This document shows, in pieces, positions 1 to 37,109 of a DNA stretch of 37,109 nucleotides. The DNA is taken from positions 1 to 37,109 of the IMG/VR virus record IMGVR_UViG_3300025112_000065; one strand, 5' to 3'. Numbering within the stretch: position 1 is the stretch's first letter; each line of letters starts with the position of its first letter. The notes under the pieces were generated by a model. The model made no database searches. It was not told the origin of the DNA and was given only the letters and a program-made list of their open reading frames with translations. The translations under genes were made by a program, and so were the position numbers. The DNA comes from a virus.

Positions 1-1
1 T

Positions 2-193
2 AATTTTGTAATTGGCTCAGGTGAGTTAGCGGATGCAGCTACCGATGGTTTTTTGTATATCCCAACAACAACGGCTGGGGCCCCTTCTGGGACACCAACA
101 TCATATTCTGGTCGCGTGCCAATGGTATATGATGATACAAACAATAAGTTATATATCTACAATTCATCATGGAAGTCAGTGACCTTATCATAA
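2..193 (+). CDS. Tail fibre protein, C-terminal end (partial)
   Basis: The frame is open from the window edge to a TAA. The 63 residues contain the pattern DGFLYIPTTTAG...GRVPMVYDDTNNKLYIYN, ending in WKSVTLS, which is the usual distal end of fibre-like proteins in many uncultured tailed phages. It would form the tip-proximal part of a receptor-binding fibre or spike. The stop overlaps the start of the lytic peptidase gene (TAATG). The 5' part is missing; the gene that runs off the right edge of the window is the natural candidate for the other half. Confidence 0.75.
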   Translation, partial: NFVIGSGELADAATDGFLYIPTTTAGAPSGTPTSYSGRVPMVYDDTNNKLYIYNSSWKSVTLS

Positions 194-624
194 TGGAGAA
201 TGTATTTATATTAACGAAGAACTTCATTTTACAAGAATTTATTCCTGAAGATATATTTTCTGATTATGGCCCAACTTCTATCCGTTTCATATCACCAAAA
301 TTGCCCCAAATAGCTCAAGGGATAAAAGAGTACTTCAACAATAGTACTGTTACCATAAATGATTGGTTCTATGATGGCGCGATGCAATACAGGGGTTTCA
401 GACCACCGGATTGTGAAATAGGTGAAGAATTAAGTGCTCATAAGAGAGGACTGGCAATAGATTTCAATGTAAAAGATTTTGATGATAAAGAAGTTCAAAA
501 GATAATAAAGGCAAATCAGACATATTTTAAGGCTATAGGAATAACACTACTTAAAGATGATACTTATGGTTATACCCATGTTAGTGCAGAGTGGACCGGA
601 ATAGAGGAGCTATTAGTTATATAA
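193..624 (+). CDS. M15-type peptidoglycan endopeptidase (endolysin)
   Basis: A 143-residue protein with the metal-site pattern of M15/VanY-like D,D- or L,D-peptidases: SAHKRGLAIDF (His83, Asp90) and a third ligand in YTHVSAEW (His129). RGFRPP upstream matches the substrate-side loop of the family. It should cleave the peptide part of the cell wall and release progeny. There is no signal peptide, so it would need a holin; two small membrane proteins follow directly. I chose the ATG at 193 because it overlaps the fibre stop; an in-frame ATG at 169 is the alternative. Confidence 0.85.
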   Translation: MENVFILTKNFILQEFIPEDIFSDYGPTSIRFISPKLPQIAQGIKEYFNNSTVTINDWFYDGAMQYRGFRPPDCEIGEELSAHKRGLAIDFNVKDFDDKEVQKIIKANQTYFKAIGITLLKDDTYGYTHVSAEWTGIEELLVI

Positions 625-917
625 TGAATATTGAAAATGATAATGACTATTTAAAATTAAAAAACATAATTCATAAAGAGAATAAAGTTCTTCTAGAAGA
701 AGTAAAAAAATGGACAAAAGAAACTCATGTAACAAAAAAAGAATTTTATGAATGGAAGATGAATATAAAAGATGAAGAAAACTTACTATATATTAAGATT
801 GATAAGGAGATAAGTGATTTAAAAGATAAGCATATAAATCCTATAAAAGTTAAGATTTACGGGACGATATGGGCCGTTACGTCTATTTTAGGGTTTTTAC
901 AGATTTATTTAAAATAA
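624..917 (+). CDS. Small C-terminally anchored membrane protein, possible holin or lysis accessory
   Basis: A 97-residue protein that starts in a TAATG overlap with the lytic peptidase. The first ~70 residues are charged and probably helical. The last ~20 (from about VKIYGTIW to the end) form one hydrophobic segment. A soluble helix followed by one C-terminal membrane segment resembles XhlA-type lysis proteins, but I see no diagnostic motif. Position next to the endolysin is the main argument for a lysis role. Confidence 0.6.
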   Translation: MNIENDNDYLKLKNIIHKENKVLLEEVKKWTKETHVTKKEFYEWKMNIKDEENLLYIKIDKEISDLKDKHINPIKVKIYGTIWAVTSILGFLQIYLK

Positions 918-927
918 GGAGCATTTT

Positions 928-1188
928 ATGGAAACATTAAATATAACAAACATTTTACAATATGGAGGATTATTCTTTTGTGCATTAATAGGGCTTCCAT
1001 TTATAACAATGGCAGTAGATTATTTTACGCAATTTATATGCAATATTAATGTAAAAATTAACACCCAAATTATTGATAAATTCCCTATACTGAAAATAAG
1101 AAAAAAGCTACAAGACAGACAAGTATATATGCTCAAAAGAAGCATTTTAAGCTTTCAAGTAGCAATCAAAAAAATATCCACTAAATAA
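928..1188 (+). CDS. Small N-terminally anchored membrane protein, possible holin
   Basis: An 86-residue protein preceded by TAAGGAG seven bases before the ATG. Residues ~11-35 (YGGLFFCALIGLPFITMAV) are strongly hydrophobic, and the remainder is basic. It is the last gene before a promoter, so fibre, endolysin and two membrane proteins form a lysis group at the end of the late transcript. Holin is an inference from size, topology and context. Confidence 0.55.
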   Translation: METLNITNILQYGGLFFCALIGLPFITMAVDYFTQFICNINVKINTQIIDKFPILKIRKKLQDRQVYMLKRSILSFQVAIKKISTK

Positions 1189-1190
1189 GT

Positions 1191-1218
1191 TTGACTTCTC
1201 TGTTTTTTGTGGTATAGT
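1191..1218 (+). promoter_or_regulatory. Sigma70-type early promoter
   Basis: TTGACT (1191-1196) and TATAGT (1213-1218) are separated by 16 bases in the gap before the early module. This is the best match to a housekeeping promoter in the window. A perfect palindrome starts at the last base of the -10 and covers the expected start site. Confidence 0.75.
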
Positions 1219-1239
1219 TTACTTATACGTATAAGTAAA
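1218..1239. promoter_or_regulatory. 22-bp perfect palindrome, probable repressor operator
   Basis: TTTACTTATAC is followed directly by its reverse complement, with the centre between 1228 and 1229. It overlaps the -10 and transcription start of the early promoter, where a dimeric repressor would block polymerase. No repressor gene is recognisable in the window, so the binding protein could be host-encoded or lie among the unknown genes. Confidence 0.6.
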
Positions 1240-1269
1240 TTATACAAATAAAGAAAAGGGAGTTTAGTT

Positions 1270-1575
1270 ATGTATAAGATGAAGGATAATTCGCCTATGG
1301 ATCAATGGGGGAAATATAATATGGGGGACATTTTACAGAATCATTTAGCGGCATTAAACAAAGGCTATTCACTAGCATTATCACCAAGAGTATTTACAAA
1401 GTCTGAAAATACAGAAGAAAAAGCATCGTATTGCCATTTATGTGAGGGTTATCATTACGATAAAGATGAAGATAAATGTGACATTGAAAACGAATCTGAT
1501 GAATATTTATTAGATAGTAATTTTTATGGTGTTTCACCGGGAATTGTTGATCATGTCCAAGGTGATTGGAAGTAA
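1270..1575 (+). CDS. Early protein of unknown function with a CxxC...C cluster
   Basis: A 101-residue protein, first gene of the early transcript, with AAAAGGGAG upstream. I do not recognise the family. It has an acidic C-terminal half and a cluster CHLCEGYHYDKDEDKC at about residues 55-70, which could hold a metal ion. It ends in a TAATG overlap with a tiny membrane ORF. Confidence 0.65.
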   Translation: MYKMKDNSPMDQWGKYNMGDILQNHLAALNKGYSLALSPRVFTKSENTEEKASYCHLCEGYHYDKDEDKCDIENESDEYLLDSNFYGVSPGIVDHVQGDWK

Positions 1576-1673
1576 TGTTTTCCGTTCCAGATTTCACGAT
1601 TATAAATATAATTTTAAAAGTAGTAACAATAATCTTCGTGCTTATTGCGATGTTTGTTGCTTTCTTTTTATAA
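1575..1673 (+). CDS. 32-residue single-span membrane peptide
   Basis: The ATG overlaps the previous stop (TAATG) and the frame closes with a TAA inside the ribosome binding site of the next gene. Residues ~9-32 are almost entirely hydrophobic (IINIILKVVTIIFVLIAMF), so this would be a one-helix inner-membrane peptide. Coupled start, hydrophobic content and exact filling of the gap favour a real gene, but it is very short. Confidence 0.45.
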   Translation: MFSVPDFTIINIILKVVTIIFVLIAMFVAFFL

Positions 1674-1683
1674 GGAGAAAAAT

Positions 1684-2448
1684 ATGTATATGTATCCAAA
1701 AGATCAAGAGTCCACAGAATATAAGTTACAGTGTCCATTTGATAAGGAAGACGTTTTATGGAGAACTCAGAGCTGTGGTGAATCAAGCAGTGGTAAGCCA
1801 TGGGTAATGGCTCTTGCATATATTGATTCAAGGGCTATTCAAAATAGGCTAGATTCAGTATTTGGATGGAATAATTGGCATACAGAATACAGATCAAATC
1901 AGTCAGGGATCCTATGTAGATTAACAGTTACATATGAGGGACAAACAATATATAAAGAAGATGGTTCACCCGAGACTGATATTGAGGCGTTTAAGGGTGG
2001 GATTTCTAATGCGTTTAAGAGGGTGGCTGCTTCAGGTTATGGAATTGGCCGTTATTTGTATAGTCTTGAAACGGAATTTGCTGAGTGCAGTTACACAAAG
2101 GGAACACATCAAAATAAACAAAGATCAAAATCTGGTAAATTTATCTATTGGTCAAACCCAAAATTACCTAAATGGGCTACACAGATTCCTAAAGAAAAGC
2201 CTAAAAAAAAGCCTAAAGAAAATGTAATTGTACAAGATTTTCTTAAAGGGGCCGAATTGATATCTGGTCCTGGATTGGCTTTAGACAGCCAAATACATGA
2301 GATTAACGCACTTAGAATAGATTTAGGGTATTCCCCTAATCAGATGAAAAAATATATGAAGGAACTTACTGGTAAAGCCAAATCTTCATTGCTCACCCAA
2401 AAAGATGCAGATGTTTTATTAAAATCACTCTCGGCAATCGTTGGCTGA
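1684..2448 (+). CDS. Rad52/Rad22-family single-strand annealing protein (Sak-like)
   Basis: The N-terminal ~120 residues carry the Rad52 fold signature: an AYIDSRAIQNRLDSVFGWNNW block, then an acidic turn and FKGGISNAFKRVAASGYGIG. Phage members of the family coat single-stranded DNA and anneal complementary strands during recombination-dependent replication. The C-terminal part has a Lys/Pro-rich linker (~residues 165-185) and a helical tail that could bind a partner. I start at the ATG at 1684, preceded by TAAGGAG; an upstream in-frame ATG at 1645 has no good binding site. Confidence 0.88.
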   Translation: MYMYPKDQESTEYKLQCPFDKEDVLWRTQSCGESSSGKPWVMALAYIDSRAIQNRLDSVFGWNNWHTEYRSNQSGILCRLTVTYEGQTIYKEDGSPETDIEAFKGGISNAFKRVAASGYGIGRYLYSLETEFAECSYTKGTHQNKQRSKSGKFIYWSNPKLPKWATQIPKEKPKKKPKENVIVQDFLKGAELISGPGLALDSQIHEINALRIDLGYSPNQMKKYMKELTGKAKSSLLTQKDADVLLKSLSAIVG

Positions 2449-2523
2449 TATTAAATAAAAATATCAAATTTAATTATTATAAATAACAAAAATCATTACG
2501 TATTATGAATAAGGGAGATATAT

Positions 2524-2799
2524 ATGATAGATGAAAATGGAATAAATGAAGATGATAGGGAGATAATTGATATTGCCCTTGATGCTTTGAATCGAGAAGA
2601 CAAAGCATACAAACTAAAAACCCTTAGTGCTGTCAGCTCTGACAGAAGAAGATCCTATTATTTGAAGAACCAGGCTAAAGAGAAACAGCGAAGCCGAGAA
2701 TATTATCAAAAATATAAAAAAGAAATATTACTAAGGCAAAAGAAACGGATAATCAAACTAAAAACAGATAAATTAAAGGAGGGTTTAGGTGGCAACTAA
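2524..2799 (+). CDS. Small basic protein of unknown function
   Basis: A 91-residue protein with AAGGGAG upstream. An acidic N-terminus (residues 1-25) leads into a strongly basic, Tyr/Gln/Lys-rich helix (from about SDRRRSYYLKNQAKEK). The basic part resembles the next protein, so the two may be related nucleic-acid binders. Their ends overlap by 11 bases. Confidence 0.6.
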   Translation: MIDENGINEDDREIIDIALDALNREDKAYKLKTLSAVSSDRRRSYYLKNQAKEKQRSREYYQKYKKEILLRQKKRIIKLKTDKLKEGLGGN

Positions 2800-3088
2800 A
2801 GAGTATCAAAAAAAATATAATAAAAAAAACAAAAAGAAGATAAGGGCTTACCAAAAAGAATATCAACTAAAATATCGTGAAAAAAACATGGATATTTTGA
2901 ATGAAAAGAAAAGAAAATATTATGAGAAAAATAAGGAGATATTGAAAGTTTTAATAAAAGAATATCGTAATAGTAATAAAGACAAAGTAAAGATGTCTCA
3001 AGATAAATATTACATGAAGAATAAGGAAAAGATAAAAGCGTATCAAAAAGAATATTATAGAAAGAAAAAAGGGAAGATAAATGAATAG
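2789..3088 (+). CDS. Lysine/tyrosine-rich repeat protein
   Basis: A 99-residue protein starting at a GTG behind a strong AAGGAGGG site. It consists of degenerate copies of a YYxKNKExIKxYQKEY-like unit, about 15-20 residues each. Such basic repeat proteins occur in many phages and large viruses without known function; DNA binding is a guess from charge. The 3' end overlaps the zinc-ribbon gene. Confidence 0.6.
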   Translation: MATKEYQKKYNKKNKKKIRAYQKEYQLKYREKNMDILNEKKRKYYEKNKEILKVLIKEYRNSNKDKVKMSQDKYYMKNKEKIKAYQKEYYRKKKGKINE

Positions 3089-3212
3089 ATATAAAGGCGT
3101 AATGAGTAAGTGTTGTAATCACGAAATAAAGGTCGCTGGTAGAACTACTAAGTATTATGTTTGTAAGTAGTGTGATCTGCCTTGTGATGCAAAAAGAAGA
3201 GAATATCTTTAA
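3081..3212 (+). CDS. Small zinc-ribbon protein interrupted by an in-frame TAG
   Basis: The ATG at 3081 lies inside the end of the previous gene. The reading frame gives CCNHEIKVAGRTTKYYVCK, then a TAG at 3168-3170, then CDLPCDAKRREYL and a TAA. Phage zinc ribbons of this type need both cysteine pairs, and the TAG falls between the two cysteines of the second knuckle. Strictly read, the product is a 29-residue fragment ending at 3170. Either the gene is freshly broken, the amber codon is read through, or the base is an error. Confidence 0.5.
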
Positions 3213-3253
3213 TTTTGAAGAGTTGATGAAAAAATTATTTAAAGGGGCAGATA

Positions 3254-3370
3254 ATGCAAAAATATAAATGTAATAGGCCGTCATGTAAACACAGTTGGTA
3301 TCCCAGAAAGGCTCGAAAGCCAAAAATGTGTCCATTATGTAAAAATCCTCACTCAGTTGAAAAAGCTTAA
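3254..3370 (+). CDS. 38-residue zinc-ribbon protein
   Basis: The ATG follows AAAGGGGCAG. The peptide has two knuckles, CNRPSC and CPLC, around a WYPRKARKPKM segment, matching a widespread tiny zinc-ribbon protein of phages and bacteria that is read as a nucleic-acid-binding or adaptor peptide. It lies just upstream of the replication initiator. The motif is convincing despite the short length. Confidence 0.7.
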   Translation: MQKYKCNRPSCKHSWYPRKARKPKMCPLCKNPHSVEKA

Positions 3371-3406
3371 AGTGATACCAAATTTATACATGAAAGGGGC
3401 TTTATA

Positions 3407-4234
3407 ATGGCACGTCCAAAAACAAATACAGTTGACTATTTTCCAATGTTTTCACATACATCCAAAACCTGTGAGATGTTACAAGCAAAATACGGTTCAG
3501 TAGGTTATGCATTTTTCTATAAGCTGCTTCAACTACTAGCTAACGAAGATGGTCACTTTTACGATGCAAGAGACCCAATGAGTATAGAGTTTCTGGAACA
3601 GAAACTATGCTGTAATGAGGTTTCTGTCACAGAAATGCTAGGTAAGTTGAGTTCCTGGAACAAGATAGATCGGGAATTATGGGGCCAGAAGATAATTTGG
3701 TACCAAGGCTTCGTAAATACCCTAGAACCGGTCTACAAAAAAAGAGAAAGAGATATACCGACGAAATTTGATATATCAGAAAAATTAGGGGTTTCTGTCA
3801 CAGAAACTAGGGTTTCCGGAACAGAAACCACACCTAAACCCTCATTTCCGGAACAGACTGGTCCAGAAAGTACACAAAGTAAAGTAAATAATACTAAATT
3901 AAATAATATTAATAATATATATATACATAAGGGGAAAATTAAAAAAAATATATTTCTAGATAATGTTCTTTTAACTGATGATGATTATTGTGAGCTTCTA
4001 ATTTCACTTGGGGACAATCTAACAGGATTAGCAATAACAAAAGTGTCTTTGTGGAAGAAACAAAAGGGACATAAGCCAAATTATTATGCGGACGATAAGT
4101 CTGCAATAGAAAATTGGGCGTTAAGCGCTGCATTGAAAGAAAATCCAAACATTCAAGAAAGGGCGTCAACAAAAGACAAGCTTAACAAGATCAAATTAAA
4201 AATAATCGAAGATAAAAAAAGGACGGCGAAATGA
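3407..4234 (+). CDS. Replication initiator with DUF4373 (Lin1244/Lin1753-like) N-terminal domain
   Basis: A 275-residue protein. Residues 1-~105 (MARPKTNTVDYFPMF... AKYGSVGYAFFYKLLQLL) match the DUF4373 type winged-helix domain found at the start of phage replication proteins. Residues ~125-175 are a low-complexity linker, and the C-terminal ~90 residues form a separate helical domain as in DnaD-like or O-like initiators. The gene contains six 17-bp palindromic iterons between the two domains and an AT-rich tract after them, the arrangement of a lambda O-type initiator with an internal origin. The next gene overlaps by ATGA and could be a helicase loader. Confidence 0.75.
   Translation: MARPKTNTVDYFPMFSHTSKTCEMLQAKYGSVGYAFFYKLLQLLANEDGHFYDARDPMSIEFLEQKLCCNEVSVTEMLGKLSSWNKIDRELWGQKIIWYQGFVNTLEPVYKKRERDIPTKFDISEKLGVSVTETRVSGTETTPKPSFPEQTGPESTQSKVNNTKLNNINNIYIHKGKIKKNIFLDNVLLTDDDYCELLISLGDNLTGLAITKVSLWKKQKGHKPNYYADDKSAIENWALSAALKENPNIQERASTKDKLNKIKLKIIEDKKRTAK
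3589..3860. repeat. Six 17-bp palindromic iterons inside the initiator gene
   Basis: Copies start at 3589, 3620, 3651, 3791, 3812 and 3844. The consensus is GTTTCTGGAACAGAAAC, two 7-base inverted arms around GAA or TCA. Copies 1 and 4 are perfect palindromes, copies 2 and 5 have one deviation, and copies 3 and 6 are degenerate. Spacings of 31, 31, 21 and 32 bases are close to whole helical turns, so bound dimers would face the same side. Probable binding sites for the initiator encoded here. Confidence 0.75.
3872..3965. other. AT-rich tract next to the iterons, probable DNA-unwinding element of the origin
   Basis: About 90 bases directly after the last iteron are nearly free of G and C, with runs such as AATAATATTAATAATATATA, still inside the initiator gene where they encode an Asn/Ile/Lys linker. 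Iterons followed by such a tract are the layout of theta-type phage origins. Confidence 0.6.
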
Positions 4235-4707
4235 GCATAGAATGTTATTTAACAGCCTACAAAGACCTTTCAGAATTCTTTGGCAAGACGCGTTATACTA
4301 GTGAGTATATTGAACATCAAGCAGCTAAATTTAAGGCCAATATCAAGGATGATGGAATTCTTATAGAAACCTTTGAAAGTTTCAAATCAAAGGATCCATA
4401 CAGGGTAGATATCTCTCCAGAGGCCATTGAAAAGGAGTATTGGAGGCGTTATAGGTCTGAGAAAGGCAATGACAGCGCAGTTGTTAAAAAAGTGGATTTA
4501 AGTCCATGTGAGCATGGTCTGTGTGAATTAAGTTCAAAAGGTGTTATTTTTGCTGTGAAAGGTAGGTACACAAATACATTTATTTGTCCTTGTAGTAATT
4601 TAAGTGATAGCAAATATCCAGTTTGGATGAAAGGAGGATTTAACAACGGTTTTGTATTAGAAAGAGATTTAAATGAAGATGAATATGAAGATGAAGTTAT
4701 GAATTAA
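4231..4707 (+). CDS. Unknown replication-module protein, possible helicase loader
   Basis: A 158-residue protein starting in an ATGA overlap with the initiator. The N-terminal half is helical and charged (KDLSEFFGKTRYTSEYIEHQ). The C-terminal half has a cysteine group (CEHGLC ... CPC) that may be a small zinc site, then an acidic tail. The position immediately after an O-like initiator is where phages keep the P-like helicase loader, but I see no ATPase motif and do not recognise the family. Confidence 0.55.
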   Translation: MSIECYLTAYKDLSEFFGKTRYTSEYIEHQAAKFKANIKDDGILIETFESFKSKDPYRVDISPEAIEKEYWRRYRSEKGNDSAVVKKVDLSPCEHGLCELSSKGVIFAVKGRYTNTFICPCSNLSDSKYPVWMKGGFNNGFVLERDLNEDEYEDEVMN

Positions 4708-4724
4708 ACTCATTGGAGGAAATC

Positions 4725-5234
4725 ATGGTTTATCTAAGTCATAAGACGGAATTAGCAACAAAAGCTATTAATTTAAACGAGGTTATTAATTTAAACGAGG
4801 TTATTAGAAAAATATTGAAAATAGTATTAAGTGACATAAAAAACAAATACCTTAAGCTCAAATTCAAAAGGAAATATGGGAATAGAAGGGTAACGTTTAA
4901 AGGTAAGTCATTTGATTCACAAAAAGAAGCGAATAGATATATTATCCTGCTTGATATGCAGAAGAGAGGGCTTATATCTAATTTGGAGTTACAACCTAAG
5001 TTCTTGTTATTAAATCCATTTACACTTGAAGAAAGAAACAAAATAAAAGTTAGGAAAGTTGAATATATTGCTGACTTTCAATATAACCAACGTGAAGAGG
5101 TGATTGTCGAAGATGTAAAGGGGTCTAAAAAAACTTTAACCGATGTATACAAGCTTAAAAAGAAGTTGTTTCTAAATAAGTATGGAAAATACTTTACATT
5201 TAAAGAAATCTATGACATAAATATTATGCACTGA
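4725..5234 (+). CDS. DUF1064-family PD-(D/E)xK-type nuclease
   Basis: Starts at the ATG after TTGGAGGAA. After an N-terminal extension of ~45 residues, the sequence follows DUF1064 proteins: YGNRRVTFKGKSFDSQKEANRY, LELQPKF, then YIADFQY and VEDVKG, the Asp and Asp-x-Lys of a PD-(D/E)xK core, and the ending VYKLKKKLF...FKEI. These phage proteins are thought to be structure-specific or resolvase-like endonucleases, which suits a recombination and replication module. The extension contains an 18-bp tandem duplication. Confidence 0.8.
   Translation: MVYLSHKTELATKAINLNEVINLNEVIRKILKIVLSDIKNKYLKLKFKRKYGNRRVTFKGKSFDSQKEANRYIILLDMQKRGLISNLELQPKFLLLNPFTLEERNKIKVRKVEYIADFQYNQREEVIVEDVKGSKKTLTDVYKLKKKLFLNKYGKYFTFKEIYDINIMH
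4767..4802. repeat. 18-bp tandem duplication
   Basis: ATTAATTTAAACGAGGTT occurs twice without a gap and inserts INLNEV twice near the N-terminus of the DUF1064 protein, keeping the frame. It looks like a recent slippage duplication outside the catalytic core. Confidence 0.85.
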
Positions 5235-5384
5235 AATAAATTTAAGTGCACATAAACAGAAAGGGAAAGGTTGGCATATAAGTCCATTTAATAAGAACTA
5301 AATTAGGTATAAGCATATAAAATAGTATAGATTATGTTTATAAATATTAATTATGGGTATATATATACTGAAGGGAAATAAAGA

Positions 5385-5555
5385 ATGGACAATGAATCTA
5401 TTTATTTTCAAGAATTACTAATGGGAAAGGAGGATTTGATAGGAAAGATTGAGATAGAGAATATAGTTCAGAACATAAATTATAAAGCGCCAAGACTTTT
5501 TGTAAAGATTGGCTATGAAGAAAGGGTAATAATTTATAACTATGTTTTGAATTAA
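5385..5555 (+). CDS. Small protein of unknown function
   Basis: A 56-residue reading frame preceded by AAGGGAAATAAAGA. No family recognised; it is mixed charged/hydrophobic with no membrane segment and could form a small beta-rich fold (RLFVKIGYEERVIIYNYVLN). The 150-base gap before it (5235-5384) is AT-rich with a GTATATATATAC palindrome near 5360 and no gene I can support. Confidence 0.45.
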   Translation: MDNESIYFQELLMGKEDLIGKIEIENIVQNINYKAPRLFVKIGYEERVIIYNYVLN

Positions 5556-5571
5556 ATAAAAAGGGGCAGCT

Positions 5572-6039
5572 ATGAAGATTATGGAACGAATACAAAAGCT
5601 TATTAATAAAAATAATATGGAGGATATAGGTGATCTCCAGTTCGAAATAAAGGAGTTAATAAAGGAAGAGCAAAAGAGATTAGATCTTGCGATTTTACAT
5701 ATAGAAGAAGAATTAAAAGAGGAGGATCTCTTGTTTGACGGGTTTATTGTTTTTCATAAAGATATTATCTTAAATAAAGGACTTAAATGTAACGGGTATA
5801 TTTGTTTGGGTGATATAACCATAGGTGGCAATGACTCAACGAATGGAAGTCAATATATAAATGGAAGTAAAACAGTGTTTGGAGATGAAGAAGTGACAGG
5901 AAGTAGAATAATAAAGAAGTATTTGTTAGCACATAAGAATTCATTTGTTGATGGAGACCAGGTTGTATATGGAAATAAGAGAGTTTTAGGCAAATCATAT
6001 ACTGGTGGTAGAGAATACGTATTGAAAAGGGAGCTTTAG
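5572..6039 (+). CDS. Unknown protein: coiled-coil N-terminus, Gly/Asn turn-repeat C-terminus
   Basis: A 155-residue protein with AAAGGGGCAG upstream. Residues 1-~55 are Glu/Lys-rich and likely coiled coil. From ~70 onward it shows short irregular repeats ending in Asn/Thr-Gly (GNDSTNGSQYINGSKTVFG, VTGSR, VYGNKRVLG), reminiscent of a small beta-solenoid. I do not recognise the family. It ends with TAG two bases before a TTG-started gene. Confidence 0.6.
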   Translation: MKIMERIQKLINKNNMEDIGDLQFEIKELIKEEQKRLDLAILHIEEELKEEDLLFDGFIVFHKDIILNKGLKCNGYICLGDITIGGNDSTNGSQYINGSKTVFGDEEVTGSRIIKKYLLAHKNSFVDGDQVVYGNKRVLGKSYTGGREYVLKREL

Positions 6040-6040
6040 G

Positions 6041-6202
6041 TTGAATAAGAGATTGAAACAAAAGTTAAGGAAATTAGAAAAATTTAAGAAATATTGGATG
6101 AAAGGTCTTGGTCCAAAGGAAATAATAGATGTTATGAAGATATCCCATACATATTACTATAAGATAAAAAATGAATTACTTAAAAAAGGTGAATTAAAAT
6201 GA
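6041..6202 (+). CDS. Small helix-turn-helix-like basic protein (TTG start)
   Basis: The TTG at 6041 follows GGGAGCTTTAGG, giving 53 residues. The middle, KYWMKGLGPKEIIDVMKISHTYYYKIKNELL, reads as a homeodomain/resolvase-like helix-turn-helix, and the rest is Lys-rich, suggesting a DNA-binding regulator. It lies between the replication module and the packaging genes and could regulate the switch between them. Its stop overlaps the next start (AAAATGA). Confidence 0.5.
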   Translation: MNKRLKQKLRKLEKFKKYWMKGLGPKEIIDVMKISHTYYYKIKNELLKKGELK

Positions 6203-6273
6203 CATTTACAACAATACTTTATTTAACATTAGTATTATTTGTGTTTGCTATTGTGTTTCATAGGGAGAAATGA
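6199..6273 (+). CDS. 24-residue membrane peptide
   Basis: The ATG overlaps the stop of the HTH-like gene (ATGA). The peptide is a single hydrophobic helix (TTILYLTLVLFVFAIVF) followed by HREK. A coupled start and clear membrane character support translation, but length makes it tentative. Confidence 0.35.
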   Translation: MTFTTILYLTLVLFVFAIVFHREK

Positions 6274-6316
6274 ACATGGATACACAAATAATAGAATAAA
6301 CCAGTGAGGTGCATAT

Positions 6317-6700
6317 ATGAAAAGAGGGCCAGGACAACCTAAGAAATATACAGTTGATAGTATTTCTAAGAATTCAGAAAAGTATTTTAAGGACAATATA
6401 AACTATACGATTACTGGATATGCTTTAGCTTTAGGGTTTTCTAGTAGAACGCAATTGTATGAATATGAAAAGCATCCTGAATACACGGACATAATAAAAA
6501 GGGGACGTTTGGTAGTAGAAAATGGATATGAGTTAGCACTAAGAGGTCAGTATACATCTGGAGCTATATTTGCCTTGAAGAACATGGGATGGACGGATAA
6601 GGAGACTATAGTTACTGAGAAGTCATTGAAACTTGAGGACTTAGATGATTTGACAGATGAGATTAAGAAAAAGATTAAGGAGTTAGGATTAAATGGATAA
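6317..6700 (+). CDS. terS: Terminase small subunit, gp3-like
   Basis: A 127-residue protein after GTGAGGTG. The start MKRGPGQPKKY is an AT-hook-like basic tip. It continues with ITGYALALGFSSRTQLYEYEKHPEYTD and a helical YELALRGQ...AIFALKNMGWTDKE segment, the pattern of P22 gp3-like packaging proteins. These form the ring that recognises pac or cos DNA and loads it on the large subunit, encoded 1.5 kb downstream. The last bases overlap the next start. Confidence 0.82.
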   Translation: MKRGPGQPKKYTVDSISKNSEKYFKDNINYTITGYALALGFSSRTQLYEYEKHPEYTDIIKRGRLVVENGYELALRGQYTSGAIFALKNMGWTDKETIVTEKSLKLEDLDDLTDEIKKKIKELGLNG

Positions 6701-7004
6701 ACAAAAGAATATGATAGCTAGAATTGTTTTAATTGTCTTACTTCCACTATCAAGTATTTATGGATATGTTTTCCCAGGTGATGATTACGATGATTACATA
6801 AATTGCGTAACCCCTAATGAATTGGACTATAGTTTATGGAATAAGCGAGAAAGGGATGATTTTGTTATTTATTGTGATGACTATATATTCGAGAGACATA
6901 AAACTGACATTGATATGGTAGAGTCTATAGATTATTGGAAATGTAAAATAACACTATATAATGGCGAGGTGTATATTTTAAAGAGAAAAAACATGCAAGA
7001 TTAG
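6693..7004 (+). CDS. Small exported or membrane-anchored protein of unknown function
   Basis: A 103-residue protein beginning inside the end of terS. Residues ~8-25 (ARIVLIVLLPLSSIYGYVF) form a signal-peptide-like or membrane segment. The rest is acidic and Tyr-rich with three cysteines, as expected outside the cytoplasm. It stops at a TAG (7002-7004), beyond which the same frame stays open through the next gene to 7289. Confidence 0.55.
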   Translation: MDKQKNMIARIVLIVLLPLSSIYGYVFPGDDYDDYINCVTPNELDYSLWNKRERDDFVIYCDDYIFERHKTDIDMVESIDYWKCKITLYNGEVYILKRKNMQD

Positions 7005-7088
7005 AAAGTCTTTTTATGGAATAAAGAGGGTATTAAAATTCATTCATGGGTAAGGCCATATTTCTACGATCCATATGGTAGCGAAGAC

Positions 7089-7289
7089 ATGATTGATTTT
7101 ATGTTTTATGAATACGATTGTTATATCTTCAATAATACACATGTTGATTTAGGTGTTATTAGAAAGAAAGTGCTTAAAAGGAAAGGAATTTACTCTAAAA
7201 AAGAATTTACTGAAGAGATCAAAAAGGAGTTTTTTAATGAGTGGGGAAGAACAAAATATAATAGATTTTTATACTCATTTTATAGATAA
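7089..7289 (+). CDS. Small unknown protein, in frame with the upstream gene across a TAG
   Basis: From the ATG at 7089 the product is 66 residues (FYEYDCYIFNN..., then a basic helical end). No binding site is obvious, and the 28 codons before this ATG, back to the TAG at 7002, are also open and protein-like (WVRPYFYDPYGSED). The piece may therefore be the C-terminal domain of the upstream protein. Its 3' end overlaps the methyltransferase start by 53 bases in another frame. Confidence 0.45.
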   Translation: MIDFMFYEYDCYIFNNTHVDLGVIRKKVLKRKGIYSKKEFTEEIKKEFFNEWGRTKYNRFLYSFYR

Positions 7290-7851
7290 ATATCATCCCA
7301 CTTCATCCATGGCTGTAGGCTGGAGTACAAAAGAGAAGCAGAACCTAATTCATTTCGAACTATTACGTGAACTTCTTAAAAATGTTAATGATAGAGACTA
7401 CACTATTCTTGATGTTGGTTGTGGGGTAGGCGCTCTTTCAGATAAGGTGTTAGGTGAGTATACAGGAATAGATATGCACCCTCGAATGATAGAAGAAGCT
7501 AAAAAGCTTTATCCAGATAAGACGTTTATTAACAAATCCCTTGAGCAGTATAATGTCAAACATGATTATGGAGTTTGTGCTGGCTCCTTTAATTATTTAG
7601 GTGATGGCAAAGACAAACCATATTACATAATTGAGGAACTATACAAAGTTTTAAATCAAATGGGAGATTTATGCCGAAAAGGGTTCTCCATTAGTTATAA
7701 TGTCGATATTGAAGGTGATTATTATGTAAATAGTATCAGAAGAACGTTTATTAACAGTGAATTGATAAGATATTGTTTTTATCATTTCAAAAGATGTACT
7801 TTCAGAGCAGATTACCTAGATGATGACTTTATGATAACGGTATTTAAATAA
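7237..7851 (+). CDS. Class I SAM-dependent methyltransferase
   Basis: The ATG at 7237 follows AAAAAGGAG, giving 204 residues; a longer in-frame start at 7153 lies in the overlapped gene and lacks a binding site. Motif I is YTILDVGCGVGALSDKV (~residues 55-71), with an acidic GIDMHPRMIEEA motif II. The acceptor is not clear: there is no DPPY/NPPY motif, so DNA-base methylation is unlikely, and small molecule, RNA or protein remain possible. It lies between the two terminase genes. Confidence 0.75.
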   Translation: MSGEEQNIIDFYTHFIDKYHPTSSMAVGWSTKEKQNLIHFELLRELLKNVNDRDYTILDVGCGVGALSDKVLGEYTGIDMHPRMIEEAKKLYPDKTFINKSLEQYNVKHDYGVCAGSFNYLGDGKDKPYYIIEELYKVLNQMGDLCRKGFSISYNVDIEGDYYVNSIRRTFINSELIRYCFYHFKRCTFRADYLDDDFMITVFK

Positions 7852-8054
7852 TGAATAATCTAAATGATACGATAAATAACAACATTAAATACCAGATTAG
7901 ATATGAATACGCTTCTAGTGTAAATCAGGAAGTCGATACTTATTTATATAACAAGTCTCGAGACATGAATCGCGTTTTGTTCTTTATTATGTTAAAGGGA
8001 AAGATAAATAATCCGAAGCATAAACTTTTTTTTAAATGTATAAACCTTACTTAA
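7851..8054 (+). CDS. Small unknown protein
   Basis: A 67-residue protein starting in a TAATG overlap with the methyltransferase. It is Asn-rich at the N-terminus and basic at the C-terminus, and I do not recognise it. It shares the first residues MNNLND with a minus-strand ORF at 11645-11812, which may be chance. It is the last gene before the structured leader of terL. Confidence 0.45.
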   Translation: MNNLNDTINNNIKYQIRYEYASSVNQEVDTYLYNKSRDMNRVLFFIMLKGKINNPKHKLFFKCINLT

Positions 8055-8098
8055 AAGCTACTCGGGGCCACTTATACATACTCGATCAAATATCGTCA

Positions 8099-8107
8099 TG
8101 ATATAAT
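8099..8107 (+). promoter_or_regulatory. Extended -10 promoter upstream of terL
   Basis: TGA followed directly by TATAAT (8102-8107) forms an extended -10 element; I see no good -35 at 17 bases. The expected start is near 8114, exactly where the GC-rich hairpin begins. Confidence 0.5.
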
Positions 8108-8113
8108 ACTTAT

Positions 8114-8172
8114 ATGCGGCTAGTTTTTAAGCTTTTCGAGCAGGTTTAAATATTTGGATATGCTAGCCGCGT
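8114..8172 (+). other. Long-range hairpin at the 5' end of the terL leader RNA
   Basis: GCGGCTAG (8116-8123) pairs with CTAGCCGC (8163-8170), and an A-T and a T-G pair extend the stem to 10 bp, closing a 39-base loop. No U-run follows, so it is not a terminator. Its position at the predicted transcript start suggests mRNA protection or regulation; a packaging-related site next to terL is another option. Confidence 0.55.
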
Positions 8173-8194
8173 AACTTTTACATAGAAATTAAAA

Positions 8195-8233
8195 TTAAAA
8201 TGAATATGAAACCAATAAAACTATTCATTTTAA
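8195..8233. repeat. 12-bp inverted repeat just upstream of the terL start
   Basis: TTAAAATGAATA (8195-8206) and its exact reverse complement (8222-8233) flank a 15-base loop and end three bases before the terL ATG. The gene has no Shine-Dalgarno sequence, so folding or melting of this hairpin may decide its translation. Confidence 0.7.
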
Positions 8234-8236
8234 ACT

Positions 8237-9745
8237 ATGGCAAAAAAAACAATTCCTCGAGATCAATACATAGCGCTTCGCAAGAAGTATATGAACCTAA
8301 TTTATGTTAGGGACAAGTTAAACCAACTCTCAAAATGCCAAGATGAAAACAGGCTCTCATTTATGCGGTGGGACTTGTATCCACTCCAAAATGAGTTTAG
8401 AACAAAGATCCTAGATAGAATTGAAATTGGAAAAGGGAAAAAGATATACGTTGTTTTTGGAGGGAACAGATCTGGTAAAACGGAATTAGGAGCAGGAGTT
8501 GTAGCAGAAATATTAGAGAAAAAGAAAAGGAGCAGAATTCTTTGCGCTACAGTTAATTATTCTCTTTCAGTTCAGGTACAACAAGGGAAAATAAGTAAGC
8601 TTCTACGAGTAAGTGAGACTAAATATGGTGACTATAACCCTGTAAGGGGATATAAGAACAATATAATAGAAATGAATAACGGTTCTACTGCTATATTTAG
8701 GTCATATGAACAAGGGAGAGAGTCTGTTCAGGGTATGGACCTGGATGTAGCATGGTTAGATGAGGAGTGTCATTGGGATTTCTTTCAAGAGATTCTAGCA
8801 AGAACTACAGATAGGAATGGAATAATAATATTTACATTCACTTCTTTAATGGGATTCACAAGATTAGTTAATTTCCTATGGGAATCAAATAATGCACAAA
8901 TAGAGACAACATTGCTTTCAATCCTAGATAACCCTTTCATTAACCAAGATAGTAAGGATACGTACCTAGAAACGGTGGATCCAGACGAAATACAATCAAG
9001 GGTATATGGTAAACCACATCTTAAAGAAGGGTTAATATACAAAGAGTTCCGACCCGTCCATATTGTTGAGCCCTTTGATTATAAAGCCTTATTAAGAGGA
9101 AATAATTCTAGGTATAGTATTCATGAAGGGATAGATCCTCACGAAAGAACACCTCATCATTGGGTTCGGTTCTTATATGATAGGGAATTGGATCATGTCT
9201 ATGTAGTAGATGAATTAAAAGCACCTTATGAATGTATGATAATTAGAGATTATGCCTTGTTGATTAAACATAAGAGAGGAAAGGTAATCCCTGATTTCAC
9301 TCAGATAGATACATCGTCTATGAAGCCCGACATAATAAGTTCACATCCTGACGAAGATAGGGAGAATGTCCATACCGTAAGAATGGAGTTCTTTAACTGT
9401 GGAATAGAAACGATATTATGTACAAAGGACAATGCTGTAGGGATTGAATCGGTGAAGAAGCGATTGAAGGTAGTTAAGAACAAAGAGGGCGAGATAAAGA
9501 GAATGCCTAAGTTGTATGTATTTAATAATTGTAAAGGTGTAATATGGGAGTTTAATAGGTACTCATGGGATAGCTTTAGTAGTGCCAAGATAGAAGAAAG
9601 ATCAGAGATGAAAAATAAGCCAATGAAGAAGGACGATCACTTTATGGATATATTAAAGTATGAATGTATTAAACTTAAGAATGATTTAGGAACTGAAGTA
9701 GAACAACAACAAGATGAAGCTCTTTATGATCTTATGGGTTATTAA
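8237..9745 (+). CDS. terL: Terminase large subunit
   Basis: A 502-residue packaging ATPase-nuclease. Walker A is FGGNRSGKT (~residues 74-82), Walker B VAWLDEE (171-177), and FTFTSLMG matches the coupling motif. The C-terminal nuclease domain shows GIDPHERTP with its first metal-binding Asp and a late MDILKY Asp. Length and motifs fit terminases of P22-like podoviruses. It is separated from terS by small genes and a methyltransferase. The ATG at 8237 has no binding site but sits right after an inverted repeat. Confidence 0.92.
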   Translation: MAKKTIPRDQYIALRKKYMNLIYVRDKLNQLSKCQDENRLSFMRWDLYPLQNEFRTKILDRIEIGKGKKIYVVFGGNRSGKTELGAGVVAEILEKKKRSRILCATVNYSLSVQVQQGKISKLLRVSETKYGDYNPVRGYKNNIIEMNNGSTAIFRSYEQGRESVQGMDLDVAWLDEECHWDFFQEILARTTDRNGIIIFTFTSLMGFTRLVNFLWESNNAQIETTLLSILDNPFINQDSKDTYLETVDPDEIQSRVYGKPHLKEGLIYKEFRPVHIVEPFDYKALLRGNNSRYSIHEGIDPHERTPHHWVRFLYDRELDHVYVVDELKAPYECMIIRDYALLIKHKRGKVIPDFTQIDTSSMKPDIISSHPDEDRENVHTVRMEFFNCGIETILCTKDNAVGIESVKKRLKVVKNKEGEIKRMPKLYVFNNCKGVIWEFNRYSWDSFSSAKIEERSEMKNKPMKKDDHFMDILKYECIKLKNDLGTEVEQQQDEALYDLMGY

Positions 9746-9747
9746 AT

Positions 9748-9870
9748 ATGAAAAAAAAAGATAATTTAGTTAAATTTGATAAATCGATTAGTAATCAAAA
9801 CGAAAATGACCATTTCGAGGATGTCCTCGATATGGTTCAAAAAATATTCATGAAAAACTTACGGAGCTGA
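9748..9870 (+). CDS. Short protein after terL, possibly the 5' half of a frameshifted gene
   Basis: A 40-residue acidic reading frame starting three bases after terL and ending in TGATG. Near its end is a run of six A (9839-9844). A one-base backward shift there would join it to the next frame and give one ~90-residue protein. The last residues in this frame (FMKNLRS) look like out-of-frame reading. Confidence 0.45.
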   Translation: MKKKDNLVKFDKSISNQNENDHFEDVLDMVQKIFMKNLRS

Positions 9871-10034
9871 TGAACGCATCGGATGATGCGATGCATAAGT
9901 TTTCATATGAACACAGTATTGATCGTGAAGATATGGAACATGCTTTTAAGCTCTATAAAAAAGAAAAGTTTCCTACGTGGAACACTTTTTATACTTGGTG
10001 CAAAGAACTTAAAGTTAAGGCAGAAAAAACATAG
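9870..10034 (+). CDS. Short helical protein, possibly the 3' half of the preceding gene
   Basis: 54 residues from an ATG that overlaps the previous TGA. Upstream in the same frame, NIHEKLTELMNASDDAMHK is open and coherent back to the A-run, so the true product may begin in the 9748 frame. The body (HSIDREDMEHAFKLYKKEKF) is helical and unknown. After its TAG come ~420 bases (10035-10456) with no + strand gene that I support. Confidence 0.45.
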   Translation: MNASDDAMHKFSYEHSIDREDMEHAFKLYKKEKFPTWNTFYTWCKELKVKAEKT

Positions 10035-10133
10035 TCTACTTGTAGACCACAGTTTTCTACTAGTCCAAATCTTATAACCCAACTTCCATTGCTAGTGCTG
10101 CCTTTACGACGAAGAAGAATTAACCGAAAAAGC

Positions 10134-10158
10134 AACTTGTAAGGATTTCTTACAAGTT
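10134..10158. repeat. 10-bp perfect inverted repeat
   Basis: AACTTGTAAG and its reverse complement flank a five-base loop (GATTT). There is no T-run on either side, so it is not a classical terminator. It lies in the otherwise gene-poor stretch at the left edge of the accessory island and could be an operator or a recombination relic. Confidence 0.55.
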
Positions 10159-10180
10159 CGCAGGGAAGGGCTTCGTGAGG

Positions 10181-10483
10181 TTAAACGGCAAGCCAAACAT
10201 TATAAGCTACCTTCAATATCAAGTTATTAACGTGAGAAGACTCAACAATTTCTCGGAAAAATCGAATTTCACTCGGATATTTAGTTCGTATCTGGCTCAC
10301 CATGCCCAGCCATACAGGATGATCTTCATTCTTCACAAACATATCAAACGGTTTTCTGAGTTCAAATACTAAGTTTTTACCGTCCATTTTTAAGTTCGGG
10401 AATAATATTGAGATGGGAGCTTTACTCTCCGCCAGTTTATTATATAAAATACTTAAATGAAGTTTTTTGATTTCTATCAGCAA
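10181..10483 (-). pseudogene. Possible C-terminal remnant of a serine recombinase (minus strand)
   Basis: An open minus-strand frame of 100 residues whose middle reads NLKMDGKNLVFELRKPFDMF, recalling the extreme C-terminus of some large serine recombinases of mobile elements. The upstream catalytic part is absent: to its right lies the start of the AbiEi gene on the opposite strand, overlapping its 5' end by 27 bases. If real, it is a dead relic of an insertion. The resemblance is from memory and weak. Confidence 0.25.
10421..10448 (+). promoter_or_regulatory. Promoter of the AbiEi gene, near-leaderless
   Basis: TTTACT (10421-10426) and TATAAA (10443-10448) are 16 bases apart. The expected start is at about 10455, and the ATG is at 10457 with no ribosome binding site. 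The gene may therefore be transcribed alone and translated from a leaderless message, independently of the phage operons. Confidence 0.5.
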
Positions 10484-11080
10484 TTTAAAAATGACCCATT
10501 AATAAGTTTGTCTGAGATATATAAAGTAAATGAAAAATTTGATAGAAAACAATTAAACCGTTGGTCAAAAAAAGGTCATATAAAAAAAATAAGGAATGGA
10601 TTCTATGTTTTTAGTGATAAAAAATTAAATGAAGAGTACTTGTGTCTAATTTCGAATAAGATATATAAGCATTCTTATGTATCAATGGAATTTGCTTTAT
10701 CGTATTATTCATTTATACCTGAAGGTGTTTATACAATTACATCTGTGACTACAGAGAAAACAAATTTATTTGAATCTGAAATTGCTACTTTCCAATATTA
10801 TAATATTAAGAAAGACTTAATGTATGGATACGAGTTATTGTGTCTTAATGAAATTAATTATATATTTGCTTGTCCTGAGAAAGCGCTTTTAGACTTTTTG
10901 TATTTGAAAAAAAACATAAGAGATAAATATGACATGACGGAATTAAGATTAAATATGGATGAAATTTATCATAAAATTAACTGGAATAAGTTTAACAAAT
11001 ATTTAAAAGCATTTAATTCAAAGACATTAAACAAAAGAGTTAAAATATTAAAGGAAAATCTAATAGGATTAACAAGTTAA
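10457..11080 (+). CDS. abiEi: AbiEi-type antitoxin / transcriptional regulator (orphan)
   Basis: A 207-residue protein. The N-terminal ~55 residues form a winged-helix pattern ending in LNRWSKKGHIKKIRNGFYVFSD, typical of AbiEi-family proteins. The middle, YVSMEFALSYYSFIPEG...TSVT and a later CPEKALLDFLYL block, is the AbiEi core. In type IV systems AbiEi represses the operon and counteracts the nucleotidyltransferase toxin AbiEii, normally encoded just downstream. Here no toxin gene follows: a minus-strand tRNA does. The gene has its own promoter and stands apart from phage operons, consistent with late acquisition. A role as anti-AbiE or superinfection factor is inference. Confidence 0.75.
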   Translation: MKFFDFYQQFKNDPLISLSEIYKVNEKFDRKQLNRWSKKGHIKKIRNGFYVFSDKKLNEEYLCLISNKIYKHSYVSMEFALSYYSFIPEGVYTITSVTTEKTNLFESEIATFQYYNIKKDLMYGYELLCLNEINYIFACPEKALLDFLYLKKNIRDKYDMTELRLNMDEIYHKINWNKFNKYLKAFNSKTLNKRVKILKENLIGLTS

Positions 11081-11107
11081 GATAGCTTGCCTATATTTTA
11101 AGTAAAT

Positions 11108-11182
11108 TGGTTGTTAAGGTTAGAATCGAACTAACGACCATTCAATTATCGGTTGAACGCTCTACCACTGAGCTACTGAACA
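11108..11182 (-). tRNA. tRNA with GAT anticodon (tRNA-Ile), unusual C33
   Basis: On the minus strand 75 bases fold as a full cloverleaf: acceptor TGTTCAG/CTTAACA (one C-A mismatch), D stem GCTC/GAGC, anticodon stem TTCAA/TTGAA, T stem GTTAG/CTAAC with loop TTCGATT, discriminator A and an encoded CCA. The anticodon loop is CCGATAA, so the anticodon reads GAT, but position 33 is C instead of the near-universal T. The 5' end abuts the U-run of a terminator. Confidence 0.85.
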
Positions 11183-11222
11183 AAAAAAAGTCCTTCTAGC
11201 GATTATGGTAGCTAGAAGGACT
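11182..11222 (-). terminator. Rho-independent terminator of the minus-strand gene group
   Basis: A 12-bp perfect stem (11189-11200 with 11211-11222, arm AGTCCTTCTAGC) with a 10-base loop. Read on the minus strand it is followed by a run of eight T. It ends transcription of the small genes to its right and touches the first base of the tRNA, so the tRNA needs read-through or another promoter. Confidence 0.8.
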
Positions 11223-11247
11223 AAAGGGCCTTTCATTATAAACTAAT

Positions 11248-11493
11248 TTAAAGGTCCAAATCAACTTCATCATGAATATGCTTCCTAATTTCAAAACAAA
11301 AATCATGTAAATCATTTAAATCTTTTCCCATGTAATTGTATGTTCCTGGTATTTGATGTTTGTATATGTTTCTTAACTCATCATCAATATCAGATAATAA
11401 TCTAAACATTTTATTTGCTTGTAGCATTATTTTGTAGTCATATTTATCACTACTGTCTTCATTTTCTAAGTCAAAACTAAAATATGTTTTCAT
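11248..11493 (-). CDS. Small conserved phage protein of unknown function
   Basis: An 81-residue protein behind GGGAGGGTTAT. The start KTYFSFDLENED followed by a helical FRLLSDIDDELRN segment recalls a group of small phage proteins with an FDL..E opening and a conserved LxDIDxxLR helix; no function is known. It is the last and best supported of four overlapping minus-strand genes and starts in an ATGA overlap with the gene before it. Confidence 0.65.
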   Translation of the reverse strand: MKTYFSFDLENEDSSDKYDYKIMLQANKMFRLLSDIDDELRNIYKHQIPGTYNYMGKDLNDLHDFCFEIRKHIHDEVDLDL

Positions 11494-11639
11494 ATAACCC
11501 TCCCTTCAATAATACCCTTAACTCTCCTTCTAACATATGCAGCCAATTTATCTAATGCAAGAATATTATGCCCTAAATTAACAGATAACATATCTGGAGT
11601 TCTAAATAAAGCATAAACTTTCCTATTTAGGTTTTTCAT
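11490..11639 (-). CDS. 49-residue unknown protein, minus-strand group
   Basis: Ends in an ATGA overlap with the 81-residue gene. It is basic with a central hydrophobic helix (LGHNILALDKLAAYVRRRV). No family recognised and no clear ribosome binding site. Support comes from overlap coupling and position. Confidence 0.4.
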   Translation of the reverse strand: MKNLNRKVYALFRTPDMLSVNLGHNILALDKLAAYVRRRVKGIIEGRVI

Positions 11640-11644
11640 CTGTT

Positions 11645-11812
11645 TTAATATTCAAATAAATAGGTTTCATATTCGTCCCTACTACGTGTTTTAATGAACT
11701 TAAGTGTTTTATAAAGAATAAGAACTCTAAAATAGACATCAAACGCCACGCGTCCAACCACCAATCTTTTTCCACTTTCTTCATTAAATATATTATCGTT
11801 TAAGTTGTTCAT
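11645..11812 (-). CDS. 55-residue unknown protein, minus-strand group
   Basis: The start overlaps the stop of the preceding 30-residue gene (TTATGA), and the stop lies five bases before the next start. It begins MNNLND, as does the + strand gene at 7851, and continues with VYFRVLILYKTLKFIKTRSRD. Unrecognised. Confidence 0.4.
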   Translation of the reverse strand: MNNLNDNIFNEESGKRLVVGRVAFDVYFRVLILYKTLKFIKTRSRDEYETYLFEY

Positions 11813-11901
11813 AACATAATGATACCATCATATTGGAGCCTTTTTATTACGTTCCCTACCCTAACCATTAAAAAAACAAGAAAACCGCTAAAATAGGACA
11901 T
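11809..11901 (-). CDS. 30-residue membrane-like peptide, first of the minus-strand group
   Basis: A strong GGAGGATAATTAAT lies before its ATG, the best binding site of the four minus-strand genes. The N-terminal half is hydrophobic (YFSGFLVFLMV). Very short, but the binding site and the overlapping next gene make translation plausible. The AT-rich 11902-12098 upstream should hold the promoter of the group (a TATGAT lies near 11960 on the minus strand); I cannot fix a -35. Confidence 0.4.
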   Translation of the reverse strand: MSYFSGFLVFLMVRVGNVIKRLQYDGIIML

Positions 11902-12098
11902 ATTAATTATCCTCCATTATTTTCTCTCGAAAAACCTATTTGTTTTGTATCATAACAGCATTACGAGAGTTTTGCTTGTGCTTGATTTATGATTGGGGTT
12001 GAATATAACTTAATAACTGTTGTGTGCAATAACCTATAATGTTAAGATATCCTACGCTCTCTTGTTAATGTAGGTTGCTCGAGAAATAAATTATTTAT

Positions 12099-12220
12099 GG
12101 TCATGTGGCGGAATGGTAGATGCTAAAAGTGAAATTGAGTCTGTAAATGAGTCGGAGGGTGTCAAAAGCCTGACCTGATACATGTTAATTCCCAGGTTCG
12201 AGTCCTGGGCTTGACCACCA
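12099..12220 (+). tRNA. tRNA-Leu-like RNA with a long rod in place of the anticodon arm
   Basis: The 5' part (GGTCATG, TG, GCGGAATGGTAGATGC) matches the acceptor and D arm of a type II tRNA-Leu. The 3' part has T stem CCAGG/CCTGG with loop TTCGAGT, acceptor CTTGACC (one mismatch), A and an encoded CCA. Between D and T arms lie 68 bases instead of about 33, and I find no 5+7+5 anticodon arm. Segments 12131-12138/12185-12192, 12142-12145/12179-12182 and an inner pair could instead form one long bulged hairpin. It may be an intron-bearing or degenerate tRNA, or a tRNA-like RNA. Confidence 0.55.
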
Positions 12221-12268
12221 AAACATTGAGATTATTAAAGATAAAAGACGATACGAAAGGAAATAAAA

Positions 12269-12541
12269 ATGATACCGCTTAACTATGCTACTTACGACTC
12301 TTCAGGGTCATGGTCCTGGTCAAGGTCAGGATCAGGGTCAAGGTCAAGGTCCTGGTCAAGGTCATCGTCATGGTCATGGTCAAGGTCATGGTCATGGTCA
12401 TGGTCATGGTCATGGTCAAGGTTAGGGCCATGGTCAAGGTCAGGGTCATGGTCAGGGTCATGGTCAAGGTTAGGGCCATGGTCAAGGTCAGGGTCATGGT
12501 CAGGGTCATGGTCAGGGTCATGGAAAGTTAAAAAAAGTTAA
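12269..12541 (+). CDS. Ser/Trp/Arg/Gly dipeptide-repeat protein (low complexity)
   Basis: A 90-residue protein with AAGGAAATAAAA before the ATG. After MIPLNYATYDSSG it is nothing but Ser alternating with Trp, Arg or Gly, encoded by a GGTCAN hexamer array, and it ends WKVKKS. Similar phage-encoded dipeptide-repeat proteins rich in Ser/Gly/Tyr/Asp stand near DUF6745 genes in other genomes as I recall them. The function is unknown. It opens the DUF6745 cassette after the tRNA-like element. Confidence 0.6.
   Translation: MIPLNYATYDSSGSWSWSRSGSGSRSRSWSRSSSWSWSRSWSWSWSWSWSRLGPWSRSGSWSGSWSRLGPWSRSGSWSGSWSGSWKVKKS
12306..12522. repeat. GGTCAN hexanucleotide minisatellite
   Basis: About 35 tandem hexamers, GGTCAT, GGTCAA or GGTCAG with few deviations. 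A 48-bp higher-order unit beginning GGTTAGGG is duplicated (12420 and 12468). All indels are multiples of six, so the coding frame is kept. Such an array should expand and contract easily. Confidence 0.9.
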
Positions 12542-12558
12542 AAAAAGGAGAAATAAAA

Positions 12559-12957
12559 ATGGATATAAAAGATATGACAGGATTAGAGAAAGAGGAACAT
12601 ATGAAAGAACGCGAAGCAGAGTTAGCTTCGCTAAAAAACGAAAGTCATTCAAGAGCAGCGAGCTGCGTCGAGAGGCAAGCAACACACTCCTATGAGATAG
12701 GAAAAAACATAATAATTCGCACAGTAACTTTTACATATATTGGTAAATTAATTACCGTTCATGAACATGAATTAGTTCTTGAAAAAGCAGTGTGGGTAGC
12801 AGACACGGGTAGGTTTCACGAAGCACTACTAAATGGAGTTGAAACTTTGGAAAATTCAGAGGTTGAGGCCTTTTTGCCAGATCACATCCTATTAATTGGG
12901 AGAGCTGCGATTGTGGATGCTCAGGTTTATATTCACAATATCCCTAAGACGAAGTAA
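12559..12957 (+). CDS. Conserved phage protein of the DUF6745 cassette, unknown function
   Basis: A 132-residue protein after AAAAAGGAGAAATAAAA. A charged N-terminus (~1-45) is followed by a beta-rich domain: NIIIRTVTFTYIGKLITVHE, HELVLEKAVWVADTGRFHEAL, and an IGRAAIVDAQVY ending. This domain pattern is familiar from hypothetical phage and bacterial proteins next to DUF6745 genes; no activity is assigned. The ADTGRF...GRAAIVDA stretch is its most conserved-looking part. Confidence 0.65.
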   Translation: MDIKDMTGLEKEEHMKEREAELASLKNESHSRAASCVERQATHSYEIGKNIIIRTVTFTYIGKLITVHEHELVLEKAVWVADTGRFHEALLNGVETLENSEVEAFLPDHILLIGRAAIVDAQVYIHNIPKTK

Positions 12958-13028
12958 TTAAAGGATCGATATGAAATAAACAACAGCAAAGCTATATGTT
13001 CGATAATGGTATATGAAAGGGTTAGATT

Positions 13029-13277
13029 ATGAAGAAAGTTATGAAGCAAATTTGGGATCCAGTTTGGGATCCATATTGTGGGAATTTTAGGGTTCGCATG
13101 TTGCGCATGTCTTATCAAGTATGGAATCAAACTTGTGATCAAGTTAGGGATCAAGTTAGTGATCAAGTTAGGGATCAAGTTTGTGAGACAGCTTGTGCTC
13201 CAGTTTGGAAGACAAAATGGGATAAATTTTATTTACCCAATATTCTGTATACTAAGAAGAAGGTTGGTAATAATTGA
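13029..13277 (+). CDS. DQVR/DQVS tetrapeptide-repeat protein, detached repeat region of DUF6745
   Basis: 82 residues behind GAAAGGGTTAGATT. It contains WDPVWDP near the start and a core of four tetrapeptides DQVR, DQVS, DQVR, DQVC encoded by a 12-bp tandem repeat. In many DUF6745 proteins such a DQV/NQV repeat lies inside the same polypeptide just before the HDA...F segment. Here it is a separate small gene whose stop overlaps the DUF6745 start (TGATG). Coupled translation and assembly of the two products is plausible. Confidence 0.65.
   Translation: MKKVMKQIWDPVWDPYCGNFRVRMLRMSYQVWNQTCDQVRDQVSDQVRDQVCETACAPVWKTKWDKFYLPNILYTKKKVGNN
13137..13184. repeat. 12-bp tandem repeat (four units) coding DQVx
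   Basis: GATCAAGTTAGG, GATCAAGTTAGT, GATCAAGTTAGG and GATCAAGTTTGT follow each other without gaps. A looser related pair, TTTGGGATCCA, lies at 13051-13074. The array is frame-neutral for the small protein that contains it. Confidence 0.9.
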
Positions 13278-14254
13278 TGGAATTAGAAGAATTAACAGAG
13301 GAGCAAGAGAAAAAAATACCTGAGTACGTTGAAAAGTGGGTGTCAATTGGTAATAGTACTGATCCTTGCGACAGGGAAAAGGCGGAGCATTGGGTTAATG
13401 AATCCTATAAAATAGCTGGTTTGGAGCCTCCTAAGTTGTTTATATGGGCTAATGATCCTATAGAATCTACTTATCAAATTAATTTCATTGAGGGAAAAGA
13501 GAAAAATGATAAAGATTATGATCTTAAATTTGCTAAAGAGCCTCAATTAGAATTAATGAATGAATTTGTTGATAAATGTTATAAGGAAAAAGCAAAGTTT
13601 TATGTGCCCTCGTTCATATATGGTTGTCATGACGCACATTACTTTGCATTTTATGAATATGCTACTGAAGTGTTAAATATTGATTTAAGCGACAAAATAC
13701 TTCCCGTATTGAATGTGTCTCACAACTGTGGATGGTGGTCTGCATATGAACATATATGTTTTATGCAAGAAAAACCGGAAGAAGTTCATGTTATTGAAGA
13801 CCATAATACCTATATGTTACATGCTGAGCTTGGGCCTGCTATTAAATATAGAGGAAAAAGAGGTGCTAGATCTTACTCTCTTTGGGATGTTGAAGTTCCT
13901 CAATGGGTTGCAGAAACGCCTTATGAGAAACTTGATCTAAAAAAGATAATGAAAATAGAAAATATTGATGTTCGTGCGCTTGCTTTTAAAAGATATGGCG
14001 CTGAGAGGTTAGCTAGCTCAGAACATGCTAAAGTAATAGAAGATAAATGGGATGTTGATGGCTATAAACTTTTAGACTTACATTCTTTAATTGGAGATTC
14101 AGAATATGCTCCTTATTTACTTATGAAAAACCCTTCTGTAAAAGGGCTTATTCATTGTGAGGGGCTAGATCCTGAAGTTAAAACGATCGATGAAGCTATT
14201 AAATGGTCTGAATTAAGAGAAAATGAAGACTATGAAAAAGTAATACATACATAA
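13277..14254 (+). CDS. DUF6745-family protein
   Basis: 325 residues from the ATG at 13277; a TTG one codon earlier is the alternative. The helical N-terminus leads to the family's central block: YGCHDAHYFAFYEYATEVL, then NCGWWSAYEHICFM, the LHAELGPAIKYR...SLWDVEVPQW segment and ALAFKRYGAERL. The C-terminal AKVIEDKWDVDGYKLLDL matches the usual tail. I know the family only as uncharacterised, found in phages and in repeat-rich bacterial gene clusters. The internal DQV repeat common in relatives is absent and occurs in the preceding gene. Confidence 0.8.
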   Translation: MELEELTEEQEKKIPEYVEKWVSIGNSTDPCDREKAEHWVNESYKIAGLEPPKLFIWANDPIESTYQINFIEGKEKNDKDYDLKFAKEPQLELMNEFVDKCYKEKAKFYVPSFIYGCHDAHYFAFYEYATEVLNIDLSDKILPVLNVSHNCGWWSAYEHICFMQEKPEEVHVIEDHNTYMLHAELGPAIKYRGKRGARSYSLWDVEVPQWVAETPYEKLDLKKIMKIENIDVRALAFKRYGAERLASSEHAKVIEDKWDVDGYKLLDLHSLIGDSEYAPYLLMKNPSVKGLIHCEGLDPEVKTIDEAIKWSELRENEDYEKVIHT

Positions 14255-14262
14255 GGAGCGAA

Positions 14263-14613
14263 ATGATGAAAAAATTATATGGACACGGTGACGTTATAGT
14301 AAAAGAGATAGATGAAATTCCTAAGAATGCAAATAAAATGCCTTATACAGATAGGTTCTCTGTTCTTGCTTATGGGGAAATATCAGGACATGCACACTGC
14401 TTAGAAGCTGATAAGACGGAACTATTTAAAGATGATAACGGGCAAGTTTACCTAAGATGTAATCAAGATGTTGAATTGAAACATCAGAAACTTGATGGTT
14501 CTGCTTCTAAGGATGCACATGGGACTATTGTTATCCCAAAAAAAGATTATAAAATCGATATTAAAAGAGAGTATTGCCATTTCCTTAAAAAAGCTCGAGA
14601 AGTTGCTGATTAG
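14263..14613 (+). CDS. Conserved phage protein with GEISGHAH motif, DUF6745 partner
   Basis: 116 residues after ATAAGGAGCGAA; the second ATG (14266) is equally placed. It reads as a compact beta protein: YGHGDVIVKEIDEIP, FSVLAYGEISGHAHCLE, then HGTIVIPKKDYKIDIKREYC. Homologues with GEVTGHAH and a closing REYDY-like stretch commonly accompany DUF6745 genes in phages; the paired His might bind a metal. Function unknown. It closes the cassette. Confidence 0.7.
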   Translation: MMKKLYGHGDVIVKEIDEIPKNANKMPYTDRFSVLAYGEISGHAHCLEADKTELFKDDNGQVYLRCNQDVELKHQKLDGSASKDAHGTIVIPKKDYKIDIKREYCHFLKKAREVAD

Positions 14614-14647
14614 TGAAAATTAGAATGAAAATACATACGGTGGCGTA

Positions 14648-15589
14648 ATGGCAAGAAACGCGACAAACACTTTACTACATACTGCAAAAAAATCAAAAAA
14701 CGATGAGTTTTATACACAACTTTGCGACATAGAAAGCGAATTGCAACACTATAAACAGCTCTTTAAAGGTAAGATAATTTACTGCAATTGTGACGATTGG
14801 GAAGTGAGTAATTTTGTTAAATATTTCAAAGATAACTTTAAGAGTTTGGGTATAAAAAAACTAATATCAACTTGCTATATTGAAAATGGTCAAGGAAAGT
14901 TTTTTGAGTACAACGGGAATAATACCAAGACTCGATTATTAAAAGGTGATGGAGATTTTAGAAGCGATGAATGCGCCGATGTATTAACTAGGTCAGATAT
15001 TATAGTCACCAACCCTCCATTTTCATTATTTCGTGAATATATACAACAACTTATAGCAAATAGAAAAATGTTTCTTAGCATTGGTAATGTTAATGCTATT
15101 ACATACAAAGAAATCTTTAAGTTAATTAAGGAAAACAAAGCATGGTTAGGTGTTAATCTTGGTAGAGGGGTATCTGGATTTATTGTTCCTGAACATTATG
15201 AGCTTTTTGGTACAGAAGCAAGGATTGACGATGATGGAAATAGGATTGTTTCTCCGAACAATTGCCTGTGGCTGACAAATTTAAATAACTTTAATCGAAA
15301 TGAACATCTTAATCTATCGAATAGTTATATAGGGAATGAAGATGCGTATCCTAGATATGATAATTATGATGGGATTAATATAAACAAGACGAAAGACATA
15401 CCGCAGGACTATCAAGGATATATGGGAGTCCCAATAACATTTCTCCATAAATACAACCCCGAACAGTTTGAGATAGTTAAGTTTAGAAAAGGGCATGATG
15501 AAAAAGATTTGTCGATAAAGGGAAAATGTCCATATTTCAGAATATTAATAAGAAATAGAAAATCTAAGTATGAAATGTTAGTAGCATGA
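14648..15589 (+). CDS. EcoRI-family adenine-specific DNA methyltransferase (orphan)
   Basis: 313 residues. KKSKNDEFYTQLCDIESEL (from ~14), IIYCNCDDWEVSNFVKYF, LLKGDGDFRS (98-105) and the catalytic TNPPFSLFREY (NPPF at 122-125) follow the M.EcoRI family closely. Members methylate the second adenine of GAATTC; the target here is inferred from family. No restriction endonuclease gene is nearby, so it should protect phage DNA rather than form a restriction-modification pair. At least 11 GAATTC sites occur in the window. It overlaps the recombinase gene by ATGA. Confidence 0.85.
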   Translation: MARNATNTLLHTAKKSKNDEFYTQLCDIESELQHYKQLFKGKIIYCNCDDWEVSNFVKYFKDNFKSLGIKKLISTCYIENGQGKFFEYNGNNTKTRLLKGDGDFRSDECADVLTRSDIIVTNPPFSLFREYIQQLIANRKMFLSIGNVNAITYKEIFKLIKENKAWLGVNLGRGVSGFIVPEHYELFGTEARIDDDGNRIVSPNNCLWLTNLNNFNRNEHLNLSNSYIGNEDAYPRYDNYDGININKTKDIPQDYQGYMGVPITFLHKYNPEQFEIVKFRKGHDEKDLSIKGKCPYFRILIRNRKSKYEMLVA

Positions 15590-16200
15590 AAAAAAGATAT
15601 AAATTCTTAACTTTAGAACAGACCTCTAAGCTATTCAAGACGATTGAAAAGGAAGGCAGTATTAGGGATTTAGCTATATTTAATATTGCTTATTTCTTTG
15701 GCCTTAGAGCATCAGAGATAGGGCTACTAAAAATTGGAAATATATCTGCTTCTAAAAGGTCAATATATATACCAAGAGTAAAGAGAGGCTTAGAGTATAC
15801 TCAAAGCTTAGATGATAAAAGGAAAAAGTGTCTCTTTAAATACCTTGAAACACGTGAAGATAAATATGATATTGAAGCGCCCTTATTCATTAGCAGAAAG
15901 AACCAGCCAATCGGAAGGAATATGCTCTATCAACTAATGAAATCCTATGCCAGAAAAGCTAGACTTCCTGAATGGATTAGTGACTCTTCAAAATCAGATT
16001 CATATAAAAACTCTGGATTCCATGTCCTAAGACACTCAATAGCAGTACATCTGCTAGAAGCTGAGCTTTCAATAGACTATATCCAAGCACGATTAGGCCA
16101 TGTGAATATTAACAATACAATGGAATATATCAGTCTTACTGATAAAGTTCATGCTAATCATCATAGAAAAATAATGCAAAAACAACACTGCTTTGCTTAA
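15586..16200 (+). CDS. int: Short tyrosine recombinase (integrase/FimB-like)
   Basis: 204 residues with all catalytic positions: Arg41 (GLRASEI), a beta-hairpin Lys at ~66, HVLRH (His146, Arg149), LGH (His172) and the nucleophile Tyr181 in TMEYISL. It lacks the separate N-terminal core-binding and arm-binding domains of lambda-type integrases and has the length of FimB/FimE-type inverting recombinases. It could integrate the phage or flip a segment. The start overlaps the methyltransferase stop, so the two are co-expressed. No att site or invertible flanks could be identified by eye. Confidence 0.85.
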   Translation: MKKRYKFLTLEQTSKLFKTIEKEGSIRDLAIFNIAYFFGLRASEIGLLKIGNISASKRSIYIPRVKRGLEYTQSLDDKRKKCLFKYLETREDKYDIEAPLFISRKNQPIGRNMLYQLMKSYARKARLPEWISDSSKSDSYKNSGFHVLRHSIAVHLLEAELSIDYIQARLGHVNINNTMEYISLTDKVHANHHRKIMQKQHCFA

Positions 16201-16260
16201 CTGAAAGGTCTTTATCTGAATATTTGAAGTGTTTTTATGCTTTCATAACCCTTTTTGCTA

Positions 16261-16269
16261 TGTTATAGT
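16261..16269 (+). promoter_or_regulatory. Extended -10 promoter upstream of the portal gene
   Basis: TGT followed by TATAGT (16264-16269), with no clear -35. The expected start near 16276 lies shortly before a GC-rich hairpin, the same arrangement as at terL. It would drive portal, scaffold and capsid genes. Confidence 0.45.
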
Positions 16270-16289
16270 ATATATAACCAAATATATTC

Positions 16290-16322
16290 GTCCCAGCTGA
16301 GTTCTTCGGAAGCAGTTGGGGC
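16290..16322 (+). other. UUCG-capped hairpin in the portal leader
   Basis: GTCCCAGCTG (16290-16299) pairs with CAGTTGGGGC (16313-16322), with two G-T pairs. An inner TTC/GAA stem closes a TTCG tetraloop of the very stable C(UUCG)G type. No U-run follows, so it is a leader structure rather than a terminator. Confidence 0.65.
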
Positions 16323-16351
16323 ACTAAAATATATAAAAGCCACATTAATAT

Positions 16352-16408
16352 GTAAATTAAAATGTAAATTAAAATGTATATGATCAATTTTCTATTGAGG
16401 TACATTTT
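16352..16408 (+). repeat. 12-bp direct repeat and start-proximal inverted repeat before the portal gene
   Basis: GTAAATTAAAAT occurs twice in tandem (16352-16375). Each copy creates AAAATGTA, which can pair with TACATTTT (16401-16408). That last segment runs into the TTG start codon and leaves the GAGG binding site (16397-16400) at the edge of the loop. Two alternative left arms could compete for one right arm. Confidence 0.6.
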
Positions 16409-18369
16409 TGGCAACAGACAAATTTCAACAATTTAACGACGAAAAAGATATTTCAGACTATTTCTTGAGTCTAAAACAGAAATATCAAGATCAAAGACAA
16501 CCCTACGAATATCGTTGGGAACAAGCTCGTGCAGCTGTATATCTTGATGAAGATAGGTTAGAGACCGTTTATCAAGGCCGAGCAAAAATCAATTCTCCCA
16601 TAATGAAATGGAAAGTTAATGGCGTTACTGCTCGTATTAATAGAATACTATTTAACGTAGAGCCTTTCGGACGATTAGAAGATAAAAAGATTGGAGAAGT
16701 TAACGAAAATGTAGTCGATCTTTGGAATAAATTTATATTCGCTCACCAATTAGATGAAATAGAATTCAAAGAGAACTTTAAACGATTTGTTAAATGTAAA
16801 TCAATTGAAGGGACTGCTGTAGCAAAAATCACACAGGAATTTGAAACTAAAGAAATAGATTTCTTTGAAGGGGAAGAAGCTGAAGAAGTTATTATTAAAG
16901 ATAATACATATTTTAGACCTATGGTTTTAGAAGAGTTCTATTCCGATGTTTCAAAATATAATATTAACGATTCACAAGCTTGTATCCATTCATCTGTTAT
17001 TTCCATGGAAGAACTTCGAAAGAATAAGAAAAGAAAAGAAACGGAAGTCTTTGACCTAATCGACCCTGAAACAGGTGAAATTGTAGGTCAAGAAGAAAAG
17101 GCTAAAGAAGTTGGCATTTATCATAACCTTGATCTCATCGAGTCAACAGGGTCTGCCCTTACTGAAGAACAAGAAGATTATCTACAATTAATGGGGTTTA
17201 ATATAACTCAAACCCAAATATTCCAGAAAAACTTAAAAGAATCTAAAAAAACTGGCTTTGTTCAAATAGATGAATGTTATGGCAAGTATGTAATTAATGG
17301 CAAAGAGAAAGAATGTGTATGCACTATCGCTAATGGAAGAGTTGTCATACGATTCGGTCCTACGCCATTTAAACATAAAAAATATGTTCGTCCTTTCATT
17401 GTAGGAAGGTATGAGCCGGTTCCTAACCGATTATATGGACAATCTAATGTCATTGCTGGTGATAACCTATTAAAAGAGCTTAATGCCACTAGAGCGCAGG
17501 CAGTAGACGCAAAAACGCGTAGCATTTCTAATATGTGGTATGAAGACACTTCTAAACAGGTTAAGTGGGACAAGGTATGGGGTCCTAATAAGGTTATTAA
17601 AGGGATTGGACAAAATGGTCTTCAGCCAATACTTAACCCGTATCTAGGAAGTATTGCTGCTGAGGCTGGTCAAGTCATTCAAAGAGATCTAGATCAATTA
17701 TGGTCATTATCTCCAGTACAAGAAGGAACAACAGATAGCCGATTAATCCCGGAAACAGCTAGAGGCACCTTAGCTGTAATCCAACAAAATGATATGCCCT
17801 TAAACGATATTATCGACAACACGATAGAAGAAGAGCTTAAACCTTTCTTTGAAATGATCTTCGAGAGAAATTTGACATTTAAAACTAGTGAAGACCTTTT
17901 AATTGTCTGGGATGAAAAAGATATACAGAAATCCGGCATTACCGCTGAATCTGATATGAAAGAGTTAATGTTTGACTTTAATGTGAAAATCCTCGGAAAT
18001 CTAGAACTCTCGAACGAATTGGCTCATCAGAACGGTTATGTGAACTTCCTAAATTTTGCGCAATCTATACCACCAATAGCTAGAAGACTTAACTGGCAAG
18101 TGATCTCAGATAAGATGTTACGTTCGTTTGGAATTAAAGATGATGCACAAGACATATTCTTGGAAGAAGAGGTTGTACAAGAGATTTTCCAAGAAGAACA
18201 ACAAGCAGAGCAGCAAGCAGTTCAACAAAATGAAGGTGCACGTCAGCAACAACGACAAGAGGGTAAAGAAGACTATCTGAGTAAGGTAGAGATAGATACA
18301 GAGTCTAAGATCGTTGAAATGCAATCTGAAGCGGTTATCGAAAGGTCAACAGGTCAAAAAGTACAATGA
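16408..18369 (+). CDS. Portal protein (podovirus head-tail connector)
   Basis: 653 residues from a TTG start, the only codon that fits the TTGAGG site. The opening YFLSLKQKYQDQRQPYEYRWEQA, the RAKINSPIMKWKVNGVTARI block and the long stem region (RLYGQSNVI...LNATRAQAVDAKTRSISNMWYEDT) fit portals of short-tailed phages. The C-terminal Gln-rich tail (EEQQAEQQAVQQ) is typical of the barrel end. It would form the dodecameric vertex ring through which terminase packs DNA. The next gene overlaps by ATGA. Confidence 0.8.
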   Translation: MATDKFQQFNDEKDISDYFLSLKQKYQDQRQPYEYRWEQARAAVYLDEDRLETVYQGRAKINSPIMKWKVNGVTARINRILFNVEPFGRLEDKKIGEVNENVVDLWNKFIFAHQLDEIEFKENFKRFVKCKSIEGTAVAKITQEFETKEIDFFEGEEAEEVIIKDNTYFRPMVLEEFYSDVSKYNINDSQACIHSSVISMEELRKNKKRKETEVFDLIDPETGEIVGQEEKAKEVGIYHNLDLIESTGSALTEEQEDYLQLMGFNITQTQIFQKNLKESKKTGFVQIDECYGKYVINGKEKECVCTIANGRVVIRFGPTPFKHKKYVRPFIVGRYEPVPNRLYGQSNVIAGDNLLKELNATRAQAVDAKTRSISNMWYEDTSKQVKWDKVWGPNKVIKGIGQNGLQPILNPYLGSIAAEAGQVIQRDLDQLWSLSPVQEGTTDSRLIPETARGTLAVIQQNDMPLNDIIDNTIEEELKPFFEMIFERNLTFKTSEDLLIVWDEKDIQKSGITAESDMKELMFDFNVKILGNLELSNELAHQNGYVNFLNFAQSIPPIARRLNWQVISDKMLRSFGIKDDAQDIFLEEEVVQEIFQEEQQAEQQAVQQNEGARQQQRQEGKEDYLSKVEIDTESKIVEMQSEAVIERSTGQKVQ

Positions 18370-18575
18370 GCCAATTTGCGAAAGTTTTAAATAAAGAACA
18401 AATAAATGAAATTATAGATGAATATGTAAACGGATTACATGAACAAATAGATGAAGCTGTTCTTTCAGATGTAACATTCGAAAGAACAATTGGCCGTTTA
18501 GCAACGCAAAGACAAACGGCTAAATATATAAGACAAATATTTAATCACACATTAGGAGATGAAAATGACAGATAA
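18366..18575 (+). CDS. Small helical protein between portal and scaffold
   Basis: 69 residues in an ATGA overlap with the portal. It is entirely helical and charged, with no recognised motif. Head operons often carry such a small protein here, without known role. Confidence 0.55.
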   Translation: MSQFAKVLNKEQINEIIDEYVNGLHEQIDEAVLSDVTFERTIGRLATQRQTAKYIRQIFNHTLGDENDR

Positions 18576-19038
18576 ATTAGTTGATGACGTATATCAAGAA
18601 AAAGTAGATGTTAAAGATGAAATTAAACCAAAAAAGACAGCTAAAACTAGAAAAAAAACATTGGCTTTTGATCCAGAAGAACTGATCCCTAAAACACATA
18701 TTGAAAAGTGTAAGGTGAGATGTGCGAAAAGATTTAATGTTCCTATCAAACATATCGAAAAAGCTTATGTTGAACTTACCGGTAAAAAGGTAGATGGCTT
18801 TTATGTAACAGATATCTTTGATCGTTATGGATTCAATGATGGTTTTATGTCTAGCAGAAAACAATTATCTGAAAAATACAAAGTAGGAACAAATCAAAAA
18901 GTAGTAGATGTCGTTGAAGATAAGCTTGAATCAATATTAAAAAATGAAAATGTAAAAAAATCATATGGATCCTATATAGCAGATGAGAAATTACTTATTA
19001 ATAAAGATGTAAATGACAAAGCCGTTTATGGAGAATAA
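18565..19038 (+). CDS. Unknown head-region protein
   Basis: 157 residues from the ATG at 18565, which is best spaced from AGGAG; an ATG at 18559 is in frame. A Lys-rich N-terminal linker (PKKTAKTRKK) precedes a compact middle (HIEKCKVRCAKRFNVPIKHIEKAYVELTGKKVDG). I do not recognise it. The position between portal and scaffold suggests a virion or assembly factor. Confidence 0.55.
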   Translation: MTDKLVDDVYQEKVDVKDEIKPKKTAKTRKKTLAFDPEELIPKTHIEKCKVRCAKRFNVPIKHIEKAYVELTGKKVDGFYVTDIFDRYGFNDGFMSSRKQLSEKYKVGTNQKVVDVVEDKLESILKNENVKKSYGSYIADEKLLINKDVNDKAVYGE

Positions 19039-19061
19039 AAGAAAACATATAGGAGATTAAT

Positions 19062-19943
19062 ATGACGAATGAAGTCAAGGAAGACATTGATATTGATTCG
19101 ATGGACTTTGATGAACTTTCTAAACATTTAGATGACGTTGAAGGTGTAAAAACTGAAATGGATACTGAATCTCAAAGTGAACCTGAAGAAACTGATGGAG
19201 CTAACGAGGATACAAAAGAAGAAGTTCAAGAAGAAACCGAAGAATCTAAAGAAGATGAAACTTCTAATGAATCACCATTCACAAAAGGTAAGAGCAGAGA
19301 TGAACTATTAGAAATTATATCTAACAACAATAAAAATGCCTCTAGGCAAGAAAATGAGATACATAATTTTAGAAAATCACAAGATGAAATGAGAACGGAA
19401 TTAAATGAAATTAAGAAGATAAATACTGATAACAAAACCAAAGAAAAAGAAGATGATATTTATAAAGATTACGATAAAGATGATCTTAATATAATTGATA
19501 CTCGTGTAGTAAAGATACTAGAACAAAGAAATGAAAATGAAAGAATAAATAATCAGAAGCAACAGGAAAGATATTCTGACGAAAATGAACAAGTTTGGAA
19601 AAGTATTGCAGATACAATGTCTATTACCGATCCAGATCTTAAAGTTAATTTAGAAAAAAAGCTTTTAGATGAAATTAAATCTAAAGGAAAAGAATCTACT
19701 TTAAGTTCTAAAGGATGGGTTTCAGCATACAGTAGACGCATACTACCGGAACTTTCTAAATCAAAAGAATCCCTTAAACCATCAACTTCTAAAGAGGGTT
19801 TAATTAAAAGGAAAAAAGACGCGTCTACTACTACTGGAGGTGCTAATACTTCTTCTAATAATTCCCTTAAGGGCAAACCAGAGCCAAGTGATCCAGATGA
19901 ATATGTCAAATGGCTCATAGCTAATACTGGAGAAAGAATTTGA
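19062..19943 (+). CDS. Scaffolding protein
   Basis: 293 residues behind AGGAGATTAAT. The N-terminal third is extremely acidic (Glu/Asp/Ser/Thr), the middle is a coiled coil (NNNKNASRQENEIHNFRKSQDEMRTEL region), and the C-terminal end is a basic Ser/Thr/Gly-rich linker with a final helix ending in EYVKWLIANTGERI. This profile and the location right before the capsid gene are those of internal scaffolds, which guide procapsid assembly and then leave. Confidence 0.75.
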   Translation: MTNEVKEDIDIDSMDFDELSKHLDDVEGVKTEMDTESQSEPEETDGANEDTKEEVQEETEESKEDETSNESPFTKGKSRDELLEIISNNNKNASRQENEIHNFRKSQDEMRTELNEIKKINTDNKTKEKEDDIYKDYDKDDLNIIDTRVVKILEQRNENERINNQKQQERYSDENEQVWKSIADTMSITDPDLKVNLEKKLLDEIKSKGKESTLSSKGWVSAYSRRILPELSKSKESLKPSTSKEGLIKRKKDASTTTGGANTSSNNSLKGKPEPSDPDEYVKWLIANTGERI

Positions 19944-19965
19944 ATTTGAATAGGGAGATTATAAA

Positions 19966-21048
19966 ATGACAGATCAACAAAGTACACATGCGTCACTGTC
20001 CCCGGCAGTAGGCACATATTACTCTAAAAAAGCTTTAAAAGATTTTGAACCAAATACAGTTTGGTATGCATCAGCACCTATGCGTGAGATGGTACCAAAA
20101 GGCGGCGGTAACATAATCCAATTTACTAGGTATCGTAAGATTGATGCGTTATATGCAGATAATTCAGACCAATTTACAGCAACACAGTTGTATGAATCTG
20201 CGCAAACAATTAACGCAACGCTTCATGAAAGAGATGGCTATGTACAAATATCACGTTTTGCAGATCTAACAATTAGAAATCGTGGCTTGGACCAAATTGC
20301 CAATAAAATGACTAAGACGGCTGCTAAAACAGTTGATAAGTTAATTAGAAATGATATTGGTATGATTGTTGCAGATAAAGCCACTTATTCTGCAAATATG
20401 TTTGATAATATGGGAATAGATGGAGGAACGTTAAATTCTTCTGGAATCACTGCAAGAATTTGGACTAGACGATCAGATGGATTTCCACTTTATCATAATA
20501 AAACTAGGTTATCACAATCCTCTACTGTAGTTTCTATTGCAGCATCAGCAATGACAGTGAGAACCATGCAACATGGTGTATCGGTTTTACAATCTAAAGA
20601 TGTTGATACATTACCATCAGGTAATTATAAAATGATTTGTAGACCTGAAATTGGATATTCATTAACCTCTAATCCAGGATGGAAAGGATGGATTTCACCA
20701 ACGGCTCAAGATGGTGCAAGACGTCGTCCAACTGAGCTTGGTATTGTCGCTGGTGTAGAAGTAGAATATTCAACACTTGGTTTCAGATTTCCAGTTTCTG
20801 GTGACACATTAAGCACATCATCCGGTAACGTTTATGGTTCATTACTATTTGGTTCTGAAGCATATGGTAGTAACCAAATTGGTGGTGAAGGTGGTTCTAA
20901 TGGCTATGAATTCACAATGAAACAATCAGGAGCACAAACAACTGGTGATCCAACTAACATGAAAAAGACTGTTGGTTTCTCAGTTACAGGTGTAGGTCGG
21001 GTTATTAATAAATCTGCTGGACTCTGGTTGATAACAACTGCGCTATAA
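19966..21048 (+). CDS. Major capsid protein, N4-gp56 family-like
   Basis: 360 residues after AGGGAGATT. ATINATLHERDGYVQISRFADLT-type wording (INATLHERDGYVQISRFADL, ~residues 84-103), the preceding GGGNIIQFTRYRKI and the later PTELGIVAGVEVEYS are the signature of N4-gp56-family HK97-fold capsid proteins. A 30-base hairpin follows the stop, as often seen after this highly expressed gene. Confidence 0.85.
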   Translation: MTDQQSTHASLSPAVGTYYSKKALKDFEPNTVWYASAPMREMVPKGGGNIIQFTRYRKIDALYADNSDQFTATQLYESAQTINATLHERDGYVQISRFADLTIRNRGLDQIANKMTKTAAKTVDKLIRNDIGMIVADKATYSANMFDNMGIDGGTLNSSGITARIWTRRSDGFPLYHNKTRLSQSSTVVSIAASAMTVRTMQHGVSVLQSKDVDTLPSGNYKMICRPEIGYSLTSNPGWKGWISPTAQDGARRRPTELGIVAGVEVEYSTLGFRFPVSGDTLSTSSGNVYGSLLFGSEAYGSNQIGGEGGSNGYEFTMKQSGAQTTGDPTNMKKTVGFSVTGVGRVINKSAGLWLITTAL

Positions 21049-21070
21049 TAGATAACGCTGTTTCATTGAA

Positions 21071-21100
21071 GGAGCTACATATTGGGGGATATGTAGCTCC
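21071..21100 (+). other. Strong hairpin after the capsid gene
   Basis: A perfect 12-bp stem, GGAGCTACATAT with its reverse complement, and a six-base loop TGGGGG. The 3' side continues AAAAACAAAA, so a U-run is lacking on both strands. It may stabilise the capsid mRNA 3' end, be a processing site, or pause polymerase. Confidence 0.65.
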
Positions 21101-21143
21101 AAAAACAAAATAGGGCAATAAATTAAGAGAGAGAGGAAAAAAT

Positions 21144-21422
21144 ATGAAAAATAATGAAGAACTATATTCTACAAAAGATCTCGGTATTGCCGCATTTTTA
21201 GACTGTAAAGGGTTCAAGCTAAAAAATGCCAAAAAAGAAGGTCCTATCATGTATTTTAAATTCCAAGATAACGAAAAAAATGATTTGAGTGATAATGTCC
21301 TTAATTACCTTAATGGGAATGATGATGATTGTCTTGTTAGTGCACCCAAACTTGTTTCTTCAGAACGAAAAATGAAACAAATAATCTATAACATGGGGAA
21401 TATAAATAAAAATGAAAATTAA
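21144..21422 (+). CDS. DUF5659-like protein
   Basis: 92 residues with AGAGAGAGGAAAAA upstream. ELYSTKDLGIAAFLDCKGFKL followed by MYFKFQDNEKNDL and a final KMKQIIY helix matches the short DUF5659-type domain of phage proteins. No function known. It ends overlapping the next gene by 11 bases. Confidence 0.65.
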   Translation: MKNNEELYSTKDLGIAAFLDCKGFKLKNAKKEGPIMYFKFQDNEKNDLSDNVLNYLNGNDDDCLVSAPKLVSSERKMKQIIYNMGNINKNEN

Positions 21423-21762
21423 ATGGCTCTCTGAAGAAGAAATAAAAAAAGCAAAAATTGAATTAAAGGATGAAGATGAAGCCTCTCTTGAAAGTAAAAT
21501 TGATAATTTAAAAAATCAAACACTCTTTCTTCTTGTTCAATTAAAAAATATAGTTGAATGGACGGATATAGAACAATCTGCTGATTATGTTGAAATAATT
21601 AAGCTTTTGAGAAAAGTTAAAGACAATCAAACTGAAATAGATCTCGATAAACATCAATTAAAGGTGTTAAAAGAAATATTTGAAAAGGCTTTAAAGTCTG
21701 GCAAAATTAATGGTTTATTCTTAGAAGTATTTTTAGAAGTATATGACAACATTAAAAGCTAA
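21412..21762 (+). CDS. Unknown helical protein
   Basis: 116 residues starting inside the end of the DUF5659-like gene. It is charged and helical (EEEIKKAKIELKDEDEASLE, LKVLKEIFEKALKSGKING) without recognised motifs. Its end overlaps the following frame by 20 bases. Part of the small-gene run between capsid and glycosyltransferases. Confidence 0.5.
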   Translation: MKIKWLSEEEIKKAKIELKDEDEASLESKIDNLKNQTLFLLVQLKNIVEWTDIEQSADYVEIIKLLRKVKDNQTEIDLDKHQLKVLKEIFEKALKSGKINGLFLEVFLEVYDNIKS

Positions 21763-21988
21763 GTTTTTTAAAAGTGAAGATGAGTGGCTCATGTGGGAAC
21801 TTGGCCACATAAAAGATGAAAATAAATATGAAAATGTGGATGATATGAATATGATTTCAAAAATAAGGAATATGTTCTATGAAATTAAATGTAATAATCC
21901 CATTTTACAAAAATTACGATACTATAGAAAGTTTAATCCATTCTATAGACGATCAAGATTATGGTCTCGAAAAAGACAAGAACGGTAA
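21743..21988 (+). CDS. Unknown small protein, 3' half overlapping a glycosyltransferase
   Basis: 81 residues. The first ~45 (KAKFFKSEDEWLMWELGHIKDENKYENVDDMNMI) look like a normal protein. The rest lies over the start of the 21879 gene and reads as an out-of-frame translation rich in Arg and Tyr. A 110-base overlap is unusually long for this genome; the original stop may have been lost. Confidence 0.4.
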   Translation: MTTLKAKFFKSEDEWLMWELGHIKDENKYENVDDMNMISKIRNMFYEIKCNNPILQKLRYYRKFNPFYRRSRLWSRKRQER

Positions 21989-23606
21989 ATATAGTAAAGA
22001 TTTCTGTGTTTATATTATAATTGATGGAAAGGACCCTAAAGCCAGACAATTAATTCTTGATAAATTTTTCAAAGACGGAATCTGTACAACCCGATTTAAA
22101 ATAAATATTGAAGAAATATCTAAGAATAGTGGCGCATCTTTTGCTAGGAACTACGGTGAGAAGATTAGTGCTCAGGATCTAGAAGCGAAGAATGTTAATA
22201 ATATCCTTTTCTTTATAGATGCTGATTGTAGCTTATATCCCGGCGTTTTTTCAGAATGTATGCGTCAATTTGAATCTGATAAATCAATTGACTTTGTTTA
22301 CGGAAACTATAGGTTCGATAACAGACAAAATTACACTTCAATGGAATTTGACCCTATCAGACTCCAGACCATGAACTACATTTCTACAATGTCACCTGTA
22401 AAAAGAAGGGTATTTAATCAAGTAAGAGGCTTTGATGAAATTGATTACTTCCAAGATTGGGGTCTGTTTTATAAATTAGCTAAAAGAGGATGTAAAGGCA
22501 AATATATCAATCAATATTTCTTTACAACTGAAATTCCAACTGAAGCTAGTATTTCTGGAACAAAGGGATTAACACTTTCAGATAAGGCAAAAGTATTTAG
22601 AGACTTCTATAAAATTGATCATAAAAAATTAGTCGTTACTTCATATGGAGCGGACTATCAGGCTATACAACGATCCAAAATGCTTTTAGCTGATTATGTA
22701 GGTCAAAATCAAAGTGAAACTAGGGTTATGCCTCCAAATTATGGATTTGATAACTGGAAAGCAACATATCTTGTTGGCTGCTATTCAAATACATCTGGCG
22801 CTTTAGCTAACCATTTAAATGCATGTGTTGGAAGACCCATAATACATTTTATAGGAACAGATGTATTTCAAATGCTTAATAACCATCCAATGAATGATTT
22901 GGTTAAATATAAAGAGACATTTGATAAGCTTGATGCAAAATTGTTTGTGAACTCTAAACGTGGCCAAGATGAACTTAAGTTGTGTGGATTTGATGCTCAA
23001 CTTTTGTATACTCCTATCTATAACCAATCTCAATATAAATGGGTTACCAATCCGCCAGAACAATTTACAGTTGCTGTTTATTATTCAGACGAAAGTCCGA
23101 TGATGACACTTAAAGAATCTGGAGGATATAGCAATGTTCCTCTGATAAGAGAAATTGCGAGGGATATGCCTGATATTAAGTTTAAGTTCTTTGGTGGTAC
23201 TGAGAAGTATGTTCATCAGGATATTGAATCGGAAGTATCAAAAAACATCGAGTTTTGTGGACGAATCAAACCTGAAGATATGACAGACTTCATCAATTCA
23301 TGCTCAATGATTGTAAGAAGTTGTATCCATGATGGGTTTCCCCAACTTCCAATCCAGTTCATGCTCTGTGGAAGACAAGCTCTAGTCAGTTGCCCAGACA
23401 AAGCATTGAAATATGCTGAAAAAATAAGTAAAGAAGAGATCTACGAACATTTCGATGATACCAAAGAGGAAATCTTTAACAAAATTTATGAAATGTCAGA
23501 AAACCCAAACGCTTTAAAAGATAAAGTTCAGGAAATACATGATTATTATTCTGAACTCATGAATGAAGAGACATTCAAAAAGGAGATAAGAAAATGCATA
23601 CCATAA
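21879..23606 (+). CDS. Two-domain glycosyltransferase (GT2 + GT-B/GT4-like)
   Basis: 575 residues. The N-terminal GT-A domain (1-~220) shows VIIPFYKNYDTIESLIHSI and the metal-binding DAD (114-116) in FFIDADCSLYPG, then a GFDEIDYFQDWGLFYKL acceptor segment. From ~265 a second domain follows with GT-B traits: FVNSKRGQDELKLCG, GGTEKYVHQDI...IEFCGRIKPEDMTDFINSCSMIVRSCIHDGFPQLPIQFMLCG, the last being the donor-binding region. Two transferases in one chain suggest addition of two successive sugars. It heads an overlapping operon of sugar genes. Confidence 0.8.
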   Translation: MKLNVIIPFYKNYDTIESLIHSIDDQDYGLEKDKNGKYSKDFCVYIIIDGKDPKARQLILDKFFKDGICTTRFKINIEEISKNSGASFARNYGEKISAQDLEAKNVNNILFFIDADCSLYPGVFSECMRQFESDKSIDFVYGNYRFDNRQNYTSMEFDPIRLQTMNYISTMSPVKRRVFNQVRGFDEIDYFQDWGLFYKLAKRGCKGKYINQYFFTTEIPTEASISGTKGLTLSDKAKVFRDFYKIDHKKLVVTSYGADYQAIQRSKMLLADYVGQNQSETRVMPPNYGFDNWKATYLVGCYSNTSGALANHLNACVGRPIIHFIGTDVFQMLNNHPMNDLVKYKETFDKLDAKLFVNSKRGQDELKLCGFDAQLLYTPIYNQSQYKWVTNPPEQFTVAVYYSDESPMMTLKESGGYSNVPLIREIARDMPDIKFKFFGGTEKYVHQDIESEVSKNIEFCGRIKPEDMTDFINSCSMIVRSCIHDGFPQLPIQFMLCGRQALVSCPDKALKYAEKISKEEIYEHFDDTKEEIFNKIYEMSENPNALKDKVQEIHDYYSELMNEETFKKEIRKCIP

Positions 23607-24268
23607 GCAATGTTCTCCCAGTTTACAACTCACAATCATCACTTTCGCATTGCATAGAAAGCATTCTTAAGCAGAAAAACTTTCATGAATTAATCATAAT
23701 TAATGACGGAAGTGATGATTATAGTCAAAGAATTATAGATTTCCATAAGAAAGGAAAATATGGGAATCAGATTGTTGTAGTGATGAATGAGAAAAGAAAG
23801 GGAGGGGCTCATTCAAGAAATGTAGGCAATAGACTTGCAACAGGCGATATCATTGCAGTTTGTGACTGTGATTTCTATTACAGAAACAGGAATGAGGTTA
23901 TTAATGAGTTTTTCGAAAAAGAGGATAAAGATATCTTTTATTCAGGACTGCATTATAGGCCTTTTAATACTACATTAGAACAATACAAAATGGATGCCTT
24001 TGAATGGGACTTTAAATCTAAGTGTCCCATTTCTCATCCTACAGTTGCTTACAAACGTAACGTAGCAATAAACATACATTATCTAGAACAAACAATAGAT
24101 TCTGATTTATATGAATTTTTTTTGTTAGACGCACACGCTTCCGGTTATACATTCGGTGCCTGTAATGAGGCGCTTATGTTAAAGGTTGAAGGCGGATCAA
24201 AAAGAAACGCAAAAGAGGCAAAGAAATTCAAAAAAGAGATGTACAAACAATATGGAGTCGAGATATGA
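23594..24268 (+). CDS. Family 2 glycosyltransferase
   Basis: 224 residues overlapping the previous gene by 13 bases. SNVLPVYNSQSSLSHCIESIL and ELIIINDGSDD form the nucleotide-sugar half, KGGAHSRNVGNRLATGDI is the usual central helix, and the DxD is D91-C-D93 in VCDCDFYY. No membrane segment, so it acts in the cytoplasm on a soluble or membrane-associated acceptor that I cannot identify. Confidence 0.8.
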   Translation: MHTISNVLPVYNSQSSLSHCIESILKQKNFHELIIINDGSDDYSQRIIDFHKKGKYGNQIVVVMNEKRKGGAHSRNVGNRLATGDIIAVCDCDFYYRNRNEVINEFFEKEDKDIFYSGLHYRPFNTTLEQYKMDAFEWDFKSKCPISHPTVAYKRNVAINIHYLEQTIDSDLYEFFLLDAHASGYTFGACNEALMLKVEGGSKRNAKEAKKFKKEMYKQYGVEI

Positions 24269-25053
24269 AAGAGTATTTAGTTGTTGGTGGGCATGGATTT
24301 ATTGGTAGCCATTTTTGTTCAAGATTAAATCCAGAGGATTATGATGTGTATGATTTAGATAATCCTAATGGTGATCCACCAGAAGCATGGTTAAAAGAAC
24401 GTAAAAAAGGACTTAATCCAAGTGTAGCTGATATTTATGATAACCATTCATATAAGTACCTGATCTATTTTGCTTCATGGGCAGGGATTAGGAGTAAACG
24501 AGATTCACTAGATTATTTTGAAAACAATTGTCTAAAATTTGCTGAAGTAGTACGTAAATGCAACTTTAGCAAGCTTGTATATATCTCTTCTTCTAGTGTG
24601 CTTGGAGATGTAGAAACGGCATATTCATTATCAAAAAAAATTGCAGAAGAATTTTCTAAAACACAAAAATACCATTTAATAATTAGGCCCTTTACAGTGT
24701 ATGGTAAATACGGTCGACCTGAGATGTTTATAACAAAATGTATAAACCAAAAGCACATTGTAGTTAACGGCGACCCATCCAATATAAAAAGAAAATTCAC
24801 ATATGTAGAAGATCTTGTGGATTGTGTTTTTTCTAATTTAGATAAACAGGGCACTATAAACGCTATTGGAGAACACAAATATTCATTGAAAGATATAATG
24901 AATATCTTTGGAAATACTTATGAATGTCAAGAAGCGTCTCCGTTTGATTTTAATAGTCAAACATTTGATGAAGCAGACAATTTTATTTGTCAGACGAAGT
25001 TAGAAGACGTTAAAGACGATCTGATTGCTTCGTATAAGGAGCTAAGTGCATGA
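24265..25053 (+). CDS. NAD-dependent epimerase/dehydratase (extended SDR)
   Basis: 262 residues in an ATGA overlap. The Rossmann motif is VVGGHGFIGS (GxxGxxG, residues 8-14), the catalytic Ser lies in VYISSSSV (~110), and YSLSK (Tyr120, Lys124) is the YxxxK pair. It should modify a nucleotide sugar that feeds the neighbouring transferases; the exact reaction cannot be read from sequence. Somewhat shorter than typical 310-residue members, with a compact C-terminal substrate domain. Confidence 0.82.
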   Translation: MKEYLVVGGHGFIGSHFCSRLNPEDYDVYDLDNPNGDPPEAWLKERKKGLNPSVADIYDNHSYKYLIYFASWAGIRSKRDSLDYFENNCLKFAEVVRKCNFSKLVYISSSSVLGDVETAYSLSKKIAEEFSKTQKYHLIIRPFTVYGKYGRPEMFITKCINQKHIVVNGDPSNIKRKFTYVEDLVDCVFSNLDKQGTINAIGEHKYSLKDIMNIFGNTYECQEASPFDFNSQTFDEADNFICQTKLEDVKDDLIASYKELSA

Positions 25054-25757
25054 CACTTCCAATGTATGAAGCAACGGGAGATCCCATAACCCGTCGTTAT
25101 ACTTCAAAAGAAGACTCTCAAAACGATCACAAAGAAAATTATAGATCTGATGGCTATGCTAAAGGCAAAGGGACTCAAAACTCTTCTGATGCTATTCGTG
25201 TCCAATGGATTTTAGGGAATACACCTGAAGGAGCGTATGTATTAGATGTCGGTTGTAATGGCGGCACAGTTTCCATCCCTTTAAGAGATTTAAGAAAATG
25301 CCGTGTGAAAGGTATAGATCTAGTCCCGGAGTTAGTTGAATTAGCAAAGGGAAGGGGTGTGTTTGCAGAACAGGGTGAGGCAGAAGACCTTTCTAGGTTC
25401 GATGACGAGACATTTGACGTTGTTATTTGCTCTGAAGTTCTAGAACATCTTTACGATCCAATCCCAGCAGTTAAAGAGGCCTATAGAGTATTAAAAAAAG
25501 GAGGTAAATATCTTGTTACTGTCCCTAATGTAGATGGTGAAATGTGTGAGAAAGGCAAGTTAGGAGACTATCACCAGGCTAATTTTACTAGAGAAATGTT
25601 AAGAAATATGTTCATAAATCCATTTAAGGAAAAGAATGTTAAAGAGATTGGAATACCGTATATTGATAGTTACATACAGACAATAGCTACAAGTAAGGAG
25701 GAGTTTGAAAGAATACAAAAAATAGCACAATGGGTGGCTTTGGAGGCAACAAAATGA
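25050..25757 (+). CDS. Class I SAM-dependent methyltransferase (sugar-module)
   Basis: 235 residues in an ATGA overlap. Motif I is YVLDVGCNGGTVSI (63-76), motif II VKGIDLVPELVELA, and FDVVICSEVLEHLYDP with RVLKKGGKYLVTVPN completes a UbiE/Methyltransf_11-type fold. Given the setting it may O-methylate a sugar or cap a glycan chain. No base-flipping DNA motif, so it is unrelated to the EcoRI-type enzyme. Confidence 0.8.
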   Translation: MTLPMYEATGDPITRRYTSKEDSQNDHKENYRSDGYAKGKGTQNSSDAIRVQWILGNTPEGAYVLDVGCNGGTVSIPLRDLRKCRVKGIDLVPELVELAKGRGVFAEQGEAEDLSRFDDETFDVVICSEVLEHLYDPIPAVKEAYRVLKKGGKYLVTVPNVDGEMCEKGKLGDYHQANFTREMLRNMFINPFKEKNVKEIGIPYIDSYIQTIATSKEEFERIQKIAQWVALEATK

Positions 25758-25957
25758 ACAACGAAATGGTTAAACTAACTTCTTTATGGGTAGGACAAGA
25801 TAAACATGGTGAACCTTATTATTCAGGGCCCATGGGAGATGGTAAATTGATGATTTTCAAAAATCCTTATAAAGAAAAAGAAAATCAACCAGATTTAAAT
25901 GTATTTATTTCAAAACGAATTAAAAAAGAAGTAAATGAAGTTAATGAAGCAAACTAA
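25754..25957 (+). CDS. Small conserved phage protein
   Basis: 67 residues from the ATG after TTGGAGGCAACAAA. The pattern KLTSLWVGQDKHGEPYYSGPMGDGKLMIF followed by an NP-Y...QPDLNVFISK end is a common tiny phage protein, beta-rich and without function. Its last 23 bases overlap the next glycosyltransferase. Confidence 0.6.
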   Translation: MNNEMVKLTSLWVGQDKHGEPYYSGPMGDGKLMIFKNPYKEKENQPDLNVFISKRIKKEVNEVNEAN

Positions 25958-27038
25958 ATTCAAAAAGATAATGTATGTGCCATCCCTTAACCTGGGAGTT
26001 ATTTGGTGGCGAATAGAAAACTATGCAAATGCATTAGTAAGAAGTCAAAAAGATTGGGTTGTTCATGTTAACTATCTCGTTGATCCTGAAAAAGATGTGG
26101 CATGGGAAAAGCTTGTTAATCTAGAAAATGAAATAGGTGAGCTAATTAGACAGAAACTTGAAGCCACTTTTCAGATGTTTGATTTTATAATATTTCAGAA
26201 AATACAATACAAAGAAGCATTAGATCAAATAGAAATACTAAGAAAAAAATATCCTAAGGTGAAGATTATAGCTGAAGTAGATGATTCTATAGGTGACGTT
26301 TCTATTTCCACACCATATAAGTTTAAACATCACCTCAGAGACGCGGCATATCATTGTATAATGTCTGACGCAATCATAACCACTACACCTTATTTAGCTG
26401 ACTCTATAAGATCAATTGTAGGGAAAGACAAGCCTATACATATCGCACCTAATTGTATTGATCACGGAAACTGGGAAATAAAAAATAGACCTAAAAAGAG
26501 TAAAGATCTAAGAATAGGTTATGTTGGTGGTGGTGGTCATGATGAAGATCTTGAGCTTGCATTTAGAGGTTTACTACCGATTATAGAAAATGATAAAAAT
26601 CTTAAATTAATTATTCGTTATGGAGGCTTTAGACCTGATTATCTTAGATATCATGAACAAATAGATTTCAAGCAAGTTAACTGGCATCCAAGTGTTTATG
26701 CTCAGAAGTTAACAGATATGAACCTAGATCTAGCTTTAGTGCCGCTAAGAGATAGCTCATTTAATAGATGTAAATCAGCAATTAAGTGGTTGGAGTGGGC
26801 AAGTATTGATGTTCCTGTAATAGCATCTAAACTTGAAGCGTATAAAGGGCTAAAGGATATTTTTTATGTAGATCAATATGATAAATGGAATATAGAATTA
26901 AAAAAGACCATTGAAATAATTAAGAAAAATAAGAAAAATAAGAAAAAGGCGTTTAAGAATTTATACTTAAAAGCGAGAGAGATATTTAATATAGAAAAAG
27001 AGGCAAAAAAACTCTTGGACTTTTTGGTTAAAATATAA
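25935..27038 (+). CDS. GT-B glycosyltransferase (GT4-like)
   Basis: 367 residues. The N-terminal half includes a GVIWWRIENYANALV opening and an AEVDDSIGDV strand. The C-terminal half begins LRIGYVGGGGHDEDLELAFRGL and contains LALVPLRDSSFNRCKSAIKWLEWASIDVPVIAS, the donor-site segment of GT4-type enzymes. A very Lys-rich stretch (IIKKNKKNKKKAFK) near the end could touch membrane or DNA-rich surfaces. Last gene of the sugar module. Confidence 0.78.
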   Translation: MKLMKQTKFKKIMYVPSLNLGVIWWRIENYANALVRSQKDWVVHVNYLVDPEKDVAWEKLVNLENEIGELIRQKLEATFQMFDFIIFQKIQYKEALDQIEILRKKYPKVKIIAEVDDSIGDVSISTPYKFKHHLRDAAYHCIMSDAIITTTPYLADSIRSIVGKDKPIHIAPNCIDHGNWEIKNRPKKSKDLRIGYVGGGGHDEDLELAFRGLLPIIENDKNLKLIIRYGGFRPDYLRYHEQIDFKQVNWHPSVYAQKLTDMNLDLALVPLRDSSFNRCKSAIKWLEWASIDVPVIASKLEAYKGLKDIFYVDQYDKWNIELKKTIEIIKKNKKNKKKAFKNLYLKAREIFNIEKEAKKLLDFLVKI

Positions 27039-27052
27039 TAGTGTGTTATACT
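27024..27052 (+). promoter_or_regulatory. Promoter of the tail module
   Basis: TTGGTT (27024-27029), 17 bases, then TATACT (27047-27052), with TGT directly before the -10 as an extension. It overlaps the end of the last glycosyltransferase gene. ACTTA-AA-TAAGT (27050-27061) covers the start site and recalls the half-sites of the early operator at 1218-1239, with shorter spacing. Confidence 0.55.
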
Positions 27053-27083
27053 TAAATAAGTAAAAACCTACTTAAACCACAAA

Positions 27084-27127
27084 GGAGAGTTAGGCAGTTG
27101 GACTTTGACTGTTGCTCTCTTTTTTTT
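27084..27127 (+). terminator. Rho-independent terminator/attenuator before the tail module
   Basis: GAGAG (27085-27089) pairs with CTCTC (27115-27119) and CAGT (27095-27098) with ACTG (27108-27111), followed by eight T. It lies about 25 bases after a promoter, so it would stop that transcript early as well as read-through from the sugar module. Confidence 0.7.
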
Positions 27128-27165
27128 GTTTTATTGAGCCTTTGAAATGTGAAACTGCCTACTCT
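27086..27165 (+). promoter_or_regulatory. Alternative pairing that would prevent the terminator
   Basis: The terminator's 5' arm (27086-27099) can pair with 27153-27165 (AACTGCCTACTCT): 13 base pairs with one bulged T. The two structures exclude each other. The second arm ends seven bases before the AGGAG of the next gene. Confidence 0.55.
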
Positions 27166-27182
27166 TTCAACAGGAGTATTCA

Positions 27183-27644
27183 ATGGCAGACAATCCAAAA
27201 CCAACTATATTAAGAATGTCTCAGACACCGACTCTGACCACAAGTGCATATGCATCTGGTGATCTTATGGGAACCCTGATGAAATTTAAATCAGGTGAAA
27301 TTTCTAAAAATCAAAATTGTATTATTCAATCTATAATGATTTCAGATCTTGCAAAACAAGATATAGAAGTAGATCTAGTTATTTTTCCCACTAATCCGTC
27401 AAATACCACTTTTACTGATAATGCTGCTTTAGATATAAATGATACTGATTTAAAGACAATTTCTCATATTGAAAAGTTTAGTTCTTATTACGACTTCTCA
27501 GATAATAGCGCTACAGTTTCTCAAGCCATGACAATCCCTACAACTTATGCGGATGGTATTTATGCGTGTCTTGTAAGTAGAGGAGCTGGAACCTACGCAG
27601 CGTCAGATATAACGGTTGTAATGAGTATTATTCAAGACGCATGA
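27183..27644 (+). CDS. Conserved virion structural protein
   Basis: 153 residues with CAGGAG before the ATG. TPTLTTSAYASGDLMGTLMKF, QSIMISDLAKQDIEVDLVIF, TDNAALDINDTDL and YACLVSRGAG are the run of features shared by a small beta-sandwich virion protein widespread in uncultured podo- and siphoviruses, possibly a capsid decoration or fibre-base protein. First gene of the tail module; stop and next start overlap (ATGA). Confidence 0.65.
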   Translation: MADNPKPTILRMSQTPTLTTSAYASGDLMGTLMKFKSGEISKNQNCIIQSIMISDLAKQDIEVDLVIFPTNPSNTTFTDNAALDINDTDLKTISHIEKFSSYYDFSDNSATVSQAMTIPTTYADGIYACLVSRGAGTYAASDITVVMSIIQDA

Positions 27645-27790
27645 TTAGTTATAAACCGAATTTAGCAAAAATAGGAAATATCCTATTAAACAACATAAAA
27701 CTAATTCTTTCTTTGGGTACTTGGGAACAACAAACTGAGCTTAATTGGGAACAAGTTACAGATCCAAAATGGGAAGAGTGGGGAGCATAA
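27641..27790 (+). CDS. 49-residue unknown protein of the tail module
   Basis: Starts in an ATGA overlap and ends three bases before the next ATG. A basic N-terminal half is followed by a Trp/Glu/Gln-rich end (TWEQQTELNWEQ). Not recognised; the tight coupling on both sides argues for a real gene. Confidence 0.5.
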   Translation: MISYKPNLAKIGNILLNNIKLILSLGTWEQQTELNWEQVTDPKWEEWGA

Positions 27791-27793
27791 AAT

Positions 27794-29002
27794 ATGGCAG
27801 CATTAACAGGTAAAACACCAGCAAGTACATATAAAGATTTATTGCAGGTCTCAAATAGCAATTCAGGTATTGACGGAACATTAAGAGCACTTTCCGATGG
27901 TGAGGGAACCGCCAGTATTCTTTCCCTTTCGACAACGGCTGTTTCAATGGATTCCAATACACTTTATGTGGATGCTGGAAATAGCCGTGTGGGTATAAAT
28001 GATGATTCGCCATCTAACCAATTATGGGTAAAAGGGACTACGGTTGATGCTGTAGATTCAGCTATCGTTGATCAATATAACTTAGGTCTTTTTACAGACG
28101 ATGGAGCCACAGGAGATGAAATAGGACTGTGTTTTTTGCTTAGAACTTCGGCTGGTGGCTCAGCAAGTACGCCTGGCGCAGCAATTACGCATGAAAGAAC
28201 GGGGAATAATTCACAAGGTGCGCTTCATTTTAAGACAAAGCAGGGAACAGGGTCTACTTCAGATTGCGTAACAGGAATGACGCTTACTGAGGATGGAGAT
28301 TTTTTAGTAGATATAGACACATTATTTGTTGATGCATCATTGGATCGAGTAGGAATAGGAACAACATCTCCTGATGGCCCTTTTCATATTTTTTCGGGTT
28401 CAGCAGGCGCGATTAGTCCGGCTGTTGGAGCTGATGATTTAGTTGTTGAGCACAGCGGCCAGTGTGGTCTTACATTCCTAACTGGAGTGAGCGCGGGAAC
28501 AACTATTGCATTTGCAGATACTGATAGCGCAATTATTGGACAGATTTACTATGACCACAGTTCGGATTATATGAACTTCGTAGCTGGAGGAACGGCGGCG
28601 TTTAGACTTTCCGCTTCTGAAGTGTATGTGGGGTCAGGCCTTGATTTTTATGTTGACACAGACACATTATTTGTGGATGCTGGAAATGATAGAGTTGGAA
28701 TAAATGACTCCACACCAGAAACAACACTGACAATGGGAAATGGAACCCTTTCAATTAAGAATTCAAATACTGATAGTAGTGGATTAAAAATATTTCAAGC
28801 TGCATCAGACGTCTCAACAATTCATAATAATTTTTCAGGGTCATTAGAAATGGGTGTAGGAAATACAACGTATTTAACGATCGATTCAGGAGGTGTTATA
28901 AATTTTGGGACTCATACAAGTATTGGGGCAGAAACAGTGACTGGATATATCACAATGAAAGATTCCGGTGGAACATCAAGAAAAATAGCCGTAGTTAGCT
29001 AA
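27794..29002 (+). CDS. Tail fibre-like structural protein with repeated VDAGNxRVGIN motifs
   Basis: 402 residues. The start MAALTGKTPASTYKDLLQVSN is a typical fibre attachment end. TLYVDAGNSRVGIN, TLFVDASLDRVGIG and TLFVDAGNDRVGIN are three copies of a beta-prism-like unit, and the end GYITMKDSGGTSRKIAVVS is a common fibre C-terminus. It probably trimerises on the tail or neck. The DNA is compositionally richer in G and C than the early genes, as usual for Gly/Ala/Thr-rich virion proteins. Confidence 0.75.
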   Translation: MAALTGKTPASTYKDLLQVSNSNSGIDGTLRALSDGEGTASILSLSTTAVSMDSNTLYVDAGNSRVGINDDSPSNQLWVKGTTVDAVDSAIVDQYNLGLFTDDGATGDEIGLCFLLRTSAGGSASTPGAAITHERTGNNSQGALHFKTKQGTGSTSDCVTGMTLTEDGDFLVDIDTLFVDASLDRVGIGTTSPDGPFHIFSGSAGAISPAVGADDLVVEHSGQCGLTFLTGVSAGTTIAFADTDSAIIGQIYYDHSSDYMNFVAGGTAAFRLSASEVYVGSGLDFYVDTDTLFVDAGNDRVGINDSTPETTLTMGNGTLSIKNSNTDSSGLKIFQAASDVSTIHNNFSGSLEMGVGNTTYLTIDSGGVINFGTHTSIGAETVTGYITMKDSGGTSRKIAVVS

Positions 29003-29016
29003 TAAAGGAGAAAAAA

Positions 29017-29232
29017 ATGACTATAGAAGATTTAAGGGATACAGAAGATTTAAAAACAATTGCATGTTGGGATAAATATAATAAGATTAAAGTATGTTTT
29101 GCTTCATATGCTTCGAAGCTTAAAACACTTATATCTGAATTAGAAACATTAGATCCTTGGACTTCTAACTCATCTGCTGATGAAAAAAAAGAAATAGCAA
29201 ATTATAAGTCTAGATGTGAATTAATTGAATAA
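29017..29232 (+). CDS. Small unknown protein between fibre and virion genes
   Basis: 71 residues after AAAGGAGAAAAAA. Helical and charged with three cysteines; not recognised. The small size and position recall fibre chaperones or assembly factors, but nothing in the sequence proves it. Confidence 0.5.
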   Translation: MTIEDLRDTEDLKTIACWDKYNKIKVCFASYASKLKTLISELETLDPWTSNSSADEKKEIANYKSRCELIE

Positions 29233-29235
29233 TTA

Positions 29236-29544
29236 ATGACTTTACAAAATCAATATCAAATACCGAAAGATAAGATATTTTCTGCATATGATACCAGCTT
29301 TGTGACGGGAGATTCTCCTGTCACGCATGATATCAAGACTACGCTTGTAAGAGGGGGCATAGATGGATTTATTGATAATTTTGGTGCAGGAGATCTCATA
29401 TATGCAGTGAGTTCAGATGGGACAACATTTAATGATGATATATATCTTCCTGCTGGTGCATCTGATGATTTAAGGTCACTTTCTATAGATAAAATTAAGA
29501 TTACATGGGTAGCAGATACTAAATACGAACTGAGAGTAGTTTAA
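29236..29544 (+). CDS. Small beta-rich virion protein
   Basis: 102 residues with no obvious binding site, so translation probably depends on the preceding gene. The pattern VTHDIKTTLVRGGIDGFIDNFG, DLIYAVSSDGTTFNDDIYLPAG and DKIKITWVADTKYELRVV predicts a compact beta fold of a neck or capsid-surface protein. Its stop overlaps the next start (TAATG). Confidence 0.55.
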   Translation: MTLQNQYQIPKDKIFSAYDTSFVTGDSPVTHDIKTTLVRGGIDGFIDNFGAGDLIYAVSSDGTTFNDDIYLPAGASDDLRSLSIDKIKITWVADTKYELRVV

Positions 29545-30530
29545 TGGAGATAATGAAGCGAATTTATAGTGTTTTTGGAATAAAAAATAGTTCTGGCACT
29601 GTAATTAATCCTGCGACTGAAGATACATTAGCCGCCTTATCACATTCAGAAGACTCAGCTCATACTACTGGCGATCAAGGCATACAAACATTAACAGTAA
29701 GAAATGACACACCCTCCACACTCGCTGGCACTGACGGCGATTATCAACCACTGATTACAGACGATAAAGGTAAAGTGTATATGTCTCCTGAAGAATATTA
29801 TTTGGAAGCAGTAAGAGGGAATATTACAGGTGTAAGTAGCGTCCATAAATTTGGTAGAAATGATGATATAGACATTGCTTCTGGATTTGAAGCCCTTTGG
29901 AATGGAGGGGCAGAGTACACTGGTTTTGACGCAACGGCAGCAGAAACAGTAGAAGTGTTTTCCTCTGATGCTAATGATACTTCAGCCGGAACAGGAGCAA
30001 GAACAGTTGAAGTCTTTGGCTTAGATTCAAATTATGATGAGCAAAATGAAACCGTTACTCTTAATGGCGTAACTGCGGTTGACACTGTTAATACATATAT
30101 TCGAATGCCAAGAGCTATTGTTCGTACAGCAGGAAGTGGGGGCGTAAATGCAGGCACACTTACAATGAGACAAAAAACAACAACTGCAAACGTGTTTTGT
30201 GTCCTTCCCATTGGCTACAACCAGACAATGATTTGTGCTTACACAATACCAAATGGAAAAACTGGATATTTAATTAATTGGTATGGCTCTTCAAATAAGA
30301 AGCAAAGTGCAAGTTCTGTTTTAAGATTGATGATTCGACCTTTTAATGAGATTTTTCAAGTGAAAGAAGAAGCTGCAATTACAACAACGGGTACAAGCTC
30401 ATTTATGAGAGGGTACCCACTTCCTAATAACTCGCTGAATGAAAAAAGTGACATAGTAATCAAAGCAGATACAGATACTAATAATATGGGTATTTCTGGC
30501 GCTTTTGACATTCTATTGATTGATAATTAG
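29544..30530 (+). CDS. Large conserved virion protein, unknown position
   Basis: 328 residues. The combination NSSGTVINPATEDTLAAL, HTTGDQGIQTLTVRNDTPSTLAGTDGDY and YYLEAVRGNITGVSSVHKFGRNDDID is a recurrent architecture of phage structural proteins, with a bead-like N-terminal part and a jelly-roll-like C-terminal part. The ATG at 29544 overlaps the previous stop; the ATG at 29553 with GGAG in front is a second option. Confidence 0.65.
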   Translation: MEIMKRIYSVFGIKNSSGTVINPATEDTLAALSHSEDSAHTTGDQGIQTLTVRNDTPSTLAGTDGDYQPLITDDKGKVYMSPEEYYLEAVRGNITGVSSVHKFGRNDDIDIASGFEALWNGGAEYTGFDATAAETVEVFSSDANDTSAGTGARTVEVFGLDSNYDEQNETVTLNGVTAVDTVNTYIRMPRAIVRTAGSGGVNAGTLTMRQKTTTANVFCVLPIGYNQTMICAYTIPNGKTGYLINWYGSSNKKQSASSVLRLMIRPFNEIFQVKEEAAITTTGTSSFMRGYPLPNNSLNEKSDIVIKADTDTNNMGISGAFDILLIDN

Positions 30531-30554
30531 TACTTTTAAAGGAGGAAATGAATA

Positions 30555-31271
30555 ATGGGCAGTACACTTTTAACTATAAGAACACTAATGGAAAATCAGA
30601 TTAATGTAGGGCAGACAAGCACATCCTCTACACCTGTTACATCTACTCTTCTTAATAATTATATTAATACTTCTATTAGAAGAATAACGAGAAGAGACCG
30701 GCCAAGAGAATATATGTCAGCAACACCTACAAATGCTGATATAACAGTGAACACAAATACTGTATCTATTCCATCTGCTATTTTTGTACCGGATAAAGTG
30801 TATTATTCAGATTCAGGGGGCGCTTTTAAACGTCTTAGATATAAAGAATTCGATGCATTGATAGAAGTCCCTTTCGCTAATAGATTCTTTGATACAACAG
30901 ATGTTGGAGACCCTGATTTTTATTCTGTGAGAGGAACATCTATTGTAACTGATGTCCATTTTGCAAGAACTGCAACAGATGCAATTAAATTTTATGGCGT
31001 TGGTTTCCCAACAACTCTCGCACAAGATTCCGATTCGATAGAATTGCCTGTAGATTATGATCTATTAATCGTTTATGAAGCATGTATTCTCTATTACCAA
31101 AGAGAAGATGACACAATTAACCAACAAAAATTCTTTCAACAAGCTGAATTTGAAAGAAGTCAACTTAAAATGAGTCTTGATACAAATGACGAAGCAGAAA
31201 TTAGGTTAGATCCATATATTTTTAATTCTTTTACCTCTTTTAGAAATCCAAATATATTTTTTAGTAGTTAG
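30555..31271 (+). CDS. Head-tail adaptor protein
   Basis: 238 residues behind AAAGGAGGAAATGAATA. The helical start MENQINVGQTS, the INTSIRRITRRDRPREYM helix, the LPVDYDLLIVYEACILYYQRE core and the acidic end match adaptor rings that sit below the portal in podoviruses (P22 gp4 and T7 gp11-like role). It ends in a TAG that also forms the AGGA binding site of the next, in-frame gene. Confidence 0.7.
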   Translation: MGSTLLTIRTLMENQINVGQTSTSSTPVTSTLLNNYINTSIRRITRRDRPREYMSATPTNADITVNTNTVSIPSAIFVPDKVYYSDSGGAFKRLRYKEFDALIEVPFANRFFDTTDVGDPDFYSVRGTSIVTDVHFARTATDAIKFYGVGFPTTLAQDSDSIELPVDYDLLIVYEACILYYQREDDTINQQKFFQQAEFERSQLKMSLDTNDEAEIRLDPYIFNSFTSFRNPNIFFSS

Positions 31272-31277
31272 GATGTC

Positions 31278-32855
31278 ATGGGAAACTTTAATTATATTAC
31301 GATAAAAAACTTTAGAGGGATCAACAAATCAAGAGATGTATTAAGTGCAATTCCTGGGCAACTCTCTAAAAACGAAAACTATCTCTATGAGACTAACGGT
31401 GGTTTAGCAGAACGGGGTGGCGGGGCTAAATTAACTGAAAATCCTTCGGGAGGAGATGACCCCATATTTAGTTTGGCGAATTATACTTCACCGGATGGTA
31501 GTAACTTTTTAGTAACGAATCAAGATACAACCGCATATTACTATGATTCTGGCTGGAATGATCTTAGCTTAACTTTAACTGCAGACAAGAGAACCGTATG
31601 GGAAGGCGCTGGATTTGAGGCGGGAAGATCATTATATGGAGCTAATGGCAACGATTCGATTATAAAAGTTACAGGAAATACACCAGCAGGATCAAGTGTG
31701 ACAGGTTCTCCTACTGATGCAACATATCTAAAATTACATAAGAATCGTCTTTTTGCAATTAATAATAGAGATACCCTTTATTTTACTGAAGCACTTGCTT
31801 TTGATACTTGGAACACTTCAGTTAATACAATTGAAATAGCGCCAGGTATTGATGGCAATATTCAATCTTTAGAAGTATGGGGAGATGCACTATTTATATT
31901 TAAAGAGTATGGTGTTTATGTCTTGCCTAATGCCTCAGATCCCGTTCCTACAGTAAATTGGGTTGTTTTAAGGACTGATGCAGCAAGCGGCACTCAAAGT
32001 CCTTATACAGTCAAAAGAACACGTATAGGAATATTTTATTTATCTACAGATAATTCTATAAGATTGTTAGGTCCAAATGTAACTTTTTCTTCAGGAGAAT
32101 ATAGTTTAGGCGAATCAGGTTCACCAATTGTTTCAGAAGATATCGCAGATGATTTAAATGAATTTGTTGATTTGAGTAATAGAGATGAAGCCTACGCGAT
32201 TACATTTAAAGATAAATACATACTTTCATTTGATAGTAATACGTCTTCGACAGTTGCTAACGATTTAACGTATTTTGCAGACGTAACTAAATTCAATAAA
32301 CATCAAAATATACCTCAACCTCAGCCTTACTGGGGAGAATTTACAGGCTTTGATTATAACTTTTTTGCAATACAAACATCAGGAACCCAGGAAAAATTAT
32401 ATGGTGCAAAAGGTGTTGAAGGAGAAGTCCATGAGACTTTGAATGACTCTGTAAATAATGACGATTCCTCAGCAATTGTATCTAAGTCAATATTGGCTTG
32501 GCATCCAATAGATGGCGAAGGGACATATAAGAGAATAAATCAAATATATTTTTCAGGCGACACAGAAAACTGGAACATAAACTTAATATTTAATGCCTAT
32601 AAATTAGGAACAGATTTACCCACCGAAGGTGCAGGAAGAGAATTCTCTTATATGACTTCAAATATTTCTGGAGGAATAGTAGGAACAGGACAAGCAGGAA
32701 CTGCACAAGTTGGCTTTGTAGGGCCCAGTTCAGCAACCTATAGCTTAAATGTTAGCGGCCATTATTTTGGTGCGGAATTCGGAAACTCAAGCGCTAATGA
32801 GTTTACAAGGGTACTAAAAATGATCGTCTATTACAGAGTCATAAAACAAAGATAA
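31278..32855 (+). CDS. Tail nozzle / stabilisation protein
   Basis: 525 residues. FRGINKSRDVLSAIPGQLSKNENYLYETNGGLAERGG is the typical start of beta-propeller-like nozzle proteins (role of P22 gp10 or T7 gp12). Repeated blades follow, e.g. KLHKNRLFAINNRDTLYFTEA, LEVWGDALFIFKEYGVYVL and TFKDKYILSFDSN. It would extend the connector into the DNA channel and carry the fibres. The order after the adaptor gene supports this. Confidence 0.75.
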   Translation: MGNFNYITIKNFRGINKSRDVLSAIPGQLSKNENYLYETNGGLAERGGGAKLTENPSGGDDPIFSLANYTSPDGSNFLVTNQDTTAYYYDSGWNDLSLTLTADKRTVWEGAGFEAGRSLYGANGNDSIIKVTGNTPAGSSVTGSPTDATYLKLHKNRLFAINNRDTLYFTEALAFDTWNTSVNTIEIAPGIDGNIQSLEVWGDALFIFKEYGVYVLPNASDPVPTVNWVVLRTDAASGTQSPYTVKRTRIGIFYLSTDNSIRLLGPNVTFSSGEYSLGESGSPIVSEDIADDLNEFVDLSNRDEAYAITFKDKYILSFDSNTSSTVANDLTYFADVTKFNKHQNIPQPQPYWGEFTGFDYNFFAIQTSGTQEKLYGAKGVEGEVHETLNDSVNNDDSSAIVSKSILAWHPIDGEGTYKRINQIYFSGDTENWNINLIFNAYKLGTDLPTEGAGREFSYMTSNISGGIVGTGQAGTAQVGFVGPSSATYSLNVSGHYFGAEFGNSSANEFTRVLKMIVYYRVIKQR

Positions 32856-32866
32856 GGAGATAAATT

Positions 32867-34114
32867 ATGGGTGATTTAAACAAAACTGAAGAACAATTTA
32901 ATAAACCATTTTTGAGTGAACAACAGCAAGCTTTAGGAAAACAAGCCTTTCAAACGGCAGTCGCACCCTTAAGAGAATCTTTGGGAGAGCAATTAACTCA
33001 AACTACTGAATCGCTTGCAAAAAGAGGCGCTTTCTTTGGTGGAACTGGACAAGAGCAATTTAGAAAAGGCGTTTTAGAGCCAAGGGCAAGACAGGAATCT
33101 CAAATCGCAGGTCAAATAGCTACATCGTTAGGACAAACAGCAATTGATCAGGCTTTTAGAGCATCAGAAGCGGCAAAAGAAAGACAATCACGAGAAAAAT
33201 TAGCAGAGGCAGGTTTTGCAGAACAGGCAAGAGCAAGAGAATTTGCAGCAGGTGAAAGTGAATTAGGAAGAGTTCAACAAACATCATTAGCAGAAGCTGG
33301 ATTCGAGGAGCAGGCCAGAGAAAGGGGTTTTGTAGCCGGTGAGAGTGAACTTGAAAGAGCTCAGAAAAGAGAATTATCAGAAGCTGGATTTGAGGAACAA
33401 GCGAGAGAAAGGGATTTTGTAGCAGGTGAAAGTGCTTTGGAAAGAGAGTCTAGACAGGAATTAACTTCTCTTGGATTTGATAAGGAAGAAGATATTGTCA
33501 GATTAAAAGAAGAATTCGCTGGTGACAGACAAGCTGCAATTCAGGAGTTTGAAGCTGAAGAGAATTTATTGGGAAGAAGGTTCACTAGAGAGGAATCTAT
33601 AAAAGACAAATTATTTCAGCAAGTATTTAATCATGAAAAAGAAAGACTTGCTGCAATTGAGGCTCGAAAAGAAAGAACTTTCGAAGAGGAAAGAGAAGCT
33701 AGGTTAAGAGAAGATGATAAGAGAGAGCGTGTTTTGGCATTAGCGTTGGAAGGAAATATAAATCAAGATGATGTTCCAGATATTATGGCAGAGCTACTTG
33801 GTGAAGATGCTGTGCTTACAACAGAGGATGAAAGAGATTTGCAAAGATTAGCAGCCTCTTCCGGCTTAAGCGTAGAAGAGTATACAAAGATAAGAAATGC
33901 TATAGGAACAGCCCAAGGGGAACTTATTTTTGGAACACATTTTGAGGATAGCAAAGGTAGAATATTTAAAGAAGAGGGACGCGGTCGTACAGAGGTGAAC
34001 AGCATTGAGTTGTTTATTCAGGATCCGGTAAGAGCGGCAAAATTTACGAATGGAATGTTCGCAGGTGCAGAAGTTTTCCATTCGCCAATTATAGGGTTAA
34101 AGGAGAATCGTTAA
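32867..34114 (+). CDS. Internal virion / ejection protein with 29-residue repeats
   Basis: 415 residues, overwhelmingly helical. The N-terminal ~100 residues (FLSEQQQALGKQAFQTAV...LAKRGAFFGGTGQEQFRKG) match a segment common to phage neck-internal proteins. Residues ~112-198 contain three 29-residue units beginning L(A/S)EAGF.EQAR.R, and the rest is a Glu/Arg-rich coiled coil. Such proteins are stored inside the head and line the DNA conduit at injection. First of three ejection-type genes. Confidence 0.65.
   Translation: MGDLNKTEEQFNKPFLSEQQQALGKQAFQTAVAPLRESLGEQLTQTTESLAKRGAFFGGTGQEQFRKGVLEPRARQESQIAGQIATSLGQTAIDQAFRASEAAKERQSREKLAEAGFAEQARAREFAAGESELGRVQQTSLAEAGFEEQARERGFVAGESELERAQKRELSEAGFEEQARERDFVAGESALERESRQELTSLGFDKEEDIVRLKEEFAGDRQAAIQEFEAEENLLGRRFTREESIKDKLFQQVFNHEKERLAAIEARKERTFEEEREARLREDDKRERVLALALEGNINQDDVPDIMAELLGEDAVLTTEDERDLQRLAASSGLSVEEYTKIRNAIGTAQGELIFGTHFEDSKGRIFKEEGRGRTEVNSIELFIQDPVRAAKFTNGMFAGAEVFHSPIIGLKENR
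33200..33460 (+). repeat. Three 87-bp coding repeats
   Basis: Each unit encodes 29 residues, beginning LAEAGF or LSEAGF and ending about ERAQKRE. Copies two and three are closest. The length of about eight heptad-like helical turns suits a rod whose length varies by unit number. Confidence 0.85.
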
Positions 34115-34115
34115 A

Positions 34116-35174
34116 ATGGCAACCTTAGCAGAATTATCAGGAATGAATTTAATACAGAGTTTGGGTCTTAGCGAGGCATTGTCTCAGCGAGATACAGAAC
34201 AAAAGTTTATATTGTCAGAAACATTAAGGAAGGCAGAAGAGTCTAGGCAAAGAGATTTAGAGCGCGGAGCTAAGAAAAAAGGATTGTTCGAAACAGTAGG
34301 AACGGTATTAGGTGCCGCTGGTGGTTTTATTGTTGGAGGACCACAAGGAGCTGCAATAGGCTCAAAACTAGGTAAAGGAGCTGGTAGCTTATTATCTGGA
34401 GAGTCAGGGCCCGCCGCTGAAAGAGGACAAACAGCGATTAGCCAAGGAGCAGATTTATTGAGTCAATTTCAATCTTTAAAAGCTTCAAGAGGTGAAGCAG
34501 CAGAAAAGAAAGAGTTAGATATACTTAAGAATTTTGAACAGGTAAGTGGCCCAGGCGCAGGAATTACTGAACAGACAATAGGAGGAGAAAAAAAGTTTTT
34601 TAGGAAATTAAAGGAGAAATCTTTTGAAGTTAAATTATCTGAAGCTCAGGCCATAATAGAGGCTAAAACAAAGGCTAAAGAAAAAGCATTAACCACTGAG
34701 GCAAAAGAAGGTTTTCAAGGAACTTTTAAAACATTAGATAAATTACAAAAAGCCGTTCCTCCTAAAGGAAGACTTTCTGGATTTGCAAGAAAAGGGAAAG
34801 CCTTGTTTGGAAAAGATCCTGCCGCGAGTGCGTTAGACGACTTTACGGCGGCAACAGGATCCTTAGTTGCGCGTCAGATATTTAGAGAAAAAGGAACACT
34901 AACAGATCAAGATATTGCCAGATCAAATAGGATATTACCAAAAGCAACAGACTCACCCGGCGAAAGAGACATTAAAATGTCTGTCTTAGAATCTCTTTCT
35001 AATCCAGCTTTGACACAAGAACAAGCTGAGAATTTAGTCAACAATTCATTAAGAAGAATTGAATTAGATTCCGATGATTCATCAAATGAATTTAATAGCG
35101 TTCAAGAGGCAAAAGCAGCTAATTTACCCAAGGGAACGATCGTATTTATTAATGGAAGGCCTGCGAGGATATAA
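34116..35174 (+). CDS. Internal virion / ejection protein with glycine-zipper segment
   Basis: 352 residues. Residues ~60-95 (GTVLGAAGGFIVGGPQGAAIG, then GKGAGSLLSG) form a glycine-zipper membrane-inserting segment as in proteins that build the trans-envelope channel. The flanks are helical, and the end FNSVQEAKAANLPKGTIVFINGRPARI is a small capping domain common in these proteins. The start is one base after the previous stop. Confidence 0.65.
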   Translation: MATLAELSGMNLIQSLGLSEALSQRDTEQKFILSETLRKAEESRQRDLERGAKKKGLFETVGTVLGAAGGFIVGGPQGAAIGSKLGKGAGSLLSGESGPAAERGQTAISQGADLLSQFQSLKASRGEAAEKKELDILKNFEQVSGPGAGITEQTIGGEKKFFRKLKEKSFEVKLSEAQAIIEAKTKAKEKALTTEAKEGFQGTFKTLDKLQKAVPPKGRLSGFARKGKALFGKDPAASALDDFTAATGSLVARQIFREKGTLTDQDIARSNRILPKATDSPGERDIKMSVLESLSNPALTQEQAENLVNNSLRRIELDSDDSSNEFNSVQEAKAANLPKGTIVFINGRPARI

Positions 35175-35176
35175 AA

Positions 35177-36499
35177 ATGGTAACTTTTTTAAACGAAGAC
35201 GAGATTAGTGAGTTAGAAGACATCCCTTTGCTTTCAGAGTTTGAGGGAGCTTCCCCTCAATCTGATATTCCTTCGGAGCCAGAGTTAAGAGGTGAGAAAC
35301 GTTTATTTGGTAGGGCCGCAACATCTTTTGGGGCCTTAAAAGCTGCTAGATTTGTTGCAGGGTTTACGCCTGTAAGCCCTATCACTGAATTTGTAGCAGA
35401 AACGGGAGAAGCCTTAATAGACGAAAAACCTATCCTCGAAGCATTAAAAGCGGGAGGAAAGGCAGCTGGAACAGACCTAGCCTTAAGAGTTGCATTAGGA
35501 GGTCTTCCAGCGGGTGCAGGTAAAGTTTTAAGCAAAAAGACAGCAGATTTAATAGATGTTGGTTTAATCCCCAAGGCTATTGGTAAAGCAAGTTTCGGGC
35601 CAGCTTTTTCAAAGCGTTTTCGGCAAGAAATAATTGATGAGGTTGTAGAAAGACCTGATTTATTAACTAAATCATCAAAGACATTTGACGATTTAGGATC
35701 AGAATTATTTGAAGCTGTTGATAATAAGTTAAAAAATACAGGAAAATTAATTGGTGAAGCTAAAAAGAAGGCTGGCCTTACTAATTTAAAAATTAATGTT
35801 GATGATGTATCTGATTCAGCAATAGCCAGTCGTGCAAATATAGCTAAAAGAGATATAGGAAATGATGCGATTAACGTAGTAACAGAAGAATTAGATGATC
35901 TTGTTAAAAATCCTAAAATTGAGAATGCATTTGATAAATTGAAGGAGATTGACAATTCAAAAGAATTTCAAAGAATATATACTAAAAATTTAAATCCAAA
36001 TGAGGTGTTAAGTGAAGGTGAAAGACAGGCCTTATCCCTTCGTGGTGAATTAAATGAAAAAATATTTTCTGTGACTGACGAGCTATTTCAAAATGAGAAT
36101 CTTCGTGAACTAAAATCAGATTATTCTTTTATAAAACAATTTCAGAAAAATCCATTATTTAAATCCTCATTTAGAACTAAAGATAGTGCGACTAAAAAAT
36201 TAATTACTATTACGCGTGAGGGAAATAGAGATGCTTTTCGTACTTTAAAAGAGTTAGATAATATTATTCCAGAGATTAAAAATATTACCGATGATGTAAT
36301 CAAAAATAGTATAGATGATGAAATAGATTTAATAAGGTCCTTAAAAGGGGGATTAACACCTGCTATTGTAGAATTTGCGGCAGGAACAGTTCCAAAGGCA
36401 CTTTTAAAAAGAGGAACATTATCAAAAGGTTCTGTAGGAAAACCACTAGTAACAGGTTTAACAAGAAGAGCTGCAATTGAATTGCAAAGAGAGGAGTAA
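35177..36499 (+). CDS. Internal virion / ejection protein
   Basis: 440 residues, the third large protein between nozzle and fibre. An acidic N-terminus is followed by an Ala/Gly-rich amphipathic stretch (ALKAARFVAGFTPVSPITEF; LRVALGGLPAGAGKVL), then a long helical region with DxxxE patterns, and a second hydrophobic Ala/Gly segment before a basic end. No enzymatic motif is visible, in contrast to ejection proteins that carry a lytic transglycosylase. Confidence 0.6.
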   Translation: MVTFLNEDEISELEDIPLLSEFEGASPQSDIPSEPELRGEKRLFGRAATSFGALKAARFVAGFTPVSPITEFVAETGEALIDEKPILEALKAGGKAAGTDLALRVALGGLPAGAGKVLSKKTADLIDVGLIPKAIGKASFGPAFSKRFRQEIIDEVVERPDLLTKSSKTFDDLGSELFEAVDNKLKNTGKLIGEAKKKAGLTNLKINVDDVSDSAIASRANIAKRDIGNDAINVVTEELDDLVKNPKIENAFDKLKEIDNSKEFQRIYTKNLNPNEVLSEGERQALSLRGELNEKIFSVTDELFQNENLRELKSDYSFIKQFQKNPLFKSSFRTKDSATKKLITITREGNRDAFRTLKELDNIIPEIKNITDDVIKNSIDDEIDLIRSLKGGLTPAIVEFAAGTVPKALLKRGTLSKGSVGKPLVTGLTRRAAIELQREE

Positions 36500-36502
36500 A
36501 AA

Positions 36503-37109
36503 ATGGCATTTATTACACAGTTTTATAGTTACAGTACTGGAGATGTTTTAACGGCAGCTCGGTTGAATGGGAATATAACAAATATTATTTCTGGGTTAGA
36601 TGGGGGAGCTAAAGATATAAATGTTGGAACGATTCAGATTGGTGGTACAGAAATAGTTGATGGATCAAGGAATGCTACTTTGAACAAATTAATTTTTCGA
36701 GATTCTGATATCTTTTTAAACTCTAGTACAGATGGACAATTAGATTTAAATGCTGATGGCGAAGTTTTTATAAATAAAACCACAGCACTCACAAGTACGG
36801 TAAGTTATCTTACTATTGAGCATACTACTTCAGGAACACCAGCCGCAGGAATTGGTGCAGGAATAACATTTAATACTGAGACATCCGCATCAAATACCGA
36901 GACTGGCATGATAATTGATTCAGTCACTACTGATGTTGCAGCCACAAGGGAAGATTTTGATATGGTTGTAAAATTGATGTCAGGAGGTGCTGCGGCGGCA
37001 GAGAGGTTTAGAATCAAATCTAATGGTGATGTAGGCTTTAATGCATCTGCTATTTCTTCTTTAGGGGCTAACATAACAACGCTTCACTCAAAAGGAACTG
37101 CTGCTGGTA
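36503..37109 (+). CDS. Tail fibre protein, N-terminal part (cut by the window edge)
   Basis: 202 codons remain open to the edge, behind GAGAGGAGTAAAA. FYSYSTGDVLTAARLNGNI is the attachment domain shared by many phage fibres, then a beta-helical shaft (KDINVGTIQIGG, NKLIFRDSDIFLNSSTDGQ, LDLNADGEVFIN) and ERFRIKSNGDVGFNAS. The distal end is missing; the fragment at the left edge of the window is the likely continuation in a circular molecule. Confidence 0.75.
   Translation, partial: MAFITQFYSYSTGDVLTAARLNGNITNIISGLDGGAKDINVGTIQIGGTEIVDGSRNATLNKLIFRDSDIFLNSSTDGQLDLNADGEVFINKTTALTSTVSYLTIEHTTSGTPAAGIGAGITFNTETSASNTETGMIIDSVTTDVAATREDFDMVVKLMSGGAAAAERFRIKSNGDVGFNASAISSLGANITTLHSKGTAAG

Follow-up and report, generated by a model that had tools for sequence, protein, structure and literature searches.

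The gene at positions 3407-4234 of a single IMG/VR virus record, analysed here as one 37-kb stretch of DNA (hereafter the window), encodes a replication initiator and very probably contains a theta-type origin of replication, the iterons of which would be bound by the N-domain of the initiator itself. The sequence data show the sites, their helical phasing, their conservation at the DNA level, a junction sequence, a pentamer array, and the lowest duplex stability in the window. With iterons phased on one helix face beside the weakest duplex, in an initiator gene belonging to a replication module, the most likely reading is an origin to which the encoded protein itself binds. The features on which the argument draws are as follows.

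3407..4234, plus strand: replication initiator gene, 275 aa, comprising a Lin1244_N N-domain, a disordered linker and a helical C-domain
3437..3694, plus strand: Lin1244_N coding part (residues 11-96; Pfam match, pLDDT about 95), which holds iterons 1-3
3589..3605, no strand assigned: iteron 1, GTTTCTGGAACAGAAAC, 7/8 arm pairs
3620..3636, no strand assigned: iteron 2, GTTTCTGTCACAGAAAT, 7/8 arm pairs
3651..3667, no strand assigned: iteron 3, GTTCCTGGAACAAGATA, degenerate, 4/8 arm pairs, assigned chiefly via its 31-base spacing
3767..3946, plus strand: linker-coding part (residues 121-180; AlphaFold, mostly disordered), which contains iterons 4-7 and the array
3791..3807, no strand assigned: iteron 4, GTTTCTGTCACAGAAAC, 8/8 arm pairs, the sole perfect 17-bp palindrome
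3812..3828, no strand assigned: iteron 5, GTTTCCGGAACAGAAAC, 6/8 arm pairs
3844..3860, no strand assigned: iteron 6, ATTTCCGGAACAGACTG, degenerate, 3/8 arm pairs
3854..3870, no strand assigned: iteron 7, half site CAGACTGGTCCAGAAAG, overlapping iteron 6 and ending just short of the A/T tract
3873..3879, plus strand: junction CACAAAG, between the last iteron and the array
3878..3912, plus strand: pentamer array AGTAA AGTAA ATAAT ACTAA ATTAA ATAAT ATTAA, in units of A-[not A]-n-A-n
3885..3964, no strand assigned: lowest-stability 80 bp by nearest-neighbour stability, the predicted DNA unwinding element

The initiator and its surroundings

The product of the reading frame at 3407-4234 matches Lin1244_N (PF14297, formerly DUF4373) in Pfam at 31.8 bits, against a curated cut-off of 25. 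Its top PHROG is phrog_2562, annotated as 'replication initiation protein' (4e-18; annotation-based), and a weak match to an O-like PHROG is also found (7e-4). An AlphaFold model built from a 59-sequence alignment shows three parts: residues 1-120 form a confidently modelled N-domain (pLDDT mostly about 95), residues 181-275 a helical C-domain, and the linker between them (121-180) is largely disordered. Structure and sequence searches of the PDB returned no significant match, and the DNA-binding fold is accordingly a predicted one; on the model, the Lin1244_N domain would be a winged-helix-like iteron binder. The C-domain is weakly DnaB_2-like (hhalign E 4e-4 versus TP901-1 Rep, probability 36).

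The surroundings of the initiator gene are, by annotation, those of a phage replication module: an annealing protein of Erf/Rad52 type is encoded at 1645-2448, and a resolvase-like DUF1064 protein at 4713-5234. An Rfam search of 3000-5000 returned no match. Two adjacent small Lys/Tyr-rich reading frames occupy 2524-3088, the second consisting of ~15-residue repeats (YQKEYYRKNKEKIKA-like) encoded by 45-base DNA repeats. At 3081-3212 is a small zinc-ribbon-like frame, MNRYKGVMSKCCNHEIKVAGRTTKYYVCK*CDLPCDAKRREYL, in which an in-frame TAG falls between two cysteines; the stretch is identical in L002, a contig from a different sample. Six larger window ORFs also terminate with TAG, which makes wholesale reassignment of this codon unlikely, and the interrupted frame possibly reflects decay or read-through.

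Iterons in the initiator gene

The initial annotation had described six GTTTCTGNNNCAGAAAC-like copies inside a DUF4373-type initiator gene, and these are indeed present, four of them strong and two weak, with starts at 3589, 3620, 3651, 3791, 3812 and 3844 (start-to-start distances of 31, 31, 140, 21 and 32). Two perfect palindromes had been claimed, of which only the copy at 3791 is perfect over 17 bp. Likewise, the assignment of all copies to the linker-coding part stands for copies 4-6 and fails for copies 1-3, which code for the N-domain. Specifically, iterons 1-3 occupy codons 61-87, within Lin1244_N and predicted helices, and iterons 4-7 lie in the disordered linker. The centre of iteron 7 is ~10.5 bases ahead of the junction, and relatives carry CAGAAAGTACACAAAG. 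When GTTTCTGNNACAGAAAC was searched for with up to three mismatches, 14 strand-hits were obtained in the window versus 1.1 expected from shuffles (largest 5); beyond the four strong copies, a match on both strands occurs at one weaker site only, 23871.

Palindromes of this size are typical of operators, and two of those observed have terminator-like stem scores on the minus strand. Both points speak for an alternative in which the initiator or a phage repressor uses the iterons as operators controlling transcription through the initiator gene, with replication starting elsewhere. This alternative is nevertheless very unlikely: the sites lie 180-460 bases within the coding region, rather than at a promoter, promoter-like sites are no commoner than in shuffles, and the junction and pentamer array beside the least stable stretch are left unaccounted for. 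An origin within the gene remains the preferred reading.

Conservation at the DNA level

A second alternative holds that the repeats are a feature of the protein, namely VSVTET-like and SKVKE-like linker repeats, with the DNA repeats as a by-product. In its favour, iterons 2, 4 and 5 share one frame and encode VSVTE/VSGTE, and for the window gene by itself the synonymous test is weak. A protein-preserving shuffle of that gene gave P 0.135 for whole sites (not significant) and P 0.02 for half-sites, a borderline outcome, and the case for DNA-level sites is made by the family data. Against the protein-level alternative, the 31-32 spacings break the reading frame; the offsets are 2 for copy 1, 1 for copy 3, and 0 for copies 2, 4 and 5. 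The sites occupy all three reading frames, in line with conservation at the level of DNA.

Relatives were collected with an alignment query, which yielded 79 viral and 38 genome loci, with a closer set of 80; queries with the single protein returned an identical contig and one distant phage only. Homologues retain the sites, as the initial annotation anticipated, from individual relatives through to sets of 135-195 non-redundant genes. In the nearest distinct virus, L010 (a 39-kb contig; 66% identity over 143 residues), the linker differs in protein sequence yet contains GTTTCTGTGACAGAAAC twice, together with several weaker copies, and L012, at 35% identity, carries GTTTCTGTACCACAGAAAC and GTTTCTGCTGACATAAAC. 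L011 and the GC-rich gut members are without such copies. Some Lin1244_N relatives of gut (GC-rich) and Porphyromonas origin, among them L003, L014, L088 and L089, have neither the array nor comparable iterons, which implies, for L003, L014 and L088, that the origin is elsewhere or different.

All shuffles in the conservation tests preserve both the protein and the codon pool, and the family-wide enrichment survives this constraint, which weighs against a protein-level by-product. Among 136 non-redundant genes, AGAAAC/GTTTCT occurs 274 times versus 139 expected and AGTAAAG 319 times versus 81, while CATTAA/TTAATG, which defines a second iteron class, occurs 325 times versus 156. Similarly, a motif-free (de novo) palindrome search of 195 genes found 1226 palindromes versus 740 in protein-preserving shuffles, the leading arms being GTTAATG (70 versus 4.4 shuffled) and GTTTCTG (31 versus 1.2). 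Without selection by class, GTTTCTG is found 38 times versus 8.3 in codons 51-90, 66 versus 19.4 in the linker, and 11 versus 10.6 in the 3' part; for both GTTTCTG and GTTAATG, again without class selection, clear enrichment is confined to codons 51-90 and the linker. Half-sites exceed synonymous shuffles by ~3- to 5-fold in both clusters.

Iteron class follows the tree of the N-domain, with 8 changes versus 39.5 shuffled, and the window gene sits in a supported 47-row tree set that is entirely of the GTTTCTG class. This pattern would fit recognition of the iterons by the N-domain, with which it is only consistent, since gene inheritance alone also clusters the class label.

Helical phasing

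The spacings of 31, 31, 21 and 32 in the window had been described as near whole helical turns, and the family bears this out. Among 240 distances between adjacent iterons, 97 fall at 20.5-21.5 and 109 at 30.5-33.5, and a period of 10.5 gives a mean resultant length R of 0.83. Periods between 10.25 and 11.5 give comparably high R values, which means that whole turns are established and the exact pitch is not. The distance from the centre of the last iteron to the junction is 9-11 bases in 69/96 genes, and is mostly near 21, 31-33, 42 or 52 in the remainder.

Junction, pentamer array and predicted unwinding element

An A/T tract had been reported behind the iterons, and is confirmed (3878-3957, 89% A+T) as the least stable stretch; the pentamer array it contains had been overlooked. 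Duplex stability was calculated from nearest-neighbour values, and the same region also holds the least stable 60- and 100-mer of the window. GC skew is positive across almost the entire window with no turn at 3.6 kb, and is uninformative on the position of the origin; the sole 1-kb stretch of negative skew, 11001-12000, carries a minus-strand tRNA-Ile (11108-11182) downstream of the terminase gene.

In the window, the array begins one helical turn past the last iteron and has A at positions 1 and 4 in 7/7 units, the other positions being degenerate. Its minus strand (3878-3912) presents seven in-register TnnT, one every 5 bases. The junction is a family feature, in that 88/135 relatives have one C[ACT]CAAAG, and no more, between gene positions 330 and 640, and the array alignment comprises 88 genes anchored upon it. 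Across these 88 genes, A is kept at unit positions 1 and 4 through six units as the remaining positions vary, and AnnA is found in 88% of units versus 55% in protein-preserving shuffles. Perfect arrays of six A-[not A]-n-A-n units occur in 72% of 135 genes, as against 1% of shuffles; the 400-base flanks yielded 0%. A reading of the CACAA junction as a DnaA box was rejected: judged by eye, it suits AATCCACA variants alone and not the common AGTACACA and AATCCCCA.

The array also bears on the protein-level alternative, as it encodes the SKVKE-like repeats in a constant frame. That constancy, however, is forced: AGTAA forms a stop in the third frame. AGTAAAG is confined to the other two frames; in the third the unit is AGGAA, ATAAA or AGTAT instead, and the SKVKE-like repeats are explained by these changes at the stop-forming frame. 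Moreover, A is fixed at the silent positions of the array (0.93-0.98 versus 0.45-0.65), and linker Ser preceding Lys uses the codon AGT in 81% of cases versus 29% for other linker Ser. Considered with the family-wide enrichment, these observations leave the view of the DNA repeats as a by-product of the protein with a minimal probability, and favour sites read as DNA.

A third alternative accepts the origin and regards the array as a generic A/T-rich unwinding element, the five-base period of which arose by drift or slippage and is read by no protein. Iteron-adjacent A/T-rich elements often need low stability alone, and the window array is degenerate past its seven units. This account is unlikely, though less so than the two above, given that the A residues of positions 1 and 4 are kept while other positions vary, and that period and phase are kept among family members less than 30% identical, GC-richer variants included (in L106, AGCAT AGCAA AGAAA AGCAT). 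In L206-L285 the pentamer array is shared, and the iterons that it follows diverge widely in sequence (CGTTCAACGACCGTTCAAC, GCAATGCGAACGCAATGC, GTTACG..GTAAC, CCCATTTG..CAAATG).

When IMG/VR was scanned with a 24-base array probe, which itself fixes the frame and so deprives frame of any weight in this test, 80/80 of the matches listed fell within an ORF on its coding strand, most of them directly after palindromes, which belonged to several classes, and 58/60 representatives among the matches listed were Lin1244_N. Four initiator genes of other families (80alpha ORF20, pSK41 RepA, TP901-1 Rep, A118 gp49) reach array scores of 14-16/18. The array is present in a Deltaproteobacteria bin, though the binning of this prophage contig is uncertain. 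No association of the array with DnaD-type loaders is claimed: in comparison with genes upstream of DnaC/IstB-type loaders, medians were equal (P 0.011 on raw scores; shuffle-corrected P 0.15, not significant), and many genes upstream of a DnaC-type loader also carry the array. In view of this independence of loader type, the weakly DnaB_2-like C-domain and the Deltaproteobacteria array, a DnaD-type domain is no more than a candidate reader of the array.

Proposed mechanism and significance

Protein binding, dimerisation, melting and helicase loading at the proposed origin are each predicted from the arrangement described above. The N-terminal winged-helix-like domain, as a dimer, would bind the 17-18 bp palindromic iterons, and dimers bound to the two clusters (codons 61-87 and the linker), lying on one helix face, would form a compact nucleoprotein complex, its last member one helical turn away from the CACAA junction. 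Strain in this complex may open the adjoining A/T-rich stretch, the weakest duplex of the window, whereupon the initiator or helicase-loading proteins would probably use the regular pentamers of one strand as a strand-specific track for binding single-stranded DNA. The C-terminal domain would recruit the helicase loader. The disordered protein linker may exist largely because its DNA is the origin.

TnnT, here repeated every five bases, is the core of the B. subtilis DnaD recognition element, which suggests a single-strand track. One reading, with somewhat less than even odds, is that the array acts as a strand-specific track recognised in single-stranded form, equivalent in phages to the DnaA-trio or DnaD element of bacteria; once the iteron complex has opened the duplex, its paired T residues would be read every five bases by the initiator or helicase-loading partners. 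If the array is such a track, origin opening outside the DnaA system becomes directly testable, and the array would be a hallmark of a very large, largely uncharacterised initiator family.

Some hundreds of the scanned viral contigs and prophages carry Lin1244/DUF4373 initiators, and the searched literature describes no binding site or origin for them. Searches with the array strings found no phage paper, and DUF4373 appears there only in papers on Bacteroides iron. The Lin1244_N iterons and their arrangement in two clusters appear to be undescribed in the searched literature, which omits most subscription papers, as do the junction and the pentamer array. A sequence rule composed of the iteron classes, phasing of 21 or 31-33 bases, the CACAA junction and the array would pinpoint the origin at single-base resolution in most members, and supplies candidate binding sites, open to test, for a poorly studied initiator family. 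The gene further illustrates how one coding sequence may carry two messages, the array repeats switching at just the point at which a third AGTAA would create a stop codon.

Comparison with known systems

Ori-lambda consists of iterons plus an A/T-rich tract, and the lambda initiator and iterons are different from those of the window gene. The design of an origin within a gene is itself already known, from lambda O, SPP1 gp38 and pSK41 RepA; the lambda origin lies within initiator gene O (PMC6022878). The initial annotation had proposed the lambda O plan with another initiator and other iterons, a proposal that the sequence tests support, although more similar precedents than lambda are offered by RepA_N plasmids, SPP1 and 80alpha.

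In pSK41 RepA, the N-domain binds the Rep boxes, repeats in the middle of the rep gene, where the DNA coding for the linker forms the origin; the protein linker thus encoded is dispensable, and the C-domain is DnaD-like (PMC5703833). As in RepA_N plasmids, iterons of the window gene lie in the linker-coding centre (copies 4-7, residues 121-180); unlike them, copies 1-3 lie in the N-domain part. pSK41 RepA differs further in having PF06970 rather than PF14297, other iterons and no pentamer array (14/18). The window initiator has no Pfam match to PF06970 and an hhalign probability of 0.1 with pSK41 RepA, and profile comparisons found no homology to RepA_N or 80alpha ORF20.

SPP1 oriL has repeats and an A/T-rich unwinding element inside initiator gene 38 (PMC6316719); as described in the literature, gp38 is set apart from the window initiator as a different initiator with direct repeats. 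In 80alpha, an origin embedded in ORF20 was suggested by non-complementation (PMC5499656). ORF20 has an annotated rep_origin within the gene and, like the window gene, palindromes followed by an A/T tract; unlike it, ORF20 has Phg_2220_C / HTH_36 domains and a trinucleotide-like tract, with no pentamer array (14/18). That ACT/AAT tract (ACTACTAATAATAATAGTACTAATAAT; L329, 4440-5210) stands behind the palindromes and is, by eye, nearer to the complement of DnaA-trios than to the pentamer array.

The pentamer array differs from a DnaA-trio in its 5-base unit, A-[not A]-n-A-n rather than 3'-GAT-5' triplets. The DnaD recognition element of B. subtilis consists of at least two 5'-TnnT-3' on one strand (PMC10201434), and the minus strand of 3878-3912 contains seven of these motifs in register, TnnT being common in A/T-rich DNA. 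As in B. subtilis oriC, putative initiator sites in the window gene are directly followed by a short-period motif, here a candidate single-strand element, with TnnT on one strand.
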